This document shows, piece after piece, positions 1 to 64,000 of a stretch of 64,000 nt of DNA. The notes below the pieces were generated by a model. The model saw only the letters and a list, made by a program, of their open reading frames with translations. It was not told where the DNA came from and ran no database searches. How positions within the stretch are numbered: position 1 is the first letter of the stretch; each line of letters begins with the position of its first letter. A program made the translations under genes and the position numbers. The DNA is from Micromonospora chalcea (GTDB lineage: Bacteria; Actinomycetota; Actinomycetes; Mycobacteriales; Micromonosporaceae). Location: contig NZ_MAGP01000103.1 in the NCBI RefSeq assembly GCF_002926165.1, positions 1 through 64,000 of the forward strand, read 5' to 3'.

Positions 1-80
1 GGGCGGGGCAGGGCGGGGGGGGGGGGGCGGGGCGGCCAGGTCCGCCTGGGCGGGCCGGGCGCCGGGTGGGGCGGGGTGGG
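1..80. repeat. G-rich tract downstream of typA
   Basis: The 80 bases beyond the typA stop are almost only G and C on the plus strand, with an uninterrupted run of 13 Gs at 15-27 flanked by several GGG/GGGG blocks separated by single C or A. It meets the pattern of a G-quadruplex-forming sequence. No coding capacity is seen. The window starts here, so the neighbour on the left is unknown. Confidence 0.6.
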
Positions 81-1949
<1,869 letters not shown>

Positions 1950-2080
1950 ACCCTCCATACTCCTGTCTGCGGTAGCCCGGGCACGCCTCGGGGTCACCCC
2001 GAGATCGCCCGGATCTGCGTCGAAAGTGCTGTGCCGACCGTTCCAGCGACTGGCATGCTGACACCCGTGCGGGGTGTCCG

Positions 2081-3538
2081 ATGCCTGACCTGCTGAGCTG
2101 GCTGCAGGAGCTGCCGCCCCTGCTGATCTACCTGGCCGCCGCGGCGATCGTCGCGGCGGAGACCGCGGTGATCGTCGGGCTGCTGATGCCCGGCGAGGCG
2201 ACCCTGCTTCTGGTCGGCTTCCTAGCGTACGCGGGGACGCTGCGCCTCGCGCCCGTGCTGGTGGCCATGACCGCCGCCGCCGTGATCGGAGACACACTCG
2301 CGTGGCGGGCCGGGCGGCGGTACGGCCCACGGCTGCGCGCCTCGGGGGTGGGTGCCCGGATCGGGGCGCACCGGTGGCGGCGGGCCGATTCGCTGCTGGA
2401 CCGGCTGGGCGGTCGCGGCGTGCTGGCCGCCCGCTGGATCGCGTTCGCCCGTACGCTGGCGCCCCGGCTGGCCGGGTCGGCCGGGATGCCGTACCGGCGG
2501 TTCGCGCCGTGGAACCTCGCCGGGGTGGCGAGCTGGGTCGGCGCCTCGGTGCTGGCCGGTTACCTGGCCGGGGAGTCGTACGAGCGGGTGTCGAAGCTGC
2601 TCGGCCAGGCCACCGGGGCGGTGCTGGCCCTGCTGCTGTGCCTGCTCGGCGTGGTGCTGGCGGGCCGCTGGCTGGGGCGCAACCCGGACCCGGTGCGCGC
2701 GCTGGCCGCCCGGGCCGCCGCGCTGCCGCCGCTGCGCTGGCTGCGGTCCCGGTACGGCGTGCTGTTCTTCCTGGTCGCGATGCGGGTCGGCCCGGCCTGG
2801 AGCCTGCTGGTCAACCTGGTGCTGGGGCTGGCGCTGCTGTTCGTCGCCGGGCTGGCCGTGGCGCTGCTGCTGGAGGCGGTGGTCCGGCACAGCGGGCTGG
2901 GCGTCCTCGACGGGCTGGTCTCCGACTGGTTCGCCGCCCGGCGTACCCCCGGGGTGGTCGACGCGGCGCAGGCCGCGGTGTCGGGGCTGCGCGGCTGGCT
3001 GCTCATCGCCGCGGTCGCCGTGGTGGCCGCCGTGGTGACGGGGCGGGGCCGGCCGTGGCGGGCCGACCCGCTCGGGGTGCTGGGCACCGTCGGCGCGGCG
3101 GTGCCGCTGGTGTTGCTCGTCGTTGTCGCGGAGCTGACCGATCCGGGTGGCCCGGACCGGGCCGGTGACCTGTTCCCGACCCAGAACGCGGTGGTGACGG
3201 CGAGCCTCGGCACGCTGGCCTGGCTGCTGTCCCGCGGCGTGCGCTGGCCGGCCGGCGTGGCCGTCTGGACGGCCGCGTCGGCAGGCGTGGTCATGGTCAC
3301 CGGCGCGCGGCTCTACCTGGGACTCAGCACCGCGAGCGGCACCGTCACGGCGGTGCTGCTGGGCATCGCCTGGACCACCGTGTTCGTGGTGGCGTGGGCG
3401 ACCCGGGACCGGCTGGCGGACGGCGCCGAGCGGCCGGACCCGGCGGACGGGGATCCGGCCCCACGGGACGCGCCGCCCCGGCCCCGGCGGCGCCGGTCGG
3501 CGTCTCGGGTACCCCGCGGACCTGCCGATCCTTGTTAG
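2081..3538 (+). CDS. DedA-family membrane protein fused to a degenerate PAP2-like domain
   Basis: A 485-residue integral membrane protein. Residues about 1-165 are a DedA/SNARE-associated domain ([17 protein letters not shown] near the N-terminus, then [20 protein letters not shown]), a family of likely lipid scramblases or proton-driven transporters. Residues about 215-450 have the helix layout of a PAP2 phosphatase, but the catalytic motifs are not there: the PSGH position reads PTQN, and the SRxxxxxHxxxD position reads [12 protein letters not shown]. The C-terminus is a Pro/Arg-rich tail. The DedA half may be functional and the PAP2 half structural (inference). The start at 2081 has no clear SD. 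Confidence 0.85.
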
Positions 3539-3570
3539 GGTGCGCCGACGGCAACGACGGGGGAGGTCGG

Positions 3571-4443
3571 ATGCGGCGAGGATTCGGCAGGTGGGCCGCG
3601 ATGGCGGTGGCGGCGCTGCTCGCGACGGGCACGCTGACGGCGTGCGGCGAACAGGAACGGCCGGTCCGCGAGGTCGCCGCGGACCTGCCCACGGCGGCGC
3701 CGGCGGACGAACCGCAGGAGGCGCCCGCCGACGCGCCCAGCGAGGAGCCACCGGCGGTCGCGGCGATGGGTGGGCGGCCCAGCCCGAGCGCGTCGGCGAA
3801 ACCGAAACCGGCCGCGAAGCCGTCCCGCACGTCCACGGCCCCGCTGGCCAAGCCGAAGCCGCCGACCGAGACCCAGGTGCCTCCCGCCCCGCCGAAGCCG
3901 GCGGACGAGGGCTGTAAGCCGAGCTACCGGGGCACCAAGGCCAGCCAGAGCCAGGTGAAAGCGGCGCTCGCGGACGCCGCAGCGCGCACGTACTGGCCGA
4001 CCTCGGCGCCGGACATCCGCATCCCGTCGGCCCTGATGAAGGCCACCGCCTGGCAGGAGAGCGGGTGGCAGTCCAACATCATCGCCTGCGACACCGGGGT
4101 CGGGCTGATGCAGGTCATGCCGGCCACGGCGGAGTGGATGAACCAGCGGTTCGGGCAGTCGTACGACATCGACGCCTACCGCGACAACGCCTACCTGGGC
4201 GGCACGTACCTGGCCTGGCTGACCAAGTACATCGGCGACATGTACTTCGAGTCCGACTACCGCCTCGACGCCTCGCTGTGCACGTCCACGTTGAACTCCT
4301 GCCTGCTCAACGCCGTGATCGCGGCGTACAACTACGGGCACGGCGCGGTGGCGCGGGAGGATCAGCCGCTGACCATCCCCAACCCGCAGTACGTGCGCAA
4401 CGTGCGGGCGCTGATGACCGAGTGCGAGTGCCTGAGCTTCTGA
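3571..4443 (+). CDS. Secreted lytic transglycosylase-like lipoprotein
   Basis: Predicted peptidoglycan lytic transglycosylase anchored outside the membrane. The 290-residue product has a lipoprotein signal (ALLATGTLTACGEQ, lipobox LTAC), a Pro/Ala/Lys-rich linker of about 100 residues, then an SLT-type goose lysozyme fold. The catalytic Glu is likely E163 in TAWQESGWQ; GVGLMQVMPAT and AYNYGHG are the matching family motifs. The start at ATG 3571 has GGGAGG five bases upstream and the signal peptide begins directly there; earlier in-frame codons lie inside the preceding gene. It ends at a strong hairpin shared with the convergent MmpL gene. Confidence 0.9.
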   Translation: MRRGFGRWAAMAVAALLATGTLTACGEQERPVREVAADLPTAAPADEPQEAPADAPSEEPPAVAAMGGRPSPSASAKPKPAAKPSRTSTAPLAKPKPPTETQVPPAPPKPADEGCKPSYRGTKASQSQVKAALADAAARTYWPTSAPDIRIPSALMKATAWQESGWQSNIIACDTGVGLMQVMPATAEWMNQRFGQSYDIDAYRDNAYLGGTYLAWLTKYIGDMYFESDYRLDASLCTSTLNSCLLNAVIAAYNYGHGAVAREDQPLTIPNPQYVRNVRALMTECECLSF

Positions 4444-4473
4444 GCGAACGAGCGAACGAGCGGACAAACGAAC

Positions 4474-4505
4474 GGGCGGGGCCGGCGAACGTGCCGGCCC
4501 CGCCC
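4474..4505. terminator. Bidirectional hairpin terminator
   Basis: Perfect 13-bp GC-rich stem (4474-4486 with 4493-4505) and a 6-nt loop, placed between two convergent genes. There is no U tract, as is usual in high-GC actinobacteria. A short GAGCGAAC/GAGCGGAC direct repeat precedes it. Confidence 0.8.
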
Positions 4506-4517
4506 TGTCCGTCCAGG

Positions 4518-6653
4518 TCAGTCCCGCGCGGGCACCGGCTCGGCCGGCGCGTCGACGGCGTCGCCGGGCGCGTCGGCGTCTCGGGTGATCCGGCCGGGCC
4601 ACCAGAACCGGTCGCCGAGCAGGAACGCCAGCGACGGCACCAGCACGGTACGGACCAGCAGCGTGTCCAGCAGCACACCGATGCAGACGATGATGCCGAT
4701 CTGGGTGAGCGTGATCAGCGGCAGCACGCCGAGCACCGCGAAGACCGCGGCGAGCAGCACGCCCGCGCTGGTGATGACGCCGCCGGTGACCCGCAGCGCC
4801 GACAGCATGCCGTCGCGGGTGCCGGTGCGCCGGGCGTCCTCCCGGGCCCGGGTGACCAGGAAGATGTTGTAGTCGACGCCGAGCGCCACCAGGAAGACGA
4901 ACGCGAGCAGCAGCACCCCGCTGTCCAGCGCCGGGAAGTCCAGCACGTGGTCGAAGAGCAGCCAGGCCGCGCCGAGGCTGGCGAAGAACGACGCGATCAC
5001 GGTCACCACCAGCAGCAGCGGCGCCAGGATTCCGCGCAGCAGCAGCACCAGCACCGCGCCGACCAGCAGCAGGATGAGCGGCAGGATCAGCTTGAGGTCC
5101 TTGGTGTTCGCCTCGTTCGAGTCGTAGGTCGCGGCGACCGAACCACCGACCAGGGCGCCGTCGGGGGCGTCCGCGCCGTCCACGGCGGGCGGCGCGGAAT
5201 CCGGTACGGCGGCCACGGCGTCGCGCAGCGCCACCACGGCCCGGTCGGAGGCGGCGCTGCCGGGCTCGGCGGTGAGCACCACGTCGATCTGGGCGACCCG
5301 GTCTCCGGCGGCGCCCGGCCGGGCCGAGGCGACCCCGTCGACGTCGGAGGCGGCGGCGAGCACCGCCGGGGCGGCCTGCGGGTTGGTGAGCACCGCAACC
5401 GGCTGGGTGCTGCCGGCCGGGAACGCCCGGGCGAGCGTCTCCGCCCCGGCGACCGCCTCCGGCTTCTCGCTGAACTGCTCGGTCTCGGACAGGCCGGTGC
5501 GGATGCCGAGGCCGCCGAGGGCCAGGCCGGCGAGCAGCAGGACGGCGAGCGCGGCGATCGGCAGCGGCCGGCGGATGACCATCTCGCCGAGGCGGCCCCA
5601 GATCCGGCCCTCGCGGGCGGCGCTGCCGACGCGGGGGATGAACGGCCAGAACAGGCCCCGGCCGAACAGCAGCAGGGCCGCGGGGAGCACGAACAGGGCG
5701 GAGAGCATGGCGAGGATCACACCGGTGGCGCAGGCGATGGCGAGCGCCCGGTTGGTCTCCTGCTCGGACAGCAGCAGCGTGAGCACGCCGAGGACGACGG
5801 TGCTGCCGCTGGCCAGGATCGGTTCGGCGGTGCGGCGCAGCGCCGAGCGCATGGCGGCGAACCGGTCCTCCTCCCGGCGCAGCTCCTCCCGGTAGCGGGC
5901 GATGAGCAGCAGCGCGTAGTTGGTCGCGGCGCCGAACACCAGCACGCTGGCGATGCCGGTGACCTGGCCGCTGGGCAGGTAGATGCCGAACGCGGGCACG
6001 AGGGACTCCACCACGCGCAGCGTGATCTGCTCGGTCGCGCCCACCACGAGCAGCGGTACGAGCCACAGGAACGGGCTGCGGTAGGTGACCAGCAGCAGCA
6101 CCGCCACCACGGCGGCGGTGACCAGCAGCAGCGTGGTGTCCGCGCCCTGGAACACCTTGCCCAGGTCGGCGGTGAGCACGGGCCCGCCGGTGACCTCGAC
6201 GGTCAGCTCGCCGGGCAGGTCACCGACCGCCTCGCGGAGCTTCTCCACCTCGTCGACCACCGCCGACGGGCCGCCCTCGGTGGACAGCGGCACCGCGACC
6301 AGCGCCACGGTCCCGTCCGGGGAGACCTGGGCGGGGGAGACCCGGCCGCCGGCGGCGAGTGAGCTCAGCTGGCCGGTGAGGCCGTCGAGCTGGCCCCGGT
6401 CGGCCCCGCTCAGCGGGGCCTGGTCGGCGCGGCTGACCACCACCAGGGCGGTCTGGGCGTCCTTGGAGGGCAACTGGTCCTGCAGCCGTTCGACCTGCGT
6501 CGACTGCCATTTCACGGACAGGCCGGTGCCGGAGACCGGGTCGGGATTGTCCGGCTTCGGCAGCCCGAAGGCGACTACGCCGACGACGAGCGCGACGGCC
6601 AGGGTGAGCCAGGCGGCGAGCCGGCCCCGGACGACGCGGGAGAACAGTGACAT
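4518..6653 (-). CDS. MMPL/RND-family membrane transporter
   Basis: A 711-residue RND-superfamily exporter of the MmpL type, which in actinobacteria moves lipids, siderophores or drugs using the proton gradient. An N-terminal helix is followed by an extracytoplasmic loop, a 5-6 helix bundle with ATNYALLLIARYREELRRE, a second loop, and a second bundle with FLVALGVDYNIFLVTRARED; these ATNY and GVDYN motifs are the hallmark of the two transmembrane bundles. ATG at 6653 is used with GAGGG about 8 nt upstream. It is divergently transcribed from a MarR regulator with an operator-like palindrome between them, so it is probably the regulator's target. Substrate unknown. Confidence 0.92.
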   Translation of the reverse strand: MSLFSRVVRGRLAAWLTLAVALVVGVVAFGLPKPDNPDPVSGTGLSVKWQSTQVERLQDQLPSKDAQTALVVVSRADQAPLSGADRGQLDGLTGQLSSLAAGGRVSPAQVSPDGTVALVAVPLSTEGGPSAVVDEVEKLREAVGDLPGELTVEVTGGPVLTADLGKVFQGADTTLLLVTAAVVAVLLLVTYRSPFLWLVPLLVVGATEQITLRVVESLVPAFGIYLPSGQVTGIASVLVFGAATNYALLLIARYREELRREEDRFAAMRSALRRTAEPILASGSTVVLGVLTLLLSEQETNRALAIACATGVILAMLSALFVLPAALLLFGRGLFWPFIPRVGSAAREGRIWGRLGEMVIRRPLPIAALAVLLLAGLALGGLGIRTGLSETEQFSEKPEAVAGAETLARAFPAGSTQPVAVLTNPQAAPAVLAAASDVDGVASARPGAAGDRVAQIDVVLTAEPGSAASDRAVVALRDAVAAVPDSAPPAVDGADAPDGALVGGSVAATYDSNEANTKDLKLILPLILLLVGAVLVLLLRGILAPLLLVVTVIASFFASLGAAWLLFDHVLDFPALDSGVLLLAFVFLVALGVDYNIFLVTRAREDARRTGTRDGMLSALRVTGGVITSAGVLLAAVFAVLGVLPLITLTQIGIIVCIGVLLDTLLVRTVLVPSLAFLLGDRFWWPGRITRDADAPGDAVDAPAEPVPARD

Positions 6654-6699
6654 CGGATGCCCTCACTATTTGGTCGCGGAGGATTCTCTCTGAACGAGT

Positions 6700-6720
6700 A
6701 TCTTGATAAGCGAGATTATC
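6700..6720. promoter_or_regulatory. Candidate MarR operator between mmpL and marR genes
   Basis: The 134-bp divergent gap contains an AT-rich island unusual for this genome. It carries GATAA (6705-6709) and TTATC (6716-6720) as perfect arms around a 6-nt spacer, and overlapping ATCT (6700-6703) / AGAT (6713-6716) arms. Imperfect palindromes of this size are typical MarR-family operators. Binding is inferred, not shown. Confidence 0.5.
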
Positions 6721-6787
6721 CGGGGTGGTTCTATGCTGCAACCGGATCAGTTCGGGCAGGGGGTGTCGGCGAGCGGTGGCGCACAGG

Positions 6788-7312
6788 ATGTACCGGCGAC
6801 GGGACGACCCGCGCGGGCGAATGATCGCCGAGATCACCAACGACCTGCGGCGCTACTCCGTCGACGCCCAGCACATCGGGCACGCCTTCGCCGGGCTGCA
6901 CGGGCTCAACGCCACCGACCTGCACGCGCTGATCGCGGTGATGGAGGCCGAGCTGGTCGGCGACCCGATCACCCCGGGCCGCCTCGGTGAGGCGCTCAAC
7001 ATCTCCTCCGGGTCGGTGACAGCGCTCGTCGACCGCCTGGAACGCGGCGGTCACATCCGCCGCGACCGGGACACCGCCGACCGCCGCAAGATCCTCCTGC
7101 ACTACGCCGACCGTGGCGCCACGCTGGCGCAGAGCTTCTTCGGGCCGCTCGGGCGCCGCACCGACGAGGTGATGGACCGCTTCACCGACGACGAGCTGGC
7201 CGTGGTGCAGCGGTTCATGGCGGAGATGGTGCGCTCCATGCGTACCCACCGGGACGAGATCCGCGCCGCGCCCCGCCGCGGCGCCGCACCCGGCCCCGGC
7301 GAGGGCGACTGA
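6788..7312 (+). CDS. MarR-family transcriptional regulator
   Basis: Winged-helix regulator of about 174 residues. The recognition region is LGEALNISSGSVTALVDRLE, followed by the wing RRDRDTADRRKILLHYADRG, both classic MarR features. ATG 6788 is preferred; an in-frame GTG at 6725 would place the N-terminus over the operator-like palindrome region and ATG 6821 would trim the first helix. No strong SD decides it. It is divergent from the MmpL transporter and 2 nt upstream of a CocE-type hydrolase gene, so it likely controls both. Confidence 0.9.
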   Translation: MYRRRDDPRGRMIAEITNDLRRYSVDAQHIGHAFAGLHGLNATDLHALIAVMEAELVGDPITPGRLGEALNISSGSVTALVDRLERGGHIRRDRDTADRRKILLHYADRGATLAQSFFGPLGRRTDEVMDRFTDDELAVVQRFMAEMVRSMRTHRDEIRAAPRRGAAPGPGEGD

Positions 7313-7314
7313 CC

Positions 7315-8967
7315 GTGCGGCTGGTCACCCGGGCCGCCGCCGCGGCGCTGCGACTACCGGCCGCCCGCACCGGGCAGGTCACCGTCACCCGGGACATCCC
7401 GGTCCGGGTCCGCGACGGGGTGACGCTGCGCGCCGACCACTACGCACCCGACCTGCCCGGCGCGCACTGCGTGCTGATCCGCACCCCGTACGGGCGGGGC
7501 GGGCCGATCCGCCTGCTCGGCCGCCTGATCGCCGAGCGGGGCTTCCACGTGGTCATCCAGTCCTGCCGCGGCACGTACGGCTCGGGCGGCGAGTTCGCGC
7601 CGCTGGTGCACGAGCGCGACGACGGCCTCGACACGCTGGACTGGCTGCGCCGCCAGCGGTGGTGGACCGGCGCGTTCGGCATGTTCGGCGCCAGCTACCA
7701 GGGCTTCGTGCAGTGGGCGCTCGCCGCCGAGGCGGGCGACGAGCTGCGCGCGATGGTCGCCGTGGTGACCGCGTCGGGCACCCGCGACTCCACGTACGCG
7801 GGGGAGTCGTTCGCCCTGGACACGGTGCTCACCTGGGCCGAGCTGCTCCAGGCGCAGACGGTGCCCTGGCTGGCCCGGCAGTGGGAACTCAAGCGCGGTC
7901 AGCCCCGCCTCGTCCGTGCCCTGGCGCACCTGCCGCTGGCCGAGGCGGACCGGGTCGCCACCGGCGTCACGGTGCCGTTCTTCCAGGAGTGGCTGCGCCA
8001 CCACACCCCCGACGCCGACTACTGGCGTACCCGGGTCTTCGGCGAACGGATCACCGAGGTGCGCGCCCCGGTCGCCATGGTCAGCGGCTGGCAGGACATC
8101 TTCCTGCCGGCCCAGCTCGACGACTACGCCCGCCTGCGGGCCGCCGGAGCGCGACCCCGCCTGGTCGTCGGCCCCTGGACCCACGGCAGCCCGGGGCTGC
8201 TCCTGGCGTCGCTACGCGAAGGGCTGGACTGGCTCGACACGCACCTGGCGGGGCGGCCCGCGCCGCAGCGCGCGCCGGTGCGGGTGCACGTCGGCGGCGC
8301 CGGCGGCGGCGGGCGTGACCTGCCGGACTGGCCGCCGCCCGCCACGCCCGTGCGGTGGCACCTGCGCTCGGGCGGCGGGCTCGCCCCGGAGCCGCCGGAG
8401 CCCGGCGCCACGCCCGACCGCTTCTGGTACGACCCGGCCGACCCGACCCCGTCGCTGGGCGGGCCGCTGCTCGTGGCCCAGCGGGCCGGCGCGGTCGACA
8501 ACCGGCCGGTGGAGGCCCGGCCGGACGTGCTCACCTACACCAGTGGGCCGCTGCCCGAGCCGGTCGAGGTGGCCGGGCCGGTACGCGCCGAGATCCACGT
8601 GCGCAGCGAACTGTCGTACCTGGACGTGTTCGTGCGTCTGTGCGACGTGGACCGGCGCGGGCGTTCCTGGAACGTCTGCGACGGGCTGGTCCGGGTCGAG
8701 CCGGGCCGGTTCCCGCGCGATCCGTCCGGTGTGGTCGCCGTGCCGGTGACGCTCTGGCCGACCGCGTACCGCTTCGCGCCCGGGCACCGGCTGCGGGTCC
8801 AGGTCTCCGGTGGCGCCCACCCCCGGTACGCGCGCAACCCCGGCACCGGTGAGCCACTCGGCACTGCCGTGACTCTTCGTGCTGGTTGGCGAGAGATTCT
8901 CAGCGATCGTGAGCATCCCTCGGGGTTGGAGCTGCCGCTCACGCGGACACCGTCCACAGCGGGCTGA
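7315..8967 (+). CDS. CocE/NonD-family alpha/beta hydrolase (Xaa-Pro peptidase S15 type)
   Basis: A 550-residue serine hydrolase of the cocaine esterase / X-Pro dipeptidyl peptidase family. An N-terminal alpha/beta hydrolase domain contains the likely triad Ser127 (GASYQG), Asp261 (SGWQDIF) and His290 (GPWTHG); the C-terminal part from about residue 350 is the jelly-roll domain (VEVAGPVRAEIHVRSELSYL). GTG 7315 follows the marR stop by 2 nt, so the pair is probably cotranscribed and translationally coupled. No signal peptide is convincing. Natural substrate unknown; family members hydrolyse esters, amides or beta-lactam side chains. Confidence 0.92.
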   Translation: MRLVTRAAAAALRLPAARTGQVTVTRDIPVRVRDGVTLRADHYAPDLPGAHCVLIRTPYGRGGPIRLLGRLIAERGFHVVIQSCRGTYGSGGEFAPLVHERDDGLDTLDWLRRQRWWTGAFGMFGASYQGFVQWALAAEAGDELRAMVAVVTASGTRDSTYAGESFALDTVLTWAELLQAQTVPWLARQWELKRGQPRLVRALAHLPLAEADRVATGVTVPFFQEWLRHHTPDADYWRTRVFGERITEVRAPVAMVSGWQDIFLPAQLDDYARLRAAGARPRLVVGPWTHGSPGLLLASLREGLDWLDTHLAGRPAPQRAPVRVHVGGAGGGGRDLPDWPPPATPVRWHLRSGGGLAPEPPEPGATPDRFWYDPADPTPSLGGPLLVAQRAGAVDNRPVEARPDVLTYTSGPLPEPVEVAGPVRAEIHVRSELSYLDVFVRLCDVDRRGRSWNVCDGLVRVEPGRFPRDPSGVVAVPVTLWPTAYRFAPGHRLRVQVSGGAHPRYARNPGTGEPLGTAVTLRAGWREILSDREHPSGLELPLTRTPSTAG

Positions 8968-9005
8968 TAGTCCAAAAAACCGTCCCTGAGCTGGGCACTT
9001 CTGCC

Positions 9006-9017
9006 TAACCGTGGTTA
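9006..9017. promoter_or_regulatory. Short palindrome upstream of the lysin-like gene
   Basis: TAACC-GT-GGTTA, a perfect 5+5 palindrome with GC ends, lies 120 bp before the ATG at 9138 in an otherwise featureless 170-bp gap. It resembles a regulator half-site pair; function is a guess. Confidence 0.3.
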
Positions 9018-9137
9018 AGCTCGGAGCAAGTGCCCGGTGCCGTGCAGTTATCCGGCGGGGCGCGTCCGCGGATCGCACGCCATCACGCGGTGTGATTGTC
9101 GTGCCCTCGCCGGTCATCGATCGGAAGGGGATCTGCC

Positions 9138-10046
9138 ATGACGTCGGCCCCGGCGAACCTGCTGGCCGTCCGGAACCTGTTGCTCACCTATCTCAACGTC
9201 GACAAGAAGGCCGTACGCGCCGACGATCTGGAGCCGGCGGAGGTCGGCATCGTCGGCGACCCCAACCACCGGGGCGGCTACCACTGCGGATCCGACCGGG
9301 TCGTGACGAACGACTACTCGGTGGTGGAGTCCACCCGGGACCGGTCCGGCCTGACCCTGTACGCGTCCGCGTTGGACGTCGGCACGTTCTCCGTCCGCTC
9401 CGGCGGCGGTACGCACAACCTGCGGACGTTCTCCACCTGGATGGTGGCGCAGTGCGTGGCGAACGCGGCCGACACCCGGGACATCCGGGAGATCATCTAC
9501 TCCCCGGACGGGCGGACTGTGCGCCGCTGGGACCGGCTGGGACGGCGCACCAGCGGCGACAGCAGCCACCTGTACCACACGCATTTCAGCTTCTTCCGTG
9601 ACTCGACAAAGGCGGGGCGTGACCTGACCCCGCTGTTCCGCCGCTATCTGACCGCGATCGGAATGATCGCCACCGCGAAACCGGAGGACGACATGGAACA
9701 GACCGACCGGCTCATCAAGGACACCGGCTCGAAGAACCGCACTGTGGGCGACGTCCTGGCCGACCTGCAGAACCTGCGCAACTGGCTGATCTCGCCGGCC
9801 AACACCACCGGGCTGGTCAACCCGCCCATGCCCAACTCGCCGTTGCAGCAGATGCTGGCGATGCTGCGCGCCTGGCCGGCGCTGGTCGCGCAGGTGAACG
9901 AGTTGTCCGGCCGGGACTTCACCGACGAGCAGCAGATCGTCTCCGGTGTGCTGGCCGGGTTGCCGCCGGAGAAGATCGCCGAGGCCATCCCGCCGCAGAT
10001 CGCCCGGGACGTGGCCGACGAGTTGTCCCGGCGGTTGATCGCCTGA
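9138..10046 (+). CDS. Phage-lysin-like protein, possible M15-type peptidase
   Basis: A 302-residue protein without a signal peptide. I recognise it only by pattern. The N-terminal about 170 residues contain GGYHCGSDR, ASALDVG and LYHTHFSFF, which could be the His, Asp and HxH metal ligands of an M15 (VanY/D,D-carboxypeptidase-like) domain as in actinophage endolysins. The C-terminal segment (QQIVSGVLAGLPPEKIAEAI, then PPQIARDVADELSRRL) looks like the helical tail found on phage lysins and tail-associated proteins of actinobacteria. It starts at ATG 9138 with GGAAGGGG 7 nt upstream. No other phage genes surround it, so it may be a domesticated single gene. Catalysis is unproven. Confidence 0.65.
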   Translation: MTSAPANLLAVRNLLLTYLNVDKKAVRADDLEPAEVGIVGDPNHRGGYHCGSDRVVTNDYSVVESTRDRSGLTLYASALDVGTFSVRSGGGTHNLRTFSTWMVAQCVANAADTRDIREIIYSPDGRTVRRWDRLGRRTSGDSSHLYHTHFSFFRDSTKAGRDLTPLFRRYLTAIGMIATAKPEDDMEQTDRLIKDTGSKNRTVGDVLADLQNLRNWLISPANTTGLVNPPMPNSPLQQMLAMLRAWPALVAQVNELSGRDFTDEQQIVSGVLAGLPPEKIAEAIPPQIARDVADELSRRLIA

Positions 10047-10051
10047 CGGTC

Positions 10052-10080
10052 CGGCGCCGCGACCGCGGGTCGCGGCGCCG
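10052..10080 (+). terminator. Hairpin terminator after the lysin-like gene
   Basis: Perfect 13-bp stem (10052-10064 with 10068-10080) closing a 3-nt loop, starting 5 bp after the stop at 10046. Confidence 0.75.
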
Positions 10081-10094
10081 TCGGCCGGCGCATT

Positions 10095-10126
10095 CCGCAA
10101 GAGCTGTTGCGCAACAGCTCTTGCGG
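10095..10126. promoter_or_regulatory. 32-nt perfect palindrome, candidate ArsR operator
   Basis: Bases 10095-10110 are exactly complementary to 10111-10126 with no spacer. Each arm is itself an imperfect inverted repeat (GCAA, six bases, TTGC), so the site reads as two adjacent 14-bp half-operators. It ends 17 bp before the ATG of the ArsR-type gene, which fits autoregulation. It comes after the hairpin at 10052-10080, so it is not needed as a terminator. Confidence 0.7.
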
Positions 10127-10143
10127 ATGTGAGACTCGGGCGC

Positions 10144-10719
10144 ATGGAACAGCGGACCGTCCGGCAGATCACCGACTCGCGGGTGCTCGCCGCGCTCGCC
10201 CACCCACTGCGCCGCCGGCTCATGGACGTGCTCAAGGTGTACGGCCCGTGCACCGTCGGCATGCTCGCCGACCGCACCGACCAGGCGCCGGCGAACGTGA
10301 GCCACCACCTCAAGGTGCTGGCCGCCGCCGACCTGCTGGTCGAGGCGCCCGAGCTGGCACGCGACCGCCGGGAACGCTGGTGGCGGCTGCGCGATCGCGG
10401 GGTGCGCTGGTCCAACAGCGACTTCGACGACGACCCGGCGGCCCGGGTGGTGGCCGACGCGGCCAGCTCGCTCAACCTGGAGCGGCACGCCGAGCTGGTC
10501 CGCGCCTGGCACGCCGCCCCTGACGAGGCGCACGCCGCGTGGGGAGAGGGGCCGTTCAGCACCGACAAGTGGCTGCACCTGACCCCGGACGAGCTGGCCG
10601 AGCTCAGCCGTGAGGTGATCGCGCTGTTCGCACGGTGGGCCGACCGGCCGGCGCCCGAGGACGGGCAGCGCCGCGAGCCGGTCTTCGTGTTCGCCCACGG
10701 CGTCCCGAGCCGGCCGTGA
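10144..10719 (+). CDS. ArsR-family winged-helix regulator
   Basis: A 191-residue regulator. It opens with a typical ArsR helix pair (SRVLAALAHPLRRRLMDVLK), a recognition helix (QAPANVSHHLKVLAAADLL) and a wing rich in Arg (ARDRRERWWRLRDRG), followed by an extended C-terminal domain seen in HTH_20/ArsR proteins that pair with exporters. No Cys cluster for metal sensing is evident. ATG 10144 is chosen; an in-frame GTG at 10129 lies almost on the palindrome. The MFS gene follows after about 50 bp, so this is likely its repressor. Confidence 0.9.
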   Translation: MEQRTVRQITDSRVLAALAHPLRRRLMDVLKVYGPCTVGMLADRTDQAPANVSHHLKVLAAADLLVEAPELARDRRERWWRLRDRGVRWSNSDFDDDPAARVVADAASSLNLERHAELVRAWHAAPDEAHAAWGEGPFSTDKWLHLTPDELAELSREVIALFARWADRPAPEDGQRREPVFVFAHGVPSRP

Positions 10720-10771
10720 CCGTCCACCGCGTTCCGGCGCCGTGCGGGAACGCCTTACCGGGACGCCCGTC

Positions 10772-12046
10772 GTGACCGCCCCCGCGCGCATGTCGGGGCC
10801 GGCCGCCCCGACGCGCGGAGGGCTGTTCCGGCACCGCGACTTCCGGCTGCTCTGGACCGGCCACACGGTGAGCGCCGTCGGCAGCAACATGACCGCAGTG
10901 GCGCTGCCCCTGGTCGCCGTGCTCGTGCTCGACGCGAGCACGTTCCAGGTGGCGGTGCTCACCGCCGCGGCGTGGCTGCCCTGGCTGCTGGCCGGCCTGC
11001 CGGTCGGGGCGTGGGTCGACCGGGTCCGCCGTCGCCCGGTGATGATCGCCGCCGACCTCGCCGCCGCCGCGCTGTTCGCGAGCGTCCCGGTGGCCGCCCT
11101 GCTCGGCCTGCTCACCGTCGGTCACCTGCTGGTCGTGGCGCTCGGCGCCGGACTGGCCCGGGTCTTCTTCGAGACCGCCGACCAGGTCTACCTGCCCACG
11201 CTGCTGCGTCCCGAGCAGGTGCCCGAGGCCAACGCCCGGCTGCACGCCACCCAGACCGCCAGCTACCTCGTCGGCCCGGGACTGGCCGGTCTCGTCGCCC
11301 AGCCAGTCGGCGCGGTGACCGCGGTGGCGCTGGACGCGCTCACCTTCCTGCTGTCCGCGCTCTGCCTGCGCCGGATCAGCGCGGTCGAGGCCCGGCCGCA
11401 CCGGGACGCCGGGACGACGTCGCTGCGCCGCGAGGTCGCCACCGGACTGCGGTTCGTCGTCCGCGACCCGTACCTGCGGGTGCTGACGGTCTTCGGGGCG
11501 GCGAGCAACATCGGGCTCACCGGCTACCAGGCGGTGCTCGTGGTGTTCCTGGTCCGCTCGGCCGAACTCCCGGCGGGCCTGGTCGGCCTCCTGATCGGAC
11601 TCGCCAGCCTCGGCGGCGTGATCGGCGCCGCGCTCGCCGCGCGCCTGGCTCGCCGGATCGGCAGCGCCCGGACGTTGCTGGTCGCCGGCGCCCTCACCGG
11701 GCCGCCCGCGCTGCTCATCCCGCTCGCCGGTCCCGGCGCGCGGACCGCCTGGCTGGTGCTCGGCGGTGTGCTCGTGAGCCTGGGCGTCGCGATCGGCAAC
11801 GTGGTGAAGGGCAGCTTCCGGCAGACGTACACCCCGCACCGGCTGCTCGGCCGCGTCACGGTGAGCATGCATCTGCTCAACTACGGCACCATTCCGCTGG
11901 CCGCCCTGCTCGCCGGCGCGCTGGGCGCGGCCTGGGGGCCGGGTGGCGCGATCCGGGTGATGACCGCGTGGCTGGCGTTGACCCCGCTGATCCTGCTGGC
12001 CGGGCCGCTACGGAGACGGCGCGACCTGCCGGCCGCGCCGTCCTGA
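10772..12046 (+). CDS. MFS exporter (EntS/MFS_3-like)
   Basis: A 424-residue major facilitator with about 12 transmembrane segments. It has RHRDFRLLWTGHTVSAVGSN at the N-terminus and GAWVDRVRRRPVMI as the loop 2-3 motif A variant. This subgroup resembles enterobactin/drug exporters and commonly sits beside an ArsR regulator, as here. GTG 10772 has GGGA about 9 nt upstream; another in-frame GTG at 10742 is possible. Substrate unknown. It ends at a hairpin shared with the convergent cspA. Confidence 0.9.
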   Translation: MTAPARMSGPAAPTRGGLFRHRDFRLLWTGHTVSAVGSNMTAVALPLVAVLVLDASTFQVAVLTAAAWLPWLLAGLPVGAWVDRVRRRPVMIAADLAAAALFASVPVAALLGLLTVGHLLVVALGAGLARVFFETADQVYLPTLLRPEQVPEANARLHATQTASYLVGPGLAGLVAQPVGAVTAVALDALTFLLSALCLRRISAVEARPHRDAGTTSLRREVATGLRFVVRDPYLRVLTVFGAASNIGLTGYQAVLVVFLVRSAELPAGLVGLLIGLASLGGVIGAALAARLARRIGSARTLLVAGALTGPPALLIPLAGPGARTAWLVLGGVLVSLGVAIGNVVKGSFRQTYTPHRLLGRVTVSMHLLNYGTIPLAALLAGALGAAWGPGGAIRVMTAWLALTPLILLAGPLRRRRDLPAAPS

Positions 12047-12057
12047 TGATGCGCTGC

Positions 12058-12085
12058 GGCGGCGGTCGGAGCCCCGACCGCCGCC
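12058..12085. terminator. Bidirectional hairpin terminator
   Basis: Perfect 12-bp stem (12058-12069 with 12074-12085), loop AGCC, between the convergent MFS and cspA genes. Confidence 0.75.
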
Positions 12086-12097
12086 ACCGGCACGTCA

Positions 12098-12301
12098 CTA
12101 CATCGGACGGACGTTGTCCGCCTGCGGGCCCTTCTGGCCCTGGGTCACCTCGAACTCGACCTTCTGACCCTCGTTCAGCTCGCGGTAGCCACTGCTCTGG
12201 ATGGCCGAGTAGTGGACGAACACGTCCGGGCCTCCGCCGTCCTGCTCGATGAAGCCGAAGCCCTTTTCCGAGTTGAACCACTTGACCGTGCCGGTTGCCA
12301 T
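12098..12301 (-). CDS. cspA: Cold-shock protein (CspA-type)
   Basis: A 67-residue OB-fold nucleic-acid chaperone that melts RNA secondary structure. It contains RNP1 (KGFGFI) and RNP2 (VFVHY) and ends [14 protein letters not shown], the usual actinobacterial length and tail. ATG 12301 has AGGGAGAG 5-8 nt upstream. About 180 bp separate it from the divergent methyltransferase gene, enough for the long 5-prime leader typical of csp genes, although no specific cold-box is visible. Confidence 0.95.
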
Positions 12302-12469
12302 GCGTCTCTCCCTGTTCAATGCGGGCGAGCGCCGGCCCCGCGGCCGGTGGTCGCCCTGTACCACCCCGACAGTAACCGTCCGGACCGCAATCCGCTGCCG
12401 GAAGCGCGCGGCGCGCCCGTGAATACGTGCCGCGCCGGGAAAATGACCCCGGCGCCGGGCGCGGCGCGG

Positions 12470-12475
12470 CATGCT
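12470..12475 (+). promoter_or_regulatory. Candidate leaderless -10 box for the methyltransferase gene
   Basis: CATGCT followed by exactly 7 bases and ATG 12483. The spacing matches the other leaderless candidates in this window; the hexamer deviates at the first base. Confidence 0.4.
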
Positions 12476-12482
12476 TGCCCCG

Positions 12483-13157
12483 ATGAGCACGCAGACGGCT
12501 CTGGCCGACCTGGAACAGGAGATCGCGGTGCCCGGCGCGGGCCCGGACCGCCTGCGACTGGTCGACACGCCGTTCGTGCCCGAGGTGCGCCTGCACCTGG
12601 CCGAGGACGCCATCCTGTGGTGGGCCCGGATGGAGGCCGCCGCCGGTCGGTCGCTGCCGCCGCCGTACTGGGCGTCGGTCTGGGCCGGCGGGCAGGCGCT
12701 GGCCCGGCACCTGCTCGACCACCCCGAACTGGCCGCCGGGCGGCGGGTGCTCGACCTGGCCGCCGGATCGGGGCTGGTCGCCATCGCCGCCGCGCTCGCC
12801 GGGGCGGACGAGGTGGTCGCCAACGACATCGACCCGTACGCGGTGGCGGCCGTCACTGTGAACGCCCGCGCCAACCGGGTCCGGGTGGCGGCCGACGGCG
12901 ACGACCTGCTCGACGGCGTCGCGGGCGCCGACCTGCTGGTGGCCGGGGACGTGCTCTACGACGCCGGACTGGCCGCGCGGGTCCTGCCCTACCTGCGGCG
13001 CTGCGCCGACCACGGCGTCGAGGTGCTGGTCGGCGACCCGGACCGGGGCCACCTGCCGCCGGGCGGGCTGGAGCTGGTGGCCAGCTACCCGGTGCCGACC
13101 ACCGAGCCCTCCGTCGACTCCCCGGTACGCCGGGTGCAGGTGCTGCGACCCCGATGA
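12483..13157 (+). CDS. Class I SAM-dependent methyltransferase (ETFB/NNMT-like)
   Basis: A 224-residue Rossmann methyltransferase. [17 protein letters not shown] precedes motif [21 protein letters not shown]; the acidic motif II is ANDIDPYA and motif IV is [11 protein letters not shown]. These features match the lysine methyltransferase-16 family that includes the electron-transfer flavoprotein beta methyltransferase; substrate in bacteria is often a ribosomal or metabolic protein. ATG 12483 lacks an SD, consistent with a leaderless transcript. Confidence 0.88.
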
Positions 13158-13233
13158 CCCTCAGGGATCTCCGGGTCGGGTGTCGGGGGCCACTGGGGGA
13201 TCATGCCCGATGTGCCGGGTGACCGGCGGGCCA

Positions 13234-13239
13234 TAGCGT
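13234..13239 (+). promoter_or_regulatory. Leaderless -10 box deciding the start of the second DedA gene
   Basis: TAGCGT, then 7 bases, then ATG 13247. This supports ATG 13247 over the in-frame GTG 13238, which would overlap the box. Confidence 0.55.
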
Positions 13240-13246
13240 GCAGCTC

Positions 13247-13855
13247 ATGAACGATCTCGTGGCCGCCGCCGGTGAGCTGCCCACCACCCTCCTGATGGGT
13301 CTGCTGGGCATCGTGATGCTCGCCGACGCCGTACCCCTGATCGGGGTGCTGGTGCCCGGCGACGCGGCGGTCCTCGCGGCGGTCGGCGCCGGTCGCCCGG
13401 CCGGCGGGGCCCTGACCGTCGCCGCGGTGGTCACCGGCTGCCTGGCCGGCTGGTCGCTGAGCTTCTTCGCCGGACGGCGCTGGGGCGGGCAGTTGCGGGA
13501 GAGCCGGGTCGGCGGCTGGATCGGCGAGTCCCGGTGGACCGCCGCCGAGACGCTGCTGCACCGCGGTGGCGGACGGATCGTGCTGGTGGCGCCGTTCCTG
13601 CCGGTGTTCAACGCGCTGCTGCCGCTGGCCGCCGGCGGGCTGCGGATGTCGTACCGGCGGTTCCTGGCCTGCGCGGCGGCGGGGGCGACCGCCTGGGCCG
13701 GGCTCTACGTGGCGCTGGGCCTGACCGCGCGGGCGCTGACCGGGCTGCTGCCCGCGGCGCTCAACCCCACGGTGCTGACCATGGCGGTCGGGCTGCTGCT
13801 CGCCGGCCCGGTGCTGCTCGCCACCCGGCGCCGCCTGCGCGCGGTCACCGGCTGA
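13247..13855 (+). CDS. DedA-family membrane protein
   Basis: A 202-residue DedA/SNARE-associated protein with 4-5 hydrophobic segments: DAVPLIGVLVPGDAAVL near the N-terminus, then RIVLVAPFLPVFNALLPLAA and GGLRMSYRRFLACAA. DedA proteins contribute to membrane homeostasis and are candidate undecaprenyl-phosphate or phospholipid translocases. The canonical Arg of the F/Y-x-R motif is replaced (LVAPFLPVFN against [11 protein letters not shown] in the other DedA protein of this window at 2081), so it belongs to a divergent branch. Single-domain, unlike the 2081 gene. Convergent with a metallo-beta-lactamase gene. Confidence 0.85.
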   Translation: MNDLVAAAGELPTTLLMGLLGIVMLADAVPLIGVLVPGDAAVLAAVGAGRPAGGALTVAAVVTGCLAGWSLSFFAGRRWGGQLRESRVGGWIGESRWTAAETLLHRGGGRIVLVAPFLPVFNALLPLAAGGLRMSYRRFLACAAAGATAWAGLYVALGLTARALTGLLPAALNPTVLTMAVGLLLAGPVLLATRRRLRAVTG

Positions 13856-13859
13856 CCGC

Positions 13860-13896
13860 GCCCGGCCCGGCCGCCACGGGGGAGGCCGGACCGGGC
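13860..13896. terminator. Bidirectional hairpin terminator
   Basis: 13-bp stem (13860-13872 with 13884-13896) with one mismatch and an 11-nt loop, in the 45-bp gap between convergent genes. Confidence 0.65.
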
Positions 13897-13900
13897 GTGT

Positions 13901-14572
13901 TCACCAGCCGCGGGCGCGCCACTGCGGCAGCGCGGGCCGCTCGGCGCCGATGGTGCTGTCCTTGCCGTGGCCCGGGTAGAACCAGGTGTCGTCGGGCAGC
14001 CGGTCGAAGAGCTTGGCCTCGACGTCGTCGATGAGCTGCCCGAAGCGCTCCGGGTCCTGGTCGGTGTTGCCGACGCCGCCCGGGAAGAGAGAGTCGCCGG
14101 TGAACAGGTGCGGGGTGCCGGAGGGGTCGCGGTAGAGCAGCGCGATCGAGCCCGGCGTGTGCCCGCGCAGGTGGATGACCTCCAGCGCGCAGTCGCCGAC
14201 CGGCACCGTGTCGCCCTCGCCGAGCCGCTCGGCGGAGATGGGCAGGCCCTCGGCGTCGTCGGCGTGCACGAGCGCGCGCGCCCCGGTCTTGGCCACCACC
14301 TCTTCCAGCGCGACCCAGTGGTCCATGTGCTGGTGCGTGGTCACCACGGCGGCCAGCCCGCCGTCGCCGGCCAGCTCCAGCAGGCGTGGCGCCTCGTTCG
14401 CGGCGTCGATCAGCACCTGCTCGCCGGTGGCGTTGCAGCGCAGCAGGTAGGCGTTGTTGTCCATCGGGCCCACCGACAGCTTGGTGACGGTGAGCCGGTC
14501 GAGCTCGCGCACGGCCGGCGGCCCGCCGGGCGTGACGTCTCCGGTGTAGGTCATGACGATGTTCAGATCCAT
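13901..14572 (-). CDS. MBL-fold metallohydrolase (glyoxalase II-like)
   Basis: A 223-residue metallo-beta-lactamase-fold hydrolase. The metal-binding signature THQHMDHW (HxHxDH) is complete, followed by GHTPGS, FTGDSLFPGG and YPGHG, as in hydroxyacylglutathione/mycothiol-thioester hydrolases. The ATG at 14572 overlaps the stop of the upstream isomerase gene by 10 nt; an in-frame ATG at 14551 is an alternative start. Its tight coupling with a mycothiol-type isomerase suggests both act on mycothiol-linked substrates (inference). Confidence 0.88.
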   Translation of the reverse strand: MDLNIVMTYTGDVTPGGPPAVRELDRLTVTKLSVGPMDNNAYLLRCNATGEQVLIDAANEAPRLLELAGDGGLAAVVTTHQHMDHWVALEEVVAKTGARALVHADDAEGLPISAERLGEGDTVPVGDCALEVIHLRGHTPGSIALLYRDPSGTPHLFTGDSLFPGGVGNTDQDPERFGQLIDDVEAKLFDRLPDDTWFYPGHGKDSTIGAERPALPQWRARGW

Positions 14573-15279
14573 TCCGGTGGGTTGGGCAGAGGGCCGTCGG
14601 GGTCGACGGTGAGCAGCTCGCCCGCGCCCCGGCCGGTCAGCCAGGCGGCGAGTTCCGGCGCGGGGCCGGTGACCGTGGGCGCCCCCTCGGGGTCACCCAC
14701 GACGAGTTCGGAGGCCGCGCCGTCGAAGCGCAGCACCATGGCCGGCGCGGCCGGATTGCCGGACAGCCCGGTCACCACCTCGTGCAGCAGCCGCTGGGCG
14801 AACGCCTCCGGCCAGTCCGCCGGAAGGTAACCGGCCGCCAGGTCGACGTGGTGGACCTCGACCTCGCGCAGCCGGCCCCAGACCAGCATCGCCGCCGGCC
14901 AGGGGCCGCGCCGGGTCTGCACGGTGGCGCCCCAGGCGTCCACGGGCATCGCCGCGACCGCCGCGTCGAAGCGCTGGCCGCTGCGGCGTACGTCGTCGAG
15001 CAGGTCGGCCGGACCCCGGTCGGCGCCGGCGTCGATGTCGGCGGCGCGGGCCTGCGCCGAGGCGTACATCGGGATGTCCTCGCCGGTGCGCGCGGCGGTG
15101 AGCAGGTTGACGAACCCGTCGGCGTTGCGGGCCAGGTGGGTGAGCACGTGCGCCCGGGACCAGCCCGGCAGCAGCGAGGGCGCCGCGACGTCCGCCGCGG
15201 TCAGGCCGGACACGGTACGCAGGAGACGGTCGTTCGCCTCGGCCAGCGGACCGGTCAGCAGCAGGGGGTCGGTGGTCAT
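14563..15279 (-). CDS. Mycothiol-dependent maleylpyruvate isomerase-family protein (DinB-like)
   Basis: A 238-residue four-helix-bundle protein of the TIGR03083 / maleylpyruvate isomerase N-terminal family. Metal ligands fit the family pattern: His in SRAHVLTHLARN, and Glu and His in LREVEVHHVDLA. Family members use mycothiol, the actinobacterial thiol, as cofactor for isomerisation or transferase reactions; the actual substrate cannot be read from sequence. ATG 15279 is chosen because family similarity starts there. It is followed with overlap by the MBL-fold gene. Confidence 0.85.
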   Translation of the reverse strand: MTTDPLLLTGPLAEANDRLLRTVSGLTAADVAAPSLLPGWSRAHVLTHLARNADGFVNLLTAARTGEDIPMYASAQARAADIDAGADRGPADLLDDVRRSGQRFDAAVAAMPVDAWGATVQTRRGPWPAAMLVWGRLREVEVHHVDLAAGYLPADWPEAFAQRLLHEVVTGLSGNPAAPAMVLRFDGAASELVVGDPEGAPTVTGPAPELAAWLTGRGAGELLTVDPDGPLPNPPEWI

Positions 15280-15500
15280 CGCGTTCTCACGGTTCGACAC
15301 TAGCGGGCCCGGGCAGGGCGCGCCGCCGGGGAAATCGCTTTCGGCGCGTCGGCGCGGCACCTACCGTCGGGGCCGACGACCTGGGCCGCCCGGTCCGCGT
15401 CGTCGCCAACGCGGCACCGGGAGTCGGAGAGGAGGTGGTGTGCATGCCGGTCGCAGCGCGTGTGCTCCACCACGTATCCCTCGACACCGAAGAGGACACC

Positions 15501-16580
15501 ATGACTCTCGACCTGACCGCCCTCGGCTGGGACGCCGGCTGGGCGGCCCACCTCGACCGGCGCGCCGGCCACCGTCCCGGGCGGGTCGCCCGGGTGGACC
15601 GGGGCGTCTGCACCGTGCTGAGCCCGCAGGGGCCGGTGCGGGCCAGCCTCGGCGGCGCCGTGCTCGCCGCCGCCGCCCGTGACCTGACCGCGCTGCCCTG
15701 CGCGGGCGACTGGGTGCTGCTGTCCACCTGGCCGGACGGCCCGGTCACGGTGGAGGCGGTGCTGCCGCGGCGTACCGCGCTGGTGCGCCGTACCGCCGGC
15801 AAGGACGCCAGCGGCCAGGTGCTGGCCGCCAACCTCGACGCCGCCGCGGTGGTCGAGCCGGTGCACCCGGAACCGGACGCCGCGCGGATCGAACGGCTGC
15901 TCTCCCTGGCGCACGAATCCGGGGCGCAGCCGCTCGTCGTGCTCACCAAGGCCGACCTGGCCGCCGACCCGGAGGCGGTGGCCCGGCAGCTGGCCGACCT
16001 CGCGCCGGGCGTGCCGGTGCTGCCGGTCAGCGCCGAGCGGGGCGCCGGCCTGGCGCCGCTGCGCCGGTTCGTCGGCCCCGGGCGCACGCTCGGCCTGCTC
16101 GGCCCCTCCGGCGCCGGCAAGTCGAGCCTGGTCAACGCGCTGGCCGGGGCGGACGTGATGCGCACCCAGGCGATCCGCCGCGTCGACGGCAAGGGCCGGC
16201 ACACCACCACCTGGCGGTCGCTGGTGCCGCTGCCGGGTGGGGGAGCGGTGCTGGACACCCCCGGCGTACGGGCGGTCGGCCTGCTCGACGGCGCGGCCGG
16301 CCTGGACCGTGCCTTCGCCGACATCGCCGAGCTGGCCGCCGGCTGCCGGTACGGCGACTGCGCCCACGACGCCGAGCCGGGCTGCGCGGTGCGCGACGCG
16401 CTGGAGGACGGCGCGCTGCCGGTGCGCCGCTGGGAGAGCTGGCGCCGGCTGCAGCGGGAGATCGATTTCGAGGGCGGCCGGCGCGCGGCCCGGCTGGCGG
16501 CCGAACGGCGGGGCGGCTGGCGGGGCGGGCGGCGACGTACCGGGCGTCCGGCGCCGCCCCCGGCACCCGGGGCATTCTGA
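15501..16580 (+). CDS. rsgA: Ribosome small-subunit-dependent GTPase RsgA
   Basis: Circularly permuted GTPase that checks 30S subunit maturation. In order: an N-terminal OB domain (GRVARVDRGVCTVL), G4 TKAD, G1 GPSGAGKSS, G2/G3 with DTPG, and a C-terminal zinc site CRYGDCAHDAEPGC. From ATG 15501 (GAGG 5 nt upstream) the product has 359 residues and begins where family homology begins. An in-frame ATG at 15444 has a better SD (AGGAGGT at 15430-15436, 7-nt spacing) and would add 19 residues (MPVAARVLHHVSLDTEEDT). Both starts may be used. Divergent from the isomerase gene. Confidence 0.92.
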   Translation: MTLDLTALGWDAGWAAHLDRRAGHRPGRVARVDRGVCTVLSPQGPVRASLGGAVLAAAARDLTALPCAGDWVLLSTWPDGPVTVEAVLPRRTALVRRTAGKDASGQVLAANLDAAAVVEPVHPEPDAARIERLLSLAHESGAQPLVVLTKADLAADPEAVARQLADLAPGVPVLPVSAERGAGLAPLRRFVGPGRTLGLLGPSGAGKSSLVNALAGADVMRTQAIRRVDGKGRHTTTWRSLVPLPGGGAVLDTPGVRAVGLLDGAAGLDRAFADIAELAAGCRYGDCAHDAEPGCAVRDALEDGALPVRRWESWRRLQREIDFEGGRRAARLAAERRGGWRGGRRRTGRPAPPPAPGAF

Positions 16581-16677
16581 ACCTGCGCGAGCCGGTCGGG
16601 TGGGCGTGAGTGGTTCCCGCCCGACCGGCCTGAGCTGGGGGAATGTTCGCGAGACGGAAGTTGTCATACGTCGGGGC

Positions 16678-16683
16678 TAGAGT
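16678..16683 (+). promoter_or_regulatory. Candidate -10 box upstream of uvrA
   Basis: TAGAGT about 105 bp before the uvrA start, giving a leader with an SD. No convincing -35 or complete LexA palindrome is seen near it; a lone GTTCG half-site occurs at 16645-16649. Confidence 0.35.
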
Positions 16684-16788
16684 TGCTGAGGCGTCTTCTC
16701 TGCGCCCCGACAACCTGTGAAAACCACCCAGACCCGGCGTCTGGTGCACAGATCCGCCTCATATTCTTCTTCCGGGAGCACACGCACC

Positions 16789-19737
16789 GTGGCCGACCGA
16801 CTGATCATCCGTGGCGCGCGCGAGCACAACCTGCGTGACGTCAGTCTCGACCTGCCCCGGGACGCCCTGATCGTCTTCACCGGGCTGTCCGGTTCGGGCA
16901 AGTCGAGCCTGGCGTTCGACACCATCTTCGCCGAGGGGCAGCGCCGCTACGTCGAGTCGCTGTCGTCGTACGCCCGGCAGTTCCTCGGGCAGATGGACAA
17001 GCCCGACGTCGACTTCATCGAGGGTCTCAGCCCCGCCGTCTCCATCGACCAGAAGTCCACCTCGCGCAACCCGCGCTCCACCGTCGGCACCATCACCGAG
17101 GTCTACGACTACCTCCGCCTGCTGTTCGCCCGCATCGGAGAGCCGCACTGCCCGATCTGCGGCGAGCGGATCTCCAAGCAGAGCCCGCAGCAGATCGTCG
17201 ACCGGGTCCTGGCCATGGCCGAGGGCACCCGGTTCATGGTGCTCGCGCCGGTGGTGCGCGGCCGCAAGGGCGAGTACGTCGACCTGTTCGCCGAGCTCCA
17301 GGCCAAGGGCTACGCCCGGGCCCGGGTCGACGGCGTGGTGCACCCGCTGACCGAGCCGCCGAAGCTCAAGAAGCAGGAGAAGCACACCATCGAGGTGGTG
17401 ATCGACCGGCTCAGCGTCAAGCCCAGCGCCAAGCAGCGGCTGACCGACTCGGTCGAGGCCGCGCTCGGTCTCTCCGGCGGCCTGGTGCTGCTCGACTTCG
17501 TCGACCTGCCGGAGGACGACCCGGCCCGGGAGCGCCGCTACTCCGAGCACCTGGCCTGCCCGAACGACCACCCCCTCGCGATCGAGGACCTGGAACCCCG
17601 GGTCTTCTCCTTCAACGCGCCCTACGGCGCCTGCCCCGAGTGCACCGGCCTGGGCACGAAGAAGGAGGTCGACCCCGAGCTGGTCATCCCCGACCCGGAG
17701 CGCACGCTGCGCGAGGGCGCGATCCAGCCGTGGGCCACCGGGCACAACCTCGAATACTTCCTGCGGCTGCTGGAGGCGCTCGGCGAGGCCGAGCACTTCG
17801 ACATCGACACGCCGTGGCGGAAGCTGCCGTCGCGGGCGCAGAAGACGATCCTGCACGGCTCCGACGACCAGGTGCACGTGCGCTACCGCAACAAGTACGG
17901 CCGCGAGCGCTCCTACTACACCGGCTTCGAGGGCGTGGTGCAGTGGATCGAGCGCCGGCACACCGACACCGAGTCGGAGTGGTCCCGGGAGAAGTACGAG
18001 GGCTACATGCGGGACGTGCCCTGCGCGGCCTGCGGCGGCGCACGGCTCAAGCCCGAGGTGCTCGCGGTCACCCTGGCCGGCAAGAGCATCGCCGAGGTCT
18101 GCAACCTGTCCGTGGGCGAGGCCGCCGACCTGCTCGCCGGCATCGAGCTGACCGACCGGCAGAAGATGATCGCCGAGCGGGTGCTCAAGGAGATCAACGC
18201 CCGGCTGAAGTTCCTGCTCGACGTCGGGCTGGACTACCTCTCCCTGGACCGGCCCGCCGGCACGCTCTCCGGCGGCGAGGCGCAGCGCATCCGGCTCGCC
18301 ACCCAGATCGGCTCCGGCCTGGTCGGCGTGCTCTACGTGCTCGACGAGCCGTCGATCGGCCTGCACCAGCGCGACAACCACCGGCTCATCGAGACGCTGC
18401 TGCGGCTGCGCGGGCTGGGCAACACGCTGATCGTGGTCGAGCACGACGAGGACACCATCCGGGTGGCCGACTGGATCGTCGACATCGGCCCGGGCGCGGG
18501 CGAGCACGGCGGCAAGATCGTGCACAGCGGCTCGGTGCCGGCGCTGCTCGACAACACCGAGTCGGTCACCGGGGCGTACCTGTCCGGGCGCAAGTCCATT
18601 CCGACGCCTGCCGGCCGCCGGCCGCAGACACCGGGCCGCGAGCTGGTGGTGCACGGCGCGCGCGAGCACAACCTGCGCAACCTCACCGTGAGCTTCCCGC
18701 TCGGCCAGCTCATCGCGGTCACCGGAGTCAGCGGCTCGGGCAAGTCGACGCTCGTCAACGACATCCTCTACACGGTGCTAGCCAACCAGATCAACGGCGC
18801 CCGGCTGGTGCCCGGCCGGCACACCCGCATCACCGGCCTGGAGCACGTGGACAAGGTCGTCGGCGTGGACCAGTCGCCGATCGGGCGTACCCCGCGCTCC
18901 AACCCGGCCACCTACACCGGGGTCTGGGACCACATCCGCAAGCTCTTCGCCGAGACCACCGAGGCCAAGGTCCGGGGGTACGGCCCGGGCCGATTCTCGT
19001 TCAACGTCAAGGGCGGGCGCTGCGAGGCGTGCTCCGGCGACGGCACCATCAAGATCGAGATGAACTTCCTGCCGGACGTCTACGTCCCCTGCGAGGTGTG
19101 CAAGGGCGCGCGCTACAACCGCGAGACGCTCGAGGTGCACTACAAGGGCAAGACGGTCGCCGAGGTGCTGGACATGCCGATCGAGGAGGCGGCCGAGTTC
19201 TTCTCCGCCATCCCGGCCATCCACCGGCACCTCCGGACGCTGGTCGACGTCGGCCTCGGCTACGTGCGCCTCGGCCAGCCCGCGCCGACGCTGTCCGGCG
19301 GTGAGGCGCAGCGCGTCAAGCTCGCCTCCGAGCTGCAGAAGCGCTCCACCGGCCGCACCGTCTACGTGCTCGACGAGCCGACCACCGGCCTGCACTTCGA
19401 GGACATCCGCAAGCTGCTGATGGTGCTGGAGGGGCTGGTCGACAAGGGCAACACCGTCATCACCATCGAGCACAACCTCGACGTGATCAAGACGGCCGAC
19501 TGGCTCATCGACATGGGCCCGGAGGGTGGCCACCGGGGCGGCACGGTCCTCGCCACCGGCACGCCGGAGGAGGTCGCCGAGGTGCCGGAGAGCCACACCG
19601 CCCAGTTCCTGCGGCCGATCCTCAAGCTCGACGGCAAGGCCAAGGGCGCCAAGGCGGCCACCAGCCGGGCGGCCAAGGCCAACGGCAACGGCGGCGCCAA
19701 GCCGCGGGCCCGCAAGGTGCCGGCCGCGGCGCGCTGA
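16789..19737 (+). CDS. uvrA: Excinuclease ABC subunit A
   Basis: DNA damage sensor of nucleotide excision repair; dimer with two ABC ATPase modules that loads UvrB. The 982-residue protein has P-loops GLSGSGKSS and GVSGSGKST, two LSGGEAQR signatures, and zinc modules [15 protein letters not shown] and CEACSGDG...CEVCKG. GTG 16789 ([15 protein letters not shown]) is chosen: GGGAG lies 10 nt upstream and homology starts there, whereas GTG 16717 would add 24 poorly conserved residues. The tail is Lys/Ala-rich. uvrC lies 660 bp downstream, separated by a Rieske gene. Confidence 0.98.
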
Positions 19738-19837
19738 CCGACGTCCTCCATGCGATGCCCGGTACGTTGACGCGCCAGTATGAACCGTGCCCCACGCTGG
19801 TGCGTGTTTCCGCAGTAAGCCGAGAGAAAGGCCGGAT

Positions 19838-20326
19838 ATGAGTGATGATCAGGCGTTGACCCGACCGGTCACCCAGAGCCGCCGTGCCCTGCTCGCCGGA
19901 GCCGGGGCGGTCGGCGCGGCAGTGGTCCTCGCGGGCTGCGGCAGCGACGACGAGGCCTCGCCCGGGCTCGCCCCGACCAGCGGCGGCCCGCCCGGCGCCA
20001 CCGCCACCGGGGACGCCGGCGGCGGCGACCGGGCCGGCAGCAACTCCGTGGCCCGCACCTCGGACATCCCGGTCGGCGGCGGCGCGGTCTTCGCCAGCCA
20101 GGGCGTGGTCATCACCCAGCCCGAGGCCGGCCAGTTCAAGGCGTTCGACCCGATCTGCACGCACCAGCGCTGCCCGGTGTCGAACGTCGACGGCGGCACG
20201 ATCAACTGCACCTGCCACAACAGCCGCTTCTCCATCGTCGACGGCTCGGTGAAGGGCGGCCCGGCCACCAAGCCGCTCGCCGCGAAGGACATCACCGTCG
20301 ACGGCGACCAGATCCGCCTGGCCTGA
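19838..20326 (+). CDS. Rieske 2Fe-2S lipoprotein with twin-arginine signal
   Basis: A 162-residue exported Rieske protein. The N-terminus combines SRRALLAGAGAVGAA with lipobox LAGC, implying Tat export of a folded cluster protein followed by lipidation. A Gly/Ala linker precedes the Rieske fold with CTHQRCPV and CTCHNSRF, which supply the two Cys and two His cluster ligands. It likely donates or relays electrons at the outer face of the membrane; its partner is not encoded nearby. Start ATG 19838 with GAGAGAAAGG upstream. Lies between uvrA and uvrC but is functionally unrelated to repair as far as can be seen. Confidence 0.93.
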   Translation: MSDDQALTRPVTQSRRALLAGAGAVGAAVVLAGCGSDDEASPGLAPTSGGPPGATATGDAGGGDRAGSNSVARTSDIPVGGGAVFASQGVVITQPEAGQFKAFDPICTHQRCPVSNVDGGTINCTCHNSRFSIVDGSVKGGPATKPLAAKDITVDGDQIRLA

Positions 20327-20330
20327 CCAC

Positions 20331-20364
20331 CCGCCGCGCCCCCGGTCACCCGGGGGCGCGGCGG
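20331..20364 (+). terminator. Hairpin terminator after the Rieske gene
   Basis: Perfect 15-bp GC stem (20331-20345 with 20350-20364), loop TCAC, starting 5 bp after the stop. Confidence 0.8.
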
Positions 20365-20388
20365 CGGCCGGGTGTCAGGGGTGCGGAC

Positions 20389-20394
20389 TAGGCT
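20389..20394 (+). promoter_or_regulatory. Leaderless -10 box of uvrC
   Basis: TAGGCT, exactly 7 bases, then GTG 20402. No SD precedes the GTG. An identical TAGGCT-N7-start arrangement precedes the gene at 42917. Confidence 0.6.
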
Positions 20395-20401
20395 TGACAG
20401 C

Positions 20402-22351
20402 GTGGCTGACCCCTCGACGTACCGTCCCGCGCCCGGCACCATTCCGGAGTCGCCAGGGGTCTACCGCTTCCGCGACGGCACCGGCCGGGTGATCTACGTC
20501 GGCAAGGCGCGCAACCTGCGCAGCCGGCTCAACTCCTACTTCGCCGACCCGGTCGGCCTGCACCAGCGCACCCGGCAGATGGTCTTCACCGCCGAGTCGG
20601 TCGACTGGATCACCGTCGCCACCGAGGTCGAGGCGCTCCAGCAGGAATACACCTGGATCAAGCAGTACGACCCGAGGTTCAACGTCCGCTACCGCGACGA
20701 CAAGTCGTACCCCTATCTCGCGGTCACACTCGACGAGGAATACCCCCGGTTGCAGGTGATGCGGGGCGTCAAGCGCAAGGGCGTGCGCTACTTCGGGCCG
20801 TACTCCCACGCCTGGGCGATCCGCGAGACGCTCGACCTGCTGCTGCGAGTCTTCCCGGCGCGGACCTGCTCGTCCGGGGTGTTCAAGCGGGCCGGGCAGG
20901 TCGGCCGGCCCTGCCTGCTCGGTTACATCGGCAAGTGCTCCGCGCCGTGCGTCGGCAGCGTCACCAGCGACCAGCACCGGGAGATCGTCGACGGTTTCTG
21001 CGACTTCATGGCGGGCCGCACCGACACCATGGTCCGCCGGCTGGAGAAGGAGATGCTCGACGCCAGCGAGCAACTGGAGTTCGAGCGGGCCGCCCGCCTG
21101 CGCGACGACGTCGCGGCGCTGCGCCGGGCGATGGAGAAGCAGACCGTGGTGCTCGGCGACGGCACCGACGCCGACGTGGTCGCCTTCGCCGACGACCCGC
21201 TCGAAGCCGCCGTGCAGGTGTTCCACGTCCGCGGCGGCCGGGTGCGCGGCCAGCGCGGCTGGGTGGTGGAGAAGACCGAGGAGCTGAGCACCGGCGACCT
21301 CGTGCACCACTTCTGCACCCAGGTGTACGGCGGCGAGCAGGGCGAGGCCGACGTGCCCCGCGAGCTGCTCGTGCCCGAGCTACCAGGCGACGCCGACGCG
21401 CTCGCCGACTGGCTCTCCACCCGCCGGGGCAGCCGGGTGTCGCTGCGGGTGCCGCAGCGCGGCGACAAGCGGTCGCTGCTGGAGACCGTCGAGCGCAACG
21501 CCAAGGACGCGCTGGCCCGGCACAAGCTCAAGCGGGCCGGCGACCTGACCACCCGCAGCCAGGCGCTCGACGAGATCGCCGACGCGCTCGGCATGAACAC
21601 CTCGCCGCTGCGCATCGAGTGCTACGACGTCTCCCAGATCCAGGGCACCGACGTGGTCGCCAGCATGGTCGTGTTCGAGGACGGGCTGCCCCGCAAGAGC
21701 GAGTACCGCCGCTTCATCGTGTGCGGCGCCGCCGACGACCTGTCGGCCATGTCCGAGGTGCTGCGGCGGCGCTTCGCCCGCTACCTCGACGCCCGCGCCG
21801 AGACCGGGGAGCTGGGCGAGGAGACCGCCTCCGACCCGGACCGCCCCGGCATCGACCCGACCACCGGGCGGCCGCACAAGTTCGCGTACCCGCCGCAGCT
21901 CGTGGTGGTCGACGGTGGCCCGCCGCAGGTGGCCGCTGCCGCGAAGGCGCTCGCTGAGCTCGGCATCGACGACGTGGCGCTGTGCGGGCTGGCGAAGCGG
22001 CTGGAGGAGGTGTGGCTGCCCGACGACGAGTTCCCGGTGATCCTGCCCCGCACCTCCGAGGCGCTCTACCTGCTGCAACGGGTCCGCGACGAGGCGCACC
22101 GCTTCGCCATCACGTTCCACCGGCAGCGGCGCTCCAAGCGGATGACCGAATCGGCGCTGGACAACGTCCCCGGCCTCGGCGAGGTACGCCGCAAGGCGCT
22201 GCTGCGGCACTTCGGCTCGCTGAAGCGGCTGTCGTCGGCCACCGTGGAGGAGATCACCGAGGTGCCCGGGGTGGGCAGGCGTACGGCCGAGGCGATCCTG
22301 GCCGCGCTCGACGGCTCCACCGACGCCACCACGGCCGCCCCCCGTTCCTGA
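20402..22351 (+). CDS. uvrC: Excinuclease ABC subunit C
   Basis: Dual-incision nuclease of nucleotide excision repair. The 649-residue protein has an N-terminal GIY-YIG domain ([20 protein letters not shown]), a Cys-rich stretch (CSAPCVG), the UvrB-binding UVR motif ([17 protein letters not shown]), an RNase H-like second nuclease domain ([29 protein letters not shown]) and a C-terminal HhH pair ([20 protein letters not shown]). GTG 20402 is the start; the upstream -10 position indicates a leaderless mRNA. It begins the conserved uvrC-rapZ-yvcK-whiA neighbourhood, here interrupted by a protease gene and recQ. Confidence 0.98.
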
Positions 22352-22491
22352 CCCTTCGCCTGCTCGCGCCTGCTCGCGCTGCTCGCGCCTGCTCGCGCCT
22401 GCCGTCGTGGCCCCCGGCCGCTGTCCAGCGTGCGTCAACCAACGCCCGTTGTCCGGCCCGCCGGCCCGCCACCGCCGTCGCGTGCCGTGGG

Positions 22492-22540
22492 TGGAACGCC
22501 GTGGGTGTCTCGGGCTGCTTTTGACACCCATGCCGCTCCA
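22492..22540. repeat. 49-nt hairpin repeat, copy A
   Basis: 18-nt arms (22492-22509, 22523-22540; left arm TGGAACGCCGTGGGTGTC) with 3 mismatches around a 13-nt loop. It is the same element as the copies at 22565 and 44429. Confidence 0.75.
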
Positions 22541-22564
22541 GTCGCCGTCGCCAGGTGCCTCGGG

Positions 22565-22613
22565 TGGAACGCCATGGGTGTCTCCGCCCGCCTTTGACAC
22601 ATACGGCGTTCCA
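22565..22613. repeat. 49-nt hairpin repeat, copy B
   Basis: 18-nt arms (22565-22582, 22596-22613; left arm TGGAACGCCATGGGTGTC) with 3 mismatches around a 13-nt loop, 73 bp downstream of copy A in the same orientation. Confidence 0.75.
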
Positions 22614-22903
22614 GCCATGGTTGTTCCCGGTGGGCGAAACCGTCATCCTTGCAGTTCGTGCCTAACGTATGACCGCTTTGTGAGGCTTATCCGGGACCGG
22701 CTGCAAGGTCTGCCGTGCGCGTGCACCGCGAAGGCGCCGCCCAGTGCGCCCTGGGGCCGGTGTCCGGTTTGCCGGGGCGTTGTGGTCGGCGCCATGCTCA
22801 CGGCGGAATCCGGGGTGGGGTGCAGGCGTTGTACATGGCTGACCGCCCAGGCACCAGGGCCGAGCGCTCAACCCCGGTCCGCCCGGCGCCACGGGGCAGG
22901 TCA

Positions 22904-22997
22904 CGGGAATCGCCCCGGCCCAGCCGTCGTTACATCCCCCGACGACGAGCACCCCCGCCGGCGGGAATGACCCCGGCCCGGTGGTCGTTACATCCCC
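22904..22997. repeat. Two 36-nt direct repeats, period 58
   Basis: Copies at 22904-22939 and 22962-22997 share CGGGAAT, CCCCGGCCC and an identical GTCGTTACATCCCC end. They lie 120-220 bp before the protease gene, so they may be paired regulator sites or a small dispersed repeat. Confidence 0.6.
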
Positions 22998-23120
22998 GAG
23001 CCGCGGAGCAGCCCCCTCTCGGGTCGCCCGCGTGCCAGCCCGCTCGACGGGCGCCCCCCAAGACTTTTCCCCTCCGCGGCACCCCCGCCGCGTATCCCCC
23101 ATTTCAGGGAGGCAACCATC

Positions 23121-23777
23121 ATGGCTACCACTCTGCTGCGCAAGACCGTTCTGACCGCTGCCGGTGTCGTCGCCACCGCCGGTGGCATCGCCGGCCCCGC
23201 CGTCGCCGCCCACGCCGCCCCGGCCGAGAAGGCCGCCATCGTCGCCGACCGCAAGAGCGGTCATGGTGAGCGTGAGCTGGACGTGCGCTACGAGGCCCAG
23301 CCCAACTTCTACTTCTGCGGCCCCGCCGCCGCCCGCAACGCGCTGAGCGTGCAGGGCAAGAACATCGACGTGCACGCCATGGCCCGCGAGATGGGCACCA
23401 CCGAGGCCGGCACCAACTCCATCAACGACATCACCCCGGTGCTGAACAAGGAGACCGGCGCCAAGGACGCCTACAAGTCGGTCGAGATCAGCACCCCCAA
23501 GGCCGACGACAAGCAGACCGACAAGCTGCGCGCCGACGTGGTGAAGACCGTCGACGCCGGCCGGGCCGTGGTCGCCAACATCGCCGGCACCGCCACCGAC
23601 ACCGACGGCAACACCCACTCCTTCGAAGGCGGCCACTACATCAGCGTCATCGGCTACCGCGACGACGGCAAGACCGTCACCATCGCAGACAGCGCCGACC
23701 CGAACACCGCCACCTACCGGATGAGCATCGACAACCTCGCCGACTGGATCGCCACCCGCGGCTACAGCACCAGCTAA
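23121..23777 (+). CDS. Secreted C39-family-like cysteine peptidase
   Basis: A 218-residue exported protein: signal peptide with AAGVVATAGGIAGPAVAAHA, then a papain-like C39 domain. Catalytic features are Gln and Cys in AQPNFYFCGPAAARNAL, His in EGGHYISVIGY, and Asp/Asn in IADSADPN. C39 domains usually cleave double-glycine leaders as part of ABC transporters, but here there is no ABC domain and no precursor or transporter gene nearby, so it is a stand-alone secreted enzyme of unknown target. ATG 23121 has CAGGGAGG 8 nt upstream. It sits between uvrC and recQ, interrupting a conserved gene order. Confidence 0.88.
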   Translation: MATTLLRKTVLTAAGVVATAGGIAGPAVAAHAAPAEKAAIVADRKSGHGERELDVRYEAQPNFYFCGPAAARNALSVQGKNIDVHAMAREMGTTEAGTNSINDITPVLNKETGAKDAYKSVEISTPKADDKQTDKLRADVVKTVDAGRAVVANIAGTATDTDGNTHSFEGGHYISVIGYRDDGKTVTIADSADPNTATYRMSIDNLADWIATRGYSTS

Positions 23778-23830
23778 GACCAACACCGCCGCACCCATGG
23801 CTGCAGAGCAAGAACGGGCAGCACGCACAC

Positions 23831-23872
23831 CGGAAGGGCCCGACCCCCACCACAGGGGGTCGGGCCCTTCCG
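23831..23872. terminator. Bidirectional hairpin terminator
   Basis: Perfect 18-bp stem (23831-23848 with 23855-23872), loop ACCACA, between the convergent protease and recQ genes. Confidence 0.85.
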
Positions 23873-23880
23873 CGCGTACG

Positions 23881-25752
23881 TCAGGACTCGGTGAGGACGG
23901 CCAGGATCGCGTCGCCGTACTTGGCGAGCTTGTTCTCGCCCACCCCGCTGACCCGGGACAGCTCGGCCAGGGAAGCCGGCGGCTCGGCGGCGATCTGCCG
24001 CAGCGTCGCGTCGTGGAAGATGACGTACGCCGGGACGCCCTGCTCCTTGGCGGTGGCCGCGCGCCACGCGCGGAGCCGCTCGAAGACCGGCGCGGCGGCG
24101 GGGGAGAGGTCGGCGACCACAGTGGCCGCGCCCCGGGGCTTGGCGGACCGGCCGGCCGCCGGCCGCTCCGGCTCCTTGCGCAGCGTGACGGTACGGCGGC
24201 GGCCGAGCACGTCCGCGCTGGCCTCGGTCAGCGCCAGCGTGCCGTAGTCGCCCTCGACGGCGAGCAGACCCTCGGCGAGCAGCTGCCGTACCACGCCACG
24301 CCACTCGGTCTCGCGCAGCTCGGCGCCGATGCCGAACGTGCTGAGCGAGTCGTGGCCGTGCTGGTCGATCTTGTCGGTGTGCTTGCCGAGCAGGATGTCG
24401 ATGCTGTGCCCGGCGCCGAAGCGCTGGTTGCGTTCGCGGTCGAGCCGGTAGACGGTGGAGAGCAGCTTCTGCGCGGCGACAGTGCCGTCCCAGGACTCGG
24501 GCGGGTCGAGGCAGGTGTCGCAGTTGCCGCAGGCGGCCACGCCGGTCTCGCCGAAGTATTCGAGCAGCTGGGCGCGGCGGCAGCGGACCGTCTCGCAGAG
24601 CGCCAGCATCGCGTCCAGGTGGGCGGCGAGGTTGCGCCGGTGCGCCAGGTCGCCCTCCGACGTCTCGATCATCTTGCGCTGCTGCACCACGTCCTGTAGC
24701 CCGTACGCCAGCCAGGCGGTGGACGGCAAGCCGTCGCGCCCGGCGCGGCCGGTCTCCTGGTAGTAGCCCTCGACCGACTTCGGCAGGTCCAGGTGGGCGA
24801 CGAAGCGTACGTCGGGCTTGTCGATGCCCATGCCGAACGCGATCGTGGCGACCATGACCAGCCCGTCCTCGCGCAGGAAGCGCTGCTGGTTGGTGGCGCG
24901 GGTCGTGGCGTCCAGCCCGGCGTGGTACGGCAGCGCGGGGATGCCGTTGGCGACCAGGAACTCGGCGGTCTTCTCCACCGAGGCCCGGGACAGGCAGTAG
25001 ACGATGCCGGCGTCGCCCGGGTGCTCGTCGCGCAGCAGGCTGAGCAGCTGGCGGCGGGGCTCCCGCTTCGGCACGATCCGGTACTGGATGTTGGGCCGGT
25101 CGAAGCTGGCCACGAAGTGCCGGGCCTCGGTGAGCCGCAGCCGGGTGGCGATCTCGGTGCGGGTCGCCCGGGTCGCGGTGGCGGTCAGCGCGATGCGCGG
25201 CACGTCCGGCCAGCGTTCGTGCAGCATCGACAGGTTGAGGTAGTCGGGGCGGAAGTCGTGCCCCCACTGCGACACGCAGTGCGCCTCGTCGATCGCGAAC
25301 AGCGCGATCCGGCCGCGTTCCAGCAGGCCGAGCGTGGAGCGTACCGCCAGCCCTTCCGGGGCGAGGTAGAGCAGGTCCAGCTCGCCGGCCAGGTAGGCCG
25401 CCTCGACCCGGCGCCGCTGCGCCGGGTCCTGCGTCGAGTTGAGGAAACCGGCGCGTACGCCGACGGCGGTGAGCGCGTCGACCTGGTCCTGCATGAGCGC
25501 GATCAGCGGGGAGACCACTACCGCCACGCCGTCGCGGACCAGCGCGGGGATCTGGTAGCACAGCGACTTGCCGCCACCGGTGGGCATGAGCACCAGCGCG
25601 TCGCCGCCGGACACCACGTGTTCGACGACGTCCTGCTGGAAGCCGCGGAAGGCGTCGTACCCGAAGACCCGCCGCAACACGTCGAGCGCGTCGCCGGTCG
25701 GTGGGGAGCCGGCCGGTGCGGAGGTGGTCCGCTCGTCGGTGGGGGAGACCAT
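23881..25752 (-). CDS. recQ: ATP-dependent DNA helicase RecQ
   Basis: A 623-residue 3-prime-to-5-prime DNA helicase of recombination repair. Motif [21 protein letters not shown] box as [18 protein letters not shown], motif III TATATR, motif [12 protein letters not shown]. The RQC zinc site is supplied by [10 protein letters not shown] and CGNCDTC, and an HRDC domain closes the protein ([15 protein letters not shown]). The complete domain set indicates an active enzyme. ATG 25752 is preceded by TAGACT with 6-nt spacing, so the mRNA may be leaderless. Confidence 0.97.
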
Positions 25753-25758
25753 CCGCGC

Positions 25759-25764
25759 AGTCTA
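25759..25764 (-). promoter_or_regulatory. Candidate leaderless -10 box of recQ
   Basis: TAGACT (minus strand), 6 bases, then ATG 25752. No SD is seen. Confidence 0.45.
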
Positions 25765-25923
25765 CGAGCGTCCCCCGACAGCGCCCGTCCGGCGAGCCGG
25801 TCCGGGGGTGGCGACATGTTCCGGTGGTCACCCCGTGGAATCCCGGACGGGGTCGCAGCCGTTAGAGTCGCTGATTGACCATGCGCGGCCGACCGGCCGC
25901 GGCGCCACGGCTGGGGGTAGCGG

Positions 25924-26847
25924 GTGAGCGAGGCGCGTACAGCGGGTGACCTGGGGCCGAGCGAGGCGGAGACGGCGCCGGCCGAGTCGGACACCTCACT
26001 GGTGGTGGTGACCGGGCTGTCCGGCGGCGGGCGCAGCACGGTGGCCCGGGCGCTGGAGAACGTCGGCTACTACGTGGTCGACAACCTGCCCCAGGCGCTG
26101 CTGCTCGACATGGCCGAGCTGGCCTTCAAGGCCGGCGGCGCGGCCCGGCGCACGGCGATGGTGCTGGACGTGCGCTCGCGCGCCTTCTCCACCGACCTGG
26201 CCGGGGCGATCCGGGAGCTGCGCGAGCGCGGCTTCTCCCCCCGGGTGGTCTTCGTCGACGCCGACGACGAGGTGCTGATCCGCCGGTTCGAGAGCGTGCG
26301 CCGCTCGCACCCGCTGCAGGGCGACGGGCGGCTGGCCGACGGCATCGCCGTCGAGCGGACGCTGCTGGAGGAGGCACGCGAGCAGGCCGACGTGATCATC
26401 GACACCAGCCACCTGAACGTGAACCAGCTTCGGCGCCGGGTCGAGGAGCTGTTCGGCGGCGAGGACGCCCGCCGGCTGCGGATCACCGTGATCTCGTTCG
26501 GCTTCAAGTACGGCCTGCCGCCGGACGCCGACTTCGTGATGGACGCCCGGTTCCTGCCGAACCCGTACTGGGTGCCGGAGCTGCGCGAGCACACCGGCCG
26601 GGAGGAGGCGGTCAGCGCGTACGTGCTGGGCCAGGAGGGCGCGGACGCCTTCGTGGCCGGGTACGCCGACCTGGTCAACGCCACCACCGCCGGTTTCGAG
26701 CGGGAGGGCAAGCGCTACCTGACCGTGGCGGTCGGCTGCACCGGCGGCAAGCACCGCAGCGTGGCGATCGCCGAGGAGCTGGCCGCCCGGCTGCGCCGCT
26801 CCGGTATCGCCGCCAACGCCCAGCACCGGGACCTGGGGCGGGAGTGA
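25924..26847 (+). CDS. rapZ: RNase adapter / nucleotide-binding protein RapZ
   Basis: P-loop protein of the RapZ/YvcJ family, 307 residues. In enterobacteria RapZ guides RNase E to a regulatory RNA; in Gram-positives the role is less clear. Walker A reads GLSGGGRST, DNLPQALL is the Walker B region, and the C-terminal domain carries FGFKYGLPPDADFVMDARFL, NPYWVPELR and VAVGCTGGKHRSVAIAE. GTG 25924 is the start. It begins the conserved rapZ-yvcK-whiA operon; a TAGAGT box near 25864 may be its promoter. Confidence 0.95.
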   Translation: MSEARTAGDLGPSEAETAPAESDTSLVVVTGLSGGGRSTVARALENVGYYVVDNLPQALLLDMAELAFKAGGAARRTAMVLDVRSRAFSTDLAGAIRELRERGFSPRVVFVDADDEVLIRRFESVRRSHPLQGDGRLADGIAVERTLLEEAREQADVIIDTSHLNVNQLRRRVEELFGGEDARRLRITVISFGFKYGLPPDADFVMDARFLPNPYWVPELREHTGREEAVSAYVLGQEGADAFVAGYADLVNATTAGFEREGKRYLTVAVGCTGGKHRSVAIAEELAARLRRSGIAANAQHRDLGRE

Positions 26848-27851
26848 CCCCGACCAGGGTGGTCGCCTTCGGTGGCGGGCACGGGCTCTCGGCGTCGCTG
26901 CGGGCGCTGCGGCACTGCGTACCCGAACTGGACCTGGACATCACCGCGGTGGTCACCGTCGGCGACGACGGCGGGTCCAGCGGGCGGCTGCGCGCGGAGC
27001 GCGGCGGCCTGCCCCCGGGTGACCTGCGTCAGGCGCTCGTGGCGCTGGCCGGCGACCATCCGGCCACCCGGCGCAGCGCGGCGCTGTTCCAGTACCGCTT
27101 CACCACCGCGACGCCGCCCCCGCCAACGCTCGCCGCGCCGGTTCCGGCCGCCCGCGCCGGCGACTCGCTCGCCGGCCACGCGGTCGGCAACCTGCTGCTG
27201 CACGGCCTGACCGAGCTGCTCGGCGATCCGGTGGCCGCGCTCGACCACGCGGGCGCGATGCTCGGCGCGGTGGGGCGGGTGCTGCCGATGTCCCGTCAGC
27301 CGGTGGGCATCGAGGCCCGGGTCCGCGGCGCGGACCCGGCCCATCCGGACGAGGTGTCCACCGTGCGCGGGCAGCACCAGGTCGCGGTCACCCCGGGCAC
27401 CGTCGAGTCGCTGCGGCTCAACCCACCCGCGCCGGCCGCGTGCGCCGAGGCGGTGACAGCGGTACGCGCCGCGGACTGGCTGATCTTCGGGCCGGGCAGC
27501 TGGTACACGAGCGTGCTGCCGCACCTGCTGGTGCCGGGCCTGGCCGACGCGATCGTCTCCAGTCCGGCGCGGCGGCTGGTGACGCTCAACCTGGTGGCGG
27601 AGAAGGAGACCTCGGGGCTCTCCCTGCCCGACCATCTGGACACGCTGCGGCGCTATCTGCCCGAGCTGAAGGTGGACCGGGTGCTGGCGGACTCCACGGC
27701 GGTGGGTGATCCCGCGGCGGTCGAACGTGCGGCAGAATCGCTTGGTGCCCGGCTGGTCCTCGCTCCCGTCGCCGTCCTCGACGGCACGCCCCGTCATGAT
27801 CCAGCCGCACTGGGCGCCGCGCTGGTGCCTGTCCTGCGCGCCGATCGTTAG
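26844..27851 (+). CDS. yvcK: Gluconeogenesis factor YvcK/CofD-like
   Basis: A 335-residue UPF0052 protein with the CofD fold. N-terminal FGGGHGLSASLRALR and TVGDDGGSSGRLR form the nucleotide-sugar binding site; IFGPGSWYTSVLPHLLV is conserved. In Bacillus and mycobacteria the homologue binds UDP-sugars and coordinates cell wall synthesis with carbon flow. GTG overlaps the rapZ stop by 4 nt (GTGA), so the genes are translationally coupled. Confidence 0.95.
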   Translation: MTPTRVVAFGGGHGLSASLRALRHCVPELDLDITAVVTVGDDGGSSGRLRAERGGLPPGDLRQALVALAGDHPATRRSAALFQYRFTTATPPPPTLAAPVPAARAGDSLAGHAVGNLLLHGLTELLGDPVAALDHAGAMLGAVGRVLPMSRQPVGIEARVRGADPAHPDEVSTVRGQHQVAVTPGTVESLRLNPPAPAACAEAVTAVRAADWLIFGPGSWYTSVLPHLLVPGLADAIVSSPARRLVTLNLVAEKETSGLSLPDHLDTLRRYLPELKVDRVLADSTAVGDPAAVERAAESLGARLVLAPVAVLDGTPRHDPAALGAALVPVLRADR

Positions 27852-27905
27852 ACACGTACGTAATCACCGGCGACACGCCGGAACCGGTCCGTGAGGGGGC
27901 GCACT

Positions 27906-28886
27906 ATGGCGATGACGGCTGCGGTCAAGGACGAGCTGAGTCGGGTCGACGTGCCCAAGCCCTGCTGTCGGCGGGCGGAGATGGCCGCCCTGCTGCGTTT
28001 CGCCGGCGGCCTGCACATCGTGTCCGGCCGCGTCGTGGTCGAGGCGGAGCTGGACACCGGCGCGGTGGCCCGCCGGCTGCGGCGGGAGGTGGCCGAGGTC
28101 TACGGCTACCCGAGCGAGATCCACGTGCTCGCCTCCGGCGGCCTGCGCAAGGGCAGCCACTTCATCGTGCGGGTGGTCAAGGACGGCGAGGCGCTCGCCC
28201 GGCAGACCGGCCTGCTCGACGTGCGGGGCCGCCCGGTGCGTGGCCTGCCGCCGCACGTGGTGGCCGCGAACGTCTGCTGCGCCGTGTCGGCCTGGCGGGG
28301 CGCGTTCATGGCGCACGGCTCGCTGACCGAGCCGGGCCGCAGCAGCGCGCTGGAGATCACCTGCCCCGGCCCGGAGTCGGCGCTGGCGCTCGTCGGCGCG
28401 GCCCGCCGCATCGGCATCACCGCGAAGAACCGCGAGGTGCGCGGCGTGGACCGGGTGGTGGTCAAGGACGGCGACGCGATCGCCGCGCTGCTCACCCGCA
28501 TAGGAGCGCACTCCAGCGTGCTGGCCTGGGAGGAGCGGCGGGTACGCCGGGAGGTGCGCGCCACCGCCAACCGGCTGGCCAACTTCGACGACGCCAATCT
28601 GCGCCGCTCGGCCCGGGCCGCGGTGGCCGCCGCCGCCCGGGTGACCCGCGCGCTGGAGATCCTCGCCGACGACGCGCCCAACCACCTGACCTCGGCCGGC
28701 CGGCTGCGGCTGGAGCACCGTCAGGCGTCCCTGGAGGAGCTGGGCGCGCTCGCCGAGCCGCCGCTGACCAAGGACGCCATCGCCGGCCGGATCCGCCGGC
28801 TGCTCGCGCTGGCCGACAAGCGCGCCCGCGACCTGGGCATCCCGGATACGGAAGCGGCAGTCACGCCCGACATGCTCGTGGTCTGA
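27906..28886 (+). CDS. whiA: Sporulation/division regulator WhiA
   Basis: A 326-residue DNA-binding regulator with N-terminal LAGLIDADG-like domains and a C-terminal helix-turn-helix ([20 protein letters not shown], then [18 protein letters not shown]). In Streptomyces WhiA acts with WhiB to switch on division and chromosome segregation genes during sporulation. ATG 27906 ([14 protein letters not shown]) is the usual family start and has GAGGGG 7 nt upstream; GTG 27891 is upstream in frame. Last gene of the rapZ-yvcK-whiA operon. Confidence 0.97.
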
Positions 28887-28953
28887 TAGGACTCGGGCGG
28901 CGAGCACGCGAGCGGGATCACCACCCGCCGCAGCGCGACGCCGCACGCTCGGA

Positions 28954-28959
28954 TATGGT
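28954..28959 (+). promoter_or_regulatory. Candidate -10 box of the gap operon
   Basis: TATGGT within GGATATGGTC, in the 263-bp whiA-gap spacer. It would give a leader of about 180 nt with its own SD. No -35 is obvious. Confidence 0.35.
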
Positions 28960-29035
28960 CGCTGCGTACGGCAAGGGGGCCGCGCACAGGCATCCCTCGC
29001 CGTGCTCACCGCCTCGGGCGGTCAGGTCTCCGTGA

Positions 29036-31350
<2,315 letters not shown>

Positions 31351-32142
31351 ATGGCGAGCACGACCCGCCGGCCGCTGATGGCCGGCAACTGGAAGATGAA
31401 CCTGAACCACCTCGAGGCCAACCTGCTGGTGCAGAAGCTGGCCGCGAGCCTGAACGAGAAGCAGCTCACCGACGTCGAGTGCGTGGTGCTGCCGCCCTTC
31501 ACCGACCTGCGTACCGTGCAGACCGCTGTGGACGGCGACAAGCTGCTGATCGGCTACGGCGCGCAGGACCTGTCGCCGCATCCGTCCGGCGCGTACACCG
31601 GTGACATCGCCGGGCCGATGCTGGCGAAGCTGGGCTGCGGCTACGTGGTGGTCGGCCACTCCGAGCGGCGGCAGTACCACCACGAGGACGACGCGCTGGT
31701 CAACGCGAAGGTGTCGGCGGCGCTGGCGAACGGTCTCACCCCCATCCTCTGCATCGGCGAGGGCCTGGAGGTCCGGGAACAGTCGGGGCAGGTGCGGCAC
31801 TGCTGCGACCAGCTCGACGGCGCGCTGAAGGGGCTCACCGCCGAGCAGGTCACCAAGGTCGTCGTCGCGTACGAGCCGGTCTGGGCGATCGGCACCGGCA
31901 AGACGGCCACGCCGGAGGACGCCCAGGAGGTCTGCGGCGCGGTGCGCAAGCGCATCGCCGAGACCTACGACGAGGGCACCGCCGAGCAGGTCCGGATCCT
32001 GTACGGCGGGTCGGTCAAGGCGTCGAACGTCGCCGCGATCATGGCGCAGCCGGACGTGGACGGGGCCCTGGTCGGGGGCGCCAGCCTGGACGCGGAGGAG
32101 TTCGCGCAGATCTGCCGGTTCCCGGAGCACACCGCCCGCTGA
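31351..32142 (+). CDS. tpiA: Triosephosphate isomerase
   Basis: Interconverts dihydroxyacetone phosphate and glyceraldehyde-3-phosphate; 263 residues. Active-site Lys in GNWKMN, His in VGHSERR, Glu in [14 protein letters not shown] (loop 6 follows), and phosphate-binding YGGSVK. ATG abuts the pgk stop with no gap. Confidence 0.98.
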
Positions 32143-32237
32143 TCGCTCGCTATCCTTGACGCTGCCCGTCCACCGGCCGGTGCCGCAGTGCCCGACAGGT
32201 CCGGGCAGTGATCGCAACGAGAGGACTGACCCCCGCC

Positions 32238-32498
32238 ATGCCGATCTGGTTCGCCTACACGATGATCACGTTGCTGGTCATCACCAGCGTGCTGCTCGTC
32301 CTGCTGATCCTCCTGCACCGCGGTAAGGGCGGCGGGTTGTCGAGCATGTTCGGCGGCGGCGTCAGCTCCAGCCTGGCCGGCTCGTCCGTGGCCGAGAAGA
32401 ACCTCGACCGCTACACCGTTCTGGTGGGAATCGTCTGGTTCGCCTGCATCATCGGGCTCGGGCTCTGGCTGCGGTTGCAGATGGCCAACGGCACCTGA
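32238..32498 (+). CDS. secG: Preprotein translocase subunit SecG
   Basis: An 86-residue inner-membrane protein with two transmembrane helices (MITLLVITSVLLVLLILLH and VLVGIVWFACIIGLGLWLRL) flanking GKGGGLSSMFGG, the SecG signature. It assists SecYE during protein export. ATG 32238 has AGAGGA upstream. Association with gap-pgk-tpi is conserved in actinobacteria. It ends at a textbook intrinsic terminator. Confidence 0.95.
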   Translation: MPIWFAYTMITLLVITSVLLVLLILLHRGKGGGLSSMFGGGVSSSLAGSSVAEKNLDRYTVLVGIVWFACIIGLGLWLRLQMANGT

Positions 32499-32521
32499 GT
32501 CGGCGCTGAGAAGCGTACAAT

Positions 32522-32560
32522 CTGCGCGCGGTCCGTCACGGACCGCGCGCAGTTTTGTTT
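32522..32560 (+). terminator. Intrinsic terminator of gap-pgk-tpiA-secG
   Basis: Perfect 14-bp stem (32522-32535 with 32539-32552), loop TCA, followed by TTTTGTTT. It is the most canonical terminator in the window, with a real U tract. Confidence 0.9.
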
Positions 32561-32628
32561 CTCCGCGCGTCGCCCGTCGCCCACCCCCTCCGGCGGCGGT
32601 CCCCTCCGACGACAGGGAGCGAGCAACC

Positions 32629-32973
32629 GTGCCCAGCAACAACGTCATCCGCGGCACCCGGATCGGGTCCGCCCCCGAGCGCTTCGACCAGCGCGTGGAG
32701 CCCGCGCCGCGCCGCCCGGTCGTCTACTGGTGCCGCCACGGGCACCGGGTCGAGTTCCTGATCGCCGCCGAGGCGGAGACGCCGGCCACCTGGGAGTGCC
32801 CCCGCTGCGGCGAGCCGGCCGGCCCCGACCCGGGCGACCCGCCGGGCCGCCAGCGCGCCGAGCCCTACAAGACCCACCTGGCGTACGTGCAGGAGCGGCG
32901 CACGCCGGAGGAGGGGGAGGCGCTGCTCGCCGAGGCCCTCGACGCGCTGCGCCGACGTCGTGGCCGCGCCTGA
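32629..32973 (+). CDS. rbpA: RNA polymerase-binding protein RbpA
   Basis: Actinobacterial RNA polymerase activator that binds sigma A/HrdB and stabilises open complexes. The 114-residue protein has the N-terminal tail with VIRGTRIGS, a zinc-ribbon core (YWCRHGH, WECPRCG), and the sigma-interaction domain (PYKTHLAYVQERRTPEEGEA). GTG 32629 has CAGGGAG 9-10 nt upstream. Monocistronic between the secG terminator and a pair of repeats. Confidence 0.97.
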   Translation: MPSNNVIRGTRIGSAPERFDQRVEPAPRRPVVYWCRHGHRVEFLIAAEAETPATWECPRCGEPAGPDPGDPPGRQRAEPYKTHLAYVQERRTPEEGEALLAEALDALRRRRGRA

Positions 32974-32980
32974 GCCGAGG

Positions 32981-33035
32981 CGTTAAGAAGGGGCCCCTTC
33001 TCTACCGGAGACGTTAAGAAGGAGCCCTTCCTTAC
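32981..33035. repeat. Tandem pair of GTTAAGAAGG palindromic repeats
   Basis: Two copies start with CGTTAAGAAGG at 32981 and 33012. Copy 1 contains a perfect 16-nt palindrome AGAAGGGGCCCCTTCT (32986-33001); copy 2 is a diverged version. They fill the gap between convergent rbpA and pgl, so they may also end transcription. I associate this sequence with Micromonosporaceae intergenic repeats from memory; unverified. Confidence 0.7.
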
Positions 33036-33038
33036 ACC

Positions 33039-33809
33039 TCAGCGGAGGCTGCGCAGGCGCGGCGGCACGTTGGCCGCCGCGGCCCGGTCGAGCAGCCAGA
33101 GCGTACGGGAGACGCCCTGCACCCCGGCGGCCGGCAACTGCACCGGCCCGGCCCCGGCCAGCGCCATGCCCACCGCCCGGGCCTTGTCCGCCCCGGCGGC
33201 GATCAGCCACACCTCCTCGGCCGTGTTGATCGTCGGCAGGGTCAGCGTGGTACGCACCGGCGGCGGCTTCGGGCTGCCCCGTACCGCGCTGACCGGGCGG
33301 TTGTCGTGGTGCACCGGATGCTCCGGGAACACCGACGCCGCGTGCCCGTCCTCGCCGACGCCGAGCATCAGCACGTCGAAGTGGGGCACGATCGCGTTCC
33401 CGGGCCGGGCGGCGGCGGCCAGCTCCCGCGCGTACCCGGCGGCGGCCGCCTCCGGGTCGTCACCGGCCGGGCCGTCGGACGCCGGCATCGGGTGCACCCG
33501 GGCCGGGTCCAGCGGCACCGCGTCCAGCAGCGCCGCCCGCGCCTGCGTCTCGTTGCGCTCCGGGTCGCCGGCGGGCAGGAACCGCTCGTCGCCCCACCAC
33601 ACGTCGACCCGGGACCAGTCGACCGCGTCCCGGGCGGGCAGCTGCCCGACCGCCCGGTACACCGCAGCGGCGATCCGCCCGCCGGTCAGCACCACCGACG
33701 CCTGGCCGCGCTCGGCCTGCGCGTCGAGCAGCTTCACCACCAACCGGGCCGCCACCGCCTGCGCCAGCAGGTCGGGGTCGGCGTGTACGGCGACACTCGC
33801 CTCAGTCAT
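33039..33809 (-). CDS. pgl: 6-phosphogluconolactonase
   Basis: Second enzyme of the oxidative pentose phosphate pathway, 256 residues. It has VVLTGGRIAAAVY near the N-terminus, VDVWWGDERFLP, and FDVLMLGVGEDGHAASVFPEH, which carries the catalytic region of the NagB-like fold. ATG 33809 has GAGGG 8 nt upstream. Last gene of the minus-strand tkt-tal-pgi-like-zwf-opcA-pgl operon. Confidence 0.96.
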   Translation of the reverse strand: MTEASVAVHADPDLLAQAVAARLVVKLLDAQAERGQASVVLTGGRIAAAVYRAVGQLPARDAVDWSRVDVWWGDERFLPAGDPERNETQARAALLDAVPLDPARVHPMPASDGPAGDDPEAAAAGYARELAAAARPGNAIVPHFDVLMLGVGEDGHAASVFPEHPVHHDNRPVSAVRGSPKPPPVRTTLTLPTINTAEEVWLIAAGADKARAVGMALAGAGPVQLPAAGVQGVSRTLWLLDRAAAANVPPRLRSLR

Positions 33810-33878
33810 CCGTCGAGCCCTCGTGTTCCGACCGCCCACCGGCGGTCACCTGTGCTTCCGGCCACCCGGTCCGGGCGG

Positions 33879-34895
33879 TCACTCGTTCGCGGTCGCGCCC
33901 GCGTGCGCGGTCACGCCGGCCTCGGCCCGCTGGGCGGTCGCCGGATCCTTCCACACGTGCACCCGCTGGGCCGGCCGCTGGTCGAGTCCGGTGATCCCGG
34001 CCGCAGCGCCGAGCGCCTCCGCGTACACCTGGTCGGCGTCGAGCCGCCGCAGCTCCTCGGCCAGTTCGTCACCGAGCGGCCGGCGGACCAGCGGCAGCGT
34101 GCGGTCCTCCTGCCCGGTACGCCGGAACACGGCGATGCTGTCGTCGCGGGTCAGCGTCAGCTCGTCGCCGTTGGCGCAGCGCAGCTGCACCTGACGCATG
34201 CGCGGGAACTCGTCGGTCCGCTCCCAGGTCGGTTCGATGCCGAGCCGGGCCTTGAGCCACCCGCTCATCAGCGCGGCCGTCGGGTCCGACGGGGGCGCCA
34301 CCACGCTGGCCTCGGTGACCCGGGCCTGGGTGGTGTCGAACGCGCCCGCCACCAGCGTGCGCCACGGGGTGATCCGGGTCCACGCCAGGTCGGTGTCGCC
34401 GGGGGCGTAGTCGTGGGCCCGCTGCCGCAGCGCGGCGATCGGGTCGGCCGCCTGCGCCGAGTCGGTGATCCGCCGGTCGGCCACCACACCGAGGAAGTCG
34501 GTGGCGATCTCCTCCGGCGGCTCGCCGTGCCACCACGTCACCACCGGTACGTCCGGGACCAGCAGCGGCATCACCACGGATTCGGCGTGCAGCGCGAGCC
34601 GCCCGTACATCCGGGTCACCACCGCCTCGCACGGCCCGAGCCGGCCGCCCACGACGATCTCCGCGTCCAGCCGGTTGCGGTCGCGCTCCACGTCGGAGCG
34701 GACCACCACGAGCAGGCGGCAGGGGTGCGCCGCCGCGGCGATGGTGGCGGCCGCCTCGGCCTCCCGGACCCGCTTCTCGTCCACCACCACGATCAGCGTG
34801 AGCGCCATGCCACTGGCCACCCCGCCCGCGCTGCGCCGTTCCGCGGCCAGCGCCTTGACCACCTCGTTGCCGGTGGTGTCCCACAGCCCGATCAA
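33879..34895 (-). CDS. opcA: Glucose-6-phosphate dehydrogenase assembly protein OpcA
   Basis: A 338-residue allosteric partner that activates Zwf in cyanobacteria and actinobacteria. It has IGLWDTTGNEVVKALAAERR at the N-terminus and PVVTWWHGEPP in the centre, both conserved. The start is TTG 34895 with an ideal AGGAGG 5 nt upstream. It lies between zwf and pgl, as in most actinobacteria. Confidence 0.95.
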   Translation of the reverse strand: MIGLWDTTGNEVVKALAAERRSAGGVASGMALTLIVVVDEKRVREAEAAATIAAAAHPCRLLVVVRSDVERDRNRLDAEIVVGGRLGPCEAVVTRMYGRLALHAESVVMPLLVPDVPVVTWWHGEPPEEIATDFLGVVADRRITDSAQAADPIAALRQRAHDYAPGDTDLAWTRITPWRTLVAGAFDTTQARVTEASVVAPPSDPTAALMSGWLKARLGIEPTWERTDEFPRMRQVQLRCANGDELTLTRDDSIAVFRRTGQEDRTLPLVRRPLGDELAEELRRLDADQVYAEALGAAAGITGLDQRPAQRVHVWKDPATAQRAEAGVTAHAGATANE

Positions 34896-34926
34896 TGGAG
34901 CCTCCTGGTTCGCTCGCAGTGCTCGC

Positions 34927-36441
34927 TCACGCTCTCCGCCAAGCCCGGCCCTCGCGGGCCAGCATCTCGTCGGCGGCCCGGGGTCCCCACTCGCCGGCCC
35001 GGTACGGCTCCGGCGTCGTGCCCTCCCAGGCGTGTTCCAGCGGGTCGACGACCTGCCAGCTCTGCTCGACCTCGGCGGCGTCCGGGAACAGCGTCCGGTC
35101 GCCGATCAGCACGTCCAGCACGAGCCGCTCGTACGCCTCGGGGCTGGACTCGGTGAACGCCTCGCCGTACTGGAAGTCCATCGCGATGTCGCGGACCTCC
35201 ATCGTGGTGCCCGGCACCTTGGAGCCGAACTTCAGCACCACGCCCTCGTCCGGCTGCACGCGGATGACGAGCTGGTTGGGACCGAGGGACTCCATGTCGG
35301 CGGCGTTGAACGGCAGGTGCGGCGCCTTCTTGAACATGATGGCCACCTCGGTGACCCGCCGGGGCAGCCGCTTGCCGGCCCGGATGTAGAACGGCACCCC
35401 GGCCCAGCGCCGGTTCTGGATGCCCAGCTTCACCGCCACGTACGTCTCGGTGGTGGAGCCCGCCGGGACGCCCTCCTCCTCCAGGTAGCCCTTGGCGCGC
35501 TCGCCGCCCACCCAGCCGGGCAGGTACTGGCCCCGCACGGTGTCCTCGGAGACGTCGTGCGGCACGGTGATCGCCTTGAGCACCTTGAGCTTCTCGGCAC
35601 GGATCTCGTCGGCGTCGAAGCTCGTCGGCTCCTCCATCGCGACCAGCGCGAGCAGTTGGAGCAGGTGGTTCTGGAGCACGTCACGGGCGGTGCCGACGGA
35701 GTCGTAGAAGGCGGCCCGGGTGCCGATGCCGACGTCCTCGGCCATGGTGATCTGCACCGAGTCGACGTACTTGGAGTTCCACAGCGGCTCGAACAGGTTG
35801 TTCGCGAACCGCAGCGCCAGGATGTTCTGGACCGTCTCCTTGCCCAGGTAGTGGTCGATCCGGAACACGTCCTGGCGGGTGAAGACGTCGTCGACCAGGT
35901 CGTTGAGCGCCTTGGCCGAGGGCAGGTCGTTGCCGAACGGCTTCTCCACCACCACGCGGCGCCAGCCGCCGGACCTGTCGTTGTCGGCCATGCCGGTGCG
36001 GGCGAGCTGCTTGAGCACCACCGGGAACGCCGCCGGGGGGATGGAGAAGTAGAAGGCGGCGTTGCCGGCGATGCCGTGCGAGTCGCGCAGCTCGTCGAGC
36101 GTGGCGGCGAGCTGGTCGAACGCGGCGTCGTCGTCGAACGAGCCGCCGACGAACTTGATGTTGCCGGCCAGCCGGGCCCACACCTCCTCCCGCCACGGGG
36201 TACGGGCGTGCTTCTTGGCCGCCTCGTGCGCCACCGACTCGAAGTCGCCGTCGCCCCAGTCCCGGCGGGCGAAGCCCAGCACCACGAAACCGGGCGGCAG
36301 GAGCCCCCGGTTGGCCAGGTCGTAGACCGCCGGCAGTAGTTTCTTGCGGGCCAGATCGCCGGTCACCCCGAAGATCACCAGGGCACACGGCTCGGGGATC
36401 CGGGGCAACCGCCGGTCCTGGACGTCGCGCAGCGGGTTCAC
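34927..36441 (-). CDS. zwf: Glucose-6-phosphate 1-dehydrogenase
   Basis: NADP-linked entry enzyme of the pentose phosphate pathway, 504 residues. [16 protein letters not shown] is the coenzyme motif and RIDHYLGKE the active-site signature with the substrate Lys and His. GTG 36441 ([19 protein letters not shown]) is chosen since AGGAGGAGG lies about 9 nt upstream. A GTG at 36495 overlaps the previous stop (GTGA) and would add 18 residues. Followed closely by opcA. Confidence 0.97.
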
Positions 36442-36491
36442 CGGGCCACCTCCTCCTGCGTCTCGGTCCGCTGATTCCAGGTCATTGATCG

Positions 36492-38060
36492 TCACGTGCG
36501 TGTCCGTCCGGCCGTATCCAGCAGCTGGGCGACGCCAGCCGCCCGCTTGGTCAGGTGCAGTCGCAGCACCGGTCGTTCCCGGCCGGCCAGGGCCCGCCGG
36601 TCACCGGCGGCCTGGGCCGCCTGGAGCTGCGCGAAGGTGTACGGACGACCGGGCACTTCCAGATCATCGGTGACCGCACCGGTGATCTGGAGGTGCCGGC
36701 CGCGGGTGTCCGTGTGCTCCGGCCGGCGCGGTCCCCAGGTGAAGGTGACCGGCCGCCGGGTGTGCCGTGCCAGCAGCGGGCGCAGCCCGGCCAGCGCCGC
36801 GTCGGCCCGCGGGTCGAGGTACGCGGTGACCGCGAGGTGTTCCCGTTCGCCCAGCTCGTCGAGCAGCCAGCACAGCGCGCCGGTCAGGTCGGCCGGCGCG
36901 CCGCTCGGGGCGTACACCTCGATCGCGTCCTCCACCGACGACGGCGGCCCGCTGTCCGCCTCGTCGTCGGCCGCCGCGGCGGCGGGCGCCGCGAACGGGT
37001 CGGTCCGCAGCGTCACCGCGGCGGTCGCGGCGGCGTAGGTCCAGGTGAGCAGGTGCGCGCCGAGCGGCCCGTTGACGGCGACGTCGGCGGCCACGCCCGG
37101 GCCGACGCCCGCGCCGAGGGCGCCGCCGAGACCGACTGTGAGCACGCCCGGCCCGGTGGCGCCGGGGGAGTCGGGGGACTCCACGGCCACCGGCAGGAGC
37201 CGTCCGCCGGTGGCGTCGGCGAGCAGCGCCCCCGCCCAGCGGCCCAGGCCGTCGAGTCCGGTGCCGTCGGGGACCAGCGCTACCGTGTGCCGGCCCTCGC
37301 CGGGCGCCGCGCCCAGGGCCGCGCCGAGCGCGAGGCCCGGATTGTCCCGGTCCCGGTCGAGCGCGGCGGTGAGCGCCTCCGCCTCGTCCAGCACCTCGGC
37401 GACCGGCGCGCCGGCCAGCGCCGCCGGGACCACGCCGAACGCGGTGAGCGCGGCCCACGGCCCGGCCACGCCGGGCTCGGCCGGGAGCACCACCGCGCCC
37501 AGCTCGTCGGCGCGCGCCGCGAGGTCCGTGCCGGGCTCGGTGACCACCACGACGTGCCGGGCGGCATCCGGGCCCTCGTCCGCCCACGCCTGCCGGTAGG
37601 CCCGCAGGTGGGCGTCGGTGGTCCGGTCCAGGCCGTGCCGGGCGGCGAGCACCAGGAGGGTACGCGCCGGGCGGTCGGCGAGTGCGGCCCGGACCGGCCC
37701 CGGATCGGCGGTGTCGAGCACCGTCACCGGCCGGCCCAGGCATTCGGCCAGCACCTCGGCGGCGAGCGTGTCGTCGGGGGCGCCGGCCAGCACCACGTGG
37801 TCCAGGTCGCTCAGCTCGGCGGCCAGCTCGGCGAGCTGGGGGAGCAGGTCCCGGCTGCGCCGGTGGGCGTGCAGCCAGCCCAGCCGGTCGAGGGCCGCCG
37901 ACTCGGCGGCGGGCCCCCAGAGGGCCGGGTCGGCGGCGGCGAGCCGGGCCGGGACGTCGTGGGCGACGAGCGTGGCGCGCGCCGACGCGCCCAGGGCGTC
38001 CGCGCCGCGCACGGCCAGACCGGCGGCCATGTCGGCCCGCCCGGCCAGCAGGTCACTCAC
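36492..38060 (-). CDS. Phosphoglucose isomerase-like protein lacking catalytic motifs
   Basis: A 522-residue protein with the overall layout of the actinobacterial/TAL-PGI-type glucose-6-phosphate isomerase, including C-terminal [18 protein letters not shown] and RPVLRLHL. The family's active-site motifs are missing: the GGSS-like phosphate loop reads GAPDD (residues 93-97), the SKSGGTxET loop reads [10 protein letters not shown] (138-147), and GGRYS reads AGPWAAL (199-205); the C-terminal Lys/His region around [12 protein letters not shown] is shortened. It sits in the PPP operon between tal and zwf. GTG 38060 has GAGGGG upstream. Probably catalytically inactive or altered; it may have a structural or regulatory role (inference). 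Confidence 0.8.
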
Positions 38061-38139
38061 GGTGCCGCCCCTCACCCAAACCACGGTACGGCGCGACGCG
38101 CCCCGGGGCCGGGCCCCGGGACGCGTCGGACGCCGTCTG

Positions 38140-39318
38140 TCACGCGTTGCCGCCGGCCTGCTGCGCCGCCTGCGCGTTCTTCCCGGCGGCCCGGTGCGGG
38201 CTGCCCGAGCCCTTGGCCGCCTCGGCGAGGGACTTCTTGACCCCCTCCAGCAGCTCCACCCAGCTCGCCTCGAACTTCTCCACGCCCTCGCGCTCCAGCG
38301 TGGCGATCACGTCGGACAGGTCAACGCCCACCGCCAGCAGGTCGGCGAAGACCTGGCGGGCGTCGTCGTACGCGACGGTGACGGTGTCCGGCTTCGTCTC
38401 GCCGTGCTCGGCGTAGGCGTGGATCACCGGCTCCGGCATGGTGTTGACGGTGCCGGGCGCGATCAGCTCCTCGACGTAGATGACGTCCCGGTAGTCCGGG
38501 TTCTTCGTCGAGGTGGAGGCCCACAGCGGGCGCTGCGGGTGGGCGCCCGCGTCGGCGAGCTTCTGCCAGCGCGCCGAGGAGAACACCTCGCCGTAGCGCT
38601 CGTACGCCAGCCGGGCGTTGGCGACAGCGGCCTTGCCGCGCAGCGCCTTGGCCCGGTCCGAGCCGATCTTCTCCAGCCGCTTGTCCACCTCGGTGTCGAC
38701 CCGGGAGACGAAGAACGAGGCGACCGAGCCGATCTTCGACAGGTCGTGCCCGTTGGCCTGCGCCTGCTCCAGGCCGGCCAGGAAGGCCTCCATCACCTGC
38801 GAGTACCGGTCCAGGCCGAAGATCAGCGTGACGTTGACGCTGATCCCCTCGGCCAGCGTCGCGGTGATCGCGGGCAGGCCCTCCTCGGTGGCCGGGATCT
38901 TGATGAACAGGTTCGGCCGGTCGACCAGCCACCACAGCGCCTTGGCCTCGGCGACGGTCTTCGCCGCGTCGTGCGCCGAGCGCGGGTCCACCTCGATCGA
39001 CACCCGGCCGTCCACGCCGCCGCTGGTCTCGTACGACGGGCGCATCACGTCGCAGGCCCACCGCACGTCGTACGTGGTGAGCATGCGGACCGCCTCCTCG
39101 ACGTCCACACCACGTACGGCGAGGTCACGAAGCTGCCAGTCGTACTCGCCGGCGTCGCTCAGCGCCTTGGCGAAGATCGTCGGATTGGTGGTCACCCCGG
39201 CTACGTGGCTGTCCCGGCGCAGCTTGTCCAGCCCGCCGGAGCTCAGCCGTACCCGGGAAAGGTCGTCGAGCCAGATCGCCACCCCGGCGCCCTGGAGCTC
39301 CTTCAGCCTGTCCGTCAT
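38140..39318 (-). CDS. tal: Transaldolase
   Basis: Non-oxidative pentose phosphate enzyme, 392 residues, moving a dihydroxyacetone unit through a Schiff base. GVTTNPTIF and the catalytic Lys in [14 protein letters not shown] are present, followed by [13 protein letters not shown] and [14 protein letters not shown] 39318 has GGGGAG 11 nt upstream; GTG 39327 lies too close to that SD. The C-terminus ends in an Ala/Gly/Gln-rich tail. Downstream of tkt by 16 bp, so cotranscribed. Confidence 0.97.
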
Positions 39319-39334
39319 GCCGTCCACGCTCCCC

Positions 39335-41473
39335 TCAGTTGCCGGTCGTGAAACCGGTGATGTCGCCCACCCGGGTCAGCGCCGCGTGCGCGGCGGCCAC
39401 GATCCGGTCGGGGGTGAACCCGAACTGCTCGAAGAGCACGGTGTGCGGCGCGCTGGCGCCGTAGTGCTCGATGCTCACGCACTCGCCGCTGTCGCCGACG
39501 ATCGCGCGCCACGACATCGCGATGCCCGCCTCCACGCTCACCCGTGCCTTTACCCCGCGCGGCAGCACCGACTCCCGGTACGCCTCGTCCTGCGCGAAGA
39601 ACCACTCCTGGCAGGGCATGGAGACGACCCGGGTGGGGGTGCCGTCGGCCTCCAGCCGCTCCCGTGCGGTGAGGCAGAGCTGCACCTCGGAGCCGGTGCC
39701 GACGAGGATCACCTGCGGCTTGCCGTTCGACGCCTCGGCCAGCACGTACCCGCCCTTGGCGACGCCCTCGGCGCCGGCCAGGTCGGTGCGGTCGAACGTC
39801 GGCAGCGCCTGGCGGCTGAGCGCCAGCGCGGTCGGCCGGTCGGTGTGCTCCAGCGCCTGCCGCCACGCCCAGACCGTCTCGTTGGCGTCGGCCGGGCGCA
39901 CCACGTCCAGGCCGGGGATGGCCCGCAGCGCGGTCAGGTGCTCGATCGGCTGGTGCGTCGGGCCGTCCTCGCCGAGGCCGATCGAGTCGTGCGTCCAGAC
40001 GTACGTCACCGGCAGCTTCATCAGCGCGGCCAGCCGCACCGCCGGGCGCATGTAGTCGCTGAACACCAGGAACGTGCCGCCGTACGGGCGGGTGCCGCCG
40101 TGCAGGGCGATGCCGTTGAGGATCGCGCCCATGGCGTGCTCGCGGATGCCGAAGTGCAGCGTGCGGCCGTACTCGTCACCGGGGAAGTCCTTGGTGGCGT
40201 GCGCGGCCGGGACGAACGACGGCTCGCCCTTCATCGTGGTGTTGTTGCTCTCGGCCAGGTCGGCCGAGCCGCCCCACAGCTCCGGCAGCACCGGCGCCAG
40301 GGCCTCCAGGATCTTGCCGGAGGCGGCCCGGGTGGCGACGCCCTTGGCGTCCGCCGGGAAGGTCGGCAGCGCGTCGGTCCAGCCGGTCGGCAGCGTACGG
40401 GTGGCCATCCGGTCCCACAGCGCCTTGCGCTCCGGGTTGGCCTGCGCCCAGGCGTCGAACCCGGTGGTCCACTCGGCCTGCTCCTGCGCGCCACGCTCCA
40501 GCACCTGACGGGCGTGCTTGAGCACCTCCTCGTCGACCTCGAAGGTGCGCTGCGGGTCGAAGCCGAGGATCTCCTTGGTGGCCTTCACCTCGTCCGCGCC
40601 GAGCGCCGAGCCGTGGATCTTGCCGGTGTTCTTCTTGTTCGGCGCGGGCCAGCCGATGATGGTGCGCAGCGCGATGAACGACGGCCGGCCGGTCTCCGCC
40701 TTGGCGGCCAGCAGCGCCTGGTACAGCGCCTCCACGTCCTCGTGGTAGTCGCCCTGGTCGGCGTCGCCGCTGCGCCAGTCGACGGTCTGCACGTGCCAGC
40801 CGTACGCCTCGTAGCGGGCCGCCACGTCCTCGCTCTTGGCGATGCGGGTGTCGTCCTCGATCGAGATCTCGTTGTCGTCGTAGATCACGCAGAGGTTGCC
40901 GAGCTGCTGGTGACCGGCGAGCGCGCTGGCCTCGTGGGTGATGCCCTCCTCGATGTCACCGTCGGAGGCGATGCACCAGATGTCGTGCCGGAACGGCGAG
41001 TCGGCGCGGTCCGGCTCGGGGTCGAACAGGCCGCGCTCGCGGCGGGCCGCCATCGCCATGCCGACCGCGTTGCCGAGGCCCTGGCCGAGCGGCCCGGTGG
41101 TGGTCTCCACGCCCGGGGTGTGGCCGTGCTCCGGGTGACCCGGGGTGAGCGAGCCCCACTGGCGCAGCGCCTTGAGGTCGTCCAGCGACAGCGGGTAGCC
41201 GGAGAGGAAGAGCTGGATGTAGAGCGTCAGGCTGGAGTGGCCGGCGGAGAGCACGAACCGGTCGCGCCCGGCCCAGTTCGGGTCGGCGGGGTTGTGCCGC
41301 ATGACCCGGTTGAAGAGCAGGTACGCCACCGGGGCGAGGCTCATCGCCGTCCCCGGGTGGCCGTTGCCGGATTTCTCCACGGCGTCCATGGCCAGCACGC
41401 GGACCGTGTCGACGGCCCTGCGGTCGAGGTCGGACCAGTTGAGAGCGGGAAGCTCGGGTCGGTTGGCAGCCAC
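39335..41473 (-). CDS. tkt: Transketolase
   Basis: Thiamine-diphosphate enzyme of the pentose phosphate pathway, 712 residues. N-terminal [20 protein letters not shown], the ThDP motif [20 protein letters not shown], pyrimidine-domain [20 protein letters not shown] and C-terminal [11 protein letters not shown] are complete. GTG 41473 ([13 protein letters not shown]) is chosen with GAGGAG about 10 nt upstream; upstream in-frame codons extend into the divergent promoter region. First gene of the operon; divergent from ctaB across 264 bp. Confidence 0.97.
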
Positions 41474-41737
41474 GATGGTTGTGCTCCTCGGCAGATGGGC
41501 GGAACCCTCACTGATGACCCTATCGAGCGGTGCTAAACGTCCGCCCGGGGATCTCAGCATGCTGTTCTGTACGGATCGCGGACGTCCGGTCGTTCAACCC
41601 CAGGTGTGACGGCTCGCACCGTTGCCGGGTCTGCGGGGCAGCCAAAACGACGCCGCGTAGTGTGTGGGGCGGTGTGTGGACCTCGACGGGTCCGGGCCGA
41701 ACGACCTCCCCCCGCCGATGCCGGAAGGTGGCAATCC

Positions 41738-42697
41738 GTGAGCATGATCACCGAGCGCCCCGTCAGCAACCCTGCCGGGCAGCCGCCGGTGGGCGCGGTG
41801 GCGGAGGCGCCGGCGAGCGGCCGGCGGGACGTACGCGCCGTGGTGGCGGCGTACGTGGCGCTGACCAAGCCGCGGATCGTCGAGCTGCTGCTGGTCACCA
41901 CCGTTCCGGCGATGATGCTCGCGGACGGCGGCATGCCGTCGCTGTGGCTGGTCGCCGTCGTGCTCGTCGGCGGCTCGCTCGCGGCCGGCGCGGCGAGCGT
42001 CCTGAACTGCTACATCGACCGGGACATCGACCAGCTCATGCGGCGCACCAAGCGCCGCCCACTGCCCGCGCACACGGTTTCGCCGCGCAGCGCGCTGATC
42101 TTCGGTCTGGTGCTGGCAGCCGTCTCGGTGGCGCTGATGGCGGCGACCACCAACTGGCTGGCGACGGTGCTGACGCTCGCCGCGATCGCCTACTACGACC
42201 TGGTCTACACGCTGTGGCTGAAGCGGACCACCGCCGCCAACACGTTCTGGGGCGGCATCTGCGGGGCCGCGCCGGTGCTGATCGGCTGGGCCGCCGTCAC
42301 CGGCTCGCTGGCGCCGGCCGCGTGGGGCCTGTTCGCCGTGGTCTTCTTCTGGCAGATGCCGCACTTCTACGCGCTGGCCATCAAGTACAAGGCCGACTAC
42401 GCGCGCGCCGGCGTGCCGATGCTGCCGGTGGTGGCCTCGGTCCGGCGGGTCAACGCCGAGATCATCGGGTTCTCCTGGCTGACCGTGCTCTCCTCGCTGG
42501 CGGTCTGGCCGCTCGGGATGAGCCCGATCTACGGTGTCACCGCGCTCGTGGTCGGCGGGATCTTCCTCGTCGAGGCGCACAAGCTGTGCCGTCGCGCGAC
42601 GCGCGGCGAGGCGGTCAAGCCGATGCGGCTGTTCCACTGGTCCACCACGTACCTCACGATCCTCTTCGCGGCCGTCGCGCTCGACGCGCTGCTCTGA
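41738..42697 (+). CDS. ctaB: Protoheme IX farnesyltransferase (heme O synthase)
   Basis: UbiA-family prenyltransferase converting heme B to heme O for cytochrome c oxidase; 319 residues with about nine transmembrane helices. The first Asp-rich motif is [20 protein letters not shown] and the second region is [17 protein letters not shown] 41738 has GGAAGG 9 nt upstream, better than ATG 41744. Its partner ctaA lies 5 kb downstream on the other strand. Confidence 0.96.
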
Positions 42698-42916
42698 CGC
42701 GCCCGTCCGGCGGTTCATCAGAAATTTTTTTCGGGCTTCCCCGGAGGGGTCCAACCCGGACAGATTGTGACGATCTCGCCCGCCCGCTTCGCCCAGATAT
42801 AAGCGACATATGCAGGCGAATTACCTGTGGTTCTTCTTAAACCGGCGGGTAATTGGCATCACATTCAGTTCATGGTTCTCGCACATCCGGGTGGAACTCT
42901 GCTTAGGCTTCGCGTC
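42698..42916. other. AT-rich spacer between ctaB and a hypothetical gene
   Basis: A 219-bp gap unusually rich in A and T for this genome, including AAATTTTTTT (42722-42731 region) shortly after ctaB, and TATAAGCGACATATGC around 42797-42812. It may hold the ctaB terminator and promoter elements for the next gene. No ORF with a supported start is seen. Confidence 0.5.
42904..42909 (+). promoter_or_regulatory. Leaderless -10 box of the gene at 42917
   Basis: TAGGCT, exactly 7 bases, then ATG 42917, the same hexamer and spacing as at uvrC. This supports ATG 42917 over longer in-frame options. Confidence 0.55.
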
Positions 42917-43249
42917 ATGGCAGATGGTTCCGATACGACGCTGACGGCTGACAAGACCGCGGAGCAGGCCCCCAACGGCCTGGTCGCGGGCATCAAGTCG
43001 TTCGCCGCCGGACACGGCGGCGCGAAGGCGGTCATCGAGTACGTCGGCAAGCGCGGCGCACGGATCGTCCTCGTGGGTTCCGACGGGGTATGGGCAGACC
43101 AGTTCGCCGACGGCACCGACGTCGCGCGGCAGGCCTGCGCGAAGGCCGGGGTCGACGTCGAGAACGCCTGGGAGCGTGAACTGATGGACCAGATGCGTCC
43201 GAGCAACGACCTGTGGCGGTCGATGGCCCGGCGCACGATGGCCCGTTGA
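42917..43249 (+). CDS. Small conserved-looking protein of unknown function
   Basis: A 110-residue, probably cytosolic protein I do not recognise. After a polar N-terminus (MADGSDTTLTADKTA) it has a region resembling an alpha/beta sandwich (GAKAVIEYVGKRGARIVLVG) and a C-terminal helix (AWERELMDQMRPSNDLWRSM). Codon use matches its neighbours. It is 9 bp upstream of an ATP-grasp gene, so the two probably form a unit. Confidence 0.75.
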   Translation: MADGSDTTLTADKTAEQAPNGLVAGIKSFAAGHGGAKAVIEYVGKRGARIVLVGSDGVWADQFADGTDVARQACAKAGVDVENAWERELMDQMRPSNDLWRSMARRTMAR

Positions 43250-43258
43250 CATAACCGA

Positions 43259-44176
43259 ATGACCAACCACCACCAGTCGACCCGGGGGAGACCCCGGGTC
43301 GCTTTCGTCACCTGCGCCGAGCTGCCCGACCTCGACCCGGACGACCGGCTCGCGCTCGGCCCGCTCGCCGCCCGCGGGGTCACCACCGAGATCGCGGTCT
43401 GGGACGACCCGGCCGTCGACTGGTCCGGGTACGACCTGGTCGTGATCCGCTCCCCGTGGGACTACGCGCGGCGGCGCGACGAGTTCGTGGCCTGGGCGCG
43501 TACCGTGCCGGCCCTGGTCAACCCGGCCGACGTGGTCGCCTGGAACACCGACAAGCGCTACCTGTCCGAGCTTTCCGCCGCCGGAGCGCCCACCGTGCCG
43601 ACGCAGTGGGTCGAGCCCGGGCGGGAGTGGACCCCACCGGCGGGCGGCGAGTACGTGATCAAGCCGGCGGTCAGCGCCGGCAGCCAGGACACCGGCCGCT
43701 ACGACCTGACCGACAGGGAGCACCGGGAACTGGCGGTGGCCCACGTACGGCGGCTCTCCGACGCCGGGCGGGTCACCATGGTCCAGCCGTACCTGGAGGC
43801 GGTGGACACCGCCGGGGAGACCGCGCTGCTGTTCCTGGCCGGGCCCGACGGCCTGGCGTTCAGCCACGCGATCCGCAAGGGTCCGATGCTGACCGGGCCG
43901 GACCTGGGCGAGGCCGCGCTCTACAAGGAGGAGCGCATTGACGCGCGCACCGCCACCGCGGAGCAGCGCGCGGTGGCCGAGAAGGTGCTGGCAGCCGTGC
44001 CGGGCGGCCCGGACCGGCTGCTCTACGCCCGGGTCGACCTGATCCCCGGCCCGGACGGCACGCCGGTGCTGGTCGAGCTGGAGCTGACCGAGCCGAGCCT
44101 GTTCGTCGGGTACGCCGACGGCGCCCCGGACCGGCTCGCCGACGCGGTGCTCACCCACTTGACCCCCCGCGCCTGA
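43259..44176 (+). CDS. ATP-grasp domain protein (RimK-like)
   Basis: A 305-residue ATP-grasp ligase-like protein. The N-terminal part is VAFVTCAELPDLDPDD and VVIRSPWDYARRRDEF; the ATP-grasp core includes EYVIKPAVSAGSQDTGRY and a metal-binding end VLVELELTEPSLFVGY. This family joins a carboxylate to an amine or thiol using ATP, often in peptide-type secondary metabolism; its substrate is unknown. ATG 43259 lacks a strong SD but is only 9 bp after the small gene upstream. Confidence 0.88.
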   Translation: MTNHHQSTRGRPRVAFVTCAELPDLDPDDRLALGPLAARGVTTEIAVWDDPAVDWSGYDLVVIRSPWDYARRRDEFVAWARTVPALVNPADVVAWNTDKRYLSELSAAGAPTVPTQWVEPGREWTPPAGGEYVIKPAVSAGSQDTGRYDLTDREHRELAVAHVRRLSDAGRVTMVQPYLEAVDTAGETALLFLAGPDGLAFSHAIRKGPMLTGPDLGEAALYKEERIDARTATAEQRAVAEKVLAAVPGGPDRLLYARVDLIPGPDGTPVLVELELTEPSLFVGYADGAPDRLADAVLTHLTPRA

Positions 44177-44190
44177 CCCGTCCCGCCTGG

Positions 44191-44232
44191 CTGTGGCTGT
44201 GGCTGTGGCTGTGGCTGTGGCTGTGGCTGTGG
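44191..44232. repeat. Hexamer tandem repeat (CTGTGG x7)
   Basis: Seven uninterrupted copies, followed by degenerate CTGGCGGTGGCCGTGG units. Located 15 bp after an ATP-grasp stop codon, in noncoding DNA. Copy number may vary between strains. Confidence 0.85.
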
Positions 44233-44386
44233 GCCTGGCGGTGGCCGTGGCCGTGGCGAGCGTGCCGGCCCTGGCGGCGTCCGGGCTTTGGCAGCGGGCC
44301 CGGGACCGCGACCCTCCCGGCTGCGGACGCACCTCGCCGACCCACCCAACGCGGTGCACGCAACGCCAGGCTGTCTCAGGGCTCGA

Positions 44387-44540
44387 GGCACCCACGGTGT
44401 TCCACTCGCTGTCTGCCGGGGCCCTGGGTGGAACGGCATGGGTGTCTCAGGGCTGTCCAGGCACCCATGGTGTTCCACTCGCGATCCGTCCGTGCCGTGA
44501 GTGGAACGCCATGAGTGGCACGAGGGGGCGCGTTTCCACT
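44387..44540. repeat. Cluster of the 49-nt hairpin repeat
   Basis: One clear copy at 44429-44477 (arms 44429-44446 and 44460-44477, 13-nt loop, 3 mismatches). It is flanked by a half copy at 44387-44404 (right arm only) and a degenerate copy beginning at 44502. The arms match those at 22492-22613. Confidence 0.75.
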
Positions 44541-44631
44541 CGGGCTGGCGGCGCGTTTGCCGGCCGTCGCCGCCATCGTGGCGTCGGCGGCTTTCGCCGG
44601 GGCCCACCGGGCAGCGTCTTCGATACCATCA

Positions 44632-44811
44632 GCGCGCGCTGCTCGGCCTGCACGTCGCCAGGCTGCTGCACCGCGACGGCGATCTCTGGGTGCTGATCGT
44701 CGCGTACGCGGTCAGCAACGGCAGCTTGGTCATGCTGGCTGTCACCACCGACGCCGGCCCGGCTGAACCGGAGCCGCCGGAGCCGCCGGTGCCGCCCGCG
44801 CCGCCGGGAGG
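44632..44811 (+). pseudogene. Possible remnant of a membrane-protein gene
   Basis: One plus-strand frame here has strongly GC-biased third codon positions and encodes a hydrophobic segment (LWVLIVAYAVSNGSLVMLAV) followed by a Pro/Glu-rich tail. There is no start codon with an SD, and the frame runs into the 3-prime end of the opposite gene. It looks like a decayed gene fragment; it could also be chance. Confidence 0.25.
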
Positions 44812-46479
44812 TCAGTCGCGGTCGCTGTGGTTACGTGCCCAGCGGCCGCCGATCGGCGGCGTGTCCAGCCGCAGCGCGGCCTCGGTGCCGGCCAGGTCGT
44901 TGTCCTCGAACGCGCACGAGACGCAACTGCCCGCCTCGGTGACCCAGATGCCGTACGCCTGGGTGTCGGCGTCCCGGTGCCAGATCCGGTTGCCGCGCAC
45001 GGTGGCCGAGTCGAACGGCGCGGCGATGGTGATGCCGCCGCAGGCCGGCGGGCCGTCCGGCAGCTCGTACCTCGTGCCCGGCCCCGGGGTGGCCTCGTTC
45101 CAGCCGGTGGTGCCGTCCGGGCGTACCTCGGCCAGGGAGAGCCGGGTGGCGCTGTTGTCGGACACCACCGCGTCCCGTGAGCCGACCCGGACCACCTTGC
45201 CCCGGTGCCCGCCGTCGGGCCAGTCCGCGTTGCCGTCGGTGAGCTCGCGCGGGCCGTAGCGCACCGCCTCGCCGGAGCCGGAGCAGGCCGGGGCGGAGCG
45301 GCGGCCGTTGTCCCGGATCCGGTTGCCCACGATCGAGGTGTCCAGCATCGGCCGGTCGATCCGGATGCCGTCCAGCGCGTTCTCCCGGATGTCGTTGTCC
45401 TGGATCACCACGTCGGCCGCCGCGCCCCGGTAGCCGTGGCCCAGGTCGTGCTCGTGGTAGCCGAAACCGCCGTTGCGGCTGATCCGGTTGCCCTGCACGG
45501 TGTACGGGCCGGGGGTGTTGCCCATGCTGATCCCGTCGCCGACGTTGGCGTCGATCACGCAGCCGGTGAGCAGGCCGCCGCGCCCGGCCACCCCGGCGGT
45601 GCCGTTGCCGGACACGTCGAAGCCGGCCTCCAGGTTGTTGGTCATGGTGCAGCCGGAGACGATCAACCCGTCGGCGCCCCAGTCGGAGATGCCGAACCGG
45701 TTGGCCTGGCTGTGGCAGCCGATGATCCGGAAACCGCGCGGTGGGGTCCAGTAGTCCTTCTGCAACTCCAGGAAGATCCCGTTGGTGCCGTTGCCGATGG
45801 TGGTGCAGTTGGCGATGGTGAGGCGCTCCACGTCGCCCCAGCCGCCGATACCGACGCCGATCCCGGCGCCGCCCATCTGGTCGCCGTTGTCCAGCCGGCC
45901 GCACCCCACCACGACCACGCCGTCGATCAGGCTGTCCTGGAGGAAGTCACAGCCCAGGCCGGTCGCCCCGGTGTGGTGGATGTAGAGGTTGCGGAACACG
46001 CCGCGCACCACGTACTGCAGGCCCAGCCCCTTGGCCAGGTAGTCGTAGGAGGTCTGGGCGACCCCGGAGCCGTCGATCTCGAAGTCGGCGAACGTGCAGT
46101 CGGCGATGTGCCGGTCCCGGTCCGCGCCGTGCTGCACGGTGGTCCAGTACGCCAGCGGGACCGGTGCGCTGCGGTCGCCCTCGTTGCTGAGCAGGAACCG
46201 GGTCGCGGCCGGTCCGGCGCCGATCAGCGAGACACCGCTGCGCCAGACGGTGCCGGCGTCGCGGATCGAGTACAGGCCGGGCGGACAGTAGATCACCCGG
46301 GCCCGGCCGTCGGCGTCGTACCCGGCGCCGAGCCGGTCCACCAGGGCCGCCAGCGCCGGCTGGTCGTTCGTCACCCCGTCGCCGGTGAGGCCGTGCTCGT
46401 GGGCGTCGCACCACAGCGGCGCGCCGGCGACCGGCGTCAGCCGTTGCGGCGTGGTGGTGGCGAGGCTCTTGCGCGGCAC
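44812..46479 (-). CDS. Right-handed parallel beta-helix protein (pectate lyase superfamily-like)
   Basis: A 555-residue protein starting with the pectate-lyase-3/GH28-type motif HGLTGDGVTNDQPALAALVD, then repeated beta-helix turns rich in G-N-x-I and D-N-x-I coils (VQGNRISRNG, IQDNDIRENALDGIRI, IVGNRIRDNG). No signal peptide is visible, so either it is cytosolic or uses another export route. Could be a carbohydrate lyase, epimerase or a phage-tailspike-like protein; catalytic residues cannot be assigned. GTG 46479 has AGGGGAG about 7 nt upstream. Convergent with the ATP-grasp gene and upstream of nothing obvious. Confidence 0.85.
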   Translation of the reverse strand: MPRKSLATTTPQRLTPVAGAPLWCDAHEHGLTGDGVTNDQPALAALVDRLGAGYDADGRARVIYCPPGLYSIRDAGTVWRSGVSLIGAGPAATRFLLSNEGDRSAPVPLAYWTTVQHGADRDRHIADCTFADFEIDGSGVAQTSYDYLAKGLGLQYVVRGVFRNLYIHHTGATGLGCDFLQDSLIDGVVVVGCGRLDNGDQMGGAGIGVGIGGWGDVERLTIANCTTIGNGTNGIFLELQKDYWTPPRGFRIIGCHSQANRFGISDWGADGLIVSGCTMTNNLEAGFDVSGNGTAGVAGRGGLLTGCVIDANVGDGISMGNTPGPYTVQGNRISRNGGFGYHEHDLGHGYRGAAADVVIQDNDIRENALDGIRIDRPMLDTSIVGNRIRDNGRRSAPACSGSGEAVRYGPRELTDGNADWPDGGHRGKVVRVGSRDAVVSDNSATRLSLAEVRPDGTTGWNEATPGPGTRYELPDGPPACGGITIAAPFDSATVRGNRIWHRDADTQAYGIWVTEAGSCVSCAFEDNDLAGTEAALRLDTPPIGGRWARNHSDRD

Positions 46480-46551
46480 CGGGAACTCCCCTCGGGCGTA
46501 CGGTCCGTGGCCCGGACCGCTTTCCCGTTCCCGTCGCGCGATAACGCCCGC

Positions 46552-47496
46552 TCAGGCGCCGGCGCCCACCGGCTCGGCGACCGGCTCGGCCGGGGCCGGC
46601 GGGGCGGCCGGCAGCCGCTCCCGGGTCGCGAACAGGACGCCGAGCGTGGCCAGCAGCACCAGGCAGGAGCCGAGCATGTGCGCGCCGACGAGCACGCCGG
46701 GCAGGTGGGTGAAGTACTGGACGAAGCCGATCACGCCCTGGCCCAGCTCGATCGCGATCAGCACCGCGGCGGCCCGCGCCGCGCGCTCCGCGCCGACCGC
46801 CCGGAACGCGAAGTACAGCGCCACCGAGAGACCGATCAGCAGGAAGACGCCGTCGGCGTGCACCTGCGAGATCTGCGTCGGGTCCAGGCTGTTGCGGGCC
46901 GCGCCGCGGTCGCCGGCGTGCGGGCCGCTGCCGGTCACCCAGGTGCCGACCACCAGCACCGACGCGCTCACCGCCGTGGTGATCCAGGCGAGGGTACGCA
47001 GCGGCGCCGGCACGGTCGGGCTGACCGGCCCGTCCGGCTCCTTGATCCGCCGCCAGAGCGCGTACGCGGCGGCGATGACCGCCATCGAGGCGAGGAAGTG
47101 CAGCCCGACCACCCACGGGTTGAGGTTGGTCAGCACGGTGATGCCGCCGATGACCGCCTGGGCCGGGATGCCGAACAGCACGCCGACGGCCAGCGGGAGC
47201 AGCCCGCGCCGGCGGGGACGGTGGGCCAGCACGGCCAGCACGACGGCGAGTGCGATGATCCCCACCGCGAAGGTGAGCAGCCGGTTGCCGAACTCGATCA
47301 CCCCGTGCACGCCCATCTCGGCGGTCGTGGTGTAGGAGTCGTCGGTGCACCGGGGCCAGGTGGGGCAGCCGAGGCCGGACGCGGTGAGCCGGACGGCCCC
47401 GCCGGTGACCACGATCGCGACGTTCGCGATGATCGAGGCGAGCGCGAGGCGGCGCAGCAGCGTGGACGAGACCGGGAACCGGACGGAACGCTTCAC
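46552..47496 (-). CDS. ctaA: Heme A synthase (COX15/CtaA)
   Basis: Oxidises heme O to heme A for aa3-type oxidase; 314 residues, about eight transmembrane helices. Conserved features include TGGAVRLTASGLGCPTWPRC with the Cys pair of type-1/2 CtaA, EFGNRLLT, GLHFLASMAV, and VHADGVFLLIGLSVAL and GAHMLGSCLVLL with heme-ligand His. GTG 47496 (VKRSVRFPV) is preceded by TAGGAT and 7 nt, so the transcript is probably leaderless. Divergent from sufR. Confidence 0.95.
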   Translation of the reverse strand: MKRSVRFPVSSTLLRRLALASIIANVAIVVTGGAVRLTASGLGCPTWPRCTDDSYTTTAEMGVHGVIEFGNRLLTFAVGIIALAVVLAVLAHRPRRRGLLPLAVGVLFGIPAQAVIGGITVLTNLNPWVVGLHFLASMAVIAAAYALWRRIKEPDGPVSPTVPAPLRTLAWITTAVSASVLVVGTWVTGSGPHAGDRGAARNSLDPTQISQVHADGVFLLIGLSVALYFAFRAVGAERAARAAAVLIAIELGQGVIGFVQYFTHLPGVLVGAHMLGSCLVLLATLGVLFATRERLPAAPPAPAEPVAEPVGAGA

Positions 47497-47503
47497 GGAG
47501 CGA

Positions 47504-47509
47504 ATCCTA
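47504..47509 (-). promoter_or_regulatory. Leaderless -10 box of ctaA
   Basis: TAGGAT on the minus strand, exactly 7 bases before GTG 47496. An AGGA inside it could alternatively serve as an SD. Confidence 0.5.
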
Positions 47510-47598
47510 CGCACCGTAGTTGATCCCGATCGGGTGACTCCGCAACCCCGGTGGTCGGAATCACCGGACCCGGGTTTGCGGGCCCCGGACGATTTACG

Positions 47599-47604
47599 TA
47601 ACGT
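47599..47604 (+). promoter_or_regulatory. Leaderless -10 box of sufR with overlapping palindromes
   Basis: TAACGT, exactly 7 bases, then GTG 47612. The box overlaps TTACGTAA and AACGTT palindromes, which could be bound by the regulator itself. Confidence 0.55.
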
Positions 47605-47611
47605 TGCCGTT

Positions 47612-48388
47612 GTGAAAAACGCGGCGGCGCTGTCCCGGGCGTCGGTGACCGGTGCGGTCACCGACGGTTCGCGGTCGCGTCGTGGCACCCGGCACGTCGA
47701 GCGGGAGTCCGCTCCGGCCGACCTGTCGACCCGTGACCGGGTCACCCAGCTCCTGCTGGAGCGGGGCGCCACCACCGCAGCGCAGCTCGGCTCGGCGCTC
47801 GGCCTCAGCCCGGCCGCGATCCGCCGGCACCTCGACGCCATGCTCGCCGACGGCGACGTGGTCGCCCGCGACCAGGTCGTGCGCGGCAGCCGGGGGCGGG
47901 GCCGGCCGGCCAAGGTCTTCGCGCTCACCGAGGCGGCCCGGGGCCGCTGCGGCACCCACCACTACGACAACATGGCCACCGCCGCGCTGCGGTGGATCGC
48001 CCGTACCGGCGGCGCCGAGGCGGTCGCGGCGTTCGCGGCCGAGCAGGTCTCCGCGCTGGAGACCCGCTGCCGGGCGGCCATGGAGGACGCGGGAGACGCG
48101 CCGCTCGCGCGGGCCGAGGCGCTCGCCGGGGCGCTCACCGCCGAGGGTTACGCTGCCAACGCGTCCACGATCGCGCCCGGCGGCCAGCTCTGCCAGCACC
48201 ACTGCCCGGTGGCGCACGTGGCCGCCGAGTTCCCTCAGCTGTGCGAGGCCGAGACCGAGGTCATCTCCCGTCTGGTCGGCACCCACGTACAGCGCCTGGC
48301 CACCATCGCGCACGGCGACGGCGTGTGCACCACGCACATTCCCGCCCAGTCCGGTTCCACCGTCACCACTGTGAGGACAGATAGATGA
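47612..48388 (+). CDS. sufR: Iron-sulfur-responsive regulator SufR
   Basis: DeoR/ArsR-like winged-helix repressor of the SUF operon, 258 residues. [23 protein letters not shown]. The C-terminal cluster-binding region has Cys in [24 protein letters not shown] and [10 protein letters not shown], matching the [4Fe-4S] SufR family of actinobacteria. GTG 47612 has no SD but a -10 seven bases before. ATGA overlap with sufB means translational coupling, and it likely represses the whole operon when clusters are replete. Confidence 0.95.
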
Positions 48389-49815
48389 CCGAGCAGATCG
48401 TTCAGCCCCTGACCCAGGAGGAGCAGCTCGCGGCCCTCGGTCGTTACGAGTACGGCTGGGCCGACCCCGACGTCGCCGGGGCGTCCGCCCAGCGCGGCCT
48501 CAGCGAGGCGGTGGTGCGGGACATCTCGGCCAAGAAGAACGAGCCGGCCTGGATGCTCGACCTGCGGCTCAAGGGCCTGCGGCTGTTCGGCCGCAAGCCG
48601 ATGCCGAACTGGGGCGCCGACCTCACCGGGATCGACTTCGACAACATCAAGTACTTCGTGCGGTCCACCGAGAAGCAGGCCACCTCCTGGGAGGACCTGC
48701 CCGAGGACATCAAGAACACCTACGACAAGCTCGGCATCCCGGAGGCGGAGAAGCAGCGCCTGGTCGCCGGTGTCGCGGCGCAGTACGAGTCCGAGGTGGT
48801 CTACCACCAGATCCGTGAGGACCTGGAGGAGCAGGGCGTCGTCTTCCTGGACACCGACACCGCGCTCAAGGAGCACGAGGACCTGTTCAAGGAGTACTTC
48901 GGTACGGTCATCCCGGTCGGCGACAACAAGTTCGCCGCGCTGAACACCTCCGTCTGGTCCGGTGGCTCGTTCATCTACGTGCCGAAGGGCGTGCACGTGG
49001 ACATCCCGCTGCAGGCCTACTTCCGGATCAACACGGAGAACATGGGCCAGTTCGAGCGGACGCTGATCATCGTCGACGAGGGCGCGTACGTGCACTACGT
49101 CGAGGGTTGCACCGCGCCCATCTACTCCTCCGACTCGCTGCACAGCGCGGTCGTGGAGATCATCGTCAAGAAGAACGCCCGGTGCCGGTACACGACCATC
49201 CAGAACTGGTCGAACAACGTCTACAACCTGGTCACCAAGCGTGCCGTGTGCCACGAGGGCGCGACCATGGAGTGGGTCGACGGCAACATCGGCTCCAAGG
49301 TCACCATGAAGTACCCGGCGGTCTACATGACCGGCGAGCACGCCAAGGGCGAGGTGCTCTCGGTGGCCATGGCCGGCGAGGGCCAGCACCAGGACGCCGG
49401 CGCCAAGATGGTGCACGCCGCGCCGCACACCTCCTCGACCATCGTGTCGAAGTCGATCGCCCGGGGCGGCGGCCGCACCTCGTACCGCGGTCTGGTGCAG
49501 GTGCTGGAGGGCTCGACCAGCAGCAAGAGCACGGTCAAGTGCGACGCGCTCCTGGTCGACACGATCTCCCGCTCCGACACCTACCCGTACGTCGACATCC
49601 GCGAGGACGACGTGTCGATGGGGCACGAGGCGACCGTCTCCAAGGTCAGCGAGGACCAGCTCTTCTACCTGATGAGCCGGGGCCTGAGCGAGGACGAGGC
49701 GATGGCGATGATCGTGCGCGGCTTCATCGAGCCGATCGCCAAGGAGCTTCCGATGGAGTACGCGCTGGAGCTCAACCGCCTGATCGAGCTGCAGATGGAG
49801 GGCGCGGTCGGCTGA
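48385..49815 (+). CDS. sufB: Fe-S cluster assembly scaffold SufB
   Basis: Scaffold subunit of the SufBCD complex, 476 residues, on which Fe-S clusters are built. Conserved segments include [15 protein letters not shown]-type [36 protein letters not shown] (cluster/persulfide region) and C-terminal [20 protein letters not shown]. It is the full-length intein-free form. ATG 48385 overlaps the sufR stop by 4 nt. Confidence 0.98.
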
Positions 49816-49871
49816 CGCCGGCCCCCGTCCTCCGCCTCACCTGACACCTCGTCGCAGAACACAAGGAAGAG

Positions 49872-51014
49872 ATGACTACCCAGGCTTCCGCGCCGCCCAC
49901 GACCAAGTCGCAGGCGCTCCGCTCGTACGACGTCGCCGACTTCCCGGCCCTGACCGGCCTGGAGGAGGAGTGGCGCTTCACCCCGCTCAAGCGCCTGCGC
50001 GGCCTGACCGGGTCGGCGCAGGGCGCGACCGGCGCGGTCCGGCACGAGTACGGTGACCTGCCCGAGGGCGTCACCGTCGACCGGATCGGCCGGGACGACC
50101 CCCGGGTGGGCAGCGTGCTCACCCCGTTCGACCGGGTCAGCGCGCTCGCGTACGGCGGGGCCGACCGCGCGCTGCTGGTGCGGGTCGCCCGCGACGCGGT
50201 GGTGGAGGCGCCGGTGCGCCTGCGGGTGGTCGGCGAGAACGCCGAGGCGCTCGCCTTCGGCCACACGTTCGTCGAGGTGGACCGGTTCGCCGAGGCCACC
50301 GTGGTGATCGAGCACGTCGGCTCGGCCACGCTGGCCGACAACGTCGAGGTGTCGGTGGGCGACGGGGCGAAGCTGACCCTGGTCACCGTCGCCGACTGGG
50401 CCGACGACGCGGTGCAGGCGCAGCACCTGAAGGTGCGGCTGGGCCGCGACGCCCGGATCCTGCACGTGCAGGTCAGCCTCGGCGGCGACCTGGTCCGGCA
50501 GTACACGTCGGTGGAGTACACCCAGCGCGGCGGCGAGGCCGAGCTGTACGGCGTCTACTTCGCCGACTCCGGCCAGCACCTGGAGCACCGGCAGCTGGTC
50601 GACCACACCGTGCCGGACTGCCGCAGCAACGTCGGCTACCGGGGCGCGCTGCAGGGCGACGACGCGCACACGGTCTGGGTCGGCGACGTGCTGATCCGCG
50701 CCGAGGCCACCGGCACCGACACGTACGAGATCAACCGGAACCTGCTGCTCACCGACGGCGCGCGGGCCGACTCCGTACCCAACCTGGAGATCGAGACCGG
50801 CGAGATCGCCGGCGCCGGGCACGCCAGCGCGACCGGCCGGTTCGACGACGAGCAGCTGTTCTACCTGATGGCCCGGGGCATCCCGGAGGCCGAGGCGCGG
50901 CGCCTGGTGGTGCGCGGCTTCTTCGCCGAGCTGATCAACAAGATCCCGGTCGAGGACCTGCGCGAGCGCCTCGGTGACGCCATCGAGGCCCGGCTGGCGA
51001 AGGCCGGCGCCTGA
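49872..51014 (+). CDS. sufD: Fe-S cluster assembly protein SufD
   Basis: SufB paralogue and partner in the SufBCD complex, 380 residues. Beta-helical core with YRGALQGDDAHTVWVGDVLI and the C-terminal LFYLMARGIPEAEARRLVVR shared with SufB. ATG 49872 has AGGAAGAG upstream. The stop overlaps the next start by 1 nt. Confidence 0.97.
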   Translation: MTTQASAPPTTKSQALRSYDVADFPALTGLEEEWRFTPLKRLRGLTGSAQGATGAVRHEYGDLPEGVTVDRIGRDDPRVGSVLTPFDRVSALAYGGADRALLVRVARDAVVEAPVRLRVVGENAEALAFGHTFVEVDRFAEATVVIEHVGSATLADNVEVSVGDGAKLTLVTVADWADDAVQAQHLKVRLGRDARILHVQVSLGGDLVRQYTSVEYTQRGGEAELYGVYFADSGQHLEHRQLVDHTVPDCRSNVGYRGALQGDDAHTVWVGDVLIRAEATGTDTYEINRNLLLTDGARADSVPNLEIETGEIAGAGHASATGRFDDEQLFYLMARGIPEAEARRLVVRGFFAELINKIPVEDLRERLGDAIEARLAKAGA

Positions 51015-51358
51015 TGCTCAAGATCTGCTCCACCGAGGACGTGCCGAAGGGCACCGCGATCAGCGCCGACGTGGACGGCGTGCAGGTCGCGATCGTGCAC
51101 GGCGAGGACGACGTGTTCTACGCGGTGCACGACGAGTGCTCGCACGCCGCCGTGGCGCTGTCCGAGGGCGAGGTCGAGGGCTGCACGCTGGAATGCTGGC
51201 TGCACGGATCCCGTTTCGACCTGCGTACCGGTGAGCCCACCGGGCTGCCCGCGACCGAACCCGTACCCGTCTATTCCGTCGAAGTCCGCGACGGCGACAT
51301 CTACCTTTCCGTGGACGGCGACGGCCGTCCGCTGCCGAGCAATGGAGTGACCCGCTGA
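51014..51358 (+). CDS. Rieske-type ferredoxin of the SUF operon
   Basis: A 114-residue soluble Rieske protein (non-heme iron oxygenase ferredoxin type). Cluster ligands are in DECSHAAVALS (CxH) and CTLECWLHGSRFDLRTG (CxxH). It may be an electron donor for cluster assembly or an early recipient. It overlaps sufD and sufC by one nucleotide each, so it is a fixed part of the operon. Confidence 0.94.
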   Translation: MLKICSTEDVPKGTAISADVDGVQVAIVHGEDDVFYAVHDECSHAAVALSEGEVEGCTLECWLHGSRFDLRTGEPTGLPATEPVPVYSVEVRDGDIYLSVDGDGRPLPSNGVTR

Positions 51359-52131
51359 TGAGCACCCTGGAGATCCGCGACCTGAAGGTGTCGGTCAAGC
51401 TGCCCGAGGGTGAGCTCAAGCCGATCCTGCACGGGGTCGACCTGACCGTGCGCTCCGGCGAGACGCACGCCATCATGGGCCCGAACGGCTCCGGCAAGTC
51501 GACGCTGGCGTACTCGATCGCCGGTCACCCGAAGTACGAGATCACCGGCGGCGAGGTGACCCTCGACGGCGAGGACGTGCTGTCCATGTCCGTCGACGAG
51601 CGGGCCCGCGCCGGTCTCTTCCTGGCCATGCAGTACCCGGTCGAGGTCCCCGGCGTGTCGGTGGCCAACTTCCTGCGTACCGCCAAGACCGCCATCGACG
51701 GTGAGGCGCCGAAGCTGCGCACCTGGGGCGGCGAGCTGCGCGGCGCCATGGAGCGCCTCCAGATGGACCCGGCGTTCGCCCAGCGCAACGTCAACGAGGG
51801 CTTCTCCGGCGGCGAGAAGAAGCGGCACGAGATCGTGCAGCTGGAGCTGCTCAAGCCGAAGATGGCGATCCTCGACGAGACCGACTCCGGCCTGGACGTG
51901 GACGCGCTGCGCGTGGTCAGCGAGGGCGTGAACCGGGTACGCGACACCGGTGACACCGGCCTGCTGCTGATCACCCACTACACGCGCATCCTGCGTTACA
52001 TCAAGCCCGACTTCGTGCACGTCTTCGTGGCCGGCCGGATCGTCGAGCAGGGCGGCCGGGAGCTGGCCGACAAGCTCGAGGAAGAGGGCTACGAGCGCTA
52101 CGTCGCCGGAGCCGGCGCGGCACGGGCCTGA
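51358..52131 (+). CDS. sufC: Fe-S cluster assembly ATPase SufC
   Basis: Soluble ABC-type ATPase of SufBCD, 257 residues. Walker A GPNGSGKSTL, signature SGGEKKRHEI, Walker B MAILDETDSGLDVDAL (the SufC-specific ETDSGLD), and H-loop LITHYTRI. ATG overlaps the ferredoxin stop by 1 nt. Confidence 0.98.
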   Translation: MSTLEIRDLKVSVKLPEGELKPILHGVDLTVRSGETHAIMGPNGSGKSTLAYSIAGHPKYEITGGEVTLDGEDVLSMSVDERARAGLFLAMQYPVEVPGVSVANFLRTAKTAIDGEAPKLRTWGGELRGAMERLQMDPAFAQRNVNEGFSGGEKKRHEIVQLELLKPKMAILDETDSGLDVDALRVVSEGVNRVRDTGDTGLLLITHYTRILRYIKPDFVHVFVAGRIVEQGGRELADKLEEEGYERYVAGAGAARA

Positions 52132-52137
52132 CCTGCC

Positions 52138-53442
52138 ATGACCTCGATGGCCATCCCGGCGGGCATGCCGCAGTACGACGACGTGCCGCGCTTCGACGTG
52201 GCGAAGGTGCGGGCCGACTTCCCGATCCTCGACCGGGAGGTCAACGGCCACCCGCTGGTCTACCTGGACAGCGCCAACACCTCGCACAAGCCGCGGCAGG
52301 TGCTCGACGTGCTCGCCGAGCACTACGCGCTGCACAACGCCAACGTGTCGCGCTCGGTGCACACGCTGGGCACCGAGGCCACCGAGGCGTACGAGGGCGC
52401 GCGGGCGAAGATCGCCGCGTTCATCAACGCGCCGAGCGTGGACGAGGTGGTGTTCACCAAGAACTCCACCGAGGCGATCAACATCGTGGCGTACGCCTTC
52501 TCCAACGCCTCGCTGCGCGCGGACGGCGACCCCCGGTTCCGGCTGGGCCCCGGCGACGAGATCGTGATCTCCGAGATGGAGCACCACTCGAACATCGTCC
52601 CGTGGCAGCTGCTGGCGGAGCGCACCGGCGCGACGCTGCGCTGGTTCCCGGTCACCGACCAGGGCCGGCTCGACGAGTCCGGCCTGGACGACCTGGTCAC
52701 CGAGCGGACGAAGATCGTCTCGCTGGTGCACATGTCGAACATCCTCGGCACCGTCAACGCCACCTCGCGGATCACCGCGCGGGTCCGCGAGGTCGGCGCG
52801 CTGCTGCTGCTCGACTGCTCGCAGTCGGTGCCGCACCTGCCGATGGACGTGGTCGACCACGACGCCGACTTCATCGTCTTCACCGGGCACAAGATGTGCG
52901 GCCCGACCGGCATCGGCGTGCTCTGGGGCCGGGGCGAGCTGCTCGCCGCGATGCCCCCGGTGATGGGCGGCGGCTCGATGATCGAGACGGTGACCATGGG
53001 CGGCTCGACGTTCGCCGCGCCGCCGGCCCGGTTCGAGGCGGGCACCCCGCCGATCGCCGAGGCGGTCGCGCTCGGCGCCGCGGTGGACTACCTCACCGCG
53101 ATCGGCATGCCGGCCATCCAGTGGCACGAGAAGGAGCTGACGGCGTACGCGCTGGACGCCCTCGCCACCGTGCCCGGCCTGCGGATCTTCGGCCCGACGG
53201 TGCCGGTGGGCCGGGGCGGGACGATCTCGTTCGCGCTCGGTGACGTGCACCCGCACGACGTCGGGCAGGTGCTCGACTCGCTCGGCGTGCAGGTGCGGGT
53301 GGGCCACCACTGCGCCCGGCCGGTGTGCACCCGGTTCGGGGTGCCGGCCACGACGCGGGCGTCGTTCTACCTCTACACCACCACCGCGGAGATCGACGCC
53401 CTGGTGGCGGGTCTGGAGCGGGTGCGGAAGGTGTTCCAGTGA
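52138..53442 (+). CDS. sufS: Cysteine desulfurase SufS
   Basis: PLP enzyme supplying sulfur from cysteine, 434 residues. PLP-binding His/Lys in EMEHHSNIVPW and FTGHKMCGPTGIG; the catalytic Cys is in VGHHCARPVCTRFG. With sufU downstream it uses the zinc-dependent SufS-SufU relay typical of Gram-positives, rather than SufE. ATG 52138 is 6 bp after sufC. Confidence 0.97.
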   Translation: MTSMAIPAGMPQYDDVPRFDVAKVRADFPILDREVNGHPLVYLDSANTSHKPRQVLDVLAEHYALHNANVSRSVHTLGTEATEAYEGARAKIAAFINAPSVDEVVFTKNSTEAINIVAYAFSNASLRADGDPRFRLGPGDEIVISEMEHHSNIVPWQLLAERTGATLRWFPVTDQGRLDESGLDDLVTERTKIVSLVHMSNILGTVNATSRITARVREVGALLLLDCSQSVPHLPMDVVDHDADFIVFTGHKMCGPTGIGVLWGRGELLAAMPPVMGGGSMIETVTMGGSTFAAPPARFEAGTPPIAEAVALGAAVDYLTAIGMPAIQWHEKELTAYALDALATVPGLRIFGPTVPVGRGGTISFALGDVHPHDVGQVLDSLGVQVRVGHHCARPVCTRFGVPATTRASFYLYTTTAEIDALVAGLERVRKVFQ

Positions 53443-53915
53443 TGCAGCTCGAATCCCTCTACCAGGAGATCATCCTGGACCACTACAAGCACCCGCACGG
53501 CCGCGGCCTGCGGGACGCGGCAGACCCGGCCGCCCGGGTCGGCGAGGCGCACCACGTCAACCCGACCTGCGGCGACGAGATCACCGTGCGGGTGGCGACC
53601 GACGGCACGGTGTTCACCGACATCTCGTACGACGGGATGGGCTGCTCGATCAGCCAGGCGTCGGCGAGCATCCTGCACGAGCTGCTGCGCGGCAGGGCCG
53701 CGAGCGACGCCGCGGTGGTGCACGAGGCGTTCGTGCAGTTGATGTCCGGGCGGGGCCAGGTCACGCCGGACGAGGACGTGCTCGGAGACGGGGTGGCGTT
53801 CGCGGGTGTCGCGCGCTACCCGGCCCGGGTGAAGTGCGCGCTGTTGTCGTGGATGGCGTTCAAGGACGCCGCGGCACGCGCCGGGGTGGGCGTGAGCCCG
53901 GAGGTGAAGGCATGA
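53442..53915 (+). CDS. sufU: Sulfur-transfer scaffold SufU
   Basis: A 157-residue zinc-dependent sulfurtransferase that accepts sulfur from SufS. The three ligand/acceptor Cys are in HHVNPTCGDEI, YDGMGCSISQASASIL and ARVKCALLSW, and the SufU-specific insertion between the second and third is present. ATG 53442 overlaps the sufS stop by 1 nt; an in-frame GTG lies 3 nt earlier. Confidence 0.96.
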   Translation: MQLESLYQEIILDHYKHPHGRGLRDAADPAARVGEAHHVNPTCGDEITVRVATDGTVFTDISYDGMGCSISQASASILHELLRGRAASDAAVVHEAFVQLMSGRGQVTPDEDVLGDGVAFAGVARYPARVKCALLSWMAFKDAAARAGVGVSPEVKA

Positions 53916-54349
53916 GCGACGAGAACATGACCCCCGAGGCTGGCGCGGTGGCGACGGACGGCGCGGCCGTCAACGGTGCTGTTGCCGGCGGCGCGGCCGC
54001 GGGCGCGGCGGCGCCGGCCGGCGGCAAGGCCGCTATCGGCGACATCGAAGAGGCGATGAAGGACGTCGTCGACCCCGAGCTGGGCATCAACGTGGTCGAC
54101 CTGGGCCTGGTGTACGGCGTCCACGTCGACGACGACAACGTGGCCACCCTGGACATGACGCTGACCTCGGCGGCCTGCCCGCTGACCGACGTGATCGAGG
54201 ACCAGGCCCGGCAGGCGCTGACCACCGGTCCCGGTGGCGGCCTCGTCAACGACATCCGGATCAACTGGGTCTGGCTGCCGCCGTGGGGCCCCGACAAGAT
54301 CACCGACGAGGGGCGCGACCAGCTCCGCTCGCTCGGCTTCAACGTCTGA
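53912..54349 (+). CDS. sufT: Metal-sulfur cluster maturation factor SufT (DUF59)
   Basis: A 145-residue DUF59/MIP18-family protein aiding Fe-S maturation. The domain has DVVDPELGINVVDLGLVYGV and the reactive Cys in LTSAACPLTDVI. An Ala/Gly-rich low-complexity N-terminal extension of about 40 residues precedes it. ATG overlaps the sufU stop by 4 nt. It ends the operon at a strong hairpin. Confidence 0.95.
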   Translation: MSDENMTPEAGAVATDGAAVNGAVAGGAAAGAAAPAGGKAAIGDIEEAMKDVVDPELGINVVDLGLVYGVHVDDDNVATLDMTLTSAACPLTDVIEDQARQALTTGPGGGLVNDIRINWVWLPPWGPDKITDEGRDQLRSLGFNV

Positions 54350-54367
54350 CAGTTCTCCCGGTCACCG

Positions 54368-54406
54368 CCGCGGGCGCGGCACCCTTGAGGGGTGCCGCGC
54401 CCGCGG
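54368..54406 (+). terminator. Terminator of the SUF operon
   Basis: Perfect 17-bp stem (54368-54384 with 54390-54406), 5-nt loop, followed by TGTTCTGTTCTCT, a partial U tract. Confidence 0.88.
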
Positions 54407-54424
54407 TGTTCTGTTCTCTCGGCA

Positions 54425-54501
54425 TGATCGACACCGTTACGCCGATGTGGTGTGGTCGGAGTGGCTTTGATGCCGCCACATCGGCGAAGTGGTGTCGATC
54501 A
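54425..54501. repeat. Large inverted repeat 1 downstream of suf
   Basis: 26-nt arms (54425-54450 and 54476-54501, outer end TGATCGACACC) with 3 mismatches and a 25-nt loop. No ORF accounts for it. Too far from sufT to be its primary terminator. Confidence 0.8.
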
Positions 54502-54547
54502 AGGTGACCTGGCGGCACTGCCACCGGCGTTGGTGCCCCGAACAGCG

Positions 54548-54597
54548 AGATCTTGGTACGAGATCGCCCCTGCGGGGGCAGATTCGTACCAAGATCT
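54548..54597. repeat. Large inverted repeat 2 downstream of suf
   Basis: Perfect 14-nt arms AGATCTTGGTACGA (54548-54561) and its complement (54584-54597), enclosing a second 5-bp stem (54566-54570 with 54575-54579). Resembles a REP-type palindrome or an additional transcription-stop structure. Confidence 0.8.
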
Positions 54598-54662
54598 TCA
54601 GTCCAACCGAGGCGCGGGAAAACCGGTTCCGGGGTGGGGGAACCAGGGGGCAGGATGAGCGG

Positions 54663-54767
54663 GTGATCGAGGCGTACCCGAAGCAGGCTCCTGTCCGTGC
54701 GGCCACCGCCGCGCGTCGACAGCGCATCCTGCCGCCGGCCGCCTCGGCCCGCCACCCCTCGTCGTGA
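54663..54767 (+). CDS. Possible 34-residue ORF coupled to the LysE-like gene
   Basis: GTG 54663 has AGGA 7 nt upstream, and its TGA overlaps the next GTG by 4 nt (GTGA), the arrangement used for translational coupling in this window. The basic peptide (VIEAYPKQAPVRAATAARRQ at its start) matches nothing I know. It may be a coupling leader rather than a functional protein. Confidence 0.35.
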   Translation: MIEAYPKQAPVRAATAARRQRILPPAASARHPSS

Positions 54768-55417
54768 CCGGGGCGTTCCTGGCCGGCCTGGTCGCCGGCT
54801 ACGGCGTCGCCATCCCGGTCGGCGCGATCGCGATCCTCATTCTCGGGCTCAGCGCGCGTACCTCGTTCCGGGTCGGTTCGGCGGCGGCGCTCGGCGTGGC
54901 CACCGCCGACGGGATGTACGCGGCCGTGGCGGCGCTCGGCGGGGCCGCGGTGGCCAGCGGGCTCGCGCCGTTCGCGGGTCCGCTGCGGCTGATCGCCGCG
55001 GGGGTGCTGCTGGCCCTCGCCTGCCTCACCGCCTGGCGCGCGATGCGCCCACCCGCCCCGGCGCAGGAGCCGGACTCACCCGCCCCGGCGCAGGAGCCGA
55101 GTCCGCGGGGTGGCCTGGACACGCCGGTGCGGGCGTTCGCCGCGGTTCTCGCGCTGACTCTGCTCAACCCGGCCACAGTGGTCTACTTCGTGGCGCTCGT
55201 CCTCGGCCGGGGCGACGTGCTCGGCTCCGGCGGGGCAGGTGCGATCGCCTTCACGGCCGGGGTGTTCCTCGCCTCGGCCAGCTGGCAGTTGCTGATCGCC
55301 GGCGGCGGCTCGCTGATCGGCCGGGCCCTCACCGGTCCCCGTGGGCGGCGGGTCACCGCGCTGCTGTCCAGCGCCATCATCGCCGCCCTCGCGGTCGCCA
55401 CGGTGCTCGGCGTCTGA
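54764..55417 (+). CDS. LysE/RhtB-family permease-like protein
   Basis: A 217-residue membrane protein with about six helices, in the LysE amino-acid exporter fold: GYGVAIPVGAIAILILGLSA near the N-terminus, and LTLLNPATVVYFVALVLG, which carries the family's NP motif. The central cytoplasmic loop has two copies of PAPAQEPxSP, a small internal repeat. GTG 54764 has no SD of its own; a short upstream ORF ends over it. Substrate unknown. Confidence 0.85.
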   Translation: MTGAFLAGLVAGYGVAIPVGAIAILILGLSARTSFRVGSAAALGVATADGMYAAVAALGGAAVASGLAPFAGPLRLIAAGVLLALACLTAWRAMRPPAPAQEPDSPAPAQEPSPRGGLDTPVRAFAAVLALTLLNPATVVYFVALVLGRGDVLGSGGAGAIAFTAGVFLASASWQLLIAGGGSLIGRALTGPRGRRVTALLSSAIIAALAVATVLGV

Positions 55418-55539
55418 CCGAAGGGGACGGCCGCGGCCCGACGGCATCGATCGGATTCCGGGAGCCGGGACGACCTGGAGCATCGTCCGGACGCAACCGC
55501 ATCATCTTCGCGGCTGATGTTCGGAGTCGCGAGTGGTCC

Positions 55540-55561
55540 TAGGGTCACGGAACAATCCGTG
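55540..55561 (+). promoter_or_regulatory. Candidate promoter/operator of the metzincin gene
   Basis: TAGGGT (55540-55545) as a -10 box, directly followed by CACGGA-ACAA-TCCGTG (55546-55561), a 6+6 palindrome at the presumed start of transcription. The position suits a repressor site. Confidence 0.4.
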
Positions 55562-55633
55562 GACCGTTCACGTACATCCGGTCATCCCCACCGGTCGTGC
55601 GTCGATCCACACCAGACCCAGCAGGGAGAAGAC

Positions 55634-58600
55634 TTGAGGATCACCCTGTGGCGTCCGCCGCGCGACCGGCAACCCGCCCGGCGCGGACGGACCGCTGCCC
55701 TCCTCGTCGCCGCGCTGGCCGCGGCGACGCTTCCCGTTCTCGCGGCGCCCGCGCCCGCCTCCGCCGCACCCGGCGTCCACGGGCCGTGGCAGAAGGTGGA
55801 CGGCAAGCCGGCGGCCACCAAGGCGGGCCGCCAGGCCGCGATCAAGGCCAAGCGGCTGACCGCGTACAAGCTGGACCGCGGCACCATGAAGGGCCTGCTG
55901 GACAAGGCGCCGGCCGAGAAGCGCGTCGCGGTGGCCCGGGTGGCGAAGCAGGTGGTGTCGCTGCCCGCTCCGGACGGCACGTTCCAGCGCTTCGAGCTGG
56001 TCGACTCGCCGGTCATGGAGGCCGGTCTGGCCGCGAGGCACCCGGAGATCACCACGTACGCCGGCAAGGGCCTGGACGACCCGGCCGCGACCATCCGCGC
56101 GGACCTCACCCCGCTCGGGTTCCACGCCTCGGTCCGGTCGGCCAAGGGCAACTGGTACATCGACCCGTACTACCAGCGTGACCAGAGCCTGTACGCGAGC
56201 TACTTCGCCCGCGACCTGGAGCACCCGGAGGGCGAGTTCGTCGAGCGTGCGGACGTCACGCAGGAGGCGCACGCCCTGGCCGAGGAGATCGCCGAGGCGG
56301 AGGTCCCGGCCGGGCCGCTGGTGAAGCTGCGCACCTACCGGGTGGCGCTGGTGACCGACCCATCGTACGCCACCTACTTCGGCGCGGAGAACGTCACCGC
56401 CGCGAAGGTGACGCTGATGAACCGGGTCACCCAGATCTACGAGGACGAGACGGCGATCCGGCTCGTGCTGATCAACGACACCGACAAGACCAACCTGAAC
56501 ACGCCGGCCCTGGCCACCGAGCCGAACGGCCCGTGCGGCGCGGCGGCCTGCTTCACACCGGCGCAGCTCACCTCCTGCGGCAGTGGCACGCTCAGCCGTA
56601 ACCGGATCGTGCTCGGCCAGCTGGTCGGCGCGAGCAACTACGACGTGGGCCACGTCGGCCTGGGCGTCAACGGCGGCGGCGTGGCCAGCCTCGGCGTGAT
56701 CGGCGGCAACGGCAAGGCGCAGGGCTGCACCGGCCTGCCGACACCGGTCGGCGACTTCTACGCGGTCGACTACGTCTCGCACGAGATGGGTCACCAGTTC
56801 GCCGGCAACCACACCTTCAACGGCACCCAGTACAACTGCTCGGGCGGCAACCGCAGCGCGGCCAACTCGTACGAGCCGGGCAGCGGTTCGTCGATCATGG
56901 CGTACGCGGGCATCTGCCAGCAGGACAACCTCCAGCCGCACAGCGACCCGTACTGGTCGCACCGCAGCTACACCGAGATCACCAACTACGTCACGTCGAA
57001 CCGCCCGGCCATCAACGAGGTGCAGAACGTCTCGCTGTACGGGTTCGACGCCGACGGTGACTCGTTCACCATCAGCTACGCGGGCAGCGACTCGGCGCCG
57101 ATCACGCGGGGCGTCAACTACACCACCGCGGGCATCAAGGCGGCCATCGAGGGCATCGCCGGCTGGCCGGCCGGCGCGACGGTCACCGTGGCCGCGTTCG
57201 GTGGCAGCGGCACGCTCAACGACAACGGCTTCCAGGTGACGTTCGGCGGCACGCTGGCCACCACCAACGTGGCGTCGCTGGAGCTGACGAACGCCTCCGG
57301 CGCCTCCGGTTTCGTCGGTGAGACGGCCAAGGGCGGCGCCATCGACAACGGCGGCTGGCTGGTCGAGGAGACCACCAACCACGCCCCGGTGGTCACCGTC
57401 CCGGAGACCGTCACCATCCCGGTGCGTACGCCGTTCGCGCTGACCGGCAGCGCCACCGACGCCGACGGCGACACCGTCACGTACCTGTGGGAGCAGAACG
57501 ACAGGGGCGCCACGACCGGCACCGCGCTGACGAACAACACGAAGGTCAACGGTCCGCTGTTCCGGGTGTTCGGCGAGGCGGCGATCGTGTCGCCGACGGA
57601 CACGCTGAAGTACTACTCGCCGGGGCTGAACGCGGTCACCACCGACTCGACCCGGGTGTTCCCGGACATGCGGCAGATCCTGGCCGGCAACACCAACGCG
57701 GCCACCGGCGCCTGCCCGGCTGCCCCGGCGCCGCCGGCCACCGGTGGCGCGTCGAACGTGCCGGCCGAGCTTGTCGACTGCTACTCCGAGTTCCTGCCCA
57801 CCCGCGACTGGGTCGGCATCGCGGGTGACCGGACCCTGCACTTCAAGCTCACCGCCCGGGACGGGCGGCTGGGCGGCGGCGGCATCGGCAGCGGCGACGT
57901 CGCCGTGGTGCTGGCGCCGGACGCGGGTCCGTTCCTGGTGACCTCGCAGGGCGCCGCCGCCGTCCTGGACGGCGGCTCGACCCAGACCGTGACGTGGGAC
58001 GTGGCCGGCACCGACGTGGCGCCGGTGAACGCCGCGCAGGTGAAGATCTCGCTGTCCGCCGACGGCGGGCTGACCTTCCCGTACGTGCTGGCGGAGCAGA
58101 CCGCCAACACCGGCTCGGCGACGGTGACGCTGCCGAACGTGGCGACCGGGAAGGCCCGGATCAAGATCGAGGCGGTCGGCAACGTCTTCTTCGACGTCAA
58201 CGACGCCGACTTCACCATCCGGTCCGCACCGGCCGTCACCAGCACCGCCCCGGACGGTGGCGTGAGCGTCCAGTACAGCGACGCGCTCTCGCCTGCCGTC
58301 ACGGTCACCGCGACCGACGGCGACACCACGGGCGCGGACCTGACCGCCGCCGCCACCGGGTTGCCCGCCGGCCTGTCCCTGGCCGTCACGAGCACCTCCG
58401 CGGCCGACGCCCGGCCGGGCTCGCGTACCTGGACGGTCGCCGGCACCACCACGGCGGCCCCGGGTGCCTATCCGGTCACGGTGACCGTCTCCGACGGCTC
58501 CGGGCTGACCGGCAGCACCTCGTTCACGATCACGGTCACCGCCGAGGACGCGGCGGTCAGCTGGGCCGGTGACACGCTGGTGAACACCGCGACCGGCGGC

Positions 58601-59329
58601 GCCTCCGGCAAGGCCCTGCTGCGGGCCGTGGTCCGGGACAGCTCGGTGCTGCCCGGCGCGACGGACACCACAGCCGGTGACATCCGGACCGCCACCGTCA
58701 CCTTCACGAAGGACGGCGTGACGCTCTGCGCCGCAGTGCCGGCCCTGCTGGGCACGGCCACCACGAGCGCGTCCGCGGCGTGCGAGGCCACGCTGCCGAA
58801 GGGCACGCACACCGTCACCGCGACAGTGGGCGGCAACTACACGGGCAGCACCACCGCGCAGGTCACAGTCGCCGTCTCCGACGGCGGGTTCCTCACCGGT
58901 GGCGGTCACCTGACCGCCACCCGCTCGGCGGGCACCTACCCGGCCGACGTGAACTCCACCGTCGAGGTGGAGCTGAACGCGAAGCCGGGCAAGGCGAACA
59001 AGCCCGCCACCGGCAAGGCCGAGATCGAGTTCCGCTCCGGCGGGAAGGCGTACACGATCAAGTCCGGCACCGTCGACGCGCTCGGCGTCACCTCGGCGGG
59101 CAAGGTCGCCCAGGTGCGCTACCAGGCCGCCCTGTACGACAACAAGGGCAAGCTGGTGGCCTCCGGTCTGACCGTGGCCGTCACGGTGACCGACCGGGGC
59201 GCCCCCGGCAGGAACGACACCGTCGGGGTCACGCTGTGGAAGGGCGGCGCGCTGCTGTTCTCGTCCGACTGGACGGGCGGCGGCACCGCCGAGGTCACGC
59301 TGAAGGGCGGCAACCTCACCGTCCACTGA
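55634..59329 (+). CDS. Large secreted metzincin protease (reprolysin/M12B-like) with Ig-like repeats
   Basis: A 1231-residue exported protease. Signal peptide with AALLVAALAAATLPVLAAPAPASA, a propeptide to about residue 230, then a metzincin domain with zinc site HEMGHQFAGNH (from residue 383) and Met-turn SIMAYAG (near 422). Then come Asp-rich cadherin/PKD/Ig-like modules: TDADGDTVTYLWEQND, an Ig-like domain with TATDGDTTGADLTAAATGLP, and a C-terminal beta-rich domain. The start is TTG 55634 with AGGGAG close upstream; the ATG-like upstream codon would place 39 extra residues before the signal. Probably digests extracellular protein. Confidence 0.92.
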   Translation: MRITLWRPPRDRQPARRGRTAALLVAALAAATLPVLAAPAPASAAPGVHGPWQKVDGKPAATKAGRQAAIKAKRLTAYKLDRGTMKGLLDKAPAEKRVAVARVAKQVVSLPAPDGTFQRFELVDSPVMEAGLAARHPEITTYAGKGLDDPAATIRADLTPLGFHASVRSAKGNWYIDPYYQRDQSLYASYFARDLEHPEGEFVERADVTQEAHALAEEIAEAEVPAGPLVKLRTYRVALVTDPSYATYFGAENVTAAKVTLMNRVTQIYEDETAIRLVLINDTDKTNLNTPALATEPNGPCGAAACFTPAQLTSCGSGTLSRNRIVLGQLVGASNYDVGHVGLGVNGGGVASLGVIGGNGKAQGCTGLPTPVGDFYAVDYVSHEMGHQFAGNHTFNGTQYNCSGGNRSAANSYEPGSGSSIMAYAGICQQDNLQPHSDPYWSHRSYTEITNYVTSNRPAINEVQNVSLYGFDADGDSFTISYAGSDSAPITRGVNYTTAGIKAAIEGIAGWPAGATVTVAAFGGSGTLNDNGFQVTFGGTLATTNVASLELTNASGASGFVGETAKGGAIDNGGWLVEETTNHAPVVTVPETVTIPVRTPFALTGSATDADGDTVTYLWEQNDRGATTGTALTNNTKVNGPLFRVFGEAAIVSPTDTLKYYSPGLNAVTTDSTRVFPDMRQILAGNTNAATGACPAAPAPPATGGASNVPAELVDCYSEFLPTRDWVGIAGDRTLHFKLTARDGRLGGGGIGSGDVAVVLAPDAGPFLVTSQGAAAVLDGGSTQTVTWDVAGTDVAPVNAAQVKISLSADGGLTFPYVLAEQTANTGSATVTLPNVATGKARIKIEAVGNVFFDVNDADFTIRSAPAVTSTAPDGGVSVQYSDALSPAVTVTATDGDTTGADLTAAATGLPAGLSLAVTSTSAADARPGSRTWTVAGTTTAAPGAYPVTVTVSDGSGLTGSTSFTITVTAEDAAVSWAGDTLVNTATGGASGKALLRAVVRDSSVLPGATDTTAGDIRTATVTFTKDGVTLCAAVPALLGTATTSASAACEATLPKGTHTVTATVGGNYTGSTTAQVTVAVSDGGFLTGGGHLTATRSAGTYPADVNSTVEVELNAKPGKANKPATGKAEIEFRSGGKAYTIKSGTVDALGVTSAGKVAQVRYQAALYDNKGKLVASGLTVAVTVTDRGAPGRNDTVGVTLWKGGALLFSSDWTGGGTAEVTLKGGNLTVH

Positions 59330-59342
59330 TCCACCCGGTAGA

Positions 59343-59376
59343 CGCGGGAGGGCACCGGTCACGGTGTCCTCCCGCG
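59343..59376 (+). terminator. Terminator of the metzincin gene
   Basis: 15-bp stem (59343-59357 with 59362-59376) with one G-U wobble and loop GTCA, 13 bp after the stop. Confidence 0.8.
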
Positions 59377-59402
59377 CTGCGTTGCGGGGCCCGCCGATGG
59401 CG

Positions 59403-59408
59403 TACCGT
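59403..59408 (+). promoter_or_regulatory. Candidate leaderless -10 box of the acVLRF1 gene
   Basis: TACCGT, 6 bases, then ATG 59415. The terminator of the preceding gene ends only 26 bp before, so a promoter in this position is needed. Confidence 0.45.
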
Positions 59409-59414
59409 CGGGCC

Positions 59415-60053
59415 ATGAGCAGCCGACCCGCCGCCGGCGGCGGCCGGTGGGTCGAGGTCGACCCCGGCCGCGTCGCCCGCTGGGTCGAGGGTTTCACCGA
59501 CCGGCACGGCCCGCCCACGACCACAGTCCAGGAGTACGGGCTCCTCCTCACCGCCCCGGACGACGCCACCGCCGAGCTGCACACCCCGCCCGGGGCGAGC
59601 GCGTCGGCGGACGTACCCGGATTCGTCGCCTCCGCCACCGCGGCCCGCCGGATCGGTCTGCTGCTGGCCCGCAAGGGCGCTGTCGCGGTCGGCGTCGCCG
59701 ACGGCGCCGACCTGGTGGTCTCCAAGGTGGACACCCGGTACGTGCAGGGACGTACCGCGGCGGGCGGCTGGTCCCAGCAGCGGTTCGCCCGGCGGCGCGA
59801 CAACCAGGCGAAGGCGGCCCTGGGCGACGCGGCCGAGCTGGCCGTACGCCTGCTGTTGCCGGAGGCCGGCACGCTGTCGACGCTGGTGTGCGGCGGCGAC
59901 CGGCGCGCGGTGGACACGGTGCTGACCGACCGACGGCTGGCCCCGCTGGCGGCGCTGCGCGCGCCGCGCCTGCTCGACGTGCCGGAGCCCCGGCACGCGG
60001 TGCTGGAGGCCGCCGTCGCGGCCGCCCGGGCGGTCCACATCCTGGTCCGCTGA
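59415..60053 (+). CDS. acVLRF1-family peptidyl-tRNA hydrolase
   Basis: A 212-residue protein of the actinobacterial VLRF1 family, distant relatives of release factor eRF1 and of Vms1, thought to release stalled nascent chains from ribosomes. The catalytic loop with conserved Gln is GGWSQQRFARRRDNQ, preceded by a core beta sheet (GAVAVGVADGADLVVSKVDT). The C-terminal half is eRF1-domain-2-like ([15 protein letters not shown]). Leaderless start likely. Confidence 0.88.
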   Translation: MSSRPAAGGGRWVEVDPGRVARWVEGFTDRHGPPTTTVQEYGLLLTAPDDATAELHTPPGASASADVPGFVASATAARRIGLLLARKGAVAVGVADGADLVVSKVDTRYVQGRTAAGGWSQQRFARRRDNQAKAALGDAAELAVRLLLPEAGTLSTLVCGGDRRAVDTVLTDRRLAPLAALRAPRLLDVPEPRHAVLEAAVAAARAVHILVR

Positions 60054-60218
60054 ACAGGAAAGATCACCTCAAGACGGCGCAATCCCGCTCCTCGATGGTG
60101 CATCGAATCGACTCGATGCCTATCGTCGGTGTCACGAAGCGGCGGGTCTCCGGGCGACCCGCAGGGGCAGCTTCGCCTCCGCCATCACGCGCCGACATCG
60201 TTGGGAGACAACAACTTC
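60054..60218. promoter_or_regulatory. Spacer with a palindrome upstream of the RCC1 gene
   Basis: 165 bp holding GCATCGA-N6-TCGATGC (60100-60119), a perfect 7+7 inverted repeat, followed by TATCGT at 60121-60126, which could be a -10 box. No ORF is supported. Confidence 0.4.
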
Positions 60219-61430
60219 ATGAGCGGATATCAGGACGGCCGGCTGCGAGCCCGGTGGCGCCGTGCGACGAGACTCCTCGTCGCGGCGGCGGCAATGAGCG
60301 CCGGAAGCCTCGTGCTCACCGCCACACTCACCGCCGGTACGGCGAACGCGGGCCCGGCGCAGCGCGCCGCGCTCGCCGCGCCCACCGTCAGCAGCGTCAC
60401 CGCGGGCGGCGCGCACACGTGCGCGATCAGCACCGACGGGGGACTGTGGTGCTGGGGCTCGAACTACGGCGGTCAGCTCGGCGACGGGACCACCACGAAC
60501 CGCAGCGCCCCGACGCGGGTCGGCACCGCCACCTGGACCAACGTCGACGCCGGCACCGGCCACACCTGCGCGGTCCGCACGGACGGGACGCTGTGGTGCT
60601 GGGGCTCGAACTTCCGCGGCCAGCTCGGCGACGGGAGCACCACCAGCCGCAGCGCCCCGGTGCAGGTCGGCACCGCGACCACCTGGGCCCGGGTCGACGC
60701 CGGCCCCCAGCACACCTGCGCGATACGCACCGACGGCACGCTCTGGTGCTGGGGCTTCAACCGGACCACCCAGCTGGGCGTCGGCGCCTCGCCGTACGTC
60801 GCGAACACCCCGCTGCAGGTCGGCACGGCCACCGACTGGGTGAGCGTCTCGACCGGCTACGGGCACACCTGCGGTATCCGGACCGGCGGCACGCTCTGGT
60901 GCTGGGGGGCCAGCTCGGACGGCCAGCTCGGGCTCGGCAACCTGACGCCGCAGACCGCGCCCGCGCAGGTCGGCACCGCGACCGGGTGGACCGGCGTCGC
61001 GGCCGGGTACGCGCACACCTGCGGGGTCCGCGCCGGCGGGCTGTGGTGCTGGGGTGAGAACGGATACGGCCAGCTCGGCGTGAGCGGCTCGTACCGGACC
61101 GCGCCGGTGCAGATCGGCACCGCCACCACGTGGAACCGGATCGCCGCGAGCAGCGACACGTCCTGCGCGTCGCGTACCGACGGCAGCCTGTGGTGCTGGG
61201 GCAAGAACTCCGCCGGGCAGGTGGGCGACGGCAGCACCACCCACCGGTCCGCGCCCGCGCAGGTCGGCACCGCCACCAGCTGGACCGGCGGGCTCGCGGT
61301 CACCGACCACGGCTGCGCGATCCGTACCGACGCCGGCCTGTGGTGCTGGGGCGACAACAGCGGAGGCCAGCTCGGTGACGGGACGACCGTCAACCGGTCC
61401 ACTCCGGCTCAGGTGACACTGCCGGCCTGA
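60219..61430 (+). CDS. Secreted seven-blade RCC1-repeat protein
   Basis: A 403-residue exported beta-propeller. The signal region is [20 protein letters not shown] with cleavage after TANA. Seven repeats follow, each built around LWCWG with an upstream HTCAI-type segment and a downstream QLGDG segment. Each blade carries a Cys in TCA/TCG and a Cys in LWCWG, which suggests one disulphide per blade in the oxidising exterior. RCC1 propellers bind proteins; no enzymatic role is visible. ATG 60219 has GGGAGA about 10 nt upstream. Confidence 0.92.
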
Positions 61431-61446
61431 CCGGCCCCGGAAACGA

Positions 61447-61486
61447 CATCGGCCCGCACCGCCGTCCGTGGCGGTGCGGGCCGATG
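61447..61486. terminator. Bidirectional hairpin terminator
   Basis: Perfect 17-bp stem (61447-61463 with 61470-61486) and a 6-nt loop between the convergent RCC1 and YpfJ-like genes. Confidence 0.85.
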
Positions 61487-61499
61487 CGCCGAGCGGGGA

Positions 61500-62414
61500 T
61501 CAGGCCCCGGCGCCGAAGGTGTCGCAGGACTTCGGGTCACCGGTGGTGAAGCCCTTGGTGAACCACTGCTTGCGCTGCTCCGAGCTGCCGTGGGTGAACT
61601 CGTCCGGGTTCACCGGCCGACCGGAACGCTCCTGGATCGCGTCGTCGCCGATCTTCTCGGCGGCGTCGATGGCCTGGGAGATGTCCTCCTCGGTGATGCT
61701 CTTGAAGATCTTCTGCCCGCGCTCGTCGGCGGTGCCGGTGGCGTTCTTCGCCCACGCGCCGGCGTAGCAGTCGGCCTGCAGCTCCAGCTTCACCGACAGC
61801 GCGTTCGCGCTCTGCGGGTCACGCTCCTGCTGGCGGCGCATCTGCGCCTCGGTGCCGAGCAGGTCCTGCACGTGGTGGCCGTACTCGTGGGCCAGCACGT
61901 ACGGCTGGGCGAACTCGCCCTTGGCGCCGAGCTGGTCGGCCAGCAGCCGGTAGAACGTGAGATCGATGTAGACCTGGTCGTCGGCCGGGCAGTAGAACGG
62001 GCCCACGCCGGAGTCGGCGGCGCCGCAGGCGGTGCTGACGTTCTGGCTGAAGAACACGGTCTTCGACGGCTTGTACTGCTCGCCGAACGCCTCCGGCATC
62101 GCGGTACGCCAGTACGCCTGGATCGAGTTGACGTAGAGAGTGTTGCGGCAGTCGAGCTGCTCCAGCGCGTCCTGCGCCGAGCACTTCTGCTCCAGCGAGG
62201 TGTTGTCGCCCTGCTCGGATCCGCCGCCGTTGGTGGCGGCGTTGAGGCCGAAGCCGCCGCCCACCAGGGCGACGAGCACGGCGATGATGATGCCCACGAT
62301 CCCGCCCCGGCCGCCGCCGATCGGGATCGGAATGCCCATCCCGCCGCCTCCGCCGGACCCTCGCCGGTCGTCCACCTGGCTGGTGTCGACCCGCGCGTTC
62401 TCGTTCAGCTCCAT
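61500..62414 (-). CDS. YpfJ-family neutral zinc metallopeptidase, membrane-anchored
   Basis: A 304-residue protein of the putative neutral zinc metallopeptidase family (PF04228). A Gly-rich N-terminus and one transmembrane segment (IVGIIIAVLVALVGGGFGL) place the catalytic domain outside. Zinc site HEYGHHVQD around residue 176, with conserved ELQADCYAGAWA further on. ATG 62414 with GGGG about 9 nt upstream; longer in-frame options run into the divergent ABC-F leader. Targets unknown. Confidence 0.93.
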   Translation of the reverse strand: MELNENARVDTSQVDDRRGSGGGGGMGIPIPIGGGRGGIVGIIIAVLVALVGGGFGLNAATNGGGSEQGDNTSLEQKCSAQDALEQLDCRNTLYVNSIQAYWRTAMPEAFGEQYKPSKTVFFSQNVSTACGAADSGVGPFYCPADDQVYIDLTFYRLLADQLGAKGEFAQPYVLAHEYGHHVQDLLGTEAQMRRQQERDPQSANALSVKLELQADCYAGAWAKNATGTADERGQKIFKSITEEDISQAIDAAEKIGDDAIQERSGRPVNPDEFTHGSSEQRKQWFTKGFTTGDPKSCDTFGAGA

Positions 62415-62537
62415 GTTGACCCCGATCACCGATGTGTCCGTTTGTGATGGTTGCGGTACCGGACCGGGTCCGGACGGCGGGTTTCGTACCCGATGATCTT
62501 GCACGGTAATCCGGGGGAGAGGGCCCGCGGGGACCGG

Positions 62538-62543
62538 TACACT
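62538..62543 (+). promoter_or_regulatory. Leaderless -10 box of the ABC-F leader ORF
   Basis: TACACT, exactly 7 bases, then GTG 62551, the start of a six-codon ORF. Confidence 0.6.
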
Positions 62544-62550
62544 TGCCCCC

Positions 62551-62571
62551 GTGCTGCGCTGCGAAGGCTGA
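62551..62571 (+). CDS. Six-codon leader ORF upstream of ABC-F gene
   Basis: GTG CTG CGC TGC GAA GGC TGA, encoding fMet-Leu-Arg-Cys-Glu-Gly. It is positioned as a leaderless upstream ORF 91 bp before the ABC-F start, and is followed by a hairpin able to act as an attenuator. Short leader peptides that sense ribosome stalling are known to control ABC-F and other translation-protection genes in Gram-positives. I do not recognise this specific peptide. Confidence 0.5.
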   Translation: MLRCEG

Positions 62572-62579
62572 ACCGCCCC

Positions 62580-62613
62580 GCGCCGACGGGAAATCACCAC
62601 CCGCCGGCGCTTT
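62580..62613 (+). terminator. Attenuator-like hairpin between leader ORF and ABC-F
   Basis: 11-bp stem (62580-62590 with 62600-62610) with one mismatch, loop AAATCACCA, then TTTC. Its left arm can alternatively pair with 62548-62559, over the leader ORF start (CCCGT with ACGGG, and GCGC with GCGC), so two exclusive structures exist. Confidence 0.5.
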
Positions 62614-62661
62614 CGCGTGCCCTGAGTCAGCCCTTCCGGACCCGAGAGCGAGTACTCCGAG

Positions 62662-64000
62662 ATGATCACTGCCACCGGCCTGGAACTGCGCGCCGGTTCC
62701 CGGATCCTGCTGTCCGACACCACCCTGCGGGTGCAGCCGGGGGACCGGATCGGCCTGGTCGGGCGCAACGGCGCCGGCAAGACCACCACGCTCAAGGTGC
62801 TCGCCGGCGAGGGACAGCCGTACGGCGGCCAGATCGACCGGCGCAGCGCCATCGGCTACCTGCCGCAGGACCCGCGCACCGGCGACCTGGACGTCACCGG
62901 CCGGGACCGGGTGCTCTCCGCCCGTGGGCTGGACGTGCTCATGGCGCAGATGAAGGAACTGGAGAACAAGCTCGCCGAAGGCGCCGACGACGAGCGGCTG
63001 GTCCGCCGCTACGGCGCGCTGGAGGACCAGTTCGCCTCCCTCGGCGGCTACGCGGCCGAAGCCGAGGCCGCCCGCATCTGCGCCAACCTCGGCCTGCCCG
63101 ACCGCGCCCTGGCGCAGACCATCGGCACGCTCTCCGGCGGTCAGCGCCGCCGCATCGAGCTGGCCCGGATCCTGTTCCGCGACGCCGGCGAGAACGGCGG
63201 CGGCATCCTGCTGCTCGACGAGCCGACGAACCACCTCGACGCCGACTCGATCACCTGGCTGCGCGGCTTCCTCGCCAACCACAAGGGCGGCCTGATCGTG
63301 ATCTCCCACGACGCCTCGCTGCTGGAGGCGGTGGTCAACAAGGTCTGGTTCCTGGACGCCACCCGGTCCGTGGTCGACACGTACAACCTGGGCTGGAAGG
63401 CGTACCTGGAGGCGCGGGAGACCGACGAGCGGCGCCGCCGCCGGGAGCGCGCAAACGCCGAGAAGAAGGCCGGCGCGCTGATGGCGCAGGCGGACAAGAT
63501 GCGGGCCAAGGCCACCAAGACCGTCGCCGCGCAGAACATGGCCCGGCGCGCCGAGCGCCTGCTCTCCGGCCTGGACGAGGTCCGCGTCGCGGACAAGGTC
63601 GCGAAGGTACGGTTCCCGAGCCCCGCCCCGTGCGGCAAGACGCCGCTGACCGCCACCGGCCTGTCCAAGTCGTACGGGTCGCTGGAGATCTTCACCGACG
63701 TCAACGTGGCGGTGGACCGGGGTTCCCGGGTGGCCATCCTCGGCCTCAACGGCGCCGGCAAGACCACGCTGCTGCGGATGCTCGGCGGGCTGCTGGAGCC
63801 GGACACCGGCGAGGTACGCCCCGGGCACGGGCTGCGGCTGGGCTACTACGCCCAGGAGCACGAGACGCTCGACGTGGACCGGACGATCCTGGAGCACATG
63901 CGCAGCGCCGCGTCCGACCAGACCGACACCGACCTGCGCAAGATCCTCGGCGCGTTCCTCTTCTCCGGCGAGGACGTGGACAAGCCGGCCGGCGTGCTCT
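62662..64000 (+). CDS. ABC-F family ATPase (partial, runs past window end)
   Basis: Cytosolic ABC-F protein with two ATPase modules and no transmembrane domain; such proteins act on ribosomes, as translation factors (EttA/Uup-like) or antibiotic protection factors. First module: GRNGAGKTTTL, signature LSGGQRRR, LLLDEPTNHLD. An Arg/Lys-rich linker of the P-site tRNA interaction motif type follows (RRRRRERANAEKKAGALM), then a second P-loop GLNGAGKTTLLR and YYAQEHETL. ATG 62662 has only a weak SD (GAG). About 446 codons are present; the second signature motif and C-terminus lie outside the window. Confidence 0.93.
   Translation, partial: MITATGLELRAGSRILLSDTTLRVQPGDRIGLVGRNGAGKTTTLKVLAGEGQPYGGQIDRRSAIGYLPQDPRTGDLDVTGRDRVLSARGLDVLMAQMKELENKLAEGADDERLVRRYGALEDQFASLGGYAAEAEAARICANLGLPDRALAQTIGTLSGGQRRRIELARILFRDAGENGGGILLLDEPTNHLDADSITWLRGFLANHKGGLIVISHDASLLEAVVNKVWFLDATRSVVDTYNLGWKAYLEARETDERRRRRERANAEKKAGALMAQADKMRAKATKTVAAQNMARRAERLLSGLDEVRVADKVAKVRFPSPAPCGKTPLTATGLSKSYGSLEIFTDVNVAVDRGSRVAILGLNGAGKTTLLRMLGGLLEPDTGEVRPGHGLRLGYYAQEHETLDVDRTILEHMRSAASDQTDTDLRKILGAFLFSGEDVDKPAGVL

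Follow-up and report, generated by a model that had tools for sequence, protein, structure and literature searches.

The window, a stretch of 64,000 nucleotides of Micromonospora chalcea (contig NZ_MAGP01000103.1, positions 1 to 64,000 of the forward strand), ends within a gene predicted to encode an ABC-F protein. Ahead of this gene lies a leader of 111 nt, counted from the start of a short upstream open reading frame (uORF). The region has the following features:

62492..62514, + strand: conserved upstream block GATGATCTTGCACGGTAATCCGG (GATGATCTTG..CGGTAATCCGG), candidate activator or -35 element (GATCTTG present in all 86 same-genus upstream regions, GGTAATC in 80 of them)
62538..62543, + strand: -10 element TACACT, 7 nt ahead of the uORF start codon (TACACT in 73 and TACAAT in 13 of 86 same-genus loci)
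62551..62571, + strand: predicted leaderless uORF, V/M-L-R-C-E-G-stop (VLRCEG in 58, VLLCEG in 26 and VPRCEG in 2 of 86 loci in the genus)
62556..62560, + strand: 5' strand of helix A2, formed by codons 2-4 of the uORF, which match the Shine-Dalgarno (SD)-like tract by complementarity (aligned partner 62645-62649)
62563..62571, + strand: 5' strand of helix A, end of the uORF and stop codon (9 base pairs formed with 62627-62636 in the minimum-energy fold)
62580..62610, + strand: hairpin B, arms GCGCCGACGGG at 62580-62590 and CCCGCCGGCGC at 62600-62610 (10/11 pairs change on both sides among 71 leaders)
62611..62618, + strand: T-enriched tail TTTCGCGT behind hairpin B, candidate weak terminator or pause (T count over 71 leaders)
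62627..62636, + strand: 3' strand of helix A, TCAGCCCTTC (fold, covariation and swap test)
62644..62652, + strand: SD-like purine tract GAGAGCGAG, partner of the uORF (kept in alignment A1; presumably used as SD)
62662..64000, + strand: ABC-F gene, 535 aa, ATG at 62662, extending beyond the window end (NCBIfam and Pfam-type domain matches)

The first-pass annotation had described TACACT, 7 nt, a six-codon uORF and a TTTC-tailed hairpin before the ABC-F gene, and the letters agree with it, the uORF reading GTG CTG CGC TGC GAA GGC TGA; the hairpin of 11 bp, however, consists of 10 pairs and one A.C mismatch. Judging from the spacing to the -10 element, transcription presumably starts on the G of the GTG at 62551. 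The conserved block further upstream is possibly an activator site, since its distance to the -10 element exceeds that of a usual -35 element. A promoter scan detected no sigma-70-type promoter. As the neighbouring gene on the opposite strand, encoding a zinc peptidase (Pfam PF04228), starts at 62414, the region contains two divergent starts. No Rfam 15 covariance model matched within 60000-64000 at E-values up to 1.

The ABC-F protein, which comprises two ABC_tran stretches and an ABC_tran_Xtn domain, scores 366.4 bits against the NCBIfam model NF000355 (ribosomal protection-like ABC-F), under the curated cut-off of 380; its orthologues of genera g50 and g45 reach 389.9 and 340.3 bits, respectively, g50 being called Streptomyces by likeness to S. 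coacervatus and g45 Mycobacterium type because a Mycobacterium MAG has a similar upstream sequence. The ABC-F protein is probably a ribosome-protection factor. An orthologue was found in 120/121 genomes of the genus, 246/250 of the family and 376/394 of the class, and in 38/396 genomes of a phylum-wide draw (E 1e-140).

The search for uORFs was limited to those beginning with ATG or GTG 4-9 nt or 5-8 nt past TANNNT, and altogether 316 loci (104 + 100 + 30 + 22 + 60) had their upstream regions inspected by script or by eye; two Streptomyces loci of a set of 30 (L237 and L238) were left out at a contig end. More than 120 loci were found in the genus and 86 of them retrieved; every upstream region retrieved carries TACACT or TACAAT, a spacer of 6 nt (58 loci) or 7 nt (28 loci) and a uORF of the form V-(L/P)-(L/R)-C-E-G-stop, always starting with GTG; VPRCEG is the form in Micromonospora sp. 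MH99. The same arrangement arises at frequencies of 0.000-0.004 in dinucleotide shuffles of the upstream regions of five groups of loci (about 0.001 for the genus, against 86/86 seen). Outside the genus, the leaderless-type geometry was detected at 58/83 loci of the family. At the level of genera, 31 of the 44 sampled possess a leaderless-type uORF at this place and 12 lack it, while in g6 the region is rearranged. Beyond the genus, the uORFs mostly encode VLLCEG or VLLCED, and seven-codon variants that keep the frame occur as well (MLHRCED, MLRRCED and VLVRCQV). One locus of genus g18 (L059) represents a natural loss of the start codon, the leader being kept and the codon reading GTA.

A covariance model of the leader found one convincing site in the genome of the window (E 3.5e-26), and the second-best match (L243, E 0.196) was set aside on inspection of its sequence. 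Applied to 150 genomes of the family, the model yielded 92 matches at E up to 0.01 in 90 genomes and 30/44 genera. Out of the 76 matches compared to ABC-F coordinates, 74 end at the start codon and the others 135 and 23 nt short of it; the 16 matches outside this comparison include the four weakest and the second hits.

Covariation was counted on an alignment (A1) of 71 of the 122 distinct leaders, comprising 47 from other genera and 24 of the same genus chosen for diversity; genera g4, g6, g24, g33, g38, g40, g43, g44, g50 and g54 were omitted as deviating. In the combined structure of helices A2 and A and hairpin B, 14/22 pairs show double changes, and 96 compensated cells compare to 28.6 +/- 3.7 in shuffled alignments (0/500). 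The bulk of this covariation sits in hairpin B (10/11 pairs), so that the covariation check proposed in the first-pass annotation has turned out clearly in favour of the stem. Lack of conservation of the six codons and the stem among orthologues was one of the outcomes named as speaking against its proposal of ribosome-dependent control; both are conserved, the uORF in 86/86 loci of the genus and 31/44 genera. RNAalifold recovered, unaided, hairpin B, four pairs of helix A and two small extra helices, with compensated cells in 10/18 pairs. The fold energy of the leader is unexceptional compared to shuffles (z -0.71 and 0.10); support for the leader comes from conservation and covariation.

The first-pass annotation had drawn the switch as an alternative pairing of the uORF (62548-62559) with the left arm of the hairpin (62580-62590). 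This part of its proposal has little support: positions 62548-62550 precede the predicted start of a leaderless transcript, and the remainder is paired in 80.1% of cells among the 71 leaders, compared to 79.0% in shuffles (44/500 as high). Counted by changed cells or by score, the pairing is reached by 21/500 and 42/500 shuffles, respectively; it does beat slid registers, and its middle pair is unpaired in 41/70 leaders. Being hardly above shuffles and showing little covariation, it was rejected.

Better support, though weaker than that for hairpin B, was obtained for a partner of the uORF located before and over the SD-like tract, namely 62627-62636 together with about 62645-62652. Helix A is paired in 96% of cells of alignment A1, and all of its 9 pairs form in the minimum-energy fold of the window. 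Only 6 of the 9 pairs could be counted, since A1 was not refitted for a bulged C; one of them carries 10 compensated cells (0/500 for cells). The number of double-change pairs of helix A taken alone is no higher than in shuffles (465/500). Sliding the register by +2 or +3 yields a better covariation score than helix A itself. Helix A2 shows three double-change pairs with 6 compensated cells compared to 0.9 +/- 0.8 in shuffles (0/500), with 14/500 shuffles equalling its score and 96/500 its pair types; the middle pair is unpaired in 25/71 leaders and is a G.A mismatch in the window. In the window's minimum-energy fold the register is shifted over the purine tract, 62551-62555 pairing with 62651-62655 and 62557-62560 with 62647-62650.

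The pairing was furthermore assessed by a swap test, in which the uORF was folded against the last 30 nt of its own leader and of those of other species in five overlapping clade sets. In each of the five sets, the mean pairing energy of a uORF is more favourable with the ribosome-binding region of its own gene than with exchanged regions: -15.96 versus -13.89 kcal/mol in the family representatives, from which g6 is excluded (0/2000), -14.76 versus -12.39 kcal/mol in a Streptomyces paralogue of the ABC-F gene (0/2000), -12.20 versus -11.70 kcal/mol in the Streptomyces orthologues (2/2000), -18.05 versus -16.53 kcal/mol in family f91 (60/2000, n=8) and -15.36 versus -11.66 kcal/mol in a set with one member per clade (0/2000). 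The last set consists of 21 hand-chosen members shared in part with the other sets, and where two candidate uORFs existed the last was taken. When the test was split in the family representatives, helix A2 gave 1/2000 and helix A 0/2000. Swap and shuffle statistics both ignore phylogeny, and the guard against shared ancestry is provided by control segments and by a local hairpin C. Ten control swaps with segments past the uORF or with the promoter ranged from 67 to 1903/2000 and mostly showed no such preference, the lowest being the 'mid' segment of the paralogues. Hairpin C, which would pair the 3' strand of helix A with the SD-like tract, fails the swap test (734/2000) and was dismissed. A further helix, CGCTTTC/GAGAGCG, had been noticed on visual inspection of same-genus leaders and is used by two occupied-state folds of L001; judged without a formal count, it was discarded, being changed or weakened in three same-genus rows (L012, L036 and L052).

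We consider it rather probable that the leader acts by translational attenuation, with the uORF itself as the anti-SD strand and its occupancy by a ribosome switching the ABC-F gene on. A leaderless transcript start would leave the six-codon uORF accessible to leaderless initiation only. In the empty state its RNA would fold back over hairpin B. The end of the uORF would then be paired to 62627-62636, and the first codons to the purine tract presumed to serve as the SD of the ABC-F gene, whose translation would thereby be lowered. A ribosome held on the uORF, either by a drug stalling early elongation or by slow termination, would remove this strand and allow the ABC-F protein to be made. Sequence comparison establishes the conserved leaderless-type geometry, the covarying hairpin and the complementarity between uORF and ribosome-binding region in several clades; we infer the start site, the use of the tract as SD, that occupancy is what throws the switch and in which direction, and what the inducer is. 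Ribosome-dependent control of the ABC-F gene, as suggested in the first-pass annotation, thus appears probable with uORF, hairpin and gene conserved, even with its own switch abandoned. Its statement that the direction of control could not be deduced from sequence is partly overtaken, as a uORF complementary to the ribosome-binding region should favour expression when occupied.

Ribosome occupancy was simulated by forbidding pairs in the uORF and 9 nt beyond it and comparing the openness of the SD. Openness increased from 0.10 to 0.38 in f91 (8/8 up), from 0.20 to 0.38 in the paralogues (14/17 up) and from 0.35 to 0.50 in other clades (10/14 up), and a small gain from 0.42 to 0.48 was seen in Streptomyces (26/42 up). 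In the window's own family there was no clear effect (0.31 to 0.34, 15/31 up). An earlier simulation of 122 family leaders gave a similar picture for the SD-like tract (0.31 to 0.33-0.36; 83/122 up with 27 nt blocked). In these leaders a 12-nt segment at the start codon lost openness (0.70 to 0.59-0.61), and no gain was seen over the full 28-nt stretch (0.51 to 0.49-0.50). The best SD site of the window's family is also weaker against the anti-SD (-5.4) than those of the other sets (-5.9 to -6.8). Given this flat response, the direction proposed for the window is drawn from architecture and co-variation instead of thermodynamics.

The weak simulated opening of the SD in the window's family favours another layer of control, and attenuation could be transcriptional or mixed: hairpin B with its T-rich tail would form a weak actinobacterial terminator or pause, the position of the ribosome on the uORF would decide about read-through by RNA polymerase, and the pairing of uORF and SD would be a second layer. 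A precedent is cplR of Clostridioides difficile, which according to the accessible parts of its description joins translational and transcriptional layers (PMC10201436). The strong covariation of hairpin B and its mean energy of -19.7 kcal/mol are in line with such a role, as is the tail, where the 8 nt behind the hairpin contain on average 3.86 T compared to 1.40 expected (at least 4 T in 50/71 leaders), leaving room for a transcriptional step. However, the longest T run does not exceed 3 in 69/71 leaders, a terminator scan of 62380-62720 returned 0 terminators, and helix A can coexist with hairpin B, the competing pairing of uORF and left arm showing little covariation. A function of hairpin B as weak terminator is possible, and control of this kind as the main explanation seems unlikely to us, though by no means far-fetched.

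Further evidence bearing on translational attenuation comes from other Actinomycetes, in which leaderless mini-uORFs with different peptides precede the orthologue: MAILLAH-type in Streptomyces (MAILLAH itself in Streptomyces coacervatus), MRTPD or MHTPD in Nonomuraea-type genomes (MHTPD in Nonomuraea deserti), MPTPD in Microtetraspora and VVVLLE in Prauserella alba. The leaderless-type geometry was found at 11/11 loci of g50 and at 22/40 loci of a class sample hand-picked among the best-scoring matches listed, compared to frequencies of 0.000-0.004 in shuffles in both cases. Such a uORF is absent from 14/14 loci of family f2, is present in 1/10 of a further set and was not found upstream in the records of a Mycobacterium MAG, Gordonia, Nocardia, Cellulomonas, Frankia and several others.

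The window's ABC-F protein probably belongs to the same protein group as OcrA (Rv1473) and MAB_2736c, mycobacterial ABC-F proteins which the accessible parts of two papers tie to linezolid and chloramphenicol resistance (PMC9159947, PMC13041422); the identity of 69% refers to the g45 orthologue of Mycobacterium type and not to Rv1473 itself. Unlike the window, all nine g45 loci (L096, L098, L100, L102, L104, L105, L108, L109 and L200) lack the leaderless uORF, and in 9/9 the orthologue lies closely behind an apparent reading frame ending in TDDK, which suggests that control differs there.

The Streptomyces paralogue, which is 55-60% identical to the ABC-F protein, is preceded by a leaderless-type uORF encoding MSTPR(I/V)S at all 17 loci fetched (L374-L390), the shuffled frequency again lying within 0.000-0.004; paralogue uORFs in S. 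lydicus and Actinomadura read MSTPRVS and MASPRIS, respectively. The 13 distinct uORFs among the 17 loci differ from one another solely by synonymous third-position changes and an I/V exchange at one site, and heterozygosity by codon position amounts to 0.47/0.00/2.69. Judged by this pattern, the reading frame of the uORF is under selection, most clearly in the paralogue. Together with the constant GTG start in the genus and the length variants in frame, it provides indirect evidence for translation of the uORF. The corresponding values of 0.88/1.20/1.59 in the Streptomyces orthologues and 1.12/1.76/1.14 in the window's family indicate little or no constraint at the protein level, and there RNA pairing, instead of the peptide, may hold the codons. 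By eye, a hairpin is visible behind the paralogue uORF, followed at several loci by a T-rich stretch, and the paralogue may therefore combine both layers of attenuation.

Two other readings of the uORF appear very improbable. In the first, it would sense charged tRNA-Cys through its conserved Cys codon, codon 4 being UGC and never UGU in 18/18 distinct uORFs (133 loci, a set selected for Cys at this codon), and leaderless polycysteine sORFs are cited for mycobacteria. Against such a scenario, the uORF contains a single Cys codon, the gene behind it encodes an ABC-F protein and no cysteine function, and the uORFs ahead of orthologues elsewhere (MAILLAH, MRTPD, MNSVAD, VVVLLE, MPLLLD and MLLSDD) do without Cys. 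Equally little speaks for a promoter with a stabilising 5' structure in which the short ORF is incidental: stem-loops near the 5' end can stabilise an mRNA, shuffled sequences fold just as stably as the leader and L059 keeps its leader with GTA in place of a start codon, but the constant GTG 6-7 nt past the -10 element, the length variants that keep the frame, the purely synonymous variation in the paralogue and the co-variation with the ribosome-binding region in several clades all argue against it.

Extending translational attenuation beyond the family, we tentatively propose that leaderless uORFs of 5-8 codons, sensor and lid at the same time, might gate one ABC-F lineage together with its paralogue throughout the Actinomycetes. 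Their codons would act as anti-SD with the peptide free to vary, and they would sense whether ribosomes occupy a 5'-end AUG or GUG while initiating in the leaderless (70S-type) manner and during early elongation. The broader proposal is less secure than the one for the window, yet if true it would describe a general, peptide-independent read-out of early-elongation stalling. The mechanism proposed for the leader would predict an induction route for a nearly universal ribosome-protection-like factor of the Actinomycetes (376/394 genomes), organisms known for antibiotic production. The leaderless ORF as anti-SD would be a very small and testable design, of which several independent versions are open to mutation, and the leader could serve as a natural reporter for early-elongation stalling and leaderless translation.

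In leaders of the cat and ermC type, the SD stays sequestered until a ribosome stalls on a short leader ORF; these leader ORFs have an SD of their own and the anti-SD lies mostly outside them. The window's leader may resemble them, as pairing over its presumed SD is supported by co-variation and disruption of this pairing by a ribosome was seen in simulations of f91, the paralogues and other clades; it differs in that its uORF is of leaderless type and would itself provide the anti-SD strand. Leaderless polycysteine sORFs of mycobacteria reportedly act as attenuators as well. A leaderless short ORF as attenuator would be common to both, the start in the window being predicted from the -10 spacing; in place of a run of Cys codons the window's uORF has one and related uORFs have one or none, an ABC-F gene follows and the peptides are lineage-specific, the comparison being restricted to features other than structure.

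Pairing of a uORF with downstream sequence is described in the accessible parts of PMC13236596 as a general device by which translation attenuation can hide an SD, with polycysteine genes cited as regulated in this way, and such pairing is thus not new by itself. The resistance ABC-F genes vmlR, cplR, lsaA, msrD, lmrC, tiaA and are5sc possess attenuation leaders with short uORFs, where a ribosome stalled on a very short uORF exposes the ABC-F gene; the term 'leaderless' occurs in neither of these papers (PMC10201436, PMC12421871). The window's leader shares the defining arrangement of the vmlR/cplR type, an ABC-F gene immediately preceded by a short uORF that is conserved, a likeness drawn on the leaders and not on the protein subfamily. 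In contrast, the uORFs of are5sc and tiaA carry ribosome binding sites, and ABC-F leaders reported in the same work measure 194 and 232 nt and contain predicted terminators (PMC12421871), compared to 111 nt from the uORF start in the window, where the codons of the uORF match the ribosome-binding region. A reannotation of S. lividans lists, in its accessible parts, eight leader peptides, none of them ahead of an ABC-F gene, amino-acid genes having been examined for them (PMC8079986). We accordingly file the leader as a variant of ribosome-mediated attenuation, in which a leaderless-type uORF before this ABC-F gene, probably serving as anti-SD, is the element without an earlier description in the literature searched, most subscription papers and all preprints lying outside its scope.

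Three minor observations were made alongside. A distant locus (L370, genome G791 of family f94) carries a uORF encoding VLRCEP, similar to the window's peptide in a different RNA context, which may represent convergence or transfer. Upstream of the MAILLAH uORF of three g50 loci (L088, L223 and L227), GGAAA lies 17-18 nt before a GTT overlapping the -10 element TAGACT, an arrangement which bears a faint likeness to SigR-type promoters. Finally, an ORF at 60129-61430 of the window contains WCWGxNxxGQLGDGT-like repeats, which by eye are presumably RCC1-like.
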